A stretch of DNA of 64,000 nucleotides from Clostridiales bacterium (GTDB lineage: Bacteria; Bacillota; Clostridia; Christensenellales; Aristaeellaceae), in NCBI GenBank assembly GCA_015056315.1, contig SVGN01000002.1, positions 106,292-170,291 on the forward strand, written 5' to 3'. The notes beneath the pieces are model-generated. The model searched no databases. It was given only the letters and a program-made list of their open reading frames with translations, and was not told the DNA's origin. Shown here in pieces: positions 1 through 64,000 of this stretch (position 1 is the first letter of the stretch; the number at the start of each line of letters is the position of its first letter). A program made the translations under genes and the position numbers.

Positions 1-285
1 TTTGTGCTGCACCTGCTCTTTGAGCGTAAGCGCAAGGAGGTAAGCACAGCAGTACTGGTGGTGGCGAATGTGATTTCTGCGCTGCTGTTCGCAGCGGGAC
101 ATCTGCCCGTAAACGAGATGATGTATGGTCTTACGCCGATGATCGTCTTCCGGTGCTTCCTGCTCAATGGTGTGTTCGCGCTGGCCTTTGGCTGGCTGTA
201 CCGCAAGTTTGGCTTGCGCTACGCCATGATCGCTCATGGTGGAGCCCATGTGGTATCGAAGCTGATCTGGATCCTGTTCCTTTGA
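1..285 (+). CDS. CPBP-type intramembrane metalloprotease, C-terminal part (truncated by window edge)
   Basis: ORF frame open to the window start; ISALLFAAGHLP...GFWLY-like and AMIAHGGAHV motifs typical of CPBP/Abi proteins. Confidence 0.6.
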   Translation, partial: FVLHLLFERKRKEVSTAVLVVANVISALLFAAGHLPVNEMMYGLTPMIVFRCFLLNGVFALAFGWLYRKFGLRYAMIAHGGAHVVSKLIWILFL

Positions 286-499
286 TCTTTACAGGCAGAA
301 CCTTCGGGGGCTGCCTGCTTTTTTTACGAACGGGCAACACGAAATATATAAGGATCATCAAAAGGATATTCATCCTTTACACGTTACTTACTGGAAAGCC
401 GCGCATTTTTCATTTGCCGCACCGCTTGCAGCCGCCGAATGGAAAAACTGCGAAAACAAACAAAAAATATGCTTGCACCTTTTGCATTTACCCATTACA

Positions 500-735
500 A
501 TGGTATGCGTACCATGAAGGAGAACGCTCCCGCCGCCGCCGACCCCAGAGAGCATGCCCAAGGCTGCAAGGCATGTGTCCGGCAAAGGATGCCCCCGCTC
601 CCGAGTACGCGGATGAAAGTTCGCCGGGCGCTCCCGTTACAGAGCAGACGAGGGCGCACTCTGCGCCGAAGCAAGGTGGTACCGCGAAGCAACGCTTCGC
701 CCCTGCAAGCCCGGGGGCGGAGCTTTTTGTTACCA
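500..735 (+). promoter_or_regulatory. T-box leader upstream of proS; antiterminator motif AAGGTGGTACCGCG at 673-686, terminator hairpin + TTTTT at ~694-730
   Basis: T-box core sequence, followed by GC-rich hairpin (gcttcgcccc...gggggcggagc) and T-run, directly upstream of an aminoacyl-tRNA synthetase; 5' limit approximate. Confidence 0.85.
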
Positions 736-812
736 AAAGCGCCTGTCCCGCCCGGCGGGGAGGCCACGGCGGCCTGCCCCTGCCCAGCACCAAAAGAAGG
801 AGAAATGACGCA

Positions 813-2540
813 ATGAAACTGAAAAACCTGGTCTCCAAGCGCTACAAGGAAACCCCCGCCGATTGCCAGATCGCCTCTCAGGCGCTGATGATGCGCGGCG
901 GCTACATCAAGCCCGTGGGCAACGGCATCTTCACGCTGTTCCCCATCACCAAGCGCATCACCGCCAAGATCGAGAAGATCATCCGTGAGGAAATGAACCG
1001 CATCGACGGCCAGGAGCTGCTCTTCCCCGTTGCCATGCCCGCCACCCTGTGGCAGGAATCCGGCCGCTTCGACTCCATCGGCTCCGAGCTGCTCCGCTTC
1101 AAGGATCGCTCCGGTGCCGACATGGTGCTGGGCATGACCCACGAGGAAGCCTCCGTGCACTTTGTGCGCGACATCGCCGACAGCTACACCCAGTATCCCT
1201 TCATGATCTACCAGATCCAGACCAAGTTCCGCGACGAGCCCCGCTGCCGCGGCGGCCTGATCCGTGTGCGCGAGTTCACCATGAAGGATGCCTACTCCTT
1301 CCACACCTCTCAGGAGGATCTGGAACAGTACTACCAGGTGTGCTACGATGCCTACAACCGCATCTTTGCCCGTGCCGGTGTGCCCGAGGTGGTGGCTGTG
1401 GCCTCCGACAGCGGCATGATGGGCGGCAAGGTCTCCCACGAATACATGCTGCTGACCGCCGTGGGCGAAGACACCATCGTGCTCTGCCACGATTGCGACT
1501 ACCGCGCCAACATGGAGGCCGCTCCCTGCATCGTGACCAACGAAGCCGGTGAGATGGCCGAGCTGCAGAAGGTCTCCACCCCCGATGTAAAGACCATCGA
1601 GGATCTGTGCGCCTTCCTGAACGTGCGCGCCGACCGGACCTGCAAGGCCGTGGTCTACCAGGAGAACCTGACCGACAAGTATGTGGTGGCCTTCCTGCGC
1701 GGCGATCTGGACATCAACGAGACCAAGCTGCGCAACCACATCAAGGCGGAGATCCACCCCGCCGAGCTGACCGAAGACAGCCCCCTTACCGCCGGTTTCA
1801 TCGGCCCCAAGGGCATCTCCGGCGAGGTGAAGGTGGTCTTCGACGCTTCCCTCAAGGGCATCAACGCGCTGGTCTGCGGCGCTAACGAGGCCGACGCTCA
1901 CCTGACCGGCCTGAACATTGCCCGCGACATCGGCGATGTGGAGTATGTGGATGTGGCCAAGGCCTACGACGGCGGCATCTGCCCCGTGTGCGGCAAGCCC
2001 TCTGTGTACACCTCCCGCGGCATCGAGGTGGGCAACATCTTCCAGCTGGGCACCAAGTACACCGAGAGCATGGGCATGACCTATGTGGATCAGGACGGCT
2101 CCATGAAGAACCCCATCATGGGCTGCTACGGTATCGGCGTGGGCCGTCTGGCTGCCTCTGTGTGCGAAGCCCATCGCGATGATTACGGCCCCATCTGGCC
2201 CATCTCCATCGCTCCCTGGCATGTGCATCTCTGCTCCATGCGCCCCGACAACGAAGAGGTAGCCGAGATGAGCCAGAAGATCTACGACGAACTGACCGCA
2301 AAGGGCATCGAAGTGATCTGGGACGACCGCCCCGTCAGCGCAGGCGTTATGTTTGCCGATGCCGACCTGCTGGGCGTGCCCGTGCGCATGATCGTAAGCC
2401 CCAAGGGTCTCAAGGGCGGCACCATCGAGGTCTCCACCCGCGACAAGAGCCTGCAGGAGCGCAAGCCTGTGGATGAGGCTGTGGACTTCGTCTACAACTA
2501 CGTTGTGGATGAGCTCAGCAAGCTGGAGTGCCGGCTGTAA
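813..2540 (+). CDS. proS: proline--tRNA ligase
   Basis: 575 aa MKLKNLVSKRYKETPADCQIASQALMMRGGYIKPVGNGIFTLFP...; ProRS class II motifs; T-box leader. Confidence 0.95.
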   Translation: MKLKNLVSKRYKETPADCQIASQALMMRGGYIKPVGNGIFTLFPITKRITAKIEKIIREEMNRIDGQELLFPVAMPATLWQESGRFDSIGSELLRFKDRSGADMVLGMTHEEASVHFVRDIADSYTQYPFMIYQIQTKFRDEPRCRGGLIRVREFTMKDAYSFHTSQEDLEQYYQVCYDAYNRIFARAGVPEVVAVASDSGMMGGKVSHEYMLLTAVGEDTIVLCHDCDYRANMEAAPCIVTNEAGEMAELQKVSTPDVKTIEDLCAFLNVRADRTCKAVVYQENLTDKYVVAFLRGDLDINETKLRNHIKAEIHPAELTEDSPLTAGFIGPKGISGEVKVVFDASLKGINALVCGANEADAHLTGLNIARDIGDVEYVDVAKAYDGGICPVCGKPSVYTSRGIEVGNIFQLGTKYTESMGMTYVDQDGSMKNPIMGCYGIGVGRLAASVCEAHRDDYGPIWPISIAPWHVHLCSMRPDNEEVAEMSQKIYDELTAKGIEVIWDDRPVSAGVMFADADLLGVPVRMIVSPKGLKGGTIEVSTRDKSLQERKPVDEAVDFVYNYVVDELSKLECRL

Positions 2541-2556
2541 GCTGTATATACCCTAC

Positions 2557-2600
2557 GCCCCGCTGCCGGAGGTTTTCCCCCTCCGGCGGCGGGGCATTTT
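2557..2600 (+). terminator. Rho-independent terminator after proS
   Basis: GCCCCGCTGCCGGAGG/CCTCCGGCGGCGGGGC stem followed by ATTTTT. Confidence 0.85.
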
Positions 2601-2682
2601 TGGTGCGCGCGAACAAAAGGCTCCCCTTCGCCAGCCGGTGGCGAAGGGGAGCTTCCGGTTTTCTTTACAGGTTATGGGGCGG

Positions 2683-2835
2683 TCAGGCCTCTACAAACGC
2701 ATCCTTGCCAAGGCCGCAGACGGGGCAGACCCAATCCTCGGGGATATCCTCCCAGGGGGTGCCGGGAGCGATGCCGCCATCGGGATCGCCCAGCTCGGGA
2801 TCATAGATGTAACCGCAGGGGCATTCGAACTTCAT
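2683..2835 (-). CDS. rubredoxin (50 aa)
   Basis: Reverse-strand translation [50 protein letters not shown]; rubredoxin fold and C-x2-C of the second knuckle; below the ORF-track size cutoff. Confidence 0.9.
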
Positions 2836-2885
2836 AACAGTTTCCTCCTTGATGTTTTCTGTCTTGATGGTGCCGTGGGGATAGA

Positions 2886-3425
2886 TCAGCCGAAGTAGCG
2901 CTTCAGCAGGCCTTCGAAGGCCTTGCCGTGGCGGGCTTCGTCGCGGGCCATTTCATGCACGGTGTCGTGGATGGCATCCAGGTTCAGCTCCTTGGCCTGC
3001 TTGGCCAGGTCGAACTTGCCCTGGGTAGCGCCGTTCTCGGCATCCACACGCATCTCCAGGTTCTTCTTGGTGCTCTCGGTGACCACCTCGCCCAGCAGCT
3101 CGGCAAACTTGGAAGCGTGCTCGGCTTCTTCGAAGGCAGCCTTTTCCCAGTAGAGGCCGATCTCCGGGTAGCCCTCGCGATGCGCCACACGGGCCATGGC
3201 CAGGTACATGCCTACCTCGGTGCACTCGCCCATGAAGTTTTCCCGGAGCATCTGCTTGATATCCTCGGGAGCATCCTTGGCAACGCCGACCACATGCTCG
3301 GCAGCCCAGGTGCGGCCGCCGCCCATGGGGCTGAAACGGCTGGCAGGAGCCTTGCACTGGGGGCACTTCTCGGGAGCCTCGGGACCTTCGTGTACATAAC
3401 CGCAAACCTTGCAAACCCACTTCAT
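2886..3425 (-). CDS. reverse rubrerythrin (N-terminal rubredoxin domain + ferritin-like diiron domain), copy 1
   Basis: [32 protein letters not shown]-terminal rubredoxin; [19 protein letters not shown]... diiron domain. Confidence 0.9.
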
Positions 3426-3747
3426 AGATGATCGTCCTCCTGTTGATGATTTATGATGTTCTTGTTTCATTCGTTTTGTTGGTTTTCCGGAGGTTTTTCT
3501 CCCTCCTGTCTAAGTGATACCCACGCCCTGCACAGGTGAAACAGCTTTTTTCAGTTTTTTGAAAGAAATTTGGGGAACGATGCAGAAGCGTTGCTCCGCA
3601 AGGTTTTCAGACGATCATTGTCTACAAAGCGCTGTATTCTTTCTGCCCGTGGTAAGGCGGACAGCCGGGTTGAATGCTATGCCGTATCATGCTACAATGG
3701 AACATAACAAACCACTATATACCAGTGACGCAACAGGAGGCATACCC

Positions 3748-4269
3748 ATGGAGACCCGATTTGAGTGCAGCTTTGAGACCACCAGAGAAAACGTGCAGGA
3801 ATTTTACCGGTATTTTCATTTCCGTACCCGGTACATCCTGCTGCCCCTACTGGCCATTCTCATTTTTCTTGGCGGAGCGATCTTCCAGATTATCCTCTTT
3901 GGATGGCGTGGGTTGTATATTTTCATGCTGGCATTCGCGTTGGTGGTCTACCCTGCTTTGCTCCTGTACCGCTACAAGCGGGATGTAAAGACCATTCTGG
4001 CGCGCTCCCGGGAGCTACACGGCGACAAGCCCGCCGTATCCCGCACGCTTTTCGCCGAAGACGAGATCACCCTGCTGGATGCCGACGGCAATGCCCACCC
4101 CTTTGCCTACGATAATCTGCAGCAGGTGATCGTTACCAAAAACCTGCTGATTCTGCGCAGCAAAGCCCACCAGTCCATCCTTTGCGAAAAGGATAAATTC
4201 ACCAAAGGCACATGGAACGATTGCGTTGCCTTTTTGCTTGAGAAGGGTTTGAAGCTGAAGAAAGGGTAA
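3748..4269 (+). CDS. YcxB-like membrane protein
   Basis: METRFECSFETTRENVQEFYRYFHF... two TM segments then YcxB-like domain; AGGAGG RBS. Confidence 0.6.
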   Translation: METRFECSFETTRENVQEFYRYFHFRTRYILLPLLAILIFLGGAIFQIILFGWRGLYIFMLAFALVVYPALLLYRYKRDVKTILARSRELHGDKPAVSRTLFAEDEITLLDADGNAHPFAYDNLQQVIVTKNLLILRSKAHQSILCEKDKFTKGTWNDCVAFLLEKGLKLKKG

Positions 4270-4451
4270 CCTGCCAACGCCCCCGCATACCGCGCAAGCG
4301 GCAGTGGGGGCATTTTGTTATGCTTTTTGCAGGAGTTCCCCTTTGCAGACGGCAGTAGCCAAAACCCAAAGAATACCGCCCAAGCCCTTGACAAACCTGC
4401 CGTTTTCGGGCTATGCTACCATTTGTTACTACCATTAAAGGAGCAATCGAT

Positions 4452-5696
4452 ATGAAGATCAATCCCCTGAAGGGTATGAAAGATTATCTGCCGGATGAGA
4501 TGCGCCTGCGCGACTATGTGCAGGGCAAGATCCTGGAGGTGTACCGTGCCAGCGGCTTTGAGCGCATCGCCACCCCCATGCTGGAGGATATGGAGAACCT
4601 GGACAAGAGCGAAGGCGGCGACAACCTGAACCTGATCTTTAAGGTGCTCAAGCGCGGCGAGAAGCTGAACGCCGCTCTGGCTTCCGGGGACGAAAAATCC
4701 CTGAGCGATATGGGTCTGCGCTACGACCTTACCCTGCCCCTCTCCCGCTACTATGCCGCCAACCGGGCCAGCCTGCCCACCCCCTTCAAGGTGATCCAAA
4801 CCGACCGGGTATTCCGCGCCGAACGCCCCCAGAAGGGCCGTATGCGCGAGTTTGTGCAGTGCGATATCGACATTCTGGGCGATGACAGCATCAACGCCGA
4901 GATCGAACTGATCGACGTGACCGCCCGGGCTCTTCTTGCCATCGGCTTTACCGATTTTACCGTAAACATCAACGACCGGCGCATGCTGCGCGCCATGCTG
5001 ACCGCCATGGGTTTTGCCCCCGAAACGCTGGACAGCGTATGCGTCACCTTCGATAAGCTGGACAAGATCGGTCCCGACGGCGTAAAGGCCGAGCTGGCCG
5101 AGAAGGAATACCCCGCTGCCGCCATCGAGGCGCTGGACAGCTTCCTGCGGGCGGGCGATTTCTCCATCGAGCGGGTGGCCTCCTTCCTGGAGGACAAGAC
5201 CCTGCCCGACAGCCTGCTGAGCATCATCAACACCGTGAAGGCCCTCTCCGACGGGCGCTACGGCATCGCTTATGCCCCCTCTCTGGTGCGAGGCCAGGGC
5301 TACTACACCGGCGTGGTGTTCGAGATCACCTGTGCTGCCTTCTCCGGCGCTGTGGCCGGTGGCGGCCGCTACGATGGCATGATCGGCAAATTCCTTGGGC
5401 AGCAGGTGCCCGCCGTTGGCTTCTCCATCGGCTTTGAGCGCATCTGCGGCATCCTGCTGGAGCAGGGCTACAAGGCCCCCGTTGCCGAGAAGCTGGCGCT
5501 GCTCTACCGCAGCGATGTGCCCTTCGCCGAGGTGCTTCAGAAGGCTGCCCGCCTGCGCGGCGAATACGCCGTTACCGTGCTGCCCCAGCAGAAGAAGCTG
5601 GGCAAGCAGCTGGGCGCGCTGGAGGGTGCGGGCTTCTCTGCCGTTGCCTTCTTCGATAACGAAGAGATCAAGGTGCTGGGGCAGAAGGCCGAATAA
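4452..5696 (+). CDS. hisS: histidine--tRNA ligase
   Basis: MKINPLKGMKDYLPDEMRLRDYV..., class II aaRS motifs, LVRGQGYYTGVVFEI. Confidence 0.9.
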   Translation: MKINPLKGMKDYLPDEMRLRDYVQGKILEVYRASGFERIATPMLEDMENLDKSEGGDNLNLIFKVLKRGEKLNAALASGDEKSLSDMGLRYDLTLPLSRYYAANRASLPTPFKVIQTDRVFRAERPQKGRMREFVQCDIDILGDDSINAEIELIDVTARALLAIGFTDFTVNINDRRMLRAMLTAMGFAPETLDSVCVTFDKLDKIGPDGVKAELAEKEYPAAAIEALDSFLRAGDFSIERVASFLEDKTLPDSLLSIINTVKALSDGRYGIAYAPSLVRGQGYYTGVVFEITCAAFSGAVAGGGRYDGMIGKFLGQQVPAVGFSIGFERICGILLEQGYKAPVAEKLALLYRSDVPFAEVLQKAARLRGEYAVTVLPQQKKLGKQLGALEGAGFSAVAFFDNEEIKVLGQKAE

Positions 5697-5982
5697 CGCA
5701 AATGTATACAGCCCGTACCGGGAGCATGGCTGCCTGGCCGGGCTGTTTTCTTTGGGCGGCATATTTTCTTTGTGCAGCGCATAGAATACCATATAAAGGC
5801 AAAGCGCCGGGAACCCTTGCACGAAAAGTGTTTTTACCCCCTTGCCGCCCCGCCGATTTGCACTTTTCCAAGAACTGTGGTAGGATATAGGCCCGCCCGG
5901 CAATGGGCGGTGTTTTCCCAAGCGTTGGGAAGAAACTCTCCGCAGCGCATGAGCGCCTGCAGAGCAAAGGAGTAGATGTGTT

Positions 5983-6213
5983 ATGAAGAAGATCATTTGC
6001 AAAGTCGAGTACGATACCGATACCGCAGAGCTGGTAGAGAAGCGTACCTCCGGTGCCTTTGGCGACCCCGCCGGTTACGAGGAGAGCCTCTACAAGACCC
6101 CCACCGGTAAGTACTTCCTCTACACCGTAGGCGGTGCAGAATCCAAATATGCCAAGGAAGGCATCAAGCGCATGAGCGCAGCCACCGCAGAGGGTTGGCT
6201 GGCGCAGGCGTAA
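5983..6213 (+). CDS. small conserved-looking hypothetical protein (76 aa)
   Basis: Good RBS (aaaggag) and codon usage; MKKIICKVEYDTDTAELVEKRTSGAFGDPAGYEESLYKTPTGKYFLYTVGG... Confidence 0.6.
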   Translation: MKKIICKVEYDTDTAELVEKRTSGAFGDPAGYEESLYKTPTGKYFLYTVGGAESKYAKEGIKRMSAATAEGWLAQA

Positions 6214-6223
6214 AGAAGTAACA

Positions 6224-6270
6224 AGCACGCCCCCGTCCGGAAAATGTCCGGATGGGGGCGTGCTGCTTAT
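6224..6270 (+). terminator. Strong bidirectional terminator at left edge of the island
   Basis: AGCACGCCCCCGTCCGGA / TCCGGATGGGGGCGTGCT stem, loop aaatg. Confidence 0.8.
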
Positions 6271-6272
6271 TA

Positions 6273-7244
6273 TCAACTGTTCAGAATCTCTTGTTTCTTC
6301 TTTTCAAATTCCTCTTGTGTCAGAATACCAGCATCCAGCAAACTTTTGATCTGTTGCAACAATTCCATTTGCTCTTTGACCGACATTTTTGTGGTCTCTG
6401 TACTTTGAGGTTTTGCTTCTTGATTTCTACCTCTTTGAGCATCGACCATCGCTTTATGTTGTGAAACTCTGTCTTGCATGGTGGCATTTTTCTGTCGCTG
6501 AATCTCCTGCCTTCTTTGCTTCTCTTCTAATTCTTCAAGTTCCTTTCTTTCAGCATGTGTCATCTTAGTTTTCAAACCAAATCCTTCTCTGAACTCATTT
6601 CCTATTTCAGTAAATTCGTCCTGAATGTCTCTGATACCAATGTCATCCAAAAACTCATCCATCACTCCAGAAAACAGCCCTTTTTTCTTGTGCTTCCCTG
6701 TCGCCTTTGTGACAGCTTTCGTAACACCTTTTACACTGAAATCGCTTGATTTGAGTAAGTTTTTTGCTGTTGCTCCAACAATTCCCAAACCAGAACCAGC
6801 AGAGACAGGTGTTTCATCTTGAGCCTTTGCTCTAAGTTCTAAGATTCTATCTGTATCTTTCGCTTCTGTCACAATCTCCTGATAATAATTGAAATCATAG
6901 TATTCGGCATCAGGCCCCATTTGGTCATTGATTGCCATAACCAAAACTTTCAATTCATTTGCATCACCAGATTGTAATGCAAAATCTTCTACTTCGCCAC
7001 CCATGTACAGTTCTAATTGCTTCTCACCGTTAGAGGCTTCTCCCTGAATAGCTTGGTCAATAGCAGAATAATCAAATCTCAAAATTCCTTTGAAATTGTT
7101 CAACATTCCATACTGCTCTAAAATCACACTTTGGTTCGTGATTGCCAGAGCATGTGTATATGCTCCCCAAAATCCGTGTCGAACACAAGATGTCTTGAAG
7201 ACAATCTTTTCACCAGGATTCAATGTGTATTTTTGCTTTGCCAT
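6273..7244 (-). CDS. bPH-like / SHOCT-domain protein
   Basis: N-terminal PH-like segment (KIVFKTSCVRHGFWGAYTHALAITNQSVIL); C-terminal SHOCT motif MELLQQIKSLLDAGILTQEEFEKKKQEILNS. Confidence 0.7.
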   Translation of the reverse strand: MAKQKYTLNPGEKIVFKTSCVRHGFWGAYTHALAITNQSVILEQYGMLNNFKGILRFDYSAIDQAIQGEASNGEKQLELYMGGEVEDFALQSGDANELKVLVMAINDQMGPDAEYYDFNYYQEIVTEAKDTDRILELRAKAQDETPVSAGSGLGIVGATAKNLLKSSDFSVKGVTKAVTKATGKHKKKGLFSGVMDEFLDDIGIRDIQDEFTEIGNEFREGFGLKTKMTHAERKELEELEEKQRRQEIQRQKNATMQDRVSQHKAMVDAQRGRNQEAKPQSTETTKMSVKEQMELLQQIKSLLDAGILTQEEFEKKKQEILNS

Positions 7245-7381
7245 AAATACCCTCCATTCTTTTGTCTTGCCTGATTATGAGGCACAATCTTTCAATATAA
7301 GTCCTTGCAATTTTCGCGAAAATATCAGGATGAAGTCTAATTGGATCGTATTCATAAATGCAGTTTGGCGAAGCAAACACC

Positions 7382-7421
7382 ACATTATAACACATTATAA
7401 TACATCATAACACATCATAAA
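7382..7421. repeat. Four tandem 10-bp repeats (ACATTATAAC/ACATTATAAT/ACATCATAAC/ACATCATAAA)
   Basis: Read directly; lies upstream of the 7244 start and overlaps the end of the 7415 reading frame. Confidence 0.85.
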
Positions 7422-7935
7422 TTATACCAAATTGGATATGTTTTTTCAACTACAACCCACGACAAACACCTTCTGTTGATTGAATTCAACGTTTCGTCGG
7501 AAATATCAAAATCTCTTGTATAATTCTTTTTATTGGCTTCTTCTTTTAAGCCTTCCAACAGGCTTTTCTTAGCTTTCTCAGCAACATTTTCAATCCCAAA
7601 TATATCAATGTTTTTGTCACGTCTAAATGTATCAACTACACCGCCAACAAAGAGAATGTAGCTTTCAAAGTCAAAGGAACTTAGGTAATTCTTCAAGAGA
7701 GTAACAAGTTCACGTCCAAGTGCCTTTGCTGAATTGTTCTTTGCCCCTTTTGACTGTACATCCCACAGCTTTTTTGATATACGATCCATGCCTGTAAGAT
7801 CATTAAAAAGTCAACAACAAAGTAATGAATCTCATTCTGATCAGGATGAAAGTTCATCAAATAGAGCAGTGCTTTCGTTTCTGTGTCCGAAGCCGCTTTC
7901 CTGTGTTGTTCACTTGATTTTACAGTATAGGGCAT
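7415..7935 (-). pseudogene. Frameshifted gene, possible PD-(D/E)xK-type nuclease (split as ORFs 7693-7935 and 7415-7789)
   Basis: The two ORFs join seamlessly as ...HYFVVDF(F/L)NDLTGMDRISKKLWDVQSKGAKNNSAKALGRELV... with a 1-nt correction at the A-run 7805-7809; VQSK fits an (E/Q)xK motif. Confidence 0.6.
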
Positions 7936-7980
7936 GTTTACTCTCGCTTTCTCCTTATTTCAGCAACTGTTTTCTTGCAT

Positions 7981-9108
7981 TCATTTAAGTATACTGATTA
8001 GGTTCTCTCCAATTGCAATAGCATCTTCCTCAGTGTTATCCTTTCCAAATGAGATTCTGATTGTCCCTTTAGCAAAGCTTTCATCAAGCCCAATAGCTTC
8101 AAGTACGTGAGAAGTCTTAGTTGATTTACTGTCGCAGGCAGCACCAGTTGAAATACAGATTCCCATCAGGTCCAATCTGTGAAGCAGTGCTTCACCGTCA
8201 GCATCCTTAAACGATAGGCTCAGATGACCAGGCAAGTGATTTGTGCTTCCATTCCTCAGGAAGGATATGGATTCAGTCTTTAGTTTCCCAATTAAAATGG
8301 CTTCCAGTGCCTCCATCTTTCTTTGGGTAACATCAATGCTGGAGCAGTTTTTCTGAAGCGCAGTAGCCATGCCAACGATAGCAGCAACGTTTTCAGTTCC
8401 TGCACGCATGCCCGCTTCCTGCGCTCCGCCGTTAAGGAACGGGTTTAGTGGTGTTCCATGCTTGACATACAGAAACCCAATTCCTTTAGGTCCGTTGAAT
8501 TTGTGCGCAGATGCAGACAGCATGTCGATGCCAAGTTCTTTAACATCAATGGCGCAATGTCCGATGGCTTGGACGGCATCAGTATGGAACAGTGCGCCTG
8601 TCTCATGAGCAACACTGCAAAGTGCCTGAATCGGTTGGATACTGCCAATTTCATTGTTAGCATACATCACAGAAACCAGTTTGGTATTATCCGTAATGTA
8701 TCGTCTCAATGTTTCTGGTGTAAGGACACCTTCGCTGTTGACTCGCATATAAACAACAGGGAAACCCAGCATCTCTACTGCTTCACAAGCCCGCAATACT
8801 GCATGGTGCTCCATCTGCGTTGTCAAAGTGGCGCGTAAATCGCCATAAACGAAAGCAGTGCCTTTGATAGCCCAATTGTCGCTTTCTGTTCCGCCTGAAG
8901 TAAAGACAATCTCTTCAGGTTCAGCATTGATGCATTTTGCAATGGTTTGCCGCGCTGCCTTAATCGCCGCTTTTGCAGACCTTGAAAAAGAGTATGGTTG
9001 CGAAGGATTGGCATAATCCTCCAGCAAAAAGGGCTTCATGGCTTCAAATGCTTCAGCATCCAGTTTGGTGGTGGCTGCATTATCAGCATAGATCATGCGC
9101 TTCTTCAT
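7981..9108 (-). CDS. cysteine desulfurase (IscS/NifS/DndA-like, class V aminotransferase)
   Basis: YADNAATTKLD, SAHKFNGPKG PLP-lysine motif, active-site loop ISTGAACDSKS. Confidence 0.93.
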   Translation of the reverse strand: MKKRMIYADNAATTKLDAEAFEAMKPFLLEDYANPSQPYSFSRSAKAAIKAARQTIAKCINAEPEEIVFTSGGTESDNWAIKGTAFVYGDLRATLTTQMEHHAVLRACEAVEMLGFPVVYMRVNSEGVLTPETLRRYITDNTKLVSVMYANNEIGSIQPIQALCSVAHETGALFHTDAVQAIGHCAIDVKELGIDMLSASAHKFNGPKGIGFLYVKHGTPLNPFLNGGAQEAGMRAGTENVAAIVGMATALQKNCSSIDVTQRKMEALEAILIGKLKTESISFLRNGSTNHLPGHLSLSFKDADGEALLHRLDLMGICISTGAACDSKSTKTSHVLEAIGLDESFAKGTIRISFGKDNTEEDAIAIGENLISILK

Positions 9109-9305
9109 TTGAACAAAGTGCACCCCGCTTCTTTGAACTCTTCGATTTTGATTTCAAGATCAGATACTTCGCAGCATAGTGTATCCGCAAGGCATTCGAT
9201 GCATTGAAACTCTATTGCTTTTGCATCCAGCAGTTTTTTGTGGAGCGCGATCCAATCCTTCTCCAGTGGCTTGCCACAGATGACGCATTTACTTGCCGCC
9301 TTCAC
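9105..9305 (-). CDS. small Cys-rich (two C-x2-C) zinc-ribbon-like protein in the BREX operon
   Basis: MKAASKCVICGKPLEKDWIALHKKLLDAKAIEFQCIECLADTLCCEVSDLEIKIEEFKEAGCTLFK; ATGA overlap with the desulfurase start; overlaps the brxL 3' end by 17 nt. Confidence 0.75.
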   Translation of the reverse strand: MKAASKCVICGKPLEKDWIALHKKLLDAKAIEFQCIECLADTLCCEVSDLEIKIEEFKEAGCTLFK

Positions 9306-10794
9306 GATACTGCTCCTTTATAGTGATATCAGGAATGGTCATCCCTCTGAATTCACCAGGGTCCATAATGCCAAGCTGTGTTTTAATCACTCGCCGCATT
9401 TCCTTGGCGGGTTCCAGACAATAGGTTTCAAATTCATCGATATTCACGTTGCTGACATCAGTGGCGTCAGGGAAGAGTAATTTCAGATACCCTGTGCAGA
9501 TACGTTTGATTGCCTCTGTATCTCTTGTTGCAGAATTCTTAGGAAGCTGTAAAAGTTGATCCACGACCGCCCTGTATGCAAGCTCTCCACGCAGCATGTG
9601 AATAATCTCGCCGAAGTATTCTGTGTTCAGCGCCCAGCCGTTTGCCTTCAAGCTTTCTTTCATCTTGGGAATATCCCATCCTTTTATGAACCCATGGAAG
9701 CGATCAAGCAATGCTGACTCATGGAAAATATCAGGCAAGTCCATAAACATGTCCTGCGTAACGTTCATCAGGTCAGAATCGATATTGCCAAGCAGCATCA
9801 GCCCTGCGTCACCTATACCACGATAATCTCCAACCCTGTATTCGCCGCTTTCTAGATAACCCTTTAGTGCGCCCTGCATTTCCATCGCATCAGTGAACTT
9901 GATGCTTTGGATTTCGTCAAGCGCAACATAATCATAGCGAGAAACAAGTCCCTGTGTTCTCTTGCTGATATCAAAGAACATTTTAGCTCTGGAGATACTG
10001 CCTCCACTAACAAGCCAGCCATATTTGCTGATTTGTGCGTATACATAGGATTTACCTGTTTCCTTTGGCGCAAGTTCGATTAGATTGACGCGCTTTTCAA
10101 CAAATGGAAGCAGGCGGCTGAGCATCGTCATTTTTTGTTTGGTGCTAACATAACCAGCGGGATTATAGTCAATAGCACTCAGCAGAACATTGATCCATTC
10201 ATCAATGGTGAAGTATTTCCTTGCGCTGATATAGTAGTCCAGATCAATAGTATAGGGACAGAACGGTGAGAAGTCGGTCAGCTTAAAGATATAGTCCTTT
10301 CCGTTGTCATCCAATTCGCAGACAAGTTCAACAATTCCCCAAACTTCTGTAGGAGAAAGCAGATAATCTTTATTGGCTTCGATAACATCCCAATCGACAA
10401 CAGCTTCGCCCTTCTTTTTCGGTACTTCAAAATCTGGTAAAGAGAATAAAGCCCTGCGTGTTTTCATATCAAAATCAATCTTAATCTTCGCCAGAAAACG
10501 CGCAGACTCATTATGCCTGAGAAGGTCAAACAGGTATTCGTTCCACTGCTCTTTGTTAGGTATGACTCTTTTCACGTAGTCTGAAACCTGCTGCTTGTCA
10601 ATCTGTCCTTTTTCGTCAGAAAAGCGCATGACAAGCCAGTCGCGCATGAACGCAGGGAGGCTGAGCGCAGAGAAAAATTTGGAGTTGGCTGAAGACTTAT
10701 AGACCAGCATGTCAGAATAGTATTTCTTCAGCTTCGCCTCATAACTTTGTTCGGTCCGATCCATTCCAAGAGTTGTATACTCATGCTTTTCCAT
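9289..10794 (-). CDS. brxL: BrxL-like BREX AAA+ protein (short form, 501 aa)
   Basis: NLIELAPKETGKSYVYAQISKYGWLVSGGSISRAKMFFD, YDYVALDEIQSIKF, LMLLGNID; adjacent to pglZ. Confidence 0.85.
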   Translation of the reverse strand: MEKHEYTTLGMDRTEQSYEAKLKKYYSDMLVYKSSANSKFFSALSLPAFMRDWLVMRFSDEKGQIDKQQVSDYVKRVIPNKEQWNEYLFDLLRHNESARFLAKIKIDFDMKTRRALFSLPDFEVPKKKGEAVVDWDVIEANKDYLLSPTEVWGIVELVCELDDNGKDYIFKLTDFSPFCPYTIDLDYYISARKYFTIDEWINVLLSAIDYNPAGYVSTKQKMTMLSRLLPFVEKRVNLIELAPKETGKSYVYAQISKYGWLVSGGSISRAKMFFDISKRTQGLVSRYDYVALDEIQSIKFTDAMEMQGALKGYLESGEYRVGDYRGIGDAGLMLLGNIDSDLMNVTQDMFMDLPDIFHESALLDRFHGFIKGWDIPKMKESLKANGWALNTEYFGEIIHMLRGELAYRAVVDQLLQLPKNSATRDTEAIKRICTGYLKLLFPDATDVSNVNIDEFETYCLEPAKEMRRVIKTQLGIMDPGEFRGMTIPDITIKEQYREGGK

Positions 10795-10806
10795 TTGCCA
10801 TTCTCC

Positions 10807-13128
10807 TTAAATATCGAAGTCCTTATTCTTCTTAATGCCCTGAACGATCTTTACCGTCAGCTTTCCAAGAATCACACTGTCAATCACTTGGGCAGTAATA
10901 GAATCTTCTTTTCCATCCACCTGATACTCAAAGGTGTATTCCTTGTCTTTCAGTACGCAGGGGATCTTCTTGCCCTTAATCTGGACAGAGGCATTGGGAC
11001 GCGGCTTACCGCTCACTTTGAAGCGGACTGTAATCAATCCAGTGCCTACCTGTGGTTTGACTTCTTCAGTCAGAAGGTCAATCGTGACCTTCTCTGTTTT
11101 TACAGTGTTTTGAGCGTTTTCAATGACGGCAACAGGTACAAGCCATTCCTCCAGCGAAGCGCCGCCATGGATTTCATCGATAGGTGCGCCAGTTTGTGCG
11201 AAGCGAGAATAATCTGCAAAGATCAGCTTGCCTTCATAATTGATAGCCGTTTCGTATTCAGCACCATCAGGCTTTTGATCGCAGAATCGCCCATATTTGT
11301 AAACAGTTGTGTCTTCAGGTTTAGGCAGCATGTTATCGTATTTTGTATTCCTGATTCGTACAGCCAAGCGGCTTGTTCCATGGTCTGCGGCAATGATGAT
11401 TCTGGAAATTGAACCACCGATGGCACTCAGCGCCCTATCCTTAACGGTTTTCAGGATTTCAAGCTCCTTGATGATGTTTTCGGGATAAACACAATTGGCA
11501 TGTTTATGTTCATCCAACTCTCTCATCGGGGGTTCGACCGTCTGCCTGTTATTCATATAATCTTTGTTGATTTCAGTGACAGATGGAAGGTTGCAGAAAC
11601 CTGCTTTGATGGTAAAACGATACTTTGCTTGATCGATATCAGAGAAAATATAGGCAAGATAATCTGCGTACTCAATGCCCATCCCATCGACAAACAAAAT
11701 CACGGTGTGGTCATCGTACATTTCTGTTACAAGCTGATTCCTTGGCGTAAGCATAAAGACGCTTTCGCCTTTCTGCTGTGCGATTTCTCGAACTTTATTT
11801 ACAAACGTACCTGTTATGCTGTCTGTAGCCTTAAGCCATTTATACTCTTCAAAATAGTCGAAGTGAAACTGTGTCAGATTGGCGCTATTGATAGATACGT
11901 CATTATCCAGATAGTAAGCCAGTTCAGGGTATACTGTCTTTAGAGCAACGATAAATGGTATTCTATCATCAAAAGGAACCCCTTTGATAATATCGAATAC
12001 CTTTTTGCGTTCAATATCTGTCAGGTTAGTCAAACAGGCAATAGCATTGATAGGCTCAATAGCCTGAATCATTTTCCAGAATGCCACAGGGGGTGTGAGC
12101 TTCATGCTTCTCAAAGCTGTTTTCCGTTCTTTATACTTCTGAACGTAATCTGTTGTTCCAACGTATTTGGCGATACCTGTATAGATTTCTGTGACAAAAT
12201 CATCTTCAGATTTGCAGGATGCTGCGCATTCATACAGATAGCCTTTTTTGTTTCGCGCCTTCGTCCACAACCAAAGAATCCATTTTTTGAATGGGGTCAG
12301 AATGCTCCACTGTTCAAACAACTCAAGAGAGTAGCGATTCGTTGTCATGCACAGGCTGCATGCTTCATCAAAGCTTCCTGCTTCAGAAGCTTTTTCAGCA
12401 AGTGAATACCAGTGTTCTTGAGTCCCCATGTCTTCTTGCAAGACTGCTGGAAAGTCATGGATCTGGTCTTTGCACAGATCAAAGGGCGTGACGATCACTT
12501 TGACGTTATCAAAGAAATGGTTCCGTTCAAAGTGAATGGCATTCTGCGTATGTAGCACCAATGGCTTATCAGGATTCTGCTCCCAGTATTGTAGGTAGCG
12601 TTTGAAGCCGATAATTTCATTTCCGCTCACATGCACATTCAAACTGTTCTGGATGATGGTAAGCTGATAATCCTGCTCTTCCCCTGTCTGCAAATAGATA
12701 AAGCTATTTTTCTTACGCGGGTCTGTATTGGGAATGGTTTGCAGCACGCTGCTGATTCTATACATGGGAAAATAGATGTGCATTCTGTGCGCATCATTAT
12801 TCTGGTATTCCATGGATAGTAGATTTGATATAACAGATACGGCGGTTTCAGGATGCACGCGAAGATATTCAGACAATGGAAATACACACAATGTCTGATT
12901 AGCTTTTTTCAGTGTGGAACTAAGCCTCTTGAGATTCGGTGTTGTATCGTCTGTCTCGCAGAACTCGGACAGCAAAAGGCTCTTGTCACTTAAGGATACA
13001 AGGAACTTTTTAACCTCCACCCACATTTGCAGAGAATCCACATTGATAAAGCGAATGGGGTTCAGGTCTGCGCGGTCTCGATCTTCCTTAAGGTTTTTCT
13101 TTAGCTGCTCTACATCCTTGAAAACCAT
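10807..13128 (-). CDS. pglZ: PglZ-domain (alkaline phosphatase superfamily) BREX protein
   Basis: VILFVDGMGIEYADYL and IIIAADHGTSRLAVR motifs; position in BREX operon. Confidence 0.9.
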   Translation of the reverse strand: MVFKDVEQLKKNLKEDRDRADLNPIRFINVDSLQMWVEVKKFLVSLSDKSLLLSEFCETDDTTPNLKRLSSTLKKANQTLCVFPLSEYLRVHPETAVSVISNLLSMEYQNNDAHRMHIYFPMYRISSVLQTIPNTDPRKKNSFIYLQTGEEQDYQLTIIQNSLNVHVSGNEIIGFKRYLQYWEQNPDKPLVLHTQNAIHFERNHFFDNVKVIVTPFDLCKDQIHDFPAVLQEDMGTQEHWYSLAEKASEAGSFDEACSLCMTTNRYSLELFEQWSILTPFKKWILWLWTKARNKKGYLYECAASCKSEDDFVTEIYTGIAKYVGTTDYVQKYKERKTALRSMKLTPPVAFWKMIQAIEPINAIACLTNLTDIERKKVFDIIKGVPFDDRIPFIVALKTVYPELAYYLDNDVSINSANLTQFHFDYFEEYKWLKATDSITGTFVNKVREIAQQKGESVFMLTPRNQLVTEMYDDHTVILFVDGMGIEYADYLAYIFSDIDQAKYRFTIKAGFCNLPSVTEINKDYMNNRQTVEPPMRELDEHKHANCVYPENIIKELEILKTVKDRALSAIGGSISRIIIAADHGTSRLAVRIRNTKYDNMLPKPEDTTVYKYGRFCDQKPDGAEYETAINYEGKLIFADYSRFAQTGAPIDEIHGGASLEEWLVPVAVIENAQNTVKTEKVTIDLLTEEVKPQVGTGLITVRFKVSGKPRPNASVQIKGKKIPCVLKDKEYTFEYQVDGKEDSITAQVIDSVILGKLTVKIVQGIKKNKDFDI

Positions 13129-13142
13129 GAAGAATCCTCCTG

Positions 13143-16100
13143 TCAGCCCTTGAGAATTCGGATACCAAACAGCGGATCGTTTTCAATCAGTTCCTTCAGT
13201 TTGGCTTGTGCTTCTTCGGCGCTCATGCTGTTGATTTTCTTTTTCGCGTCAGCACGGTATTTCATAGCGTAACGTTCCTGCGCGAAAGTGATGATTGCCT
13301 GTCTGCACTGCTGCCTGCGTGCATACCAGTCATAAACCTTGATGCCAGCGACTGCGCGAACCCTGTCACGTAGGTCATCAACAGAGTCAATCACGTATGC
13401 GTAATCGCCGCAGAAGACATCAATGAAGGCTTTCTCACATGCCTTTGTATCGTTGAGGATTTTCAGTTTGTCGCTCTGAATGAATTCGATGGCGTCATCA
13501 ATGCTCTGCTCGTTGGGAAGGTATGAAGTACCATTCAGCGCATCGAAGACCCTTTGTGCGCGAATGCTGTCATCCGTAAACATGCAAAGGATCGGTATGC
13601 CATGCACAGTAGACCAGGCATTCGGAGTCTTGGAATCTGTCGCCTTTTCCCAAGCTTCGTGCATCTTGCGGGTTTTCTTGTTTTTGCGATACTTTTCAAG
13701 TTCGCGCTGCATGAGAATCAGGAATTCATCTGTGGTTTTAAACAACGTTTCGGAAGGCGTGTTGTTAAACAGATGCTCCATTTCATCATCCAGGATAGGT
13801 CCTGAGATGGCTTGCCGCAGCGCAGCAGAGAAGACTTCATACTGACTGTTGAAGAAAGCCAGGAATTCATCAGCCATATTCGCTATGAGCGAAGAAGCCT
13901 CCGCCTTGTTGATTGTGCTATTGTTCTTGATGCTCAAGAGCAGCGACATGATGCTCTTCAACTCAGGTCTTTGTTCCAGAATCCAGCTATTCGGAATCTT
14001 GATGCTGTTCAACTTTTCGACTAACGCCTTTCGCGCATCCTCGTATGTGCGCTGCTTGGTGGAAAGCAGACGATTGATATCAAAGATCAACTTCAAATCC
14101 GTGTACAGATTGTCGATCTGATGATTGGTATCTCCAAGCTGCCACAGGTAAGACGAGTCAGCCGAAAGCTTTTTATTCAGCATTTCCAGGTATTCTTTCG
14201 GCTCTATCTTGAGGTTGCTGGCGATCTGCGTCAGTTCGGGCTTGTACTGTGCAATGTAGTATTCCATGCCTGTACGCATGTTTTCAATCGTCAGGCATTC
14301 AGCAAAAGCGCCATCAATCCCTCTATACTGCATGTAAATGTCATAGATATCCTTGACAACGTTGACTCTTTCCCTGCCGATTTTGGATTCTGGTTTTACG
14401 AACTCACAGAGCAAATCTGCAAGCTGAATCATCGGCTCCCTGTATTCGTGCTCGTATAGTTCTTCTTCAATGTAGCTCTTGATAGACCACAATGGATAAT
14501 TATTGTTGGTCAGATAGATATTGATGTTCTTGGCAATGTCATCAATCGACAGCCTCTTATCCTTGGCGATTTTGAAGATTTCTCCCGTGATCTGGCAGAA
14601 TGCCGCCTGTTCAGGGGTCTGCTTCACAATAAACTGACCATTCGCCTTGGGAAGTCCCTTGATTACACCATAGATTAGTTCACTCAGATCAGTGTAATTC
14701 AAGCTGACTGTGTTGTTGTTGACGTCACGCTTGTAATAGGTGCTGTCAGCAAATTCCTGGAGCAGGAAGCCCATGAGGAATACAGAGCCAGTGTTTGCCA
14801 TCAAGCCAAACGGCGCTTTCTGAAGCACCTTCCAAACATCTGTGATGCTGACCGCAGTGGTATCATTAAATGCCTTGTCAATGACAGCGTTAATGGCAAG
14901 CTTCATCTGTGAAATTACGCAGTTAGGCTTGTTTTCATAATACTTGGGATCGCCCCAGGTTCCTTCCTGCTCAAAGCGGCTTGAGATATTGCGCAGATAG
15001 GCATAGTTGGCAGGAACCGTAATCTTGCCCATTGCCATTTGCGCAACGGTTTCCTTAAAGCCAGACTCGGCGAACAGCTTATCATTCTGGTTGATCGCCT
15101 CAAGTCCATAGGGATAGATACCAGCGTTGATTTCTTTCAGTTCTTTTCTGAGATTGCCTCCGCCTGTTCTCTGCGTTGATTTATCCTCGGCGGTATAAAT
15201 AGTCAGGGAAGTGGTGATCAGCTTACGCAGCCACTCGTTCAGGATGTCTGCAGAAATCTTCTTGGCAAGGTCGAACTGCGGCTTCTGGTTTGGCAGGCTG
15301 GAATAATACTTTTCCTTCGCTTTGCTGGAGATGAACTTATCAAAGAGCACATCTGTAAAAGGCGAAGCGGAGAAATCCACGATCACGCATTTATTGCCAA
15401 CAATGGAATAGATGGTTTTGACTGTGTCTTTGATCTTCTGCTGCTGCGTTTCATTCTGCGCATACAGGTAGAAGACGGGAATATGGTTGGGCGTCTGGTC
15501 CGCGTTTTGTGCTTCGTTCTTCGCGTTGACAGGAGAAACAGGATAAATCTTCATGCGCATTTTCAAGAAATCAGTAGGCAGGAACTGCTCTGTTACCTTG
15601 TATGCACCTTCAGAAATCATCTTTTCAAAGGTGATAGTCTTCTTGGTATCTTCCAGGCATTGCCGCATGCGCTCTTCATCAATAGCGGCAGAGGTCATGA
15701 CATACAGGGTTTCTCTGTTGGCTTCCACCTTGCCCATGATACCCTTGCTGTCAAAGTAATTCAGCGCATCCTCCACGCTGGATTCGATGGGCGTGCCAGC
15801 AAAGCAAGCCTTGATGTTTACCAGTGTAGGACGCATGAGGGAAGTAGCGCCGCTGCGGCTGTCGGCGCTGTTCTTTGCCTGTAGTGCCGCCAGCAGCAGG
15901 GTCACTTTCAACACCCTGCGCTGATTGTCGTTCTGACACATGCTGGCAAAATTGTTGTAATGGCTGATGGTGGTCGTGAAGGCGCTGTCCAGGTCAACGT
16001 TATTGGCATTGAAGAAATAGTCCCACAGGTAATCAGCCGTCAGGTAATTCCACTTGCCGTATTCAAAGGATACGTGCTGGATGAACCATTTAAAATTGGG

Positions 16101-17327
16101 GTGCTTATCATCAGAAACATCTTCACTCAGGAATTTGAAGATGGTTCTCTCGTTGCTGCTGATATCCTTGGCAATGATTCGCAGCAGATAAGCAGCGTAG
16201 GGATGCATAGGCAAGAGCTTGCGGAAATCGTCATCAGCGATGGTAATATCCTTGGCGCGAATGACGCTGACTGCACCCTTGCTTACACCATCCCAAAGTT
16301 CCTCACACCTGTGGTCCCATTCGCTCTTCAGGTCAGGATCATGGTGCAGGGCATAGCCAAGCAGCTTGAAGGCAGTACGCTCCTCCAAACCGATTTGGCT
16401 CATCTTAAAGCGTGCCTCCAGCACTCTTCTCGAATCAGGGTCTTTAATGACCTGCGTCAAACTGGAATGGGTGATCAGGAAGAAGTAGAAACTGATTCTG
16501 GAATCAGCCATAGCGATTTCCTGAAGACCAGTGATGTTGTTCTGATTGTTCTTGAAATACTCAGTGAATTCATCCCAGATGAAGAGCATGGCATAAAGCT
16601 GATTGCCTTTACGCACATCCTCCAGCCAGTTGATCACTTCTTCAGGAGACATGGACCAGTTATAGCCTTCTTTATCGGCAACGTCGATGATGGTATCCAG
16701 CAAGTCCAGCTTGTCATCCAAATCCAGTTCTTCCAAATCACGAATCACGCTCTGCGCAGTGGCGTATTCGGTAAACTTAGCACGATATTTCTGGAATGCG
16801 CCAGCAAAGTTGAAAGCGGAATTGGGGTCCTTCAACGTGGTCAGCACCTTATCCAGCATGCTCGCGCTGCCAGTGTAAGTAAGACCAGCAGCCTGCAAGC
16901 TATCCTTTACGGATTCCACGATGGCGCTGAACAGTTTATTCTGAGAATTCAAGCCAGCAGACGCACTGCGCTGAATCACAAGGATTTGACCCTTTGCGCG
17001 AATGCCTTTAACACGCGCAAACAAATCCATCATCTTGTTTTCAACAAAGTAAGGCTCAACATTGGCAAGGTCATCCTCAAGAATGTGTTTGATGACGAAT
17101 GATGCATACGTTTTACCAGTACCATAAGCGCCGTTCATCCACAGCGAATGGTCTTTGGACTCACTGCTCTTTTCCAGTGTGTCTACTGTTTCCTTCAAAA
17201 TCTGCTTGAAGCTTTCATGCGGATAGAAGGATTGCCACTTGTTGGGATAGATGCGGTCACTGTTTTTGCTGAAAACAGGGATGAAGTTCGGATCGACTTT
17301 GATATAGTCACAATACAGTCTGCTCAT
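13143..17327 (-). CDS. brxC: BrxC/PglY-like P-loop ATPase (1394 aa)
   Basis: SLWMNGAYGTGKTYASFVIKHIL Walker A, YAMLFIWDEFTEYF Walker B; length and context. Confidence 0.9.
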   Translation of the reverse strand: MSRLYCDYIKVDPNFIPVFSKNSDRIYPNKWQSFYPHESFKQILKETVDTLEKSSESKDHSLWMNGAYGTGKTYASFVIKHILEDDLANVEPYFVENKMMDLFARVKGIRAKGQILVIQRSASAGLNSQNKLFSAIVESVKDSLQAAGLTYTGSASMLDKVLTTLKDPNSAFNFAGAFQKYRAKFTEYATAQSVIRDLEELDLDDKLDLLDTIIDVADKEGYNWSMSPEEVINWLEDVRKGNQLYAMLFIWDEFTEYFKNNQNNITGLQEIAMADSRISFYFFLITHSSLTQVIKDPDSRRVLEARFKMSQIGLEERTAFKLLGYALHHDPDLKSEWDHRCEELWDGVSKGAVSVIRAKDITIADDDFRKLLPMHPYAAYLLRIIAKDISSNERTIFKFLSEDVSDDKHPNFKWFIQHVSFEYGKWNYLTADYLWDYFFNANNVDLDSAFTTTISHYNNFASMCQNDNQRRVLKVTLLLAALQAKNSADSRSGATSLMRPTLVNIKACFAGTPIESSVEDALNYFDSKGIMGKVEANRETLYVMTSAAIDEERMRQCLEDTKKTITFEKMISEGAYKVTEQFLPTDFLKMRMKIYPVSPVNAKNEAQNADQTPNHIPVFYLYAQNETQQQKIKDTVKTIYSIVGNKCVIVDFSASPFTDVLFDKFISSKAKEKYYSSLPNQKPQFDLAKKISADILNEWLRKLITTSLTIYTAEDKSTQRTGGGNLRKELKEINAGIYPYGLEAINQNDKLFAESGFKETVAQMAMGKITVPANYAYLRNISSRFEQEGTWGDPKYYENKPNCVISQMKLAINAVIDKAFNDTTAVSITDVWKVLQKAPFGLMANTGSVFLMGFLLQEFADSTYYKRDVNNNTVSLNYTDLSELIYGVIKGLPKANGQFIVKQTPEQAAFCQITGEIFKIAKDKRLSIDDIAKNINIYLTNNNYPLWSIKSYIEEELYEHEYREPMIQLADLLCEFVKPESKIGRERVNVVKDIYDIYMQYRGIDGAFAECLTIENMRTGMEYYIAQYKPELTQIASNLKIEPKEYLEMLNKKLSADSSYLWQLGDTNHQIDNLYTDLKLIFDINRLLSTKQRTYEDARKALVEKLNSIKIPNSWILEQRPELKSIMSLLLSIKNNSTINKAEASSLIANMADEFLAFFNSQYEVFSAALRQAISGPILDDEMEHLFNNTPSETLFKTTDEFLILMQRELEKYRKNKKTRKMHEAWEKATDSKTPNAWSTVHGIPILCMFTDDSIRAQRVFDALNGTSYLPNEQSIDDAIEFIQSDKLKILNDTKACEKAFIDVFCGDYAYVIDSVDDLRDRVRAVAGIKVYDWYARRQQCRQAIITFAQERYAMKYRADAKKKINSMSAEEAQAKLKELIENDPLFGIRILKG

Positions 17328-17340
17328 GGTTGCTCCTCCC

Positions 17341-19689
17341 TCAGATCAGCTTCAGTACGTCAATTGCCTTCATACCCTTTTTGCCAGCAGGCAAATCAAT
17401 GTTTTCCATGATACCCTTGTTAAAATCCACCTGGATGTATTCGCTGTAGTCGTTCGCAAGTCCTTGCAGAATCGGCTTTAATGTGTCAGCTTCAACGCCG
17501 AAGATCAGGCGCGGACTCATAGCTTCTCGCTCCTCGCTGTCGTCCAGCAGATCACTGAGCGTGAAGCTGTACAGACCCTCCATGTGTTCAGCGAAGAGGT
17601 AGAGCGTGTAGAGGATAACGAGGGGATCAGCTTCATACCATCTTCCACGTGATATACTGGTTATTGTTTTTCCTTTTGTTTCACAATCGCCCTGCAGTAA
17701 TAACCAGCCAATGGGAGACAATCTCAATGTCTCCTTTAGCGAACTGAGTGCATTTTTCTTGACAGTGGGAGAGTATTCATCTCCAAGCAGTATCGGCAAA
17801 TCCTCTGCTGAGTATGTGCTGTCAGGCTCAATCTTCTTAACATACCAAGTAACAATTGGAGATTCGTAGCAAAGGTTGGCAAATAACACACCCCAGGTAA
17901 CAGGAGAATCGCTCCCCAACTCAAGCAGTTTTTCTCCTAATGGTGTAATTGCATTGTTGTCAGTGATTCCTGCTTCTTTAAGCCAGGTTTTAAAACCGAT
18001 AATCATGTACTTGCCCATTCGGTCATTTGCCCAGAAATCGTCAAGCAATTCAAAGTATAGTTCAAGCCATTCTTGTCTGAACCCAAAATTCTGATATCTA
18101 CTAATGTTTTTTGCGCTCATGTTGCTTCCGCCTCCTGTTATTCCAAGTGATCTTGCAGCAATACAACCCTTTGGAGAATCTAAACACGCTTCACAGTGCC
18201 TGCAGTTCGTGAAGACGATATCGTCTTTCGTAATGGTTAAGGCATTGAAAGAACACTCTGCTGCACATTCTTTGCAATTGACACAGTACGCTGCTTTACT
18301 AAGAGCGTTTTTAAACAAATACATAAACCGCACTGATGATGGCGATCTTATCAGCGCAGGCATGGTCAATACTGTGGCTTTTCCTTCAGTGTGCACAGTA
18401 AACTCAACGTTGATGTCTTTATATCTTATCGAATACTTATCATCAGATACCTGAACGAGCGGTCCAATGGCATGCATCCATTTATCCCACTTATAATTAC
18501 TTTCAACGATGACAAGCTTTACAACCTCGCTCGTCTTGATTTCGGTAATCTTGTTATTACCGATGATAAGCTCTTTCCCACCTATGCGTGATTTCCAACC
18601 ACCAGTTTGTAGGTACTTCTTTTTTTCCTCCTCATTGGGAAAATGCTTTGTAATGCTATTGCTGACGATGCTCAATAGCGGCTCAACTTCTGATGGCACA
18701 ATGTGATTTAGCAAGCATTCATACCATTCGGATGCCATGGGGCATAACTTACAGCCAACGCGGTAAGAACCATATCTATACAGATCGTTTAGCAGCAAAT
18801 CATTTTGGAGGATATACAAGAACAGTTCACAAGTACCCCATTCCAGGATAGGGCTACAATTGTACTGAACAGCATGCTTGTTACCGTCAGAGACCATGGA
18901 ATAAGTTGCTCTTGCATCGCTTTCTTCTGCACGAACTCCATCAAACACCATAACCTTAAACGGTTTGTTGCTATTCGGATATTTTGCTTTGTAGATTTCC
19001 TTCAGTTTTGCAATAGAGGGAGCTGTCTTATGTACGCTGCAACACCAACGCAGTTTTCGCGCTGGAAATCCTATCTTGTTCCACGATTCCACAGCATCAA
19101 AATCTGCTTTGGCTGTATACCATTCAAGAGAAGACCAACGTTTCTTTGCTTTCTGAACAGCTTCATAGGTGGTGGATACTTCCATAGTTGTATCACCAAA
19201 TATAACCACAAAGCTATCATGTGGAAGCGCACGCTGAACGATATCTAACATTACGATTGAGTCTTTTCCACCGCTATAAGCGACATAGAACATGCTTACC
19301 TTTTTGCTGTACTCTAAATATGTATTATATACAGTTTTCAAAGTCCGTTGAATTAAACCATTCATGATGCTTTCATTCTTCTTTAGCATCAATGGTACAT
19401 CAACAGGTTCGAGAACCAAGTTGGGTTTAACATTGCGCAGTTCAGGTTTTTCAAATAAGCCGCCACCGACTGCTTCTCCTACAAGTTCTCCTTTATAGAA
19501 ATATCTGCGTGTTTCAGCCCATAACAGAGGCAATTGACTATCTGGGAATTGCCAGTTGTACTTCTTGTCAAAACCAAGAAAGCGAAGCTCTTCAAAGTAA
19601 ACTGGTCGAACTTCCTTGGCAACGCCCAAGATTTTTGATGGCAACAATAAATAGCCGCCAGTCTCAGAATCCCACTCGTAATTGTACAT
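17341..19689 (-). CDS. brxP: BrxP-like protein: PP-loop PAPS-reductase domain + two Cys clusters (ferredoxin-like) + DUF4007-like C-terminal domain
   Basis: VAYSGGKDSIVMLD PP-loop; RWCCSVHK; CVNCKECAAEC and CRHCEACLDSPKGC clusters; C-terminal region from NISRYQNFGFRQEWLELYFELL reads as DUF4007. Confidence 0.85.
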   Translation of the reverse strand: MYNYEWDSETGGYLLLPSKILGVAKEVRPVYFEELRFLGFDKKYNWQFPDSQLPLLWAETRRYFYKGELVGEAVGGGLFEKPELRNVKPNLVLEPVDVPLMLKKNESIMNGLIQRTLKTVYNTYLEYSKKVSMFYVAYSGGKDSIVMLDIVQRALPHDSFVVIFGDTTMEVSTTYEAVQKAKKRWSSLEWYTAKADFDAVESWNKIGFPARKLRWCCSVHKTAPSIAKLKEIYKAKYPNSNKPFKVMVFDGVRAEESDARATYSMVSDGNKHAVQYNCSPILEWGTCELFLYILQNDLLLNDLYRYGSYRVGCKLCPMASEWYECLLNHIVPSEVEPLLSIVSNSITKHFPNEEEKKKYLQTGGWKSRIGGKELIIGNNKITEIKTSEVVKLVIVESNYKWDKWMHAIGPLVQVSDDKYSIRYKDINVEFTVHTEGKATVLTMPALIRSPSSVRFMYLFKNALSKAAYCVNCKECAAECSFNALTITKDDIVFTNCRHCEACLDSPKGCIAARSLGITGGGSNMSAKNISRYQNFGFRQEWLELYFELLDDFWANDRMGKYMIIGFKTWLKEAGITDNNAITPLGEKLLELGSDSPVTWGVLFANLCYESPIVTWYVKKIEPDSTYSAEDLPILLGDEYSPTVKKNALSSLKETLRLSPIGWLLLQGDCETKGKTITSISRGRWYEADPLVILYTLYLFAEHMEGLYSFTLSDLLDDSEEREAMSPRLIFGVEADTLKPILQGLANDYSEYIQVDFNKGIMENIDLPAGKKGMKAIDVLKLI

Positions 19690-19690
19690 T

Positions 19691-20401
19691 TCAATTGCCT
19701 ACCTTTATTGCTGTTTGCAGTTTGTCCGTTTCAAAGTATCGCGGATTTGTATGCGCGAACTTATGACAAGTTGGACATATTAGAATCAAGTCGGACGGTG
19801 ATAAATCGTCTTTTGGTGTGTTTTGCGACAAAGGCAAATTGATGTGCAATTCTATCAATTCACTCGCATGCAGTCCATAGACAGCTCTTAAATCCTTTCC
19901 GCAGATTCGACACCTCGTCTGTTGCTGTATCTTGGCTTCTTTCAGCACTGCATTTATCGTTTTATCGGTACTTTCAAGATGGCAGTGATAAGAAGGAAGC
20001 AGAGCTCCAGCAATAAAACCATTGAATTCTGTTCTTAGGGGAAAAACCGTTCTTGCAAGTCTTTTGATAGCAAGAGAGTATGCGTGCAATTCTGCTTTTT
20101 TTTCGCCATAGTATTCCAGCACTTTTCTCTGAGCAATAGAGCCATGCCCGAATTTGCTGCTTGTATTTGGATCAGCCCATGCCACATTTGCCAAACACAT
20201 TTTCATACCATCAATACTTCGGAATGAAGAGTCAGCTTTTAGCTCCTGATAGAAGGGCAAAGTACGCATTGCTTTGCTCAGGTCAGCAACCATTTCTTCT
20301 TTTGCCGCCTTGCTCTCAACATCCTGCAAGCAATAATACGTGTCCACCAAGAGCAGAACTTCATCCATGGTCAGGGGAGGCATGCGTTTCTTTGTTGTCA
20401 T
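19691..20401 (-). CDS. McrA-type HNH protein with N-terminal specificity-like domain
   Basis: CRICG...LIELHINLPLS...DLILICPTCHKFAH; N-terminal FRSIDGMKMCLANVAWADPN block as in HNH restriction-type proteins. Confidence 0.75.
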   Translation of the reverse strand: MTTKKRMPPLTMDEVLLLVDTYYCLQDVESKAAKEEMVADLSKAMRTLPFYQELKADSSFRSIDGMKMCLANVAWADPNTSSKFGHGSIAQRKVLEYYGEKKAELHAYSLAIKRLARTVFPLRTEFNGFIAGALLPSYHCHLESTDKTINAVLKEAKIQQQTRCRICGKDLRAVYGLHASELIELHINLPLSQNTPKDDLSPSDLILICPTCHKFAHTNPRYFETDKLQTAIKVGN

Positions 20402-23400
20402 TGTTCTGCCTCCTCTCGCCTGACCAGTCTGCCATCATCACCCATGTAGTAGTATTGTGCGCTTTCAAGGAAGTTGGGCAGCTTTACATCCACAAATCCA
20501 GCCTCGATCAGCCATTCGCGCATGTCAGCTTTTCTTGTAAAGGTGCCTTTTTCGTATTCCTCGCCGATGATCTTTAATAGCATTGTCTGGAAATCATAGT
20601 TTGCATATTTTTTGCTAACATACACAACCAGCGATCTATGTGAGCGGCTGAATGGATAAGGCACATAATCCAGCCGATTGCTGCTCAACACAATGCTTTC
20701 CAGCAGATAGGGCGTCCATGCTATATCAATGGATGGATACCAAATGAAGTCCTGTACCTTGCAGGAAGGCAGGTAGTCGTTGGCTTCTATTGCATCGCTC
20801 AGAATGTTCAGTGCTTCCTCCACCACGTCATCGTCAATGCCTGCGAGTGAACGCTTCATCAGCGTGTTTTCATCTGAACGAACATAATCAGGCGCAATCA
20901 GTCCCATAAGGTGAGGCAGCGAAACATAGTGAATACCGCGCTCATCCAGCAAATCCATCAATTCATCGATGGCGATCTCAGCATAAGGTTCCAGAACGCT
21001 CAGGATAACGCCGCGGTTGGTCATCTCAACATCGTCAGAATTGGCGATGTAGGGTCTGTTGAACCTGAAATTATACCTGAACATGTGGCTGAGAACTGCA
21101 AACAGCACATCGCGGTTGTGGATTTCGTTTCGATCCATGAATTCAGGAAACTGAACAGAGCAATCGTCAAATACTTTGCGTATATTGACGGGCAAATCGC
21201 GCGTCACCTCAGTCAGGTAAGCTATCAGCGGCGCATAATCTGTCTCCTGAATGTGGAACTGAGAGGCGTGAATATAATACCCTCCGTCAATATTGAAGAC
21301 GTTGGGGCAACGCGCAACAACCTGCCCCAGAGCAAATTCGTTCAGGGCAGGGAATTCAGCATAAATCTCAGTTTTATGGACCATACCACGATCACGTACG
21401 AATGCGTCTAATTCATCTGTGGGAGAAACGTTGGCATCTTTCGTGATATAGTCTCGGTACAGATAGTAATCAACACGTTTATTGACGTTGTTTCCAAACT
21501 GCTTCATCACGCCTTGCAGCAAGTAGTGGTTAGATATCTGTGTTCCTGCCAGCTTATCTTTGAAAGCCTCAAACAATTCAATATACGTAATCGCATTCTT
21601 GGGGCTATCCGCTATGTATTGGTCCACTTCATCCAGGATGCTTTCATCGATTGACACCATGGAAGGATGGATGTACTTGCCTCTGTCGCACAGTACGCCT
21701 ACTGCGTTGATTTTTGCGTCCAGAGCGCGCTGTGTCATGCGGCAGCTACCCTCGCCGAAGACTTCACGAGCATATTCCTGAAAACGCTTAGCGTCTGTTG
21801 CATCGCTGACCTTGAAACCGTTGACAAAGCGGTTCTTCAAAAGCCAATCGCAAATGAAGACTACAGTAGGCTTGTGCTCGCTGTATAGTGTTCCAAAGAC
21901 TCTGTAACGCTGCTTAATATCGGCGCGAATTTTCTCTTCCCAAACGCCTTCTTCCTCCACTGCATGCCGAATAACCTCCTCCAGCTCATCTTTGAAGATG
22001 TAAGAAGGAAGAGCATCAACGATTTTCGCTGCTACATCACCATCTTCATGCTTGAAAACAATGGCTTTATACTGCTTTTCATAGCTGTATGCTTTGCGGT
22101 CGAAAGCGCCGTCTTCAATACACGCCCACAGAAGATCAAGTTGGTCGCTGTTCTCTATGCATGTAGCAACTTCATTCTTGTGGATCATCAAATCACCATC
22201 GAGCATAGCATGGATATATCCAATAACATCTCTGCCAGCATGGCGCAGACTTGTAGAAAACCTTGAAATAGCTTTTGCTTCAATTTGGCGGACGCGTTCT
22301 CTGGTGATATCCAGCACATCTCCAACTTCTGCCAGTGTACGTCCTTCCTGCCTCAGTCTTAATACAACTGGAACGCGATCTGTTGTCATCGTATATTCAT
22401 ATGCTTTTTCTAATTGCTTTGAAATGCCGCAGCCAATATCATCAGTAAAGATGCGTAAGCTGTTAATTAAAGCTATCTGCTCATCTGGCTTGTCTTCAAG
22501 GTACTTTTCTATAGTCTGGGTAGCGTCAATGAAACAATCATTTTCAGTAAATACTGTGTTCAGATCAATCGGTGTTTTCTTCTTTGATGCGGCGACAAAA
22601 GGCAGCACATGAAGAGTCATACTAATCCCATGATCAGCTACACGACTGACAATTTGAACGATCTGTCTATGCAATTCTTGTTGCTTAACGTAATCATCAA
22701 ATACAGAACATAGACTACGCATTTTGTCAGGCTCTTCCAACGCCATCAGGCACAGTTCCTCGCCCAGCACCTGATACGCTTCCTCCAGCAGCGCTGCATA
22801 ATTCTTTTCAGCATCAGTCAGTTCTGAAGCATCGTATTCTATTCCAAGCGCAATAGATTCTGCAATCCTTATCAGCTTTTCATTGGCTTTGGCAGCAGGG
22901 ATAGTTGCCTTCGCCTTGTCGGCTTCTGTTACTGTGTTGATTGCTTGAGGGGCGGCTACAAATTTTTTGCACTTGTTTACAATTTCAAGCAGAGAAGTTT
23001 TCCCCATATTTGGGTATTCACTGATTTCTACTATTGTCGCTGAAAACAAATCGTGCAGCGTGTTTCGATGATTTCCGTTGAGTCGATTATAGGGTCTGGT
23101 AGACAATTTAAGCTCGCTAATGCTCCTATCAGCATAAGAAGCATTATGAGGAATGCCAAGAGCTTCATAAATTGGCGCCTCTACATTGATGCCTCTAAGC
23201 TCTTCCAGATAGTTAAACCACGCCTTTCCTGAAGAGAATATTTTTTGTGGAGCTACTATTGATGCGGATGTGGGTTGATCATCAGCCTCATTTATAGTTT
23301 CGTTGCTCTCGTTGGTCGATTCTTCTGTGAGGGAAGGCTCAGCCGCATCGAATTCTTGTTCTTCAGGAATGGCTTCAACAGGCTCTTCTTCAGGTTCGGC

Positions 23401-23721
23401 TTCTTCAGATGTATCTTCAGCATTCTGAACATCTGCAATGGGCTCAACAGCTTCGGTTTCTTCAATGGCGGCAGGTTCATCAACAGACAATTCAGACTGA
23501 GACTCTTGCTGCTGTATTTCTGTGTCAGGATCGTAGCTGTCAAGCGCATGCCGAATGTTTGCAACATAATCACGAGTAGCGCCATGCTGTGTTCTGAATG
23601 CAATAAAGTCGGATGTGGTGAGTTCAGATATAAACTGCTTGTCAAGAGACACGCAAAAAACAACAAAATCAGCGTATTCAGTTTTCAATGCATCTCTGAT
23701 TCTGGCATTTTTCCGCGTCAT
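20398..23721 (-). CDS. 1107-aa protein: acidic N-terminal linker, RNAP alpha-CTD-like HhH domain, sigma-70 region-4-like HTH, winged-helix-like C-terminal part
   Basis: LSTRPYNRLNGNHRNTLHDLFSATIVEISEYPNMGKTSLLEIVNKC (alpha-CTD-like); GRTLAEVGDVLDITRERVRQIEAKAISRF (sigma4-like). Confidence 0.85.
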   Translation of the reverse strand: MTRKNARIRDALKTEYADFVVFCVSLDKQFISELTTSDFIAFRTQHGATRDYVANIRHALDSYDPDTEIQQQESQSELSVDEPAAIEETEAVEPIADVQNAEDTSEEAEPEEEPVEAIPEEQEFDAAEPSLTEESTNESNETINEADDQPTSASIVAPQKIFSSGKAWFNYLEELRGINVEAPIYEALGIPHNASYADRSISELKLSTRPYNRLNGNHRNTLHDLFSATIVEISEYPNMGKTSLLEIVNKCKKFVAAPQAINTVTEADKAKATIPAAKANEKLIRIAESIALGIEYDASELTDAEKNYAALLEEAYQVLGEELCLMALEEPDKMRSLCSVFDDYVKQQELHRQIVQIVSRVADHGISMTLHVLPFVAASKKKTPIDLNTVFTENDCFIDATQTIEKYLEDKPDEQIALINSLRIFTDDIGCGISKQLEKAYEYTMTTDRVPVVLRLRQEGRTLAEVGDVLDITRERVRQIEAKAISRFSTSLRHAGRDVIGYIHAMLDGDLMIHKNEVATCIENSDQLDLLWACIEDGAFDRKAYSYEKQYKAIVFKHEDGDVAAKIVDALPSYIFKDELEEVIRHAVEEEGVWEEKIRADIKQRYRVFGTLYSEHKPTVVFICDWLLKNRFVNGFKVSDATDAKRFQEYAREVFGEGSCRMTQRALDAKINAVGVLCDRGKYIHPSMVSIDESILDEVDQYIADSPKNAITYIELFEAFKDKLAGTQISNHYLLQGVMKQFGNNVNKRVDYYLYRDYITKDANVSPTDELDAFVRDRGMVHKTEIYAEFPALNEFALGQVVARCPNVFNIDGGYYIHASQFHIQETDYAPLIAYLTEVTRDLPVNIRKVFDDCSVQFPEFMDRNEIHNRDVLFAVLSHMFRYNFRFNRPYIANSDDVEMTNRGVILSVLEPYAEIAIDELMDLLDERGIHYVSLPHLMGLIAPDYVRSDENTLMKRSLAGIDDDVVEEALNILSDAIEANDYLPSCKVQDFIWYPSIDIAWTPYLLESIVLSSNRLDYVPYPFSRSHRSLVVYVSKKYANYDFQTMLLKIIGEEYEKGTFTRKADMREWLIEAGFVDVKLPNFLESAQYYYMGDDGRLVRREEAEQ

Positions 23722-23730
23722 GTTGGTCCC

Positions 23731-23960
23731 TCACAATTCAATGCTGTTAAGCAGGTTTTTGAGTGATTTCAATTCTTCTGCTGAAAGTGGACACCTTTCC
23801 CAGATTTCGTACGGTCAGCGTTCCATGCTCTGATGTCATACTTGGCAATGTTATCGTCCCACTGTACGATGTTGAGTTCCTTCTTCCAGGTTCCGCTTTC
23901 TGAAATCGTGCCGATAGTCTGTACGATTTCAAATGCGATCTTGGACTGGGTTTCGCTCAT
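23731..23960 (-). pseudogene. PC4/YdbC-family transcriptional coactivator-like gene with apparent 1-nt frameshift near 23784-23790
   Basis: MSETQSKIAFEIVQTIGTISESGTWKKELNIVQWDDNIAKYDIRAWNADRTKSGKGVH then, in another frame, (F/L)SAEELKSLKNLLNSIEL-stop at 23731. Confidence 0.75.
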
Positions 23961-24199
23961 TTGCCGACAGTCCTTTCTATCTGCTTTTCGGGTTCAGGAT
24001 CATCAACATGCTCTATGATGTCGCCATAATCCACTTTCAATGTAGAGCAGATGCGGTCCAGGATTGGCAGAGCAACACATTCATCCTTGCTCAGCTTAGT
24101 CAGGGTATTGGATGAAATGTCTGCCGCACGCCGCAAATCTGCCTTGCTCATCTTCCTGTCAACGAGCAATTTCCAGAGTTTGTTGTATCGGACAGCCAT
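23957..24199 (-). CDS. XRE-family HTH transcriptional regulator (first gene of BREX operon)
   Basis: MAVRYNKLWKLLVDRKMSKADLRRAADISSNTLTKLSKDECVALPILDRICSTLKVDYGDIIEHV; AGGAGGG RBS; ATGA overlap with YdbC-like start. Confidence 0.9.
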   Translation of the reverse strand: MAVRYNKLWKLLVDRKMSKADLRRAADISSNTLTKLSKDECVALPILDRICSTLKVDYGDIIEHVDDPEPEKQIERTVGK

Positions 24200-24229
24200 T
24201 GGAACCCTCCTCAAAAAGATGTTGCCAGA

Positions 24230-24258
24230 AGTATACCATTTTGGCACTGCGATTACAA
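24230..24258 (-). promoter_or_regulatory. Putative sigma-A promoter of the BREX operon (-35 TTGTAA, 17-bp spacer, -10 TATACT)
   Basis: Read on minus strand: TTGTAA-TCGCAGTGCCAAAATGG-TATACT, ~30 bp upstream of the XRE start codon. Confidence 0.75.
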
Positions 24259-24319
24259 GGATAATTCTTGCGAACGCGTGAAGTTTTTGCTCGGCGGCAA
24301 ACTGATTTGCGCAAAACAA

Positions 24320-24360
24320 AGCAAACAGCGGAAGAACATTGCGCTCTTCCGCTGTTTGCT
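24320..24360 (-). terminator. Terminator hairpin between small accessory genes and the BREX operon
   Basis: 16-bp perfect stem AGCAAACAGCGGAAGA/TCTTCCGCTGTTTGCT; TTTGTTTTG follows on the minus strand. Confidence 0.85.
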
Positions 24361-24439
24361 TCGTGATTATGACAATTTTTGTTATGGTGCGCATGGAAAA
24401 CTGATAAACCATGCGAAAGAAGGTGATGTTTGTCAAAAC

Positions 24440-24763
24440 GATTTCCTGCTCTGACTGTTGGGAAGGAAGGCACCACTTCACTTTCCATGATTATTCTATC
24501 AAAATTTTTTCTTGTGCGCAAATTTTTCGCCATTGCTTTTGCCCTTGCTGTCATGACGTATTTTCTGTTGCAGTCATCACAGCACCGCAGGCGCACATCG
24601 TAGGTCAGGGGCGCTGGATTGTTGCCATACCCTGCGAAGGGCTTGCCGCAAAGGCAACAGCGATAGTCCCTCGGGCAGGTTTGTTTCCCTTGCCAGAAAT
24701 CAATTCTGCAAAGAAGTCCTGCTCATCAAAGCCATTATAAGAGGTTGGGAAATAGAATACCAT
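24440..24763 (-). pseudogene. Small double-CxxC (zinc-finger-like) accessory protein, frameshifted near 24698-24708; 3' limit uncertain
   Basis: MVFYFPTSYNGFDEQDFFAE then in another frame IDFWQREQTCPRDYRCCLCGKPFAGYGNNPAPLTYDVRLRCCDDCNRKYVMTARAKAMAKN. Confidence 0.55.
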
Positions 24764-24800
24764 TTTTTCACACTTTCCGCACTATCAAATGCGCTGTATC

Positions 24801-24950
24801 TTAATTTTCGAGTTCATACACAAAAAAATATGTGCAACCATGTTTTTGTGCAATCTCATTGCAATACAGAAAATCGGGTTCAGATTCAATCGTTGTTTCA
24901 TAATCCACCAAATCAGCATCAATACTACAAACTAACTGCCACTTCTTCAT
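24801..24950 (-). CDS. 49-aa hypothetical protein
   Basis: MKKWQLVCSIDADLVDYETTIESEPDFLYCNEIAQKHGCTYFFVYELEN; GTAAGG upstream; coding-like composition. Confidence 0.5.
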   Translation of the reverse strand: MKKWQLVCSIDADLVDYETTIESEPDFLYCNEIAQKHGCTYFFVYELEN

Positions 24951-24958
24951 TTACCTTA

Positions 24959-24989
24959 CCCTGCACCTTATCTCAGCGCAGGCTCCTTT
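24959..24989 (-). repeat. Copy 1 of 31-bp structured leader repeat (AAAGGAGCCTGCGCTGAGATAAGGTGCAGGG on minus strand)
   Basis: 2 differences from 25311-25341; both copies precede a start codon and can fold as CCTGCGC/G(C|T)GCAGG. Confidence 0.75.
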
Positions 24990-25195
24990 CGATTATCTAT
25001 AATAGATGCTTTGTTCTCTTTCAGCGCAGTGGCAACATCTCTTGCAAATTGTTTATGCGAAATCCATCTGTCAATGATCTCTCCAAACCCTTCTTCAAAG
25101 GCTTCTTCAATTGTGATAGGAGCAACTTCTTTAATCACATTCAGGGGAATATCTGGATAGTGAGATGCCAAATCAGCAAGCAGCACGAGTTCCAT
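24968..25195 (-). CDS. 75-aa hypothetical protein
   Basis: MELVLLADLASHYPDIPLNVIKEVAPITIEEAFEEGFGEIIDRWISHKQF...; starts immediately after the TGA of the upstream frame. Confidence 0.5.
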   Translation of the reverse strand: MELVLLADLASHYPDIPLNVIKEVAPITIEEAFEEGFGEIIDRWISHKQFARDVATALKENKASIIDNRKEPALR

Positions 25196-25301
25196 TCAGT
25201 CTTCTCGTGAAATGTCCTCAAACTGCTCATCGTCAGGATTATCAATCCATTGCAGAATTGATTTCTTGTCCCATTTTTTTCAGTTTAACTTCAATAGTCA
25301 T
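25196..25301 (-). pseudogene. Short gene frameshifted at a 7-nt A-run; restored product MTIEVKLKKWDKKSILQWIDNPDDEQFEDISRED
   Basis: Protein-like sequence in a second frame after the CTG AAA AAA A run (plus-strand T-run 25274-25280); TGA abuts the next ATG. Confidence 0.45.
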
Positions 25302-25310
25302 GCTTTTGCT

Positions 25311-25341
25311 CCCTGCGCCTTATGTCAGCGCAGGCTCCTTT
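25311..25341 (-). repeat. Copy 2 of 31-bp structured leader repeat (AAAGGAGCCTGCGCTGACATAAGGCGCAGGG on minus strand)
   Basis: See copy 1 at 24959-24989. Confidence 0.75.
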
Positions 25342-25613
25342 GACAGTTGATTTTGAAGATTTGTTCTTTTCTCATCTTCTATATATATTATAATATATTT
25401 TTTTAATGTTTACCAATTGAGCAATCGCATGATTGCAAAGCATCAAACAATCAATGGGCATCACTCCCTTCAACGATCTCGGTTACAAGCATGATGATGT
25501 TGATAAAAAGATGTATCATGGATGTTTGGAAGATGATCTGATCTCGATTGCAAGTTGTAATGGAGATGTTATTGAAATGTAGTCTACTTGACGCTATAAT
25601 GGCTCTGCCAAAT

Positions 25614-25698
25614 GGTACAAGATGCAGAAAGTACAAGTTCTGGCATTTGGGAGGGTGCCAGAAGGAGATAAGTACAAGATTGGTACAAGCTGTAGAAA
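25614..25698. repeat. GGTACAAGMTGYAGAAA direct repeats flanking an inverted repeat TTCTGGCA/TGCCAGAA
   Basis: 17-mers at 25614-25630 and 25682-25698 (2 mismatches), AAGTACAAG twice, central 8-bp hairpin. Confidence 0.6.
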
Positions 25699-25756
25699 AG
25701 AAAAGGAGTGACCCCTTTCGGAATCACTCTTGAAAGTGTAGGAATTACGCGGTTTC

Positions 25757-26089
25757 TTACTTCCCGAAATACCTCTTGAGCAGCCCAGCAAAGGCCTTTC
25801 CGTGCCTCGCTTCGTCGCGGGCCATTTCATGCACGGTGTCGTGGATGGCGTCGAAGTTGAGCTGCTTGGCACGCTTGGCCAGCTCAAGTTTGCCGGAGGT
25901 AGCGCCGTTCTCGGCGTCCACACGCATTTCCAGATTCTTCTTGGTGCTCTCGGTGACCACCTCGCCCAGCAGCTCAGCAAACTTGGCAACTTGCTCCGCT
26001 TCTTCGAAGGCCGCCTTCTCCCAGTAGAGGCCGATCTCCGGGTAGCCCTCGCGGTGGGCCACACGGGCCATGGCCAAGTACATGCCTAC
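25757..26089 (-). pseudogene. 5'-truncated reverse rubrerythrin, copy 2 (lacks N-terminal rubredoxin domain)
   Basis: Near-identical to copies at 2886 and 31957 up to plus-strand ...CATGCCTAC at 26089, then diverges abruptly. Confidence 0.85.
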
Positions 26090-26167
26090 TATGGCTTGTC
26101 TCGGGCGCTTTGGCTCACACCGCGCTCCGGGCGCACATATGTGCCCGGACAGCTGTCACCGTTCCCC

Positions 26168-26650
26168 TCAGCCGGGGCTGCCGGCGGCGCAGTGCCGGTA
26201 AAACAGCCATACGCCCGCCTTCAAGGCTACCGCAAGACACAGCACCCCAAAGAAGGCATGGAACACCGGCATATGGATCATGGAGGCCGTCATGGTCAGG
26301 AACCACAAGCACACGAACAGGGCATCCCACACGATGCCGCCGCTTTTGTCGTGCAGGTAGCGGCTGCCCTCATCCCGCTCCCGTAATTGCTCCTGCCGGA
26401 GCAGCTGCCGATCCTCCAGGAGGCGCTTGTTGCGCAGCAGCCTCCACACCACCCAGCCGATGCCGCCGAAGAACAGCAGCCTGGAGGTGATCTGCGCCAA
26501 ACGATCCATGATGCGGGAATCGCCAAGGCCCAGTTCCCCGATCACCACCATATAGACCAGCATCAGCACCAGCAGGAGCCAAAGCCCACGGATGCGCCAA
26601 CGGATGCGGTCGCTGTAAGAGCGTTGTTTACAGGTTTTCATAGGCTTCAT
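26168..26650 (-). CDS. membrane protein (3-4 TM), downstream of XRE regulator
   Basis: LWLLLVLMLVYMVVIGELGLGD... hydrophobic segments; overlaps XRE gene 3' end. Confidence 0.65.
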   Translation of the reverse strand: MKPMKTCKQRSYSDRIRWRIRGLWLLLVLMLVYMVVIGELGLGDSRIMDRLAQITSRLLFFGGIGWVVWRLLRNKRLLEDRQLLRQEQLRERDEGSRYLHDKSGGIVWDALFVCLWFLTMTASMIHMPVFHAFFGVLCLAVALKAGVWLFYRHCAAGSPG

Positions 26651-26858
26651 CCTCCCTCTGCCGGTTTTCCCGCAGGCAGCACAGCTCCTCCACCGTTACG
26701 CCGAACACCTCCGCCATGCGGTAGGCCAGCATCAGCGATGGGCTGTACTGCTCCTTCTCGATAGAAATGACGGTCCGCGCCGATACATGCACCCGATCTG
26801 CCAGCTGCTGCTGGGTAAGCCCGGCCTTGAGACGCAGTTCTCTCAGGATGGTTTTCAT
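26628..26858 (-). CDS. XRE-family HTH regulator
   Basis: MKTILRELRLKAGLTQQQLADRVHVSARTVISIEKEQYSPSLMLAYRMAEVFGVTVEELCCL. Confidence 0.9.
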   Translation of the reverse strand: MKTILRELRLKAGLTQQQLADRVHVSARTVISIEKEQYSPSLMLAYRMAEVFGVTVEELCCLRENRQREDEAYENL

Positions 26859-27082
26859 GCTTCCTCCGTGATATGAAGTACGCTTCACATGAAGTCAGCT
26901 TCATATTACCATGGCAAAGCGATACTGTCAAGGGGATGCATTGCATGCCCGCATCAACCCACAGACCCTGCCAAAAAGGGCGTATATACAACCGTTTTGC
27001 TGCTTGTTGTTCCCCTTTCCCCTATGGTACAATAGCCGAAGCAAAATACCCCCATTTTGGCTTAGAAAGGACGATCCCCCAC

Positions 27083-28399
27083 ATGAAGAAACTCCTTCTG
27101 TTCCTGCTGTGCGCCGTGCTGTGCCTGGCGCTGTGCAGCTGCTCCGGCAACGGCAGCAGTGCACCTGCCGCCCCCAAGGCCGATGCTGCCACCCCCACTC
27201 CGGCCCCCACCGCCACCCCCGAACCCGCTTTTGAGCCTCTGGATTGGGCCGCCGTTACCGAGGCTCCCGCTGCAAACTTTACCTACGAGCTCTCCTGGGA
27301 CGAAGAAAGCTACAGGATCACCGCTTATAACGGCACAGATGCCATCGTAAAGGTGCCTGCCGCCATCGAAGGCAAGCCGGTGACCGATCTGGGCGAGGAT
27401 CTGTTCCGCAGCAACGAGACCATCACCCATGTATACCTGCCCGATACCGTACGCTACATGGGCGACAGCTGCTTCAACAACTGCCCCAACCTGGTGCAGC
27501 TGCACCTGCCTGCCAACCTGAGCGAGATCGCCCAGGCCACCTGCAAGGAGTGCCGCAAGCTGGTGCAGGTGGATCTCCCCACTGCGCTGACGAGCATCCG
27601 CCAGTCCGCCTTCTCCGAGTGCATCTCCCTCAAGGAGATCGAGCTGCCTGCCACCACCACCTACATGGAGAAAGATGTCTTTGACGGCTGCCGCAGCCTG
27701 ACCAGCTTCAAGGCCCCCGGCCTGAAGCAGATGGGTCAGTGCGCCCTGCGTGACTGCGTGAGCCTGACCGAGCTGGTGCTGTACGAGGGCATGGGCCTTT
27801 TCAACGGCAACGCCCTCAACGGCTGCACCAGCCTGACCGATCTGACCCTGATGCCTCTGACCGAAGAGAGCAGCTACAGGGTCGTGTTCGAAAACGGCAT
27901 CCTCTACGATGTATACGGCACTGAGGAGCCCGAATACACCGCCCTGCGCATGCTGCCCGGCTACCCCGCCGATGCGGTGCAGCTGCACCCCAACACCACC
28001 AAGCTGGAGCACAGCGTATTCTACGGCTGCCAGCTGCGCTCCATCGAGATCCCTGCGGCGGTGGACACCATCCCCGGCAACGCATTCGTTCAGTGCAAGA
28101 ATCTGGAAAGCATCACCTTTGCCCCCGGCAGCCAGCTGCGGCTGCTGGAGATGAACTGCTTCTCCGGCTGCACCGCGCTGACCGCCATCGACCTTTCCTT
28201 CGTTACCGAGCAGCTGACCATGTACAGCGGCGCTTTCGGCTCCAACGATGCCCTGACCAGCGTGAAGCTGCCCGCTAATGTAAATGCCACCGATCCGGCT
28301 GATTACATGTTCCGCAGTGCCAAGAACGTGGTCATCAGCTATCAGGGCAAGGATTACACCTACGACCAGCTCAGCGAGCTGAAGCTGGTGCAGGAATAA
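27083..28399 (+). CDS. leucine-rich-repeat (BspA/LRR_5-type) lipoprotein
   Basis: Lipobox LALCSCSG; repeated ...LPDTVRYMGDSCFNNCPNLVQLHLP... units. Confidence 0.85.
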   Translation: MKKLLLFLLCAVLCLALCSCSGNGSSAPAAPKADAATPTPAPTATPEPAFEPLDWAAVTEAPAANFTYELSWDEESYRITAYNGTDAIVKVPAAIEGKPVTDLGEDLFRSNETITHVYLPDTVRYMGDSCFNNCPNLVQLHLPANLSEIAQATCKECRKLVQVDLPTALTSIRQSAFSECISLKEIELPATTTYMEKDVFDGCRSLTSFKAPGLKQMGQCALRDCVSLTELVLYEGMGLFNGNALNGCTSLTDLTLMPLTEESSYRVVFENGILYDVYGTEEPEYTALRMLPGYPADAVQLHPNTTKLEHSVFYGCQLRSIEIPAAVDTIPGNAFVQCKNLESITFAPGSQLRLLEMNCFSGCTALTAIDLSFVTEQLTMYSGAFGSNDALTSVKLPANVNATDPADYMFRSAKNVVISYQGKDYTYDQLSELKLVQE

Positions 28400-28453
28400 A
28401 CTGACCATACAGCACGCCCCCTGCCGCCGAAACAGCGGCAGGGGGCGGTTTTG

Positions 28454-29260
28454 TTATGCCTTTTTGAAGAAATCCCGCTTGTTGAAGGCGGCGGTCATGA
28501 AGCGCCATGCGGCCTTGCCGCCGGTGAGCCACTCAATATGGGCGTTGTTTTTGGTGTTCGCCAGCATCTCCTTTACCAGGAAGGCGGCTACCACATCCGG
28601 GTAGTCGCCCAGGATGTTGTAGACCTTCTTGGTCTTCTCCGGCAGGTCGATGGCTTCCTGATCGCCCAGCGCCTTTACCGTGAAATCGGTGATCATGATG
28701 CCCGGGCTCAGGCGGCCCACCAAGATGCCGGTCTGCTTTTCCTCGCTCTCCTTGGCAAGGGCCTGGGTAAAGTGGGTGACCGCCCGCTTGGTGGTGCCGT
28801 ACATATTGAGGCCCAGCATCATGGCATCGTTGCTGCCATAGCCCTCCAAATTGTAGATAGCGCCCTGCTTCATTGCCAGCATGGTCTCCATGGCCACCTT
28901 GCTGCCCAGCACAGCGCCCTTCAGGTCTACATCCACCAGGGTGGAGATCTCCTGCTCGCTGAGCATCCAGATGGGTTCCATGGGCTGGTTGACCCCGGCG
29001 TTGTTGATCCAGATATCGATCTGGCCGCAGCTTTCCACCGCATATTGGGCCAGCGCTTTCAGATCGGTATAGGATGCTGCATTCCCGGCAAAGGCATATA
29101 CCTTGTAAGCAGCGGAGACGGCCTCCAGCTCGCTTTTGGCCTCCTCCACCCGCTGGGCGTTGATATCGTTGAGCACCACTGCCCAACCATTCTGCAAAAA
29201 GAGCTTTGCCATTTCCAGCCCCAACCCCCGGCCACTGCCGGTAATAACGACCGTTTTCAT
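28454..29260 (-). CDS. SDR-family oxidoreductase
   Basis: MKTVVITGSGRGLGLEMAKLF, INNAGVNQP, YGTTKRAV (YxxxK). Confidence 0.85.
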   Translation of the reverse strand: MKTVVITGSGRGLGLEMAKLFLQNGWAVVLNDINAQRVEEAKSELEAVSAAYKVYAFAGNAASYTDLKALAQYAVESCGQIDIWINNAGVNQPMEPIWMLSEQEISTLVDVDLKGAVLGSKVAMETMLAMKQGAIYNLEGYGSNDAMMLGLNMYGTTKRAVTHFTQALAKESEEKQTGILVGRLSPGIMITDFTVKALGDQEAIDLPEKTKKVYNILGDYPDVVAAFLVKEMLANTKNNAHIEWLTGGKAAWRFMTAAFNKRDFFKKA

Positions 29261-29407
29261 GCTGATAGCCTCCATTTCTGTAGAGTGAATATGCGAAAAA
29301 GGATGGATAACCGCCGCTATTATAGCACGATCGGCCGCCGAACGGCAAACAGGCGCACAGAAAAGCCGCCCACCCGGAAAGGGTGAGCGGCTCGGTGCTA
29401 ACAAGAT

Positions 29408-31015
29408 TTACTTGATAACAGTAGCGCCGGAGGCGGTGTTCGTGATATCGGGGGTACCCACGATGTTGGTATCCACGATGGTGAGGGTAGAATTGTCGGC
29501 AGTGCCGCGCAGGATGATGGTGGCATCGCCGTCATCGTTGGCAGACTTCAGGGTGCAGTCCTCGATGCGATAGGTCTCGGCATAGCCAGCGCCGCCGGAG
29601 CTCTCGCCGAAGCGGACGGCGTAGCCCTGCACATCCACGTCGCAGTTCTTGATGACTACATTATCGCTGTTGTTGAGGTTGATGCCGTTCTTGGAGTTGA
29701 CGGTGCAGTTCTCGATCAGCACGCCGTCCACGCCCTTGAGCTGGCACAGGGAGTGAGCCTTATCGGTGGCGGTGCAGCCGGAGATGGTCAGGTTCTTGTC
29801 GCCGCCGGTGTAGGACTTAACGCCAACAGCGCCGGGCACGTCGAAGGTGCAGTTCTTAACGGTGGCATTGCACACATAGCGGGTGGCGGTGGTGCCGTCG
29901 CCCAAACGGATGCAGGCATCGGCGCTGATGGCATCAGCCTTGAAGTTCACGTTCTGGATGGTGATGTCGGAGCTCATGATGGTGCCGCTCTTGCCATCCA
30001 GGGTGATGACACCGGCGAAATCCTTGTTGAGGCCGTCGATGGTAACGCCCACATCTTTCTTCATGGTAACGGTCACATTGCCGGTGATGCTGTCGCCCAG
30101 GAGGATCACATCGCCGTCTTCGGCGTTCTCCAGAGCGGCCTGCAGCTCGTCGGCGCTGTTAACGGTGACCACTTCCATATCGGGAGCCTGGTCGCCTTCC
30201 TGGCCATCCATCCAGGGATGGGAAGCCTTGGAGACATCGCCGAAGGCCTCGTCCAGAGCGATCTGGGCATTCTCGAAGCCGGCAGCCTGCACGGCCTGGC
30301 TTACCACATAGATATCGTAGAGATCGTTGCCGTTGCCATCCAGCGCTTCCACATCCTCGTTGGTGCCTTCGGAGACCATGAAGACCTGAGCCAGGCTGTT
30401 GATGGTGTAATCGCCGGGAGGCACGATGCCATCCTCATGATGAGCGTCGGTGCCGTTGTAGAGGAACTCGACCACATAGAAGTTCTGGCCGTCGATCTGG
30501 ATGTACTCAGCCACGGGGGTAGCAGTCCAGGCGGAGCTGTTGTAGGTGTAGCCGATCAGCGCGTTCCACTCGTCGTAAGGGATCTCGCCTGCCTCAAAGG
30601 CAACCAGCGTGCGCACATAAGCATCGGTCTTGCCGGTGTTCTCCACGACAACGAACTTATCCTGCACGTTGGCGGCAGGGAGCACGGTCATCTCGCCGGT
30701 GCTGTTGTGGCCCAGCTGAGACAGAACAACGGTGGTATCTTCGGGAGTGGTCACATCGCCCACAGCGGGGAGCAGGGGCTTGCCCTGGGTGAAATCCTGG
30801 AGCATGTAGCTCTCTTCATCGTCCACATCGTCGGTGGTGAAGCCATCTTCGGTCTCGATGCGTTCGAACTCATGCTGTTCGATATCCACATTGCCGAGGG
30901 TCATCACGTTAACGTCCATATCGCTGTCGGACAGATAAGCGATGGTGCTGCCGATGGTCAGCGCCAGGCTCAGTACGAGCGAAACGACCAGAACCAGTTT
31001 GCGGTTCAGTTTCAT
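29408..31015 (-). CDS. SipW/TasA-type signal peptide protein with right-handed beta-helix C-terminal region
   Basis: LALTIGSTIAYLSDSDMDVNVMTLGNVDI (camelysin/TasA-like N-terminus); ITIQNVNFKADAIS...VLIENCTVNSKNGINLNNSDNVVIKNCDV beta-helix repeats. Confidence 0.75.
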   Translation of the reverse strand: MKLNRKLVLVVSLVLSLALTIGSTIAYLSDSDMDVNVMTLGNVDIEQHEFERIETEDGFTTDDVDDEESYMLQDFTQGKPLLPAVGDVTTPEDTTVVLSQLGHNSTGEMTVLPAANVQDKFVVVENTGKTDAYVRTLVAFEAGEIPYDEWNALIGYTYNSSAWTATPVAEYIQIDGQNFYVVEFLYNGTDAHHEDGIVPPGDYTINSLAQVFMVSEGTNEDVEALDGNGNDLYDIYVVSQAVQAAGFENAQIALDEAFGDVSKASHPWMDGQEGDQAPDMEVVTVNSADELQAALENAEDGDVILLGDSITGNVTVTMKKDVGVTIDGLNKDFAGVITLDGKSGTIMSSDITIQNVNFKADAISADACIRLGDGTTATRYVCNATVKNCTFDVPGAVGVKSYTGGDKNLTISGCTATDKAHSLCQLKGVDGVLIENCTVNSKNGINLNNSDNVVIKNCDVDVQGYAVRFGESSGGAGYAETYRIEDCTLKSANDDGDATIILRGTADNSTLTIVDTNIVGTPDITNTASGATVIK

Positions 31016-31196
31016 GGTGTTTTTCCTTCCTTTCTTGTTCGCAGTTACAAACTGCTGTACTGTACCAATTTTACCATCCACTTGTAAAAAATTCAATAGG
31101 ATTTGTAAATATTACCTGCTATTTGATCGCCAAGCAAGCAATATTTGGAAATCGAATAATGGCTGAACAAATTCCTGTACCAAGAAGCTGCGCAGA

Positions 31197-31237
31197 GCAC
31201 AACCCCCTGCAGAGCAAGGCTCTGCAGGGGGTTGTGC
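31197..31237. repeat. Perfect 19-bp inverted repeat with 3-nt loop
   Basis: GCACAACCCCCTGCAGAGC-AAG-GCTCTGCAGGGGGTTGTGC. Confidence 0.95.
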
Positions 31238-31260
31238 AAAGTGGAAGGGGAGGCTTCTCA

Positions 31261-31614
31261 TCAGGCCCCGGGCTGCTCCGCAGCGGCGGGCCGGAGAAGG
31301 AATGCGGCCCCACGCGTCCAGTGAAACTTTGTGATCAGCTCCAGCTCCACATCGGCTGTGCCCTCGTCAATCAAAAAGGCGGCCTCTCTCTTAAAGCCGA
31401 AGGTCTTGGGCACTTCCACGAAGATACCACACTTGCCATCCTGAATGGGCAAGGTGATCGTCTGGCCGTTGGTGATGGAGGTCATGCCTGCATCCTCATA
31501 AGACCAGACATCCTCCGTAGCCGGTGCGTCGGCCTTGGGATAGGCCACCACGATCGTGTAGGAAAGCGCGATACCCACGAAGCTTTTCTTTCTTGTGATC
31601 TGTACGTTTCTCAT
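31261..31614 (-). CDS. hypothetical protein (~117 aa)
   Basis: MRNVQITRKKSFVGIALSYTIVVAYPKADAPATEDVWSYEDAGMTSITNGQTITLPIQDG... Confidence 0.6.
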   Translation of the reverse strand: MRNVQITRKKSFVGIALSYTIVVAYPKADAPATEDVWSYEDAGMTSITNGQTITLPIQDGKCGIFVEVPKTFGFKREAAFLIDEGTADVELELITKFHWTRGAAFLLRPAAAEQPGA

Positions 31615-31956
31615 TGTGTTTGCCTCCATAATTGTTTGCCATCTTAGCAGGGGCGCAATGCCTCCCTGCTAAGATGGTTTTGATCCCTTAAGGTACCGAT
31701 TTGGCAGATGCTTGAACGCTTTACTGTGGCAGGCTCAGTGCCTTGGCCTTTTGTCTCCGTTCTCAGCATCTCTTTATCGTGGGGAGATCGAGCCTGCATA
31801 TGAACAAGCGCTTTGATGCAATTTTTCCGGTCACTGCGCTGTTTTGCTTCTTGATCGGCGAAAAAGGCACCGGCAAATTGCCCGGCACGCAAAGAGGCCA
31901 GCCCCCTGCGGGGCTGACCTGCTATACGGGGCTGTTCTCAGCCCTTATTTGTTGAA

Positions 31957-32499
31957 TTACTTGCCGAAGTAGCGTGCCAGCAGGCCTTCGAAAGCCTTGC
32001 CGTGACGGGCTTCGTCGCGGGCCATCTCATGCACGGTGTCGTGGATGGCATCCAGGTTCAGCTCCTTGGCCTGCTTGGCCAGGTCGAACTTGCCCTGGGT
32101 AGCGCCGTTCTCGGCATCCACACGCATTTCCAGGTTCTTCTTGGTGCTCTCGGTGACCACCTCGCCCAGCAGCTCGGCAAACTTGGCAGCGTGCTCTGCT
32201 TCTTCGAAGGCAGCCTTCTCCCAGTAGAGGCCGATCTCCGGGTAGCCCTCGCGATGGGCCACTCGGGCCATGGCCAGGTACATGCCTACCTCGGTGCACT
32301 CGCCGTTGAAGTTCTCACGGAGCATCTGCTTGATATCCTCGGGAGCATCCTTGGCAACGCCGACCACATGCTCGGCAGCCCAGGTGCGGCCGCCGCCCAT
32401 GGGGCTGAAACGGCTGGCAGGAGCCTTGCACTGGGGGCACTTCTCGGGAGCCTCGGGACCTTCGTGTACATAACCGCAAACCTTGCATACCCACTTCAT
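31957..32499 (-). CDS. reverse rubrerythrin, copy 3
   Basis: [31 protein letters not shown]...; nearly identical to copy 1. Confidence 0.9.
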
Positions 32500-32786
32500 A
32501 ATGATCGTCCTCCTGTTATTGCATCTATTTTTCCGCGATGTTGGTTTTTCCTTGGCGGGAGGCTTTCTTTCTGCCTCCTGTCTAAGGGATACCCGCCACC
32601 GCAACAGGTGAAACAGCTTTTTTTCGAAAAAACAAATCTTTTGTGTTTTTCTGTTTTTCAGCCGTTTATCCGTAGGTATAGAATAATGCAAAAACCGTGT
32701 TCTGTCAAGCTTTGCAGGCATCAAACCCAATAACATAAAATCACCGGCAGGAGGGTCATCCTCCTGCCGGTGATGGGTAAACCTGT

Positions 32787-34280
32787 TTACTTCAGTTCGC
32801 CCAGCAGCGCTTCCTCCATGCCCTCCACTTCGCATACGGTCTTGTGGCGGATGGGCAGCTGGCCCAGCTGAGATACCTGCTTGGGGATCGGCACACCGGA
32901 GATCTCCTGCAGCTTTTCGGCGCAGGCGAAGGCATCCATGCCAGCAACGGCTTCCTTGCCCAGCAGGCTGGCCAGAACATCCTCGCTGAACTTGTAGGGG
33001 CTGGCGGTGGCCAGGATGACAGCGGGGGCGCGGTCGCCGGTCTTGAGGCGGTAGTTCTGCAGGGCACGGCTGGCAACGGCAGTGTGGGGATCCATCACGT
33101 AGCTGTAGCGCTCATGCACCCGGCGGATCTCCTCGGCGGTCATGGTGTCGTCGGCATAGTCGGCCCAGAAGGTCTTGCGGATCTCCTCCAGCCGCTGTGC
33201 GCCGATGGAGAAGCTGCCGCACTCCTTGAGCTGCTGCATCCAGCCCTTGACCACGGCGGGATCCCGGTCGGCATACTCGTACAGGAGGCGCTCCAGGTTG
33301 GAGGAGACCAGGATATCCATGCTGGGAGACATGGTCTTGAAGAAGGTGCGGTGGGTGTAGTAGGTTCCGGTCTCGAAGAAATCGGTGAGCACGTTGTTGC
33401 GGTTGGAGGCGCAGATCAGCCTGCGGATGGGCAGACCCATGCGCTTGGCGTAGTAACCGGCAAGGATGTCGCCAAAGTTGCCGGTGGGCACCACAAAGTT
33501 GATCTCCTGACCCATGCGGATCAGGTTGCGGGAGACCAGATCGGTGTAGGTGGTAAAGTAGTACACGATCTGGGGCGCAAGGCGGCCAAAGTTGATGGAG
33601 TTGGCAGAGGAGGGCAGCTTGCCCTGAGCATTCATCTTCTGGTGGAACGCCTCGCTGCCGAAGAGCTTCTTAACGCCGGTCTGGGCATCGTCGAAGTTGC
33701 CCTTAACGCCGATCACATGGGTGTTATCGCCGCCGGTGGTGACCATCTGCAGCTCCTGCACACGGCTCACGCCGCCATAGGGGTAGAACACGGAGCAGCT
33801 GGTGCCGGGCACATCCTTGAAGCCCTCCAGCGCAGCCTTGCCGGTATCGCCGCTGGTGGCAACGAGGATACTCACCTCGCGCTGCTCATCGTTCTTCTGT
33901 GCTGCCTGACGGATGGTATGGGGCAGCAGCTTGAGGGCGATATCCTTAAAAGCAAGGGTGGGGCCGTGGAACAGCTCCAGAACGAAGGAATCCTCGGTGA
34001 GCCGGCGCACGGGAGCGATGGCGGGGTCATCCCACGCATCGGCAGAATAGGCGGCGTTTACGGCCTCCTCGATCTCGGCGATGGAGTAATCCTCCATATA
34101 ATCGCGCAGAACGCGGGCAGCCTGCTCCTGATAGCTCTTGCCCTCCAGCAGAGCAAGCCGATCCAGCGGGATCTTGGGGAACATGCTGGGCACAAACAGG
34201 CCGCCATCCTTGGCAAGGCCCCAGAGGATCGCCTGAGAGGTAGTGGCGCAGGCACCGCCGCGGGTAGAAAAGAAGGACAT
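32787..34280 (-). CDS. thrC: threonine synthase
   Basis: [61 protein letters not shown]. Confidence 0.93.
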
Positions 34281-34498
34281 GGATCCGTCCCCTCCTTATG
34301 ACATCTTTTACCCCACAATGATACACGTTTTCCCCTTATGTGTAAAGCACCGCTTCTGTTTTTTCTTCTCATCGAATTCTCATGTTTCTATCAGCAGAGT
34401 TTCACCGTTTTTTGCCCTTTCCCTTCTTTCTTTTCCGGCCGCCCGGTGGTAAGATAGCACCGTAAACAAGAAACCCACCATTCAAGGAGGATATCAAC

Positions 34499-34855
34499 AT
34501 GACGGATTTCGATCAGAACGACGGTCTGGGCCCGGAGGGCAGCTATTTCGAAGCCAAGGCAAAGGCCGAGGAGAAGGCCAGGCGCAAGCAGTCGGATGCC
34601 ATGTTCCCCATCTGGATCTCTGTGCTTTATGTGGTGCTGGGCGCGCTGTTCAATCTCTGGCACCCGGGCTGGCTGCTGTTCTTCGCCATCCCGCTGCACT
34701 ATATGCACCCCAAGAACCCCATGGATCTGCTCACCAACCCGGTCATGATCACGCTGATCTATCTGGTGCTGGGCTTCTTCTTTAACCTGTGGCACCCCGG
34801 CTGGCTCATTTTCCTGATCATTCCCCTGTGGCCCATGCTGCGCAGGCACGGCTGA
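34499..34855 (+). CDS. small membrane protein with internal repeat (FNLWHPGWL x2)
   Basis: 118 aa, two near-duplicate TM hairpins; RBS aaggagg. Confidence 0.65.
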   Translation: MTDFDQNDGLGPEGSYFEAKAKAEEKARRKQSDAMFPIWISVLYVVLGALFNLWHPGWLLFFAIPLHYMHPKNPMDLLTNPVMITLIYLVLGFFFNLWHPGWLIFLIIPLWPMLRRHG

Positions 34856-34941
34856 GGGCAGCCCGCCGCGCGCAGCCGCAGCAGATAAACACAGGCCGCA
34901 GCGTTCTATGGCGCTGCGGCTGCTTTTGTGAGGTTTTTTTC

Positions 34942-35433
34942 ATGCTTAGATGGTTCAGGCTTTTCGGGCAGCAGTATGTGGGCTTCTGGGCGCTGGGGCT
35001 GCTGCTGTTCCTTATTCAGGAGCTCCCCTATATGGTCATGCCGCTTTTCCGGCTGGAGGTAAACCCCATTATGACGATGCCGGAATCGTCTCCGGTGCTG
35101 GAGCGGTGCGAGAAGCTGCTGGGCTCCTTATGCATTGCACTGATGCTTTTTGTGGTACACGGGGAGAAGGGCTTCTTTTCCGCCGCAGCGGGACAGGAAA
35201 GGCTGTTTTTCCTGCTGGCGCTCCTTACGCTGCTGCACAACTTTGTCGGCTGGGGGCTGTACTTTACCGGGCATCAGAGCCTGTTTGTGATGATGGCCTT
35301 CCTGGTTGCCATGCCGCCGCTTTTCTATGTGTTCATTGGGCTGTGGCGCAGCAATTGGCTGCTGGTGGGCACCGGCTGCCTGTTCCTGCCGGTACACTTC
35401 ATCCATGTGCTGGGCAACCTGAAAATGGCCTGA
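34942..35433 (+). CDS. multi-TM membrane protein
   Basis: MLRWFRLFGQQYVGFWALGLLLFLIQELPYMV... hydrophobic. Confidence 0.6.
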   Translation: MLRWFRLFGQQYVGFWALGLLLFLIQELPYMVMPLFRLEVNPIMTMPESSPVLERCEKLLGSLCIALMLFVVHGEKGFFSAAAGQERLFFLLALLTLLHNFVGWGLYFTGHQSLFVMMAFLVAMPPLFYVFIGLWRSNWLLVGTGCLFLPVHFIHVLGNLKMA

Positions 35434-35518
35434 AGAAAGGACGTTGCCATTGCCCCCATAGGCTGCGCATACGAAAATCGGACCCCACCGCAATGCGGTG
35501 GGGTCTGATTTTTGTTTG

Positions 35519-37522
35519 TTATTCTTTTTCCGCCTTGCCCACCAGCTTCATACAGATGCCGGTACGGGCAGGCAGGTACATCTGGAAGCCGATGCGGCCA
35601 TCCCCGGCGCGGCGGGCGGTGTAGGAAACATCCTTGGCGACGCGCTCCCAGCCGCCGTAGGCTTCATCGTCGGTGGAGAAGAAGGCCTTGTACCGGCTGT
35701 ACTCCTCGGGGGCGCAGACGAAGTAGCCGTCGTGGGAGCGGGCCGGGCTGAAGTTGAAGGCGAACAGCACGCCGCCCCGCTCGTAGACCAGCACCTGGGC
35801 CTCCTCATCGATCCACAGGCTGAGGGGCTCGTGCGACAGGATGCTGTTCTCCTTGGCCATGGCCAGCATGGCCTTATCGAAATCCTGCAAATAATGGTAT
35901 TTGAGCAGATGGTCGTCGGCCAGGTGCCACTGGCGGCGGCAGTAGTAGCTTGACCAGTTGTTGCCCTCCCGGGGGAAATCGATCCATTCGGGGTGGCCGA
36001 ACTCGTTGCCCATGAAGGTAAGGTAGCCTTCGCCGCCCAGCGACATGGTGAGCAGCCGGATCATCTTATGCAGGGCAAGGCCCCGATCGATGACGGTGCT
36101 GGGGTCGCTCAGCTTGGACATATGGGTGTACATGGCGCTGTCGCACAGCCAGAACATGATGGTCTTATCGCCCACCAGCGCCTGGTCGTGGCTTTCGGCA
36201 TAGCCGATGTATTTCTCCTTGGGGCGGCGGCCGCTGAGCTCGTACCACAGGTAGCGCATGTTCCACTGCTCATCGCTCTGGGTCTTGAGCAGCTTGATCC
36301 ACATATCCGGCACACCCATGGAGAGCCGGTAGTCGAAGCCCACGCCGCCATCCTCAATGGGCAGGCACATACCGGGCATGGCGGACATATCCTCCGCGAT
36401 GGTGATGGCATGGGGGTTCACCTGCCGGATCAGCTCGTTGGCCAGCTGCAGGTAGGTAACGGCCTCGGTCTCGGTGTTCATGGAGAAATACTTGCTGTAA
36501 TCGGTAAAGGCGGTGCCCAGGCCATGGTCGTGGTAGAGCATGGAGGTAACGCCATCGAAGCGGAAGCCGTCGAAATGGTACTCGGTCTGCCAGAACTTCA
36601 GGTTGGAGAGCAGGAAGTGGATCACTTCGTTCTTGCCGTAGTTGAACAGCTTGGTATCCCACGCCGGGTGGTGGCCCCGGGGGCCCTCGTGGAAGAACTG
36701 ATACACAGTGCCATCAAACTCGTTGATGCCCTCGGCGGTGTTCTTGACCGCATGGGAATGCACCACATCCAGCAGCACGGCGATGCCCATACCGTGGGCG
36801 GTATCGATCAGACTCTTCAGATCGGCGGGCATGCCGAAGCGGGAGGAGGCGGCAAAGAAATTGGATACCTGGTAGCCGAAGGAGCCGTAGTAGGGGTGCT
36901 CCATAATGGCCATGATCTGCAGGGTGTTGTACCCAAGCTGCTTGATGCGGGGCAGCACCTTATCGCGGAACTCCGCATAGGTGCCCACCTTTTCTTCCTC
37001 CTGCGCCATGCCGATGTGGCACTCGTAGATGAAGAGCTCCTTCTCGGGCACAAAGCCTGCATCCTGCCAGTGGTATTCCGGCTCATCCACGATCTCGGCG
37101 CACCAGTTATAGGTGACCGGATCCTGCACCACACGGCGGGCATAGAGCGGGATACGCTCCAAAAGGCGGTTCTGGCTGAGCACCACCGTCTTTACCTTGC
37201 AGCCGCCCCACAGGGCGTTTTCGCCGGGCAGGAACACCTCAAAATTGCCGTTGCCCACCGGGGTGAGCGGCAGGGAGGTCTTGTTCCAGTCATTCATATC
37301 GCCCATCAGGTACACAGCTTCGGCAGCGGGGGCCCACTCCCGGTACACCCAGCCGCCTTCGGTACGGTGAAAGCCGTAATACAGGTGACCGTTGGCAAAA
37401 TCGATCAGCTTGCCATCGCCCACCAATTCTTTTTTCTTGTTGGCGTAATTGTTCATACGCAGCTCGATATCTGCTGCAAAGGGCTTCAAGTACGGGTCAT
37501 ACTCAAAGATCCTGTACTCCAT
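35519..37522 (-). CDS. glgB: 1,4-alpha-glucan branching enzyme, GH13_8-like
   Basis: YYGFHRTEGGWVYREWAPAAEAVYLMGDMNDWN, DVVHSHAVKN, DGFRFDGVTSMLY, GYAESHDQAL. Confidence 0.88.
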   Translation of the reverse strand: MEYRIFEYDPYLKPFAADIELRMNNYANKKKELVGDGKLIDFANGHLYYGFHRTEGGWVYREWAPAAEAVYLMGDMNDWNKTSLPLTPVGNGNFEVFLPGENALWGGCKVKTVVLSQNRLLERIPLYARRVVQDPVTYNWCAEIVDEPEYHWQDAGFVPEKELFIYECHIGMAQEEEKVGTYAEFRDKVLPRIKQLGYNTLQIMAIMEHPYYGSFGYQVSNFFAASSRFGMPADLKSLIDTAHGMGIAVLLDVVHSHAVKNTAEGINEFDGTVYQFFHEGPRGHHPAWDTKLFNYGKNEVIHFLLSNLKFWQTEYHFDGFRFDGVTSMLYHDHGLGTAFTDYSKYFSMNTETEAVTYLQLANELIRQVNPHAITIAEDMSAMPGMCLPIEDGGVGFDYRLSMGVPDMWIKLLKTQSDEQWNMRYLWYELSGRRPKEKYIGYAESHDQALVGDKTIMFWLCDSAMYTHMSKLSDPSTVIDRGLALHKMIRLLTMSLGGEGYLTFMGNEFGHPEWIDFPREGNNWSSYYCRRQWHLADDHLLKYHYLQDFDKAMLAMAKENSILSHEPLSLWIDEEAQVLVYERGGVLFAFNFSPARSHDGYFVCAPEEYSRYKAFFSTDDEAYGGWERVAKDVSYTARRAGDGRIGFQMYLPARTGICMKLVGKAEKE

Positions 37523-37634
37523 ACAGGCCACCTCTTTCAATTTTTATCGCCCTTCGTACTGCTCCCAAACAAGAAGGGAGCTTCTTACCCTATTGTAACC
37601 CTTTTTACCCGTGAAGTCAAATGCGGGGCAGGGG

Positions 37635-39053
37635 CTACGCGTACACGCCCACAAAGCGCAGCGTTGGCGCGATGCGGGCATCGGTGATGCGGATGCGCAG
37701 CCTGTCTGTGCAGATGCCCTCCAGCGGGATGATGCGCTGTCGGCCCACCACCGTACCGGAGGCCACCTCCGCCCATGCGCCCTCCTGCCAGGCATCCAGG
37801 GCATAGCTTTCCACCCGCTGGCTCATGCGCAGCTGCTCCCGCAGCACCACCCGCCGGATGCATTGCGCCCCCGCCCAGCGCAGGGTGACCTCTGCGGTAC
37901 CGTCTTCCGCAAGGGGCAGATAGAAGGCTTCATCATCGCTGCGGATGCATTCGATGCTATGCCCCTGCGCAGCGGGGGATGCCTCCAGCACCGCTTTTGC
38001 CAGCAGGTTTTCGCCATAGCTTCTGCGCAGGTACTCCCCCATCTGCCTGAGGCGCTCCACATCGTTTTCATGGAACAGGCCCTCGTCGGTGGGTGGTATG
38101 TTCAACAAAAACATGGCATTGCCGCCCACGGATTTTTCGTAGATATCGATCAGCTGAGCAAGAGGCTTTACCTGTTCATCCTCCGATGGGTGCCAGAACC
38201 AGCCGGGACGGATGGAGGTGTTCACCTCGGCAGGGTACCAGATCAGGTCGTTTTCATCCCGGAGCGCTTCCCGGCTGCCCAGATCCAGATCCCATGCCCG
38301 GATGGTACGCTGCCGGAAGGAGGGATCGTCGCTCTGCTGGCTCAGGGAGGCCACCTTCTCCGTATCGGCGGTGCGGGCGGGCACCACGCTCCACTCGCTG
38401 GGGCGGGTCTGCCCCGCCTCGTTGCCGCACCAGCGCACGTCCGGCCCGCAGATGTGTATGCAGGCATCCGGCTGCAGGGTGCGCACGGTACGATAATAGC
38501 GCTCCCAATCGTAGTACTGCTTTTTACCGTTGGGGCCCTCGCCGCAGGCACCATCCAGCCAGACGGTGAAGATATCGCCGTAGCCGGTGAGCAGTTCGGT
38601 GAGTTGAGCAACAAAATAATCATCGTAGGGCTTGCCGGTGCCGTAAAGGGGGTGGTGCCTGTCCCAGGGTGAAAGGTAGATGCCGAAGCCGATGCCGCCC
38701 TTTCGGCAGGCCTGGGCCACCTCCCGCACCACATCGCCCCGGCCAGCCTTGTAGGGGCTATGCGCCACGGTGTGGTCGGTGTAGCGGCTGGGCCAGAGGC
38801 AGAAGCCGTCATGGTGCTTGCAGGTGAGGATCAGCCCGGTCATGCCTGCCGCCTTGATGCTCTCGACCCACTGCTCCGCATCCAGCTTCCGGGGGTCGAA
38901 GATGGCGGGGCTTTCGGTGCCGTCGCCCCACTCCTTATCGGTAAAGGTATTGACGGTGAAATGCACAAAGGCATAGAAGGCCATATTCTGTATACGCAGT
39001 TGCCGCGGGCTGGGCACGATCCTGACCAGCCGCTCGTCGATGGTTCGCTGCAT
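37635..39053 (-). CDS. alpha-L-fucosidase (GH29)
   Basis: MAFYAFVHFTVNTFTDKEWGDG, LILTCKHHDGFCLWPSRYTDHTVAHSPYK, TVWLDGA. Confidence 0.85.
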   Translation of the reverse strand: MQRTIDERLVRIVPSPRQLRIQNMAFYAFVHFTVNTFTDKEWGDGTESPAIFDPRKLDAEQWVESIKAAGMTGLILTCKHHDGFCLWPSRYTDHTVAHSPYKAGRGDVVREVAQACRKGGIGFGIYLSPWDRHHPLYGTGKPYDDYFVAQLTELLTGYGDIFTVWLDGACGEGPNGKKQYYDWERYYRTVRTLQPDACIHICGPDVRWCGNEAGQTRPSEWSVVPARTADTEKVASLSQQSDDPSFRQRTIRAWDLDLGSREALRDENDLIWYPAEVNTSIRPGWFWHPSEDEQVKPLAQLIDIYEKSVGGNAMFLLNIPPTDEGLFHENDVERLRQMGEYLRRSYGENLLAKAVLEASPAAQGHSIECIRSDDEAFYLPLAEDGTAEVTLRWAGAQCIRRVVLREQLRMSQRVESYALDAWQEGAWAEVASGTVVGRQRIIPLEGICTDRLRIRITDARIAPTLRFVGVYA

Positions 39054-39168
39054 GGCTGCACCTCTTTGCTTGTATTGCTGTTTTGCCCGGTGGGCATCTC
39101 TGCATCCATTGTACCAAAGGTGGCGGGGAAGCGTCAAACGGGAAAGGAGCCTTCCCCTGTCGCATGGC

Positions 39169-39429
39169 AAAAAAGGGGAAGGTGCAGGAAACTCAGTTTC
39201 CTGCCGGGTGTGGAGGCGGAGGGAAGTGTGTGCCCAGTGGGCACTTGCGCGAAGCGCAAAACGACCCGCAGTCGTCAACCGAAACGAGTACAGACCACGG
39301 CAGTGGGCTGTACGACGATTGAGGTTGCGGAACAGAGCCCACAAACCTTGCGCCGCAGCGCTTTCTTGTGAGCACAGCGAGCACCGAAGGTGCAAGATGT
39401 GCGGCTCGTGTTGGTATGTATGGGTTTTT
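39169..39429 (+). repeat. Dispersed repeat R1, long copy (~261 bp)
   Basis: Ends match the inverted copy at 53612-53753; ~119 bp internal segment absent from the other copy. Confidence 0.85.
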
Positions 39430-39557
39430 CGACAGTCTGGGCAAAGCCGCATCCCCAAAACAGAGGATGCGGCTTTGCTTTTTTTGCTTGCTTTGTCTCT
39501 TGCGCAAGCATATTGTTTCAGTGTTCGTTATGCCGAAGGCCCCGGCTGCAACCGTGT

Positions 39558-39743
39558 TTAGAATTGCCGAACACGAATCACATCACCATCGATGATGTCT
39601 GTATCCGCAAACATGGTCACGCAAGGCTTCTCGCCCTCAAGCATCATCTGATGCTCAATGATCGGTTCAACGAGTTCATCGCCGTTTTCATAAGTCCGCC
39701 AGCCATACTGCCGTCGAGGGAAGCCCCTGCCCTGTGCGATCAT
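39558..39743 (-). CDS. small hypothetical protein (61 aa)
   Basis: MIAQGRGFPRRQYGWRTYENGDELVEPIIEHQMMLEGEKPCVTMFADTDIIDGDVIRVRQF. Confidence 0.45.
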   Translation of the reverse strand: MIAQGRGFPRRQYGWRTYENGDELVEPIIEHQMMLEGEKPCVTMFADTDIIDGDVIRVRQF

Positions 39744-39748
39744 CCGTC

Positions 39749-41134
39749 TTATTCCGCTTTGACCGCTTTCCCGCCCCCGGCGGTAAAGCCGTGCATCCAG
39801 GTCTTGCGCTTTAAGCGGATGGTACACCATACCGTTTTGATGATGTAATCGATCTTCAGGAACACATAGATCCAGAAGGGCGAAAGGAACCACACATAGC
39901 CTGCCAGCCAGCCCAGCGGGATGGAGACCAGCCACATGAAGGCAATATCCGCCACCATGAGGAAGCGGGTATCGCCGCCGTTGCGCAGAACGCCCTTGGT
40001 AAGCATGGACTGGGTGGCCTGAAACACCACCATGATGGCGATGGCGTACATCAGCTGGAAGGCGATATCCTTGGTCTCCTGGGTGATGTTGTAGGCATTG
40101 ATCACCGGCGGGCACACCGCAAGGATGATCACCGCCGCCAGCAGGCCCATCAGCACGCTGAGCATCAGGAAGGTAACGCCCTGCCGGTAGGCGGTATCCC
40201 GGTCGCCCCGGCCAAGGGTGTTGCCGGTCATTACGCCGCCTGCGTTGGAGATGCCCTGATTCATCACCGTGGAAAGGCGCACCGTCTGGGAGATGATGGC
40301 GTTGGCAGAAACAAAGGAGGAGCCCAGATGCCCAATGACGATGGATACCGCCGTGTTGCCCAGCCCCAGCAGGAAGTCGGAGATGATCACCGGCACGCTG
40401 TAGTGCAGGTAGGGGCGCAGCATATCGCCGCAGCGGGCGAAGAGATGCCTGAAGCGCATGCCGATGCGCTTATCCAGCCCCAGCAGGTACACCAGAATGA
40501 TGCCCGCCTCAATGATGCGGGCCAGCACCGTGGCCAATGCGGCACCGGCGATCTGCATCTCCGGCAGGCCCAGCTTGCCGAAAATGAGAATGTAGTTGAG
40601 CACCAGATTGGAGGAAAACGAAATGATGGAGGCGATCAGCGGCAGCCGCACCTGACGCACCGAGCGCAGCACCACCGTGACCGGGGTGATGATGCCCGTA
40701 AGCAGGAAGGTGGGCGCACTGATGCGGAAATACAGCGCACCGGCCTCGATCACCGGCTGCTCATCGGCATAGATGCGCATGATGGTCTCGGGAATGAACA
40801 GCGTTGCCACCATAAAAAGCAGCGCAATGCCCAGGCTGACCCGCAGCATCAGCGCCACCACACGGCGTACGGCGGGCACATCCTTTGCGCCCCAGTACTG
40901 GGAGGTGAGCACCGCTGCGCCGCCGCCGATGCCCAGACACAATATCTGGTACAGGGAGATGAACTCATTGGCCAGCGACGAGCCGGAGAGCTGGATCTCG
41001 CCATAGGCACCCAGCATGATGGTATCCAGCATATTCACAGCGATGGTGATCAGGTTTTGCAGCACCACCGGCAGCGCCATCACCGCCACGGTCCTGTAGA
41101 AGCCCTTATCCTTTACGAACAGCCTGCCCAGCAT
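39749..41134 (-). CDS. MATE family efflux transporter
   Basis: MALPVVLQNLITIAVNMLDTIMLGAYGEIQLSGSSLANEF...; 12-TM MATE pattern. Confidence 0.9.
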   Translation of the reverse strand: MLGRLFVKDKGFYRTVAVMALPVVLQNLITIAVNMLDTIMLGAYGEIQLSGSSLANEFISLYQILCLGIGGGAAVLTSQYWGAKDVPAVRRVVALMLRVSLGIALLFMVATLFIPETIMRIYADEQPVIEAGALYFRISAPTFLLTGIITPVTVVLRSVRQVRLPLIASIISFSSNLVLNYILIFGKLGLPEMQIAGAALATVLARIIEAGIILVYLLGLDKRIGMRFRHLFARCGDMLRPYLHYSVPVIISDFLLGLGNTAVSIVIGHLGSSFVSANAIISQTVRLSTVMNQGISNAGGVMTGNTLGRGDRDTAYRQGVTFLMLSVLMGLLAAVIILAVCPPVINAYNITQETKDIAFQLMYAIAIMVVFQATQSMLTKGVLRNGGDTRFLMVADIAFMWLVSIPLGWLAGYVWFLSPFWIYVFLKIDYIIKTVWCTIRLKRKTWMHGFTAGGGKAVKAE

Positions 41135-41159
41135 GGCATACGCCTCCGTCTTTCGTATT

Positions 41160-41996
41160 TTACAGATTCAGCAGCACCAGCGCCGCCAGAATGATGCCCA
41201 GGGCAAGCAGCTTGCGCCCCGGCAGCTTTTCCCCGAAGAGGATGAGCCCCGCCAGCGTGACCAGCACGATGGTGCCCACACTGAAGGTGGGAAACACCAC
41301 CACCGCAGGCAATTGACCCAGCGCCAGCAGCAGAAAGCGGGTGGAGAGGTAGTTGGGTATGCCCAGCCCCAGGCCGAAGAGCACATCCCTGAGGCAGAGC
41401 TTCTCCCGGCGCACAAGGCACAGCACCGTGCACAGCACCAGCGCCACCAGAAAGGTGTACAGCAGGAAGTGATCCTTCCATGCCGGGTGGCCCCATTCCT
41501 CATACAGCTTGGACATGGCATCCGCCATGCCGCCGGAGAGCAGCAGGAGCACCAGCCCGCCAAGGCTGCCCCTTTCCTCCCTGTGCCCGCCGCCCTGCAT
41601 GAGCAGGATGGCCGCCACCGCTGCCCCGATGCCCAGGGCCCGGAGGAACGTCAGTTTTTCGCCAAAGAGCAGCACGGAGAGCAGCGTGGGCACCAGCACG
41701 CCCAGCTTCATAAAGGTGGCAGGCAGAGCGACCCCGTTGCGGCTCACGTTCCATTGCAGCAGAAGAAAACTGCCAAGAAACAGCACACCGCCTGTGCCGC
41801 CCAGCCAAAGCGCCGTGGCCAGCCCCTCACCGGCGGGGAACAGCTCCGTTTGGCCGCTGAACAGCAGGGAAAGGAGGCTGCACATCAGGTAATTCATACT
41901 GAGCATGCTGCCGGGGTTTTGGCGGTAACGCTCGCTCAGGCGCATCAGCACCGTGATGCAGGCGCTGCTCAACAGCGCAAGAAGCAGGTAAAGCAT
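41160..41996 (-). CDS. DMT/EamA-family transporter
   Basis: 10-TM EamA pattern; PTFSVGTIVLVTLAGLILFGEKLPGRKLLALGIILAALVLL. Confidence 0.75.
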   Translation of the reverse strand: MLYLLLALLSSACITVLMRLSERYRQNPGSMLSMNYLMCSLLSLLFSGQTELFPAGEGLATALWLGGTGGVLFLGSFLLLQWNVSRNGVALPATFMKLGVLVPTLLSVLLFGEKLTFLRALGIGAAVAAILLMQGGGHREERGSLGGLVLLLLSGGMADAMSKLYEEWGHPAWKDHFLLYTFLVALVLCTVLCLVRREKLCLRDVLFGLGLGIPNYLSTRFLLLALGQLPAVVVFPTFSVGTIVLVTLAGLILFGEKLPGRKLLALGIILAALVLLNL

Positions 41997-42035
41997 GATC
42001 TTTCTCGCTTTCGCAACGGTGGTCATTTGCAAAAC

Positions 42036-42290
42036 AGGCGAGGTCTTTCAACCTCGCCCCAGACTGTCGAAAAAGCCCCAGAGGTATCGGAGGGCCGCAG
42101 CCCTCCGATTGCCAATCCGAAACCAGCGGCGTGTACGGTGGTTTCGGAACCCTTGCGTAGCAAGGGGTTCCTATCGCCGTTTGCCGCCCGGGGAGCCGTA
42201 GGCTCCTAGGCAAACGGTGCAAAAGTCGTCAAAAAAGCCGCCGCAGGCGTGTTTTTTGACGAGCTGAGGCGAGGTCTTTCAACCTCGCCC
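42036..42290. repeat. Palindrome-rich intergenic element R2 bounded by 24-bp direct repeats AGGCGAGGTCTTTCAACCTCGCCC (42036-42059, 42267-42290)
   Basis: Direct repeats are themselves hairpins; several nested hairpins in between. Confidence 0.85.
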
Positions 42291-42320
42291 GTAGTATGAG
42301 CCTTGGTAAAAACGTTTCGT

Positions 42321-43604
42321 TTAGCCCTCTTCCACGCGCAGCAGGCTCTCCACAGAGGCCACATCGGGCGTGATCTCCCGAACGGCGGCCTGCATCTCCT
42401 TTTCGTAAGCCGCATGGGTGATGAACACCAGCGTTACCCGGCCATCCTTCACCTCACCCTTCTGCTGCATGGCAGCAATGCTCACGCCGTGGTCGGCAAA
42501 GGTCTTGGCTACGCTGCTGAGCACACCGGGCCGATCCTGGGCGCGCATGCGCACATAGAAGGAGCAGCGCCAGTCGGTGTTGTTCTCCAGCGAAACAGTG
42601 GGGTACAGCTCGTTTTCGAAGGTGGGGTAGCAATGCTTGGGAGCGGAGGCAGCGCGGATCAGGTCGCTGACGATGGCGCTGGCGGTGGGCAGATCGCCCG
42701 CGCCGCGACCCATGAACATCATCTCGCCGCAGGCGTGGCCGTTCAGGTACACAGCGTTGAAAGCGCCGTTGATGTTGGCCATGGGGTGATCCTCGCGGAT
42801 GAAGGTGGGGTGCACACGGGTCTCCACCTTGAGGCCCTCCCGCTTGGCGATGGCCAGCAGCTTGAGGGTATAGCCCAGCTCCTGACCGCAGCGGATATCC
42901 TCCGCCTGTACGCCGGTGATGCCCTCCACATATACGCTCTCGAAGGGCACACGGCCATGGAAGGCCAGGCTGGCCAGAATGCTCAGCTTGTAGGCCGCAT
43001 CCAGACCCTCCACGTCGGAGGCGGGGTCGGGCTCGGCAAGGCCCAGGCGCTGGGCATCCTTGAGCACGGCGGCATACTCCTCGCCCTCTTTGCTCATGCG
43101 GGTGAGGATGTAGTTGGTGGTACCGTTGACGATGCCGTACAGCCGGTCGATCCGGTTGGCCTGCAAGCTGTCTTCAATGGTGTGGATGATGGGGATGGCG
43201 CCGCACACAGCAGCCTCGTAGTAGAGGCCAGCGCCGCTTTCCTTGGCGGCCTTCTGCAGCTCGTGCCAGTGCAGGGCAAAGGCCACCTTGTTGGCGGTGA
43301 CCACGGTCTTGCCATGCCGGAGGGCAGCCAGCAGGTAGCCGAAGGCGGGCTGTTCGCCGCCCAGGAACTCCAGCACGATGGAGATCTCTTCATCCTCCAG
43401 GATATCGTTCACGTTGCTGGTGAGCAGCTCCCGGGGGATCTCCACATCCCGCTGTTTGTTTACATCGCGTACCAGCATGCGCTTTACCTCAAAGCGCAGC
43501 CCGGTACGGTGGGCGATCTCCTTGGAGAAGCCGTTGAGCAGGCGGTATACGCCGCTGCCCACATTACCGCAGCCAAAAAAACCTACTTTGATCACATCAC
43601 TCAT
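42321..43604 (-). CDS. hom: homoserine dehydrogenase
   Basis: VGFFGCGNVGSGVYRLL, NGTTNYILTRM, ACT-like C-terminus. Confidence 0.93.
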   Translation of the reverse strand: MSDVIKVGFFGCGNVGSGVYRLLNGFSKEIAHRTGLRFEVKRMLVRDVNKQRDVEIPRELLTSNVNDILEDEEISIVLEFLGGEQPAFGYLLAALRHGKTVVTANKVAFALHWHELQKAAKESGAGLYYEAAVCGAIPIIHTIEDSLQANRIDRLYGIVNGTTNYILTRMSKEGEEYAAVLKDAQRLGLAEPDPASDVEGLDAAYKLSILASLAFHGRVPFESVYVEGITGVQAEDIRCGQELGYTLKLLAIAKREGLKVETRVHPTFIREDHPMANINGAFNAVYLNGHACGEMMFMGRGAGDLPTASAIVSDLIRAASAPKHCYPTFENELYPTVSLENNTDWRCSFYVRMRAQDRPGVLSSVAKTFADHGVSIAAMQQKGEVKDGRVTLVFITHAAYEKEMQAAVREITPDVASVESLLRVEEG

Positions 43605-43616
43605 GCCTGTGCCTCC

Positions 43617-44384
43617 TTACCGGTTGCGCTCATACAGGAGCCGCAAGCCTTTCAAAGTGAGAATACCATCCAGTTTATCGATGATGCCGGTCTCCTCGGC
43701 CACCATGAGCGCCATGCCGCCGGTGGCCACCACCAGCGCGTTGGGAGCGTTCAGCTCCTTGCGGAAGCGCTTGACCAGGTAGCTTACCTGACCGATGTAG
43801 CCATAGATGACGCCGGCCTGCAGGTTGCTGAGGGTGGTGCGCCCGATAACGCTCTCCGGCTTGACCAGTTCGAAACGGGGCAGCTTGGCGGTGCCGCTGA
43901 CCAGTGCCTCGCTGGTCAGCTTGAGGCCGGGGCAGATGCAGCCGCCCAGGAAGGAGCCGTTCTCATCGATGGCACCGAAGGTGGTGGCGGTACCGAAGTC
44001 GATAAAGATGCAGGGGCCGCCGTACTCGGCCTGTGCGGCCACCGCATTGGCGATACGGTCGCTGCCCAGCTCCCTGGGGTTTTCGTACTTCAGGTTGATG
44101 CCGGTCTTGATGCCGGGGGCCACCATCATGGGGGTCTTGCCGAAGTAGTTCTTGCACATATGCTCCAGCGTGTAGTTGATGGTGGGCACAACGCTGGACA
44201 TAACGATGCCTTCTACATCGTCGGGGCTGTAGCCCTCATGGGCAAACAGGCCGGTGAGCAGGAAGCCGATCTCGTCGGAGGTATAGCTCTTGCTGGTGGA
44301 CATACGCCAGTACTTCTTCATCTCGGGGCCGTCGAAGAGAGCCACCTTGATGTTGGTGTTGCCCACATCCATGGTCAGGATCAT
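43617..44384 (-). CDS. coaX: type III pantothenate kinase
   Basis: MILTMDVGNTNIKVALFDG, IDFGTATTFGAID, GGCICPGLKLTSEAL. Confidence 0.93.
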   Translation of the reverse strand: MILTMDVGNTNIKVALFDGPEMKKYWRMSTSKSYTSDEIGFLLTGLFAHEGYSPDDVEGIVMSSVVPTINYTLEHMCKNYFGKTPMMVAPGIKTGINLKYENPRELGSDRIANAVAAQAEYGGPCIFIDFGTATTFGAIDENGSFLGGCICPGLKLTSEALVSGTAKLPRFELVKPESVIGRTTLSNLQAGVIYGYIGQVSYLVKRFRKELNAPNALVVATGGMALMVAEETGIIDKLDGILTLKGLRLLYERNR

Positions 44385-44402
44385 CGGGGATCATTCCTCC
44401 CG

Positions 44403-44975
44403 TTACTGTTTTCTTACACGGCGCAGTGCAGCCAGGATGGGCGTGCACAGGATGGCGGCCGCAATGGCCTCACAGCTGCCAGCGATGAGGGCGGTGCCGC
44501 CGATGAGGCCCAGCACCGGGGCGGCATCGATGCCGTTGAGCACATAGAACAGCAGCATCAGGCCCAGATAGAGCACGGTATTGGTCAGGCTGCCCGCCAC
44601 CGCCGCCACGCTGACGGCGATGTTTTCGTTATCCTTGCGGAGCATGTTGTACATGGCCCAGGCGCTCAGCGGCACGCACAGCCGGGGCAGGATGCTCATT
44701 ACCGCCACGCACAGGGGGGAGGCGGCCATCAGGGTAGCCACCAGCGCAGAGGGCTTGATGAGGGCAGAGATAAAGCTGGTGAGGCCGAAGGACAGACCCA
44801 GGATGAGGCCGTTCTTCCAGCCCATGAACAGCGTGCCCACAATGACCGGCACGCACAGGATGGTCACATTGATGAAGCCCAGCGGAATAAGCCCCAGGGG
44901 GGTAAAGCCCAGCAGCACGATAAGGGCTACGAACAGGGCCAGCAGTACGAAGTTCTTCAGATTGGTGTTTCTCAT
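44403..44975 (-). CDS. ECF transporter S component, probable pantothenate transporter PanT
   Basis: 6-TM S-component-like; adjacent to coaX. Confidence 0.75.
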   Translation of the reverse strand: MRNTNLKNFVLLALFVALIVLLGFTPLGLIPLGFINVTILCVPVIVGTLFMGWKNGLILGLSFGLTSFISALIKPSALVATLMAASPLCVAVMSILPRLCVPLSAWAMYNMLRKDNENIAVSVAAVAGSLTNTVLYLGLMLLFYVLNGIDAAPVLGLIGGTALIAGSCEAIAAAILCTPILAALRRVRKQ

Positions 44976-45215
44976 GGTGTTTCCTCCTTCATTCGGGCTC
45001 GGCAGGCGATGCCCGATGCTTCTTCCGGGGGTAAAGGGAGCCGTTGGCCGCCGTCCGCCTCCCCGAAGGGATAGCGGCAAAGCCAATTTTTATTATAATA
45101 TGAATCGCGCCAAATGTAAAGAAAGCCATTGTATTCAAACGGCATTCCCCGGCAGATGGGAAAACGCCCCGCCGGGAGCGGGCAGGCTCCGGCGGGGCGG
45201 GGATATGATGAAAAG

Positions 45216-45258
45216 AACTGCGGCTGCCGGAAAACAGGTTTCCGACAGCCGCAGCTGT
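45216..45258 (-). terminator. Terminator downstream of 45279 gene
   Basis: CTGCGGCTGCCGGAAA / TTTCCGACAGCCGCAG stem, TTCTTTTC downstream on minus strand. Confidence 0.75.
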
Positions 45259-45278
45259 TTGGTGACAACAGCGGGGAA

Positions 45279-45725
45279 TTACTCCTCGTCCTCATCCTCT
45301 TCCTCTACGTCTACGAAGAAGGGCTGGCCGCATGCGCTGCACACGGGGCTCTCGTCGAAGTCGATATCGGAAGCCTTGATCATAACGGTCTTGCCGCAGT
45401 TGGGGCAATCGAAGCTGAGCTCCTGGTCGCAATCGCAATCACAGTCGCAGTCGTCGCAATCACAATCGCAATCATCGCAGTCGCAATCGCAGTCCTCTTC
45501 TTCTTCGAAGAGCAGCTCTTCCACTTCGGCCAGGTCGGCGTCCATGTCCTCAACGTACTCGCTGAGCTCATCCAGGTCTTCGTTGGTCTCGGCAAACTGC
45601 TGAGCCATCTCGTCCATCACATTCAGCATTTCCAGAAGCAGCTTGTTCTCGGCCTTTTCCTTATCCAGATTCAGGCCTTCTGCCAGGCCGCGCAGGTAGG
45701 CAGTGCGCTCGGTGATCGTAGCCAT
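45279..45725 (-). CDS. CD1247-N-terminal-like protein with Cys/Asp repeat tract and zinc ribbon
   Basis: ERTAYLRGLAEGLNLDKEKAENKLLLEMLNVMDEMA; DCDCDCDDCDCDCDDCDCDCDCD; CPNCGK...CSACGQPF. Confidence 0.75.
   Translation of the reverse strand: MATITERTAYLRGLAEGLNLDKEKAENKLLLEMLNVMDEMAQQFAETNEDLDELSEYVEDMDADLAEVEELLFEEEEDCDCDCDDCDCDCDDCDCDCDCDQELSFDCPNCGKTVMIKASDIDFDESPVCSACGQPFFVDVEEEDEDEE
45427..45494. repeat. Hexamer-based coding repeat (CGCAAT/CGCAGT) encoding (Cys-Asp)n
   Basis: Read directly. Confidence 0.9.
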
Positions 45726-45752
45726 TGTTTTCTCCTTATCTGTGTAAAGAAG

Positions 45753-46310
45753 TTAGCAGCGCTCCATGTACTCGCCGGTGCGGGTATCCACGCGGATACG
45801 GTCGCCGGTGTTGATGAACAGGGGCACCTGCAGGGTGAAGCCGGTCTCCAGAGTGGCGGGCTTGTAGGTGTTGCTGGCGGTATCGCCCTTGAAGCCGGGC
45901 TCGGTGTCGGTGATCTCCAGCTCTACGAAGTTGGGAGCGGAAACGCTGAAGGCAGCGCCCTTGAAGAAGCGCATGGTAACGTTGGTGCCTTCCTTAACGA
46001 AGGGGATGGCATCCTCTACCTGGTCGGCGTTCAGGGGCAGCTGCTCGTAGGTCTCCAGATCCATGAAGTAGTAGAACTCGCCATCGGTGTAGACGTACTG
46101 CATATCCTTGGTCTCAACGATAGCACGGGGCATCTTGTCGGTGGGGTTGAAGGAGCGCTCGATGACGGCGCCGGTCATGATGTTCTTCAGCTTGGTGCGT
46201 ACAAAGGCAGCGCCCTTGCCCGGCTTTACGTGCTGGAAGTCGACGATGTTCCACACGCCGCCGTCCCATTCGATGGTGATGCCTTTACGAAAATCGCCCG
46301 CAGTAATCAT
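45753..46310 (-). CDS. efp: elongation factor P
   Basis: [43 protein letters not shown]. Confidence 0.97.
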
Positions 46311-46371
46311 GTTTGTTTCCTCCGTTTCAATTTGTTTGCTTTTGGGTTTTGTCAAAGAGGATGCAGGATCC

Positions 46372-47442
46372 TCAGAGGATGATCAGATCCGTGGTGGGCA
46401 GGGTGAGGGCCTCGCAGCCGCCTTCCTTGACCACTACAGTATTCTCTATCCGTACGCCGCCGATGCCGGGCAGGTAGATGCCGGGCTCAACGGTGACAAG
46501 CTGGTTCACCTGCAGCAGATCGCTGCAGTTCTGGCTGAGGCGGGGGCTCTCATGGATGTCGATGCCCAGGCTGTGGCCAAGACCGTGGCCGAAGCGCCCC
46601 TCGTAGCCGTTTTGGTAGATGTAATCCCGTGCGATGGAATCGATCTTCTCGCAGCACTTGCCTGCCATAACAGCGGCCTGTGCGCGCTTCTGCGCCTCGA
46701 GAACGATCTCATACACATGGCGCATCTCGGCGCTGGGCTGGCCCAGGGCAACGGTACGGGTCATATCGGCGCAGTAGCCGCCGCATTTGGCACCGAAGTC
46801 CATGGTGATCATATCGCCCTTTTGGAGCTTGTAATCGCCGGGAATAGCGTGGGGCAGGGAGCCGTTGGCACCCGCAGCCACGATGGTGGAGAAGGCGATG
46901 CCGTCTGCGCCGTGGGAGAGCATATCCCACTCCAGCTGTAGGGCGATCTCTTTCTCGGTCATGCCCTCGCGGATGTTGCCCAGCATGCGCTCGAACGCAT
47001 CGCCGGTGATCTTGCAGGCCTGACGGATGAGAGCGAGCTCGGCTTCGTCCTTCAGCTGGCGCAGCCGCTGGGGCGCGCCTGCCAGGCTCTTCCATTCGGC
47101 ACCGGGCACGCTCTTTTTGAGGATCTCGAACCCGCGCACGGTAAGGTAGTTATCCTCGTAGTAGATGGTATCCAGACCGTGAGTGCGGCACAGCTCCGCC
47201 ACCACAGCGGACTCCCGGCGATCCTTGTCGGTCGCCTCCACGGTAAAAGCAGGAGCCTGCTTTTCTGCCTGCTCGGTGTAGCGGAAGTCGGTAACGATGG
47301 CGCAGACCTGCTTTGCCACCAGCACCAACCCTTCGCCCGTATAGCCGGACAGGTAGAACATATTGCTGGGATCGTGCACCAATACGGCCTCGTGCTCGTT
47401 GAGGTTCATAGCCTCGATGAGCCTTGCAGCCCTTTCTGCCAT
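46372..47442 (-). CDS. Xaa-Pro aminopeptidase/dipeptidase (M24)
   Basis: [40 protein letters not shown]. Confidence 0.92.
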
Positions 47443-47583
47443 GATGGTTCACCCACCTGTGTTACAGTCTGATCCATGCCCATAGCATAGACCACTATAC
47501 ATTTTATCATAAACCAAAAAACCGCGCTACTGTTTTTTTGTACATAGCGCGGTTTTTTGAAAATTTTCTTTTTTCAGGGGGCA

Positions 47584-48195
47584 TCAGTAGCCCAGCGGCT
47601 GCTCCACCCAGAGCACCGTAAGGCTGCGGCCGCGGGGCGTGCGGTCTACGGCCACGGTCAGGCGGCACATGCTTTCGGGGCAATCGGCGCTGCACAGGCC
47701 GGTGCGGGCGCAGGAGGTGCCCAGCCCCAGCCGGGCGGCATTCTTGGGGCAGGCCACCTTCTTGATGCGGCTGACGGCGGTGTTGATGCCGCCATCCACC
47801 AGCTTCTGCCTGCCAATGACGAAATACAGGCGGGCGGGGCCGTCGCACACAGCGCCCACACGGTTGCCGGTGCCATCCACCAGCACCAGCTTACCGGTTT
47901 TGGTAACGGCGTTGGCAGAGGTCAGGTATACATCGGCGGTGCGGGCATTACGCATGGTCTGGGGGCGCTCCTCCGGCGGCACATTGGAGTGGCAGTACAC
48001 CTTGCAGCCCTTCTGGGCCAGGGCGGTGAGCACGCCGGTCTCCTGCACGCTCATGGAGCCGCCGCAGCCCACGGAGCACTCCTGCCCGATCTGCTCCAGC
48101 AGGTATTCCTTCACGGCCTGTGCATCCTTCAGGCAGACTACCTCAAAACCGTTTTTCCGCATGGCCTCCAGGGCATTTTGTTCCAGCTGTTCCAT
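47584..48195 (-). CDS. LUD-domain (lactate utilization) protein
   Basis: NGFEVVCLKDAQAVKEYLLEQI...CSVGCGGSMSVQETGV, VDGTGNRVGAVCDGP. Confidence 0.85.
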   Translation of the reverse strand: MEQLEQNALEAMRKNGFEVVCLKDAQAVKEYLLEQIGQECSVGCGGSMSVQETGVLTALAQKGCKVYCHSNVPPEERPQTMRNARTADVYLTSANAVTKTGKLVLVDGTGNRVGAVCDGPARLYFVIGRQKLVDGGINTAVSRIKKVACPKNAARLGLGTSCARTGLCSADCPESMCRLTVAVDRTPRGRSLTVLWVEQPLGY

Positions 48196-48210
48196 GTTGT
48201 TCGCTTCCTT

Positions 48211-49314
48211 TCAAGGGGTGGGCAGCACGGGCCGCCATGCCCCTGTTTCTTCTGTGTATTCTCCCAGGGCAAGGCCGGTGCTTTTGGCCAGCTTCTCTGC
48301 CAGCGCGCGGCCTGCCTCGCCCGTTGTGAGGGTGGGGCGGTAATCGTTCCCCACCTCGCCCCCGGTGGTGCGGATGGGGTACAGCGTCCACTCCACACCT
48401 GCATAGCTGCCCTGCGAAAAACGGAAGGCAGCCGTCAGCACCAGTCCCTCCCGCACGGAGGGGTTCAGGTTGCCGCCGAAGCAGCAGTTGCCAAGGCTGT
48501 AGAACACTGGCGTATCGCCGATGAGGGCGGCATCCTGGGCAATGTGGGGGTGGTGCCCCACCACCAGATCAGCCCCCAGGGCTGCCACCGCCTCTGCGGC
48601 GCTCTGCTGGTGGGCGCTGTGGCGGGGCGCATACTCGGTGCCCATGTGCATCACATGCACGATGGCCAGGCAGCCCTGCTCCCGCAGCGCCTGCATCTGC
48701 GCCGCCAGCCGGGCTTCCTCCTTTTCGTCAAAGCCGAAGCCGGAGGCGGTGATGCCGATGCGGCAGCCATCCTTCTCCACCACCAGCACCTCCCCGGTGC
48801 TTACGTGGTCGATCCCGGCGGCGGCAAGGGCGGTACGGGTATCGTTGTAGCCGCGGGTACCGAAATCCCTGCTGTGGTTGTTGGCAAGGGTAACGCATTC
48901 CACGCTGCCAAGGGTCAGGATCTCCGTATAAGCCGGGTCGCCGATGAAGGTGAACTCTTTCTCGGCCCGGTTGGAAGCATCCAGAGAAAGAACGCCCTCC
49001 AGATTGACCAGCGTGGCGTCATCGGCGGCAAAAAGCGCCTGCAGACCGGAAAACGGGTAGGCATAGCCCTCCCGCGCCACAGTCTTTGCAAAGCTGCCGC
49101 TGCGGCCCTTTACCTCCGGCTCGCACCCAAGGGTGCAATCGCCCGCAAAGGTAAGGGTGATGACACATTCCTCGGCAGGCACCGCAAAGCCCCGCTCCAC
49201 CAGCTTCTGCGGCGGCTCATCGGGCGGGAAGGAATACAGCCGCAGCCCGGCGAGGGCAGCGGCGGGCAGGAGCAGCAGGGCGAGCGAAAGCAGCAGGACC
49301 GGCAGCTTCTTCAC
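48211..49314 (-). CDS. CapA-family (poly-gamma-glutamate synthesis-like) protein
   Basis: LTFAGDCTLGCEP, NLEGVLS, VTLANNHSRDFG, VVGHHPHIAQ; GTG start. Confidence 0.87.
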   Translation of the reverse strand: MKKLPVLLLSLALLLLPAAALAGLRLYSFPPDEPPQKLVERGFAVPAEECVITLTFAGDCTLGCEPEVKGRSGSFAKTVAREGYAYPFSGLQALFAADDATLVNLEGVLSLDASNRAEKEFTFIGDPAYTEILTLGSVECVTLANNHSRDFGTRGYNDTRTALAAAGIDHVSTGEVLVVEKDGCRIGITASGFGFDEKEEARLAAQMQALREQGCLAIVHVMHMGTEYAPRHSAHQQSAAEAVAALGADLVVGHHPHIAQDAALIGDTPVFYSLGNCCFGGNLNPSVREGLVLTAAFRFSQGSYAGVEWTLYPIRTTGGEVGNDYRPTLTTGEAGRALAEKLAKSTGLALGEYTEETGAWRPVLPTP

Positions 49315-49381
49315 GGCGCTCTCCCCCCCTTTTTTGCTTGGTCGTGACCAGTATAGCACAACCGCCGGGCGGTGGAAAGGG

Positions 49382-50137
49382 TTATCTGTGCCCGGTGAAC
49401 AGCGGCATGGTGATGCGAACATCCGCCACCCTGCGCCCTACGGTGATCTGCAAGCCGGTATCCACGCCCGCATCCTGCATCTGCTCCACAATGCTGCGGA
49501 TAGCGTTCAGGTACAGGCGGTAATCCCGCATCATGGGCTGGAGCCTGCGCCCACCCTGCACCGGCACGGGCATACGGCGCAAGAGGCTTTCCACCAGCGC
49601 TTCGGTGGCCTTGTGATCCAGCCCGTCGGCCATCACCTTTTCCAGTATGCGCAGCCGCCCCTGCTGGCCGGGGATGCGCAGCAGCACATCGGCCGTGCGC
49701 TCGCTGATGCCGCTTTCCCGCACCAGAGGGAGTACCCGCTCCCCCAGCTGCAGCAAGCGCACCTTGCGCCGGATGGTGCCTGCGGAGCGCCCGGTGCGGC
49801 GGGCCAGCTCCTCGGCAGTGAGGCCGTCGCCGCCGATCAATGCCTGATAGGCCTCCGCCTCCTCCAGAAAATGCAGCCTGCCCCGGGCCTGCCTGTCCAA
49901 CAGGCGGGAGATGCGCTCCTCCAGCCGGTCGCTGGGGCAGAGCACCGCATCCACACAGCTGAGGCCCGCCGCCCGGTAACGGGCCAGCTTGTCCGCCCCG
50001 GAGAGGAGCCGGTAGCGGCCATCGCTACGCAGGGAGAGCAGCACTGCGCCATCGGCGCTTTCCTCTGCCCCATCCTCTTCGATGATCTCTTCGATGGGTA
50101 CCCAGCGCACCTGATCGGTCTGCGCCTGCATCGCCAT
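49382..50137 (-). CDS. ParB/Noc-like protein (KorB/ParB HTH)
   Basis: LLSGADKLARYRAAGL, GLTAEELARRTGRSAGTIRRKVRLLQL; next to rsmG. Confidence 0.8.
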   Translation of the reverse strand: MAMQAQTDQVRWVPIEEIIEEDGAEESADGAVLLSLRSDGRYRLLSGADKLARYRAAGLSCVDAVLCPSDRLEERISRLLDRQARGRLHFLEEAEAYQALIGGDGLTAEELARRTGRSAGTIRRKVRLLQLGERVLPLVRESGISERTADVLLRIPGQQGRLRILEKVMADGLDHKATEALVESLLRRMPVPVQGGRRLQPMMRDYRLYLNAIRSIVEQMQDAGVDTGLQITVGRRVADVRITMPLFTGHR

Positions 50138-50408
50138 CGCCTCCTTGCATGATATGGAACGCGTCCCCGGGCTGCCGCGGCCCTCCCCCGTGACCGTTGC
50201 AGCCCGGAGGGCGCGTTCTTGATATTGTTTTTTCCTTGCGGGAGGCGGTTTTTCCTGCACAGGGGCAGCGGCATTCGTGCGCCGGAAAACGACAGGCGCA
50301 CCCCGCGAAAGGGTGCGCCTGATGTCGTATTCTCCATATGGGTGGCGAAAGGGCGCGCAGCCCCTGCTGCCGCTGTGGCGATGCCTGTCGGCTCATGCCG
50401 GACGATTC

Positions 50409-51125
50409 TTATGCCTTGGGCTTCACATAGCCGCCCAAAGGCTCCCGGGCGGGGGTGCCCGCCTTGCGGGGATAGGTCTTGGGGGTCTTTTGCTGCTTTT
50501 GGCAGCGTACCACGCAATGCTGCCATTCCGGTTGGGTGGGCAGCACCACCGGCTGACGGGTCAGCTCGCTGCCGCCCACCAGTTTGGCGGCCTTCTGCCC
50601 TGCCTGCCATTCCTCCTCGGCAGCGGGGCCCTTGTAGCAGAGCATCTCGCCGCCGGGCCTGACCATGGGCAGCAGCAGCTCGCACAGCACCGGCAGGGGG
50701 GCCACCGCACGGGCCACAGCCCGGTCGTACTGCTCCCGGTGCGCCGGAGCCCGCCCGGCATCCTCGGCACGGGCATGGCAGAGGCGCACATTGGTCAGCT
50801 CCAGCTCCTCCACCACTGCGGAGAGAAACTTGAGGCGCTTGCCCAGCGAATCCAGCAGCATCACGGAAAGATCCGGGCGGGCAATGGCCAGCGGCAGGCC
50901 GGGAAAGCCGGCGCCGGTGCCCACATCGATCAGGGATGCGCCCTCGGGGAAAGCCTCCGCCATGCTCAGCGGGGCCAGAGAATCCAGATACAGCCGGTCG
51001 ATGGCGCTGTCGAAATCCGTATCGCCGGTCAGGTTCATATGCTGGTTCCACTCCGCCAGCAGGCTGTGGTACCGGGCCAGCCGGGCAGGGGCTGCCGGGT
51101 CGAAGCCGATGGGCAGCTTTTCCAT
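50409..51125 (-). CDS. rsmG: 16S rRNA (guanine527-N7)-methyltransferase
   Basis: WNQHMNLTGDTDFDSAIDRLYLDSLAPL, LIDVGTGAGFPGLPLAIARPD. Confidence 0.93.
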   Translation of the reverse strand: MEKLPIGFDPAAPARLARYHSLLAEWNQHMNLTGDTDFDSAIDRLYLDSLAPLSMAEAFPEGASLIDVGTGAGFPGLPLAIARPDLSVMLLDSLGKRLKFLSAVVEELELTNVRLCHARAEDAGRAPAHREQYDRAVARAVAPLPVLCELLLPMVRPGGEMLCYKGPAAEEEWQAGQKAAKLVGGSELTRQPVVLPTQPEWQHCVVRCQKQQKTPKTYPRKAGTPAREPLGGYVKPKA

Positions 51126-51160
51126 TTCGTTTTTGAGCCGCTCCGCCCACAGGAATTCGT

Positions 51161-51778
51161 TTACAGCGGCAATCCCAGATACTTCACGCACCAGTACTTC
51201 CCCCATGCCAACGCTTCTCGCAAGTGATTTTTGAGCCAGAAAAAGATGCCCGGCCTGCACAGGCTGCCAGCGCCCTGCGGCTCCAGCCCCATATCGCGCA
51301 CCATCGCCATAGCCCGGGGCAGGTGATAATCGCTGGTGACCACCACAGGCCTTTTGCAGCCCAGCTCCGAAAGGATCGCCCAGGCGTTATCCAGATTCTG
51401 CCGGGTGTTCACGCTGACGGGGTCGCTGAAGACATGCTCCTGGGGCACGCCCTCGGCGATCAGCAGGCTGCGCATCACATCGCCTTCGGGAGCGGGTTCG
51501 TTCTTGCCCTGCCCGCCGGTGACCACGATGTAGCAGGGCGACGCATCGTAGACCTCACGGGCCCTGTCCAGCCGCCAGCGCAGCTGCACGGAGGGCTCCC
51601 CATCCGGCTTGACCTGCGCCCCCAGCACGATGATGCTGTCGTACCCGGCAGGTGCCGGTACGCTGATCTCCTGTATATACACCCAGGCCACCAGCGCCGC
51701 ATAGGCCGCCAGAGCGATGCCAACCAGCCACAGCATGAGCTTCAGACCCTTTCTTTTGCTTTGTTTGGTATGTTTCAT
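51161..51778 (-). CDS. YdcF/SanA-like DUF218 protein
   Basis: SIIVLGAQVKPDGEPSVQLRWRLDRAREVY, VVTGGQG, SDYHLPRA. Confidence 0.88.
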   Translation of the reverse strand: MKHTKQSKRKGLKLMLWLVGIALAAYAALVAWVYIQEISVPAPAGYDSIIVLGAQVKPDGEPSVQLRWRLDRAREVYDASPCYIVVTGGQGKNEPAPEGDVMRSLLIAEGVPQEHVFSDPVSVNTRQNLDNAWAILSELGCKRPVVVTSDYHLPRAMAMVRDMGLEPQGAGSLCRPGIFFWLKNHLREALAWGKYWCVKYLGLPL

Positions 51779-51791
51779 TGCATTTCTCCCG

Positions 51792-52574
51792 TTAACGTTC
51801 TTCTCTGTTCAGCATATGGGCCAGCGTTACCTGCCCCGCCGAGTTGGCCGCCCGGTTCTGGGCGATGATACCCTGGTTGAGCTGCGGGAACAGCCCATCC
51901 GCCATCACGCTGACTGCCTGTCCGTCCGCCACAAGGATGTGGTCGATCAGGCGCACCTCCAGCTCCTCCAGAACCGCCTGCATGCGGATGGTGGAGCCCA
52001 CATCCGCCGTGGAGGGCACCAGCGAGCCGCCCGGATGGTTATGACAGATGACCACCGCATGGGCGTTATGCCGCAGGGCATGATCCGCCACCACGCGGGG
52101 ATAGGAATGCACCTCGCTGATGGAGCCTCTGGCAATGAGCACCGTTGCCAGCACCTCCCATTGCCCGCTGAGGTAGATTGCGTAAAAATGCTCTACCTTA
52201 CACCCCTTCAGCAGCTGCAGACAATAGCTTTCCACCGCCTCCCGGTTGGAGAGCACCTGTCTGGGGGCCATGCGGCTGGCGGCGTTCTTGCGCTCCACCT
52301 GAGAAAACAGGGCCAGGAGCACTGCAGAGTATTCCCCCAGGCCCTCCACCCGCATCAGCTCCTCCACGCTGGCATCCAGCGTGTTGTGCAGGGAGCCGAA
52401 GTGCTCGATGAGCCGGTGTGCCAGCGGGTTTACATCCTGCCGGGGAATGGCGTAGCCCAGCACCAGCTCCAGCACCTCGTGGGGCGCAAAGCCCTCCAGA
52501 CCGTTGGCGCGGAAACGCTCCCTGAGCCGCTGCCGATGCCCGCCGTGATGATGCGTTGCCTTTTCGCTGCCCAT
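51792..52574 (-). CDS. radC: RadC-family (JAB/MPN) protein
   Basis: VVICHNHPGGSLVPSTAD (HxHx7SxxD metal motif). Confidence 0.92.
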   Translation of the reverse strand: MGSEKATHHHGGHRQRLRERFRANGLEGFAPHEVLELVLGYAIPRQDVNPLAHRLIEHFGSLHNTLDASVEELMRVEGLGEYSAVLLALFSQVERKNAASRMAPRQVLSNREAVESYCLQLLKGCKVEHFYAIYLSGQWEVLATVLIARGSISEVHSYPRVVADHALRHNAHAVVICHNHPGGSLVPSTADVGSTIRMQAVLEELEVRLIDHILVADGQAVSVMADGLFPQLNQGIIAQNRAANSAGQVTLAHMLNREER

Positions 52575-52713
52575 GTGCTGCCGCCCCTCTCCTGCAAAGA
52601 TAACAACAGTATAGCACAAAGCCCCCGGTTCGACAAATACCGCACGCTTGCAAATTCCTCCAAATGGTGTATGATGGGGAGCGTACACCAGAACACTGAG
52701 GGAGGTGGACGGC

Positions 52714-53562
52714 ATGCAGAAGAGAGCCATCGCCGTACACGATATTTCCTGTGTGGGCCGCTGCTCCATCACGGTGGCGCTGCCCATCCTTTCGGCGGCG
52801 GGGGTGGAGACCTCCATTATCCCCACGGCGCTGCTGAGCACCCACACCGGCGAGTTTACCGGCTACACCCATCTGGATCTGAGCGACCAGCTTTCCCCCA
52901 TCGCAGAGCATCTTTCCACCCTGGGCCGCAGCTACGATGCATTTTACAGCGGCTACCTGGCCTCCGGCAGGCAGGTGGATCAGGTGCTGGATATGCTGGA
53001 CCGACTCTGCGACGACAGCACCCATATTTTTGTGGATCCGGCCTTTGGCGACCACGGGCGCATGTATTCCCTGATGGATGAGACCATGCCTGCCCAGATG
53101 CGCAAGCTGTGCAGCCGCGCTCGCACCATCGTGCCCAACCTGACGGAGAGCTGCTTCCTGCTGGGCAAGCCCTACCCCAAGGAGGGCTGCACGCCGGAGT
53201 TTGCTGCCGAACTGTGCCGCGAGCTGCTTATGCTGGGGCCGGAGAACGTGGTCATTACCGATATCGCCTTCAGCCGGGAGCATACGGGGCTGGCCATACA
53301 GAGCAGCCATATGTCCCAGCCGGTGTTCCAGTTCCGCTCCCGTTTCGAGGGCATCTTCCACGGCACGGGCGATGTGTTCGCCTCCTTCCTGCTGGCAGGG
53401 CTGATGCGGGGGCGCACCGTGCAGGATGCGGCAGCGTTGGCTTTGGAACTGACCCACGAATGCATTGCCGCAACGCTGGAAAGCGGCCAGCCGCTGCGCT
53501 TCGGCGTGCAGTTCGAGAGCGTGCTGCCCAAGCTGTGGCAGAGGCTGGAGGAAGCCGGATAA
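52714..53562 (+). CDS. pyridoxamine/pyridoxal kinase-like (ribokinase family)
   Basis: MQKRAIAVHDISCVGRCSITVALPILSAAGVETSIIPTALLSTHTGEF; FHGTGDVFAS. Confidence 0.87.
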   Translation: MQKRAIAVHDISCVGRCSITVALPILSAAGVETSIIPTALLSTHTGEFTGYTHLDLSDQLSPIAEHLSTLGRSYDAFYSGYLASGRQVDQVLDMLDRLCDDSTHIFVDPAFGDHGRMYSLMDETMPAQMRKLCSRARTIVPNLTESCFLLGKPYPKEGCTPEFAAELCRELLMLGPENVVITDIAFSREHTGLAIQSSHMSQPVFQFRSRFEGIFHGTGDVFASFLLAGLMRGRTVQDAAALALELTHECIAATLESGQPLRFGVQFESVLPKLWQRLEEAG

Positions 53563-53571
53563 CACCATCGC

Positions 53572-53600
53572 ACGCTTTGTTGCTTTTTGCAGCAAAGCGT
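53572..53600. repeat. 29-nt hairpin, left copy (ACGCTTTGTTGCTTTTTGCAGCAAAGCGT)
   Basis: Identical copy at 53763-53791; brackets repeat R1. Confidence 0.9.
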
Positions 53601-53611
53601 ACGACTGGCGC

Positions 53612-53753
53612 AAAAACCCATACATACCAACACGAGCCGCACATCTTGCACCTTCGGTGCTCGCCGTGCTCACAAGAAAGCGCTGCGGCGCAAGGTTTGT
53701 GGGCTCTGCCCACACCCGGCAGGTAACTGAGTTTCCTGCACCTTCCCCTTTTT
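53612..53753 (-). repeat. Dispersed repeat R1, short copy (~142 bp), inverted relative to 39169-39429
   Basis: Reverse complement matches both ends of the long copy. Confidence 0.85.
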
Positions 53754-53762
53754 GACAACCCG

Positions 53763-53791
53763 ACGCTTTGTTGCTTTTTGCAGCAAAGCGT
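53763..53791. terminator. 29-nt hairpin, right copy, followed by T-run
   Basis: ACGCTTTGTTGC-TTTTT-GCAGCAAAGCGT then TTTTT. Confidence 0.85.
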
Positions 53792-53887
53792 TTTTTCGTG
53801 CCAGCTTTAGAAAAAAAGTCGGGACATGCCCCTCCCCGGCGTGTTATGATGCCCATGTACCTTGCAAGGCTACAGGAGGCATACGCC

Positions 53888-55264
53888 ATGAATTATTACG
53901 AACGGATCCAGCGCTCCATCGACTACATCGAAAGCCACCTCACAGAGGAGATCACCCCGGAAAGCTGCGCCCGGGAAGCCTTTATGAGCCTTTCCGGCTA
54001 CTACCGCATCTTTCTTTCAGTGGTGGGCTACAACGTAAAGGAGTATATCCGGCTGCGGCGGCTCACCCTGGCGCTGGATGACCTGCGTGCGGGGCAGACG
54101 GTGCTTTCGGTGGCGGTCAAATACGGCTACCGGTCTGTGGACAGCTTTGCCCGGGCCTTCCGCAGCCGGTATGGGCTGCTGCCCTCCAGGGCAAAGGGCA
54201 GCCACATGCAATGGATCCGTTTCGAAAGGATGGATCTGATGGAAAAGTTTATCGACCAGAATGCGGAGCTTCAGCAGAAATACCCGGATATCAAGGTGAT
54301 CCGGGAGTTGGAGCCCATGAAGGCAGCCTGCTTTACCTACTTTGGCGATGCGCCGGAGGATCACGCCTTTGCTGAAATGAAGCGCTGGATCCACGAAAAC
54401 GGGCTGACCTTCCACCAGGAGGGCTATCGGGTGTTCGGCTACAACAACCCCGACCCCTCCGACCCCATGAGCGATGAGACCTACGGCTATGAGGTCTGCA
54501 TCACCGTGCCCGATGCCCTTTATGACAGCCTGCCCGATGTGCCCGAAGGCTTTACCCGGGGCACCTACGACGGGGTGAAGCGCCGCACCCTTCCCGGGGG
54601 CCGGTATGCGGTGCTTTCGGTCAAGCGGGATGAGCACGGCGAGATCGGCAGCGAGATTGCCAGAGCATGGCAGCGCTTCAGCGCATGGCTCCACGAGAGC
54701 AGATATGTCTGGGGCGGCAGCCAGTACCTGGAGGAGCATCTGGGCTTTACCGAAGAGGATGACCACATCGGCGGTGTGGATCTGTACATCTCCATACAGG
54801 AGGCTCCCCGGGAGGCATTGGTGCCCCGGCTTTCCCGGGAGGAGATCCCTGCGGCGAAAGCGGCTGTTTTCCGTACCGAAGGGCCGGATGGCGAGAAAAA
54901 CGCGCAGGAAAGCTGGCGGCGCATGTTGGCCTTTGCGAAAGCCCACGAACTGCCCGCAGAGGGCTGCCGCATCTTCCAGTACAACAAGGGCTTTGACCGG
55001 AAGCCGCCCTTCTTTCATACCGTTATCCTTACGCTGCCGGAGGGCTGCCCGGCTGAGGGGCCGGAGATCGGCACCTTCCCCGGCGGCAGCTACATGACTG
55101 CATTTTTCCCCGCTGACCGGCTCATGGAAGGCTGGATGCTGATGGAGAAATGGCGCAAGGAGAGCCAGACCGTGGCCGGGGACCACCAATGGGTGGAGGA
55201 GTGGACGCTTACCGGCTGGCAGGAGCCCCAGGAGCAGGTAAAGCTCTGCTACCCCATTCAATAA
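53888..55264 (+). CDS. AraC-family regulator with two tandem GyrI-like effector domains
   Basis: N-terminal AraC HTH (SLSGYYRIFLSVVGYNVKEYIRLRRLTLA); two successive SOUL/GyrI-like segments. Confidence 0.8.
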   Translation: MNYYERIQRSIDYIESHLTEEITPESCAREAFMSLSGYYRIFLSVVGYNVKEYIRLRRLTLALDDLRAGQTVLSVAVKYGYRSVDSFARAFRSRYGLLPSRAKGSHMQWIRFERMDLMEKFIDQNAELQQKYPDIKVIRELEPMKAACFTYFGDAPEDHAFAEMKRWIHENGLTFHQEGYRVFGYNNPDPSDPMSDETYGYEVCITVPDALYDSLPDVPEGFTRGTYDGVKRRTLPGGRYAVLSVKRDEHGEIGSEIARAWQRFSAWLHESRYVWGGSQYLEEHLGFTEEDDHIGGVDLYISIQEAPREALVPRLSREEIPAAKAAVFRTEGPDGEKNAQESWRRMLAFAKAHELPAEGCRIFQYNKGFDRKPPFFHTVILTLPEGCPAEGPEIGTFPGGSYMTAFFPADRLMEGWMLMEKWRKESQTVAGDHQWVEEWTLTGWQEPQEQVKLCYPIQ

Positions 55265-55321
55265 CACAAAAAGCCCCCGCCCCTACCGGCGTATGCGCTG
55301 CCGGTGAGGGCGGGGGTCTTC

Positions 55322-55858
55322 TTATCTTTTCTTGAAGGTATCCTGGAACCAGGCCTTTACTTTGAAATCCAGCTTATGGCAGTTTTTCATGGCAAGGGCT
55401 GCCTCCAACGCCTGGGCCCGGTATTCCCGGTTATCCGGCTCATCCTTGATGGCCTCGCGGAAGCTGGCGTGGGCTTCCTCGTACCTGCGCAGCCCCATCA
55501 TGATGCTGCCGTGCAGGTAGAACCATTCATGATCCCGCTCCACGGTGCGGTCCAGCTGGCACAGGGCGCTTTGCAGATTGCCCTGCTCCATGAGGCGCTT
55601 GGCAAAATGCTTGGCCTCTCCCAGCGGGATCTGGTTGAAGCCCACCCGCCGCTGGGAGGCCTGCTTCAGGGCTTCTTCGTAGGCCAGGTTCAGCTCCACC
55701 AGCTGCTCCTGGGCTTTCTTCTGCTGCTCCGGATCGGCAAACCGGTCGGGGTGACAGGCCTTTACCCGCTGGCGGTAGGCGTTGCGTACCGTCTGCGCAT
55801 CTGCCCCGGTGGACAGCCCAAGGATCCGGAAGGGGTTTGTACGATACAGGACTGCCAC
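55322..55858 (-). CDS. J-domain + TPR-like protein
   Basis: NPFRILGLSTGADAQTVRNAYRQRVKACHPDRF (HPD). Confidence 0.85.
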   Translation of the reverse strand: MAVLYRTNPFRILGLSTGADAQTVRNAYRQRVKACHPDRFADPEQQKKAQEQLVELNLAYEEALKQASQRRVGFNQIPLGEAKHFAKRLMEQGNLQSALCQLDRTVERDHEWFYLHGSIMMGLRRYEEAHASFREAIKDEPDNREYRAQALEAALAMKNCHKLDFKVKAWFQDTFKKR

Positions 55859-55891
55859 CTCCCCTCATCATTGGCACCTGCGCGGCAGAGG

Positions 55892-57160
55892 TCAGATCGG
55901 CTCCCGGCGGATCTCGGCGCCCAGCTTGCGCAGCTTTTCTTCGATCCGCACATAACCGCGGTCGATATAAGAGGTCTCGTAGATCTCGGTAACACCCTTG
56001 GCCATCAGACCGGCTACGATCAGCGCAGCACCGGCGCGCAGGTCGGTAACGGTGACAGGTGCGCCGTACAGCTCGTTAACGCCCTCGATGAGCACGGTGC
56101 GATCCATCAGCTTGATCTTGGCACCCATGCGGCGAAGCTCGTCCAGGTGCTTGAAGCGCTGCTCAAAGACGGTCTCGCAGACGGTGGAAACACCCTGCGC
56201 CATGCACAGCAGCGCCGTCATGGGCTGCTGCAGGTCGGTGGGGAAGCCGGGATACACACGGGTCTTTACATTGACAGCCCGCTGCACGCCCTGGGGGCGC
56301 ACCCGGATGGAATCGTCGTTCTCGGTAACGCGCACGCCCATCTCCAGCAGCTTGGCGGTAAGCGCCTCCATGTGGGTGGGGATGCAGCCGCGGATGGTCA
56401 CATCGCCGCGGGTGGCGGCGGCAGCGATCATCAGCGTGCCGGTCTCGATCTGGTCGGGGATGACGGCATAGTTGCAGCCGTGCAGCTCCTCAACGCCACG
56501 GATGCGGATCACATCGGTGCCGGCGCCCTTCACGTTGGCGCCCATGCTGTTGAGGAAGTTGGCCAGGTCTACGATATGGGGCTCCTTGGCCGCATTGTAG
56601 ATGACCGTGTTGCCCTTGGCACGAACGGCAGCCAGCATCACGTTGATGGTGCCGCCAACGGTGACCACATCGAAGAAAACATCGTTGCCCTTGAGGCGGC
56701 CATCGGTCTTGGCGTGCACCACGCCGCGCCGGTCGTCGATCTCGGCACCCAGCGCGGCAAAGCCCTTCAGGTGCTGGTCGATGGGACGGCTGCAGAAATC
56801 GCAGCCGCCGGGGTACGCCACCTCTGCCTTGCCTGCACGGCCCAGCAGAGCGCCCAGCAGGTAGTAGCTGGCACGGAGACGGCGGGTGAGGGAGTAGGGC
56901 ACCTGGTAGCCGGTAACGCCGGATGCATCGATGCGCATATAGCGTTCGGGCACATATTCCACCTTAGCGCCCAGAAGGCGCAGAATATCGATCAGGGCGT
57001 AAACATCCTCGATATCGGGCAAGTTTTCGATGGTACAGGGGGCGTTGCACAGCAGCGCCGCAGGGATGACCGCAACGGCAGTATTCTTGCCGCCGCTGAC
57101 CGTGATTTCGCCCACCAGCGGATGGCCGCCGGTGATCAGCATTTTATCCTTGCTACTCAT
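55892..57160 (-). CDS. murA: UDP-N-acetylglucosamine 1-carboxyvinyltransferase
   Basis: MLITGGHPLVGEITVSGGKNTAVAVIPAALL; FPTDLQQPMTALL. Confidence 0.93.
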   Translation of the reverse strand: MSSKDKMLITGGHPLVGEITVSGGKNTAVAVIPAALLCNAPCTIENLPDIEDVYALIDILRLLGAKVEYVPERYMRIDASGVTGYQVPYSLTRRLRASYYLLGALLGRAGKAEVAYPGGCDFCSRPIDQHLKGFAALGAEIDDRRGVVHAKTDGRLKGNDVFFDVVTVGGTINVMLAAVRAKGNTVIYNAAKEPHIVDLANFLNSMGANVKGAGTDVIRIRGVEELHGCNYAVIPDQIETGTLMIAAAATRGDVTIRGCIPTHMEALTAKLLEMGVRVTENDDSIRVRPQGVQRAVNVKTRVYPGFPTDLQQPMTALLCMAQGVSTVCETVFEQRFKHLDELRRMGAKIKLMDRTVLIEGVNELYGAPVTVTDLRAGAALIVAGLMAKGVTEIYETSYIDRGYVRIEEKLRKLGAEIRREPI

Positions 57161-57377
57161 GGATCCGACCTTGCGGTCGCCACCACCTCATTTCGGAGGA
57201 TTTGCTTTTGGAGACAATGAGTCTATACCAAATTGTATTATACACGCTGAAGGCGTATTTGGCAAGCGCACGGGCCTGCGCCCTGTCTGCCGGAGGGAAA
57301 AAAGCTGCCAAAACCGCCGAAAAACCGGCAGCTTTCTGCGTCTTTGCACAAAAGCTGCCGGTTTACCGGCGGGGGGA

Positions 57378-58502
57378 TCAAAAGTACAGATCGCCGGGGC
57401 GATAGCCCTCGGGCAGCTCTTCCTCCTCCAGGAAGGCAAATTCCTCATCCTCCAGTACTGGCAGGAAGGCTTCGAAGGGCACCTGGGAGAACTCGCTGCC
57501 GTAGCTGCTGGCACCGAACCAGCCGCCCTCCTTGGCGCGCAGGTTCAGATCCCGGGCGAATTTGGTGTGGTTGGAGCAATCGTGCACGGCAAGGGGCCAC
57601 GCTTCCTCTGCCGCGATGCGCATGAAGCGGAGGGTCAGATCCCGGCTGGAGATGGGCGACAGGTACCCCAGGCGGCACATATACATATTCTCGCCCAGAT
57701 AGTTGCCCAGGTTGTTCTCGTTCAGGTGCAGCTCGGCGCAGTTGATGAAATCGATGCCGGTGGCCAGGATCTGCTCCTTCTTCTGGAAGAAGGTCTCGAA
57801 AAACTCGGGGGTCATGGGTGTTTCGATGCCTACATCCGGTATGTACCGCTTGGCCAGCGCCATGTTGCGGATCACCTTATCGGCGCAGTTGGTGCCGCCC
57901 AGATTGAAGCGCAGCTCATCCAGCCCGGCCTCCGCCAGCTTTTTCAGACTCTCCTCGGTAACGCAGAGGCCGTTGGTGTACATATGCTGATGGATGCCCG
58001 CCCGATGGAACTTGGCGATAACACCGTAGTATTTCTCGATCTCCATAAAGGGCTCCAGGTACACATAGGAGATACCCGTGGGCTTTTTGGAAATGGAGAG
58101 CAGCAGGTCGATATCCTGCTCGTAGAACTTGGTGCCGCCGATCTCCCACAGCCCTTCGCCGATGGGCGGGATCTGGTCCAGCTCGCCGTAGTTATAGCAG
58201 AACTTGCACTGGATGTTGCACTTGTTGGTCTTGCGCACGGCGCTGAGGCCTGTGCCCAGCAGGCAGGAGCGGCAGCCCTTGGGGAAGCGGGCATCCTCGC
58301 CCACATAGAGGGTGCGCCCCTCCAGGCTCTTCAGCCCGGGGATCTGCGCCTTCAGCACCTCTCGGCGGGCATCCACCGCAGCCTCGATCTGCGCCATGGC
58401 GGCGTAGACGATCTCCTGCTGGTTGGGGGTCAGCTGCTCATCTTCCGGCAGCTCTGCAAAAAACCGAAACCACATCAGTGCATCTTTTTTGGAAATCTTC
58501 AT
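57378..58502 (-). CDS. radical SAM protein
   Basis: KTNKCNIQCKFCYNYGELDQIPP (CxxxCxxC). Confidence 0.88.
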   Translation of the reverse strand: MKISKKDALMWFRFFAELPEDEQLTPNQQEIVYAAMAQIEAAVDARREVLKAQIPGLKSLEGRTLYVGEDARFPKGCRSCLLGTGLSAVRKTNKCNIQCKFCYNYGELDQIPPIGEGLWEIGGTKFYEQDIDLLLSISKKPTGISYVYLEPFMEIEKYYGVIAKFHRAGIHQHMYTNGLCVTEESLKKLAEAGLDELRFNLGGTNCADKVIRNMALAKRYIPDVGIETPMTPEFFETFFQKKEQILATGIDFINCAELHLNENNLGNYLGENMYMCRLGYLSPISSRDLTLRFMRIAAEEAWPLAVHDCSNHTKFARDLNLRAKEGGWFGASSYGSEFSQVPFEAFLPVLEDEEFAFLEEEELPEGYRPGDLYF

Positions 58503-58599
58503 GGGTATATGCCTCCCGGTAGGGTACGGCAGCCCGGAGCCGCCGCTTTTCTCATCTGCACAGACAGTATACCATCTTCGGCCCCGGGCGGGCAAGGGC

Positions 58600-59373
58600 T
58601 CAGGAGCCTGCGGATTGGTACCTGCTCAGCCCCAGCCGGAAGAAACCGTAGCAAGGCAGCAGGAACAGAAAGCCCACCAGCGGCAGCACCATCATCCAGC
58701 GGTTCTGGGTGTGCCCGATCAGGTACAGGAAAGGGTAGTACTGGAACAGCGCAATGGGGATCACATAAGTGAGCAGCTTGAGCACGCCCTCGCCGTAGAT
58801 GGAGAGCGGGTACTTGCCGAACTCACGGCTGCCGTCGGTAAAAATGTTCATGAACTCCAGCCCGTCGATGGTGAAGAAGCTGAACCCGGCATAAAGGATG
58901 AACAGCCCCGCAAACACCGCCGTGCCGCCCAGAAACATATTGACGAGGGTGATGAGCTTATCCCACGTCCAGAGGATGCCGCTGTTGGGGATGGCATACG
59001 CCAGCACCAGCACCGCCTGCAGGAAGCGCCCGAAGCGGGTGAACTCCATCGTGGAGGTGAGCACCTGAAACACCACGCCCCGGGGGCGCACCAGGATGCG
59101 ATCCAGCTCGCCGGTGCGGATCAGCCGGGGGAACACATCAAAGCCCCGGGCGAAGCACTCGGTAAAGGAGAAGGCCATCAGCACCACAGAGAAGCACAGC
59201 AGCACCTGAGAAAAGCTGTACCCATCCACCTGATGGAAGCGTGTAAACATGAAATACATGCTCAGAAACGTGGTAAAGGAGACCAGAAACTGGCCCACGG
59301 CAGTCATTGCAAAGGAGGCCTTGTATTGCAGCTGCGATTTCAGCAGCATGCTCAGGTAGCGTTTGTACAGCAT
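58600..59373 (-). CDS. ABC-2-type permease (DUF990-like)
   Basis: 6-TM; RTGELDRILVRPRGVVFQVL; operon with ABC ATPase. Confidence 0.82.
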   Translation of the reverse strand: MLYKRYLSMLLKSQLQYKASFAMTAVGQFLVSFTTFLSMYFMFTRFHQVDGYSFSQVLLCFSVVLMAFSFTECFARGFDVFPRLIRTGELDRILVRPRGVVFQVLTSTMEFTRFGRFLQAVLVLAYAIPNSGILWTWDKLITLVNMFLGGTAVFAGLFILYAGFSFFTIDGLEFMNIFTDGSREFGKYPLSIYGEGVLKLLTYVIPIALFQYYPFLYLIGHTQNRWMMVLPLVGFLFLLPCYGFFRLGLSRYQSAGS

Positions 59374-59377
59374 TTCA

Positions 59378-60181
59378 TCAACCTCCCTGCACCACAACTT
59401 TGCGAAGGGCATTGCGCATGATGGCTTTGCCCACCAGCACCAGCGCCAGCAGCCATGCCAGCTGCAGCCCGATGGCCCCAAGCCCCTCCGCAGGCGACAG
59501 GTGGCCCACATAGATGAGGAAGGGCGTATTCTGCATGGAACCGAAGGGCAGCGCATACATCACCGGCTGCAGCCACTCCGGGAAGAACGGGATGGGAATG
59601 ACCGCGCCGCAGAGAAACTCCAGCACCGAGGTGACCAGGATGCGTATGCCCATGGGCGAGATGGTGTAGAAAGCGCTGATGTATACCAGCATATTGAACG
59701 CCACCAGCACCAGAAAGCCCAGCAGCATAGACAGAAGGAACATCAGGAAGGCCTCCGGGCTTGCAGGCAGCGAGATGCCGTAGGGCGCAGGCAGCAGCGC
59801 CACCACCGCAAGGATGGGGAAGCACCGCAGCACCACCCGGGAGAGCCGGGTGGCCATGTTCTTCACATACCACATGGTATACAGATCGCAGGGGCGGCAA
59901 AGCTCATAGGCGATGGAGCCGCCGGTGATGTGCCCGAAGATCTCGTTATCGTAGAACCAGGTCATGAACATGGCGAGGAAGGCCTGCTGCAGCCAGATGT
60001 AGCTGGTAAGCTGCTCAAAGCGCATGGGGAACGCATTCTGCCCGCTGCGGTAGAATGCCTGATACATCAGTATGTTCATGATGCCCCAGAAAAACTGGGT
60101 GGAGATGCCCGCCCAGGCCGCCGTGCGGTACTGCAGCCCGGCAGCGAAGCGGATGCGGAAAAAAGAAAGATACTGCTTCAT
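59378..60181 (-). CDS. ABC-2-type permease
   Basis: 6-TM; GSIAYELCRPCDLYTMWYVKNMATR. Confidence 0.82.
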   Translation of the reverse strand: MKQYLSFFRIRFAAGLQYRTAAWAGISTQFFWGIMNILMYQAFYRSGQNAFPMRFEQLTSYIWLQQAFLAMFMTWFYDNEIFGHITGGSIAYELCRPCDLYTMWYVKNMATRLSRVVLRCFPILAVVALLPAPYGISLPASPEAFLMFLLSMLLGFLVLVAFNMLVYISAFYTISPMGIRILVTSVLEFLCGAVIPIPFFPEWLQPVMYALPFGSMQNTPFLIYVGHLSPAEGLGAIGLQLAWLLALVLVGKAIMRNALRKVVVQGG

Positions 60182-61152
60182 ATTTCAAATTCCTTATACA
60201 GCGATACCACCAGATCGTCGATGCTTTCGTTTTCCACGGAGATATCCTTCACTTCCACCTGAGCGGAGATCAGGCTGATGGCCTGGGCAACCGCCAACCG
60301 CCCGGTATCGATACGGAGCTGGGCATGGCCGTTCAGATCCTTGAGGATATCAGCACCGGGGAGGGCGGGCAGGCTTTCGCCGGAGTAATCCACGGTAAGG
60401 GTGCGGTGGCCGGAGCGGCGCTTCTTCAGCTCCTCCAGGGAACCGTCCAGCAGGATCTGCCCCTTGCCGATAAGCAGGATGCGCTCGGTAAGGGCTTCGA
60501 TATCCTGCATATCGTGGGTGGTAAGGATGACCGTTGTACCGTTTTCCCGGTTCAGTGCCTTGACGAACTCCCGCACAGCGATCTTGGAGACCGCATCCAG
60601 GCCGATGGTGGGCTCATCCAGAAACAGCACCTTGGGCTGATGCAGCAGAGATGCGGCGATCTCGCAGCGCATGCGCTGACCCAGTGAGAGCTGGCGGGCG
60701 GGGGTCTTGACGATCTCGCCGATATCCAGCATATCGATCAGGGTCCGGCTGGTCTTGCGGTAGGCATCGGGCTGCACCCGGTAGATATCCCGGATGAGCT
60801 CGAAGCTGTCAATGACGGGTACATCCCACCAGAGCTGGGAGCGCTGGCCGAACACAACGCCGATCTGCTGAACATGGGCGGTGCGCTCCTTCCAGGGCAC
60901 ACGGCCGTTGATGATGCACTCGCCGCTGTCCGGGGCCATGACACCGCTCATGATCTTGATGGTGCTGCTCTTACCGGCTCCGTTGGGGCCTATGTAGCCC
61001 ACCATCTCTCCCTCGCTGATGGTAAAGGAAACATCCTTCAGCGCCTTCACCTCGGTATAGTCCCGGCGGAAAAAGCTCTTAACGGCGTTTTTCAGCCCTG
61101 CCTCCCGCTTGGCAACGCGGAAGGTCTTGGAAATGTGTCTGAGTTGGATCAT
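60178..61152 (-). CDS. ABC transporter ATP-binding protein
   Basis: GYIGPNGAGKSSTIKIMSG Walker A; LSLGQRMRCEIAASLLHQPKVLFLDEPTIGLD. Confidence 0.93.
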   Translation of the reverse strand: MIQLRHISKTFRVAKREAGLKNAVKSFFRRDYTEVKALKDVSFTISEGEMVGYIGPNGAGKSSTIKIMSGVMAPDSGECIINGRVPWKERTAHVQQIGVVFGQRSQLWWDVPVIDSFELIRDIYRVQPDAYRKTSRTLIDMLDIGEIVKTPARQLSLGQRMRCEIAASLLHQPKVLFLDEPTIGLDAVSKIAVREFVKALNRENGTTVILTTHDMQDIEALTERILLIGKGQILLDGSLEELKKRRSGHRTLTVDYSGESLPALPGADILKDLNGHAQLRIDTGRLAVAQAISLISAQVEVKDISVENESIDDLVVSLYKEFEI

Positions 61153-61377
61153 ACGCTTTCACCTCTCATGTACAGAATAAAAAAGCAGCACAGACATAAG
61201 CCTGCGCCGCCGGAACAGCTGCAATGGAGCGATCAATGCAGAAGCATAGGGGCGGATACAGGCAACATGGCTGCATTCAGATTCAACATACCGGAACCGC
61301 TCCCTTCTGCAAAGTGTGTGTTACTATAGCACCGTTTTTTCGGGCTGTCAAGAAAAAAGTGGCATTCGCAGGCCGAT

Positions 61378-61965
61378 TCACCTGAGGCCGTTGGCGAAGA
61401 CCCAGGAATAAAACTGCTCCTTGCGCGGCTTCTCGTAGGAATATTCCGTTAGTGGCTCGTTTTCCCCGAGGATGCAGAGCGCCCTTTCCAGCACCTGCAC
61501 CGGCGTGAGGCCTGCCACATCGATGGTGTGCTCGTTGATCAGCGCCGGACGTGCCAGATTTTTGGCATTGCACTTTTCCTGCAATTCGTAGTCGATGAGC
61601 CCATTGTTGGGGCGATCCCGCATCTGTACGCGGATCTGCTCCGGATCGGTACAGACCAGCTTCAGCGTAAGGTAGCGGTAGCCTTTGAAATCGATGGGGA
61701 TATCGGCGGTGCGCAGGTCATCGATATCGGAAAGGATCACATTCCGGTACCCAAGCCGGTGAAAGCAGAAGGCCATGGCCTTTGCGCACTCCCAGCAGGT
61801 GAGCTCCTCCAGGGTGCCGGTCATTTCCTCGGTGCCATCCCGGGAGATGAACTCGGGCACCATATGCTCCTCCACCACCACCGTGCGGAGCTTCTCCAGC
61901 AAGTTTTGGCACAGGGTGGATTTACCCACCCCGCTGGTGCCTGTGATAAAGATAAAATCCAGCAT
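61378..61965 (-). CDS. P-loop nucleotide kinase-like ATPase
   Basis: FIFITGTSGVGKSTLCQNLLEKL Walker A. Confidence 0.75.
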   Translation of the reverse strand: MLDFIFITGTSGVGKSTLCQNLLEKLRTVVVEEHMVPEFISRDGTEEMTGTLEELTCWECAKAMAFCFHRLGYRNVILSDIDDLRTADIPIDFKGYRYLTLKLVCTDPEQIRVQMRDRPNNGLIDYELQEKCNAKNLARPALINEHTIDVAGLTPVQVLERALCILGENEPLTEYSYEKPRKEQFYSWVFANGLR

Positions 61966-62079
61966 AATGCCCTCCTGCTTGCAGGGTCTGTTTATGGATG
62001 GTCTATTATACCACAGCGTTGAGCAAAAGGCAGCAACAGCCCTTGCGCCATTGCTGCCTTTACGGTTGTGGTTGCGGTA

Positions 62080-62874
62080 TCACTTTCTTTTGTTTCCCGA
62101 CAGGGCTGCGATCCGGCCGCTCAGCTCTGCCCGCTTTTGCAGAACCGAAGCGATCTCCGGATCATCCGGGATCAGGAAGCCCTGCAGGAGGCAGCCCGGC
62201 AAAGCGAAGGTCTTCTCCCCCATGGGCGTATCAAAGGTCAGGTAATCACCTGTATGTTCCTTGATGGTCACCCTGCCGAAGGCTTTGGTACCCATTTCCT
62301 TGCCGGTAAAGTTGTATTCAGGGAGTGCATCAAGTTGAGCTTTGAGGTCTTCCAGCCGGGCAGCGGTTGCCGCCTTTTCTGCCCGAAGGGCCTCCTCTCT
62401 TTCTGCCCTGAGCTGCTCAGCCTTCTCCAGGTATTCTGCACCGCCCAGCTCCCTGCGCACCTTCATCAGGATCCGGCCCAGATGATTCTCTCCCTCGCCC
62501 GTATTCCGATCCACGCCCCAGAAGGTATCGTGCCAGCCGTTACCCTCTTCCAGCTCTGCATCGCCGGTATCCAGCAGCTTTTTCAGCAGCTCGGGATTCT
62601 GCGAAAACTTAGCCCGCACCACTTCCTCCATGATGCCTACCTTCACAGCCTCCCAATCGCTGCGCAGATACACCTTCTTACCGGCGCGCTTGGCCACCAC
62701 ACCGGTCATGGTGCTGAAGGTATCCCGCTCCGCTGCATCCAGGGTCTTGGCAGACTGAAAAGCCGCCTCACTGTTGCGGTACATACGCCCATCCCACTCA
62801 AAGACGGCGGTAGTCATATTGCTCAGAAAACCATACTCCCCACGGAAAGAACAGATCTTTTCAACCATTTCCAA
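62080..62874 (-). CDS. NADAR (YbiA-like) protein with C-terminal coiled-coil extension
   Basis: FRGEYGFLSNMTTAVFEWDGRMYRNSEAAFQSAKT; WGVDRNTGEGENHLGRILMKVR. Confidence 0.87.
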   Translation of the reverse strand: MEMVEKICSFRGEYGFLSNMTTAVFEWDGRMYRNSEAAFQSAKTLDAAERDTFSTMTGVVAKRAGKKVYLRSDWEAVKVGIMEEVVRAKFSQNPELLKKLLDTGDAELEEGNGWHDTFWGVDRNTGEGENHLGRILMKVRRELGGAEYLEKAEQLRAEREEALRAEKAATAARLEDLKAQLDALPEYNFTGKEMGTKAFGRVTIKEHTGDYLTFDTPMGEKTFALPGCLLQGFLIPDDPEIASVLQKRAELSGRIAALSGNKRK

Positions 62875-63050
62875 TTCCCCCTTTTATTGATGTGATGATC
62901 GAATGATAACACACCCTTCCGCATCTTTCCATGAACTGTTGGTTCATTGCGCATTAAAGCCCATGTATTCTCCCATCGGCAAATTTTTTCTTGCATTTCC
63001 CTCATACTGTGCTATACTGGCAAAACCGTTCCAAAAAGGAGGCGATCGAA

Positions 63051-63512
63051 ATGAAGCTGATTTTTCCTGTGATCGATGCTGCCGGTACCGGTGCCAACAT
63101 TCTTGCCCTGCGTAGGCAAAGAGGTCTTTCTGTGCGGGAAGTACAGGAATGGTTCGGGTTTGATTCGCCCCGGGCGATCTACAAATGGCAAAAAGGCCAG
63201 ACCCTGCCTTCGGTGGATAATCTGTATGCACTGAGTGTGCTGCTGGGAGTAAGTATGGAGCAGATCCTGGTGCCGCAGAAGCGGCAGATGGGTACAACAG
63301 AAGAAAAAACGCAGCTGCAGGTGAGGATCGCAGCTGCGTTTTTCTGTTGGTGCTGCCGGTTCTGTGAAATTCTTTCTGTAAATCCCGGTCTTTACGATAA
63401 AATCATGATTGGGGTGGCCGAACGGCAGATTCTGCTGTTCGGCCTCTTGGTTACAGTACTACCAGAAAACAGATGTTACCGCTGCAATGGTAACACCCCT
63501 TTCAAGGCATAG
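63051..63512 (+). CDS. XRE-family HTH regulator (C-terminal extent doubtful)
   Basis: NILALRRQRGLSVREVQEWFGFDSPRAIYKWQKGQTLPSVDNLYALSVLLGVSMEQIL; AAGGAGG RBS. Confidence 0.75.
   Translation: MKLIFPVIDAAGTGANILALRRQRGLSVREVQEWFGFDSPRAIYKWQKGQTLPSVDNLYALSVLLGVSMEQILVPQKRQMGTTEEKTQLQVRIAAAFFCWCCRFCEILSVNPGLYDKIMIGVAERQILLFGLLVTVLPENRCYRCNGNTPFKA
63305..63344 (+). terminator. Terminator-like hairpin inside annotated 3' part of XRE ORF
   Basis: AAAAAACGCAGCTGC-AGGTGAGGATC-GCAGCTGCGTTTTT. Confidence 0.8.
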
Positions 63513-63540
63513 AAAAAGCACCGTGCGGGTGCAGGGTGCT

Positions 63541-63714
63541 TTACAGCCAGCCTTTTTCGGACAGCTCAATCTCACGCTTTGTAATTTTCGGAATTATAGC
63601 GAAAAACTGTTTTCTGATTTCTTCCGTTTCTTCCTTGGATTTACCATCTACGGCTTTGAAGAATGCAAACTGCGCTTCTTCAAATGTCATTTGTTCGGTG
63701 AAAAGCTCATTCAT
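63541..63714 (-). CDS. small hypothetical protein (57 aa)
   Basis: AAGGAGGAAGAATGG RBS then MNELFTEQMTFEEAQFAFFKAVDGKSKEETEEIRKQFFAIIPKITKREIELSEKGWL. Confidence 0.6.
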   Translation of the reverse strand: MNELFTEQMTFEEAQFAFFKAVDGKSKEETEEIRKQFFAIIPKITKREIELSEKGWL

Positions 63715-63873
63715 CCATTCTTCCTCCTTCAATAGTCCATCCATAGTTACGAGCTATTCTGTACGCCTGTTCCTTTATCGCCATGTAATTTCGTTCTTCC
63801 AAACTCCACTTCGCTCCGCTCAACTGCCTTAAGGCACTAACAAAAAACACGATGAGGTCATCATCGTGTTGAT

Positions 63874-63948
<75 letters not shown>

Positions 63949-63958
63949 ATATGGAAAT

Positions 63959-64000
63959 GCGGCAGCGACCTACTCTCCCGGGCCGTCTCCAGCCAAGTAC
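63959..64000 (-). rRNA. 5S rRNA, 3' end only (truncated by window)
   Basis: Minus strand GTACTTGGCTGGAGACGGCCCGGGAGAGTAGGTCGCTGCCGC matches the 5S rRNA 3' end. Confidence 0.85.

Follow-up and report, generated by a model that had tools for sequence, protein, structure and literature searches.

The minus-strand run of genes at 7981-24199 of the window (the whole stretch of 64,000 nucleotides that was analysed) is very probably a complete, horizontally acquired type 4 BREX anti-phage operon, which would make phosphorothioate marks on self DNA with a local cysteine desulfurase as the proposed sulfur donor. The genes are co-oriented and tightly packed in a single run. They are listed below from the first gene of the run to the last.

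23957-24199, minus strand: Cro/C1-type HTH regulator, first gene of the run (PF13443, 67.8 bits).
23769-23960, minus strand: PC4/YdbC-like ssDNA-binding protein (PF02229, 20.6 bits, below the cut-off of 25).
20398-23721, minus strand: DNA-binding protein of 1107 aa with an alpha-CTD-like HhH domain, a sigma-70 region 4 HTH and about eight tandem winged-HTH units (PF03118 and PF04545).
19691-20401, minus strand: protein of 236 aa with an N-terminal helical domain and a degenerate HNH-like zinc module (PF01844, 18.1 bits, below the cut-off of 21.4).
17341-19689, minus strand: BrxP, with a PAPS-reductase/PP-loop domain, a ferredoxin-like Cys cluster and a putative DUF4007-like C-terminus (PDLC02510, 774 bits; PF01507).
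13143-17327, minus strand: BrxC/PglY ATPase, related to SspC (PDLC02485, 371 bits).
10807-13128, minus strand: PglZ of the type-4 subfamily (NF033445, 400 bits, cut-off 140).
9289-10794, minus strand: BrxL in its short, type-4 form (TIGR02688, 432 bits, cut-off 329; PDLC02505, 680 bits).
9105-9305, minus strand: small zinc-finger-like protein of 66 aa with CxxC...CxxC...FKxxGCxLF (alignment of 22 rows).
7981-9123, minus strand: cysteine desulfurase, NifS/IscS/DndA-like (PADLOC DndA 432 bits and SspA 428 bits; Aminotran_5 275 bits).

From the gene of the 1107-aa protein through the desulfurase gene, neighbouring genes overlap by up to 19 bp or stand up to 14 bp apart. The initial annotation had named a BrxP-like PP-loop protein, BrxC, PglZ, BrxL, a Cys-rich mini-protein and a desulfurase with an intact active-site Cys, and profile scores and motifs confirmed all of them as co-oriented genes on the minus strand. 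Three-frame translation showed that the C-terminal part of the PC4-like gene lies in a different frame, which reflects a frameshift or an assembly error. A frameshift would suit a locus that is decaying and inactive, but none of the eight reading frames that start with the 1107-aa gene and end with the desulfurase gene is interrupted, and the active sites of the enzymes are intact. We consider decay quite unlikely.

Judged by its gene content, the locus is a complete and ordinary type 4 BREX with a published desulfurase accessory. BrxP carries SGGKDS at residue 139, GCKLC and the ferredoxin-type CKECAAEC, and SGGKDS is present in every BrxP of the brxP-locus census described below. The Walker A motif of BrxC is GAYGTGKT, and both the VDGM and the DHGT motifs of PglZ were found. 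The short BrxP model PDLC02511 (265 positions) aligned to BrxP residues 530-780, the region in which passages of PMC12839542 place DUF4007, a DNA-binding component of type 4 BREX that is often fused to BrxP; among the Pfam matches listed for the protein, none was to DUF4007. When the library was scanned with the BrxP protein, only seven near relatives were found.

Because the gene order is repeated on six independent contigs (L003-L007 and L009, with a per-protein identity of 31-94%), chance is excluded for this arrangement. The same order was seen again in sampled Bacillota as well as in these near relatives. The operon lies in a low-GC island at approximately 6.2-26 kb (43-47% GC, compared with 57-61% in the flanks), and brxP is absent from all five other genomes of the same genus that were compared. 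These two observations indicate that the operon was probably acquired horizontally. A SHOCT-domain protein (window 6273-7244) is found at the downstream edge of the island, and a candidate ORF with a BspA-type leucine-rich-repeat match (window 26873-28399, plus strand) is found just beyond it.

The locus was compared with three known systems. It resembles type 4 BREX, as described in passages of PMC12839542, in having BrxP with a putative DUF4007-like end, BrxC, type-4 PglZ, BrxL, the small Cys protein and the desulfurase in one operon; the upstream genes for the 1107-aa and the 236-aa HNH-like proteins are additional here, and neither was found named in the main-text passages of that survey. 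With Ssp (SspABCD) it shares the desulfurase, a PAPS-reductase (SspD-like, 35 bits) and a BrxC related to SspC (54 bits). However, it has PglZ and BrxL in place of SspE or SspFGH and is far closer to the BREX models; a PADLOC scan of the operon proteins gave no match to SspE or SspF/G/H. The likeness to Dnd (DndABCDE) is the transfer of sulfur from a desulfurase to a PP-loop enzyme. The initial annotation had called the locus a candidate BREX/Dnd hybrid, and this label was rejected: BrxP scored 774 bits as BrxP but 21 bits as DndC, and the passages of PMC12839542 already publish the combination. No DndD-like or DndE-like protein was found among the operon proteins.

A phosphorothioate mark for type 4 BREX is reportedly the claim of Yuan et al. 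2024, taken here from papers that cite it. According to passages of PMC11931770, three gene families are known to produce phosphorothioates in DNA, and brxPCZL (BREX type 4) is one of them; those of PMC12839542 describe the class of type-4 PglZ with BrxP as phosphorothioate-based. The models for the BREX-1 MTase (NF033452) and the Eco57I-family MTase (PF07669) had zero matches across the genome, which is 80% complete. With BrxP in place of such a methylase, a type-4 PglZ, and an operon that also encodes BrxC and BrxL, the locus has these features of type 4 BREX. The earlier statement that the window holds no PglX-type methylase was therefore borne out and now extends to the genome; because the genome is 80% complete, this absence is strong but not final. 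An incomplete assembly could in principle lack an unlinked methylase that places an ordinary N6-adenine mark, with BrxP as an accessory. The zero matches to either model and the published description of this PglZ and BrxP class stand against that explanation, which we regard as highly improbable. The self-DNA mark at this type-4 locus is likely to be sulfur in the form of phosphorothioate. The proposal that a desulfurase feeds a PAPS-reductase-like enzyme to give a sulfur-based BREX mark agrees with both papers, as far as their passages go; it is sound in outline and already published.

We propose the following mechanism. The desulfurase (7981-9123) would take up the sulfur of cysteine in persulfide form. 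BrxP would then activate the DNA phosphate with ATP and insert the sulfur, giving a phosphorothioate on self DNA, and BrxC and the putative DUF4007-like DNA-binding end of BrxP itself may help this insertion. PglZ and BrxL would then target unmarked phage DNA. That the locus is active and that the local desulfurase acts as donor in vivo is inferred, as are the chemical details and what the small and upstream proteins do.

The desulfurase keeps SAHK with the PLP Lys and STGAAC with the active-site Cys, and desulfurases in the PDB match it with E values down to 1.6e-96. Its score against TIGR03235, the DndA equivalog, was 336 bits and did not reach the cut-off of 480, which is counted against the main explanation. 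It fell below every NCBIfam desulfurase cut-off shown and is classed as NifS/IscS/DndA-like. The census took in 26 brxP loci, the window included, in which BrxL was present and 1.6 kb or more of downstream sequence was available; L084 and L085, which hold other PAPS-reductases, were left out. A desulfurase was found downstream of brxL in 12 of the 26 loci (46%), far from the near-complete lack at other brxP loci that the initial annotation had set as a refuting outcome, and the catalytic motifs were kept in most desulfurases of the census. This frequency agrees with PMC12839542, whose passages give 255 of 457 type-4 taxa (56%) as carrying a cysteine desulfurase and name it a possible sixth core component. 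The novelty that had been suggested for a desulfurase in type 4 BREX is thus not upheld, since these passages, published in 2026, present it as a frequent component. In the close relative L006, an extra stop-free ORF (20600-21733) separates the small-protein gene from the desulfurase gene.

The genome of approximately 3 Mb holds eight class-V aminotransferase matches, and from this number we estimate that random placement within 2.5 kb would occur in about 1% of cases. The locus desulfurase has up to 63% identity to desulfurases at other brxP loci but at most 47% to the paralogues of its own genome, and it is nearer to the desulfurases of most other brxP loci than to any of these paralogues. 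In the tree, one branch with weak support (68/47) separates the brxP-linked desulfurases from their own paralogues, and a nine-member core that includes the desulfurase of the window has a support of 99/99. The weak split is also counted against the main explanation.

The desulfurase may instead serve mainly to mature the Fe-S clusters of BrxP, at its ferredoxin-like and PAPS-domain Cys, or be redundant, with the sulfur coming from housekeeping desulfurases. In favour of this, BrxP contains at least two Cys clusters, a local desulfurase is missing from about half of the loci, and at least three of the other class-V aminotransferases in the genome are desulfurase-like, with the HK and Cys motifs. 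Passages of PMC12839542 explain the loci without a desulfurase by housekeeping enzymes, for which IscS, NifS and SufS are proposed, and IscS can replace DndA in vitro (PMC10853773). However, the repeated position directly after brxL and the small protein, with 45-63% identity among distant loci, suggests a selected partnership, and we hold the maturase or redundancy explanation to be possible but doubtful. The local desulfurase remains our preferred donor. As about half of the type-4 loci are without a local copy, it may be dispensable, and the word "dedicated", which the initial annotation had used for this donor, is not established in view of those loci and of the other desulfurase-like enzymes in the genome.

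The 66-aa protein is more widespread than the desulfurase. In an alignment of 22 copies, conservation reaches at least 90% for its two CxxC pairs and for the C-terminal FKxxGCxLF, and the Cys residues are near-invariant. It adjoins brxL in 20 of the 26 census loci; in nine census loci it occurs although no desulfurase is present, whereas the desulfurase never occurs without it. Because it is commoner than the desulfurase, the small protein probably serves the core machinery and not the desulfurase alone. In passages of PMC12839542, too, the type-4 desulfurase is often found together with a small zinc-finger protein. Zinc binding is probable for the 66-aa protein, as is a helper role for BrxL, BrxP or the desulfurase, and the extra conserved Cys would allow a putative role in sulfur relay. 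The other genomes give independent support that the desulfurase, and especially the small Cys protein, belong with type 4 BREX, which supports the sulfur self mark. The small protein, with its wide occurrence, and the tandem winged-helix protein upstream are the main leads from this analysis.

The AlphaFold2 model of the 1107-aa protein had a pLDDT of 76 and a pTM of 0.47, at which the placement of domains relative to each other is unreliable. By our reading of the order of helices and strands, approximately eight tandem winged-helix units follow residue 520. A Foldseek search with this model returned UFL1 and SelB (tandem winged-helix proteins), the RNAP alpha-CTD and sigma-4, of which only a UFL1 match passes E 0.001. 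The domain order resembles that of PglW of type 2 BREX, in which, according to passages of PMC12839542, three winged HTHs come after an alpha-CTD-like helical domain. This likeness is architectural only: the 1107-aa protein has no kinase but has a sigma-4 HTH and about eight winged HTHs. The protein is probably a DNA reader or a transcriptional regulator or gate of the operon. No mention of it was found in the main-text passages of PMC12839542 on the relevant terms.

A profile built from near relatives only matched the ORF preceding brxP in eight further loci (E 8e-195 to 3e-9) and no other ORF in those loci. This ORF is either the immediate upstream neighbour of brxP or is separated from it by the 236-aa gene, as in L088. 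The family counts are taken from this profile; the iterated matches in 26 loci were not relied on. Searches with the 1107-aa protein, and not with brxP, yielded L104, L108, L109, L112 and L114. L104 (6945-19900) is a Dnd/Pbe-like phosphorothioate locus with PbeA, a PbeC-like protein, DndB, DndC and DndD, and is headed by a 1334-aa relative of the protein. In L109 a relative adjoins PDC-M33A, B and C, and in L108, L112 and L114 the relatives have neighbours of similar size. Because relatives adjoin both a Dnd/Pbe and a PDC-M33 locus, the family may be used by several defence systems. We tentatively suggest, at somewhat less than even odds, that it is an unrecognised component of many type 4 BREX in Bacillota and a modular DNA reader or transcriptional gate across several defence systems. 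If the upstream protein is indeed a common reader or regulator, a single sensing module would connect sulfur-based BREX with Dnd/Pbe and with candidate systems.

The model of the neighbouring 236-aa protein had a pLDDT of 87. A structure search with it gave nothing significant; a weak Cap5 match is in line with the sub-threshold HNH match and proves nothing. The first iterated HMM of this protein drifted onto the large upstream protein and was discarded, and with a model made from the four genuine copies the part common to both proved to be the N-terminal domain alone. This N-terminal domain occurs inside the large upstream protein in L097, L073 and L083.
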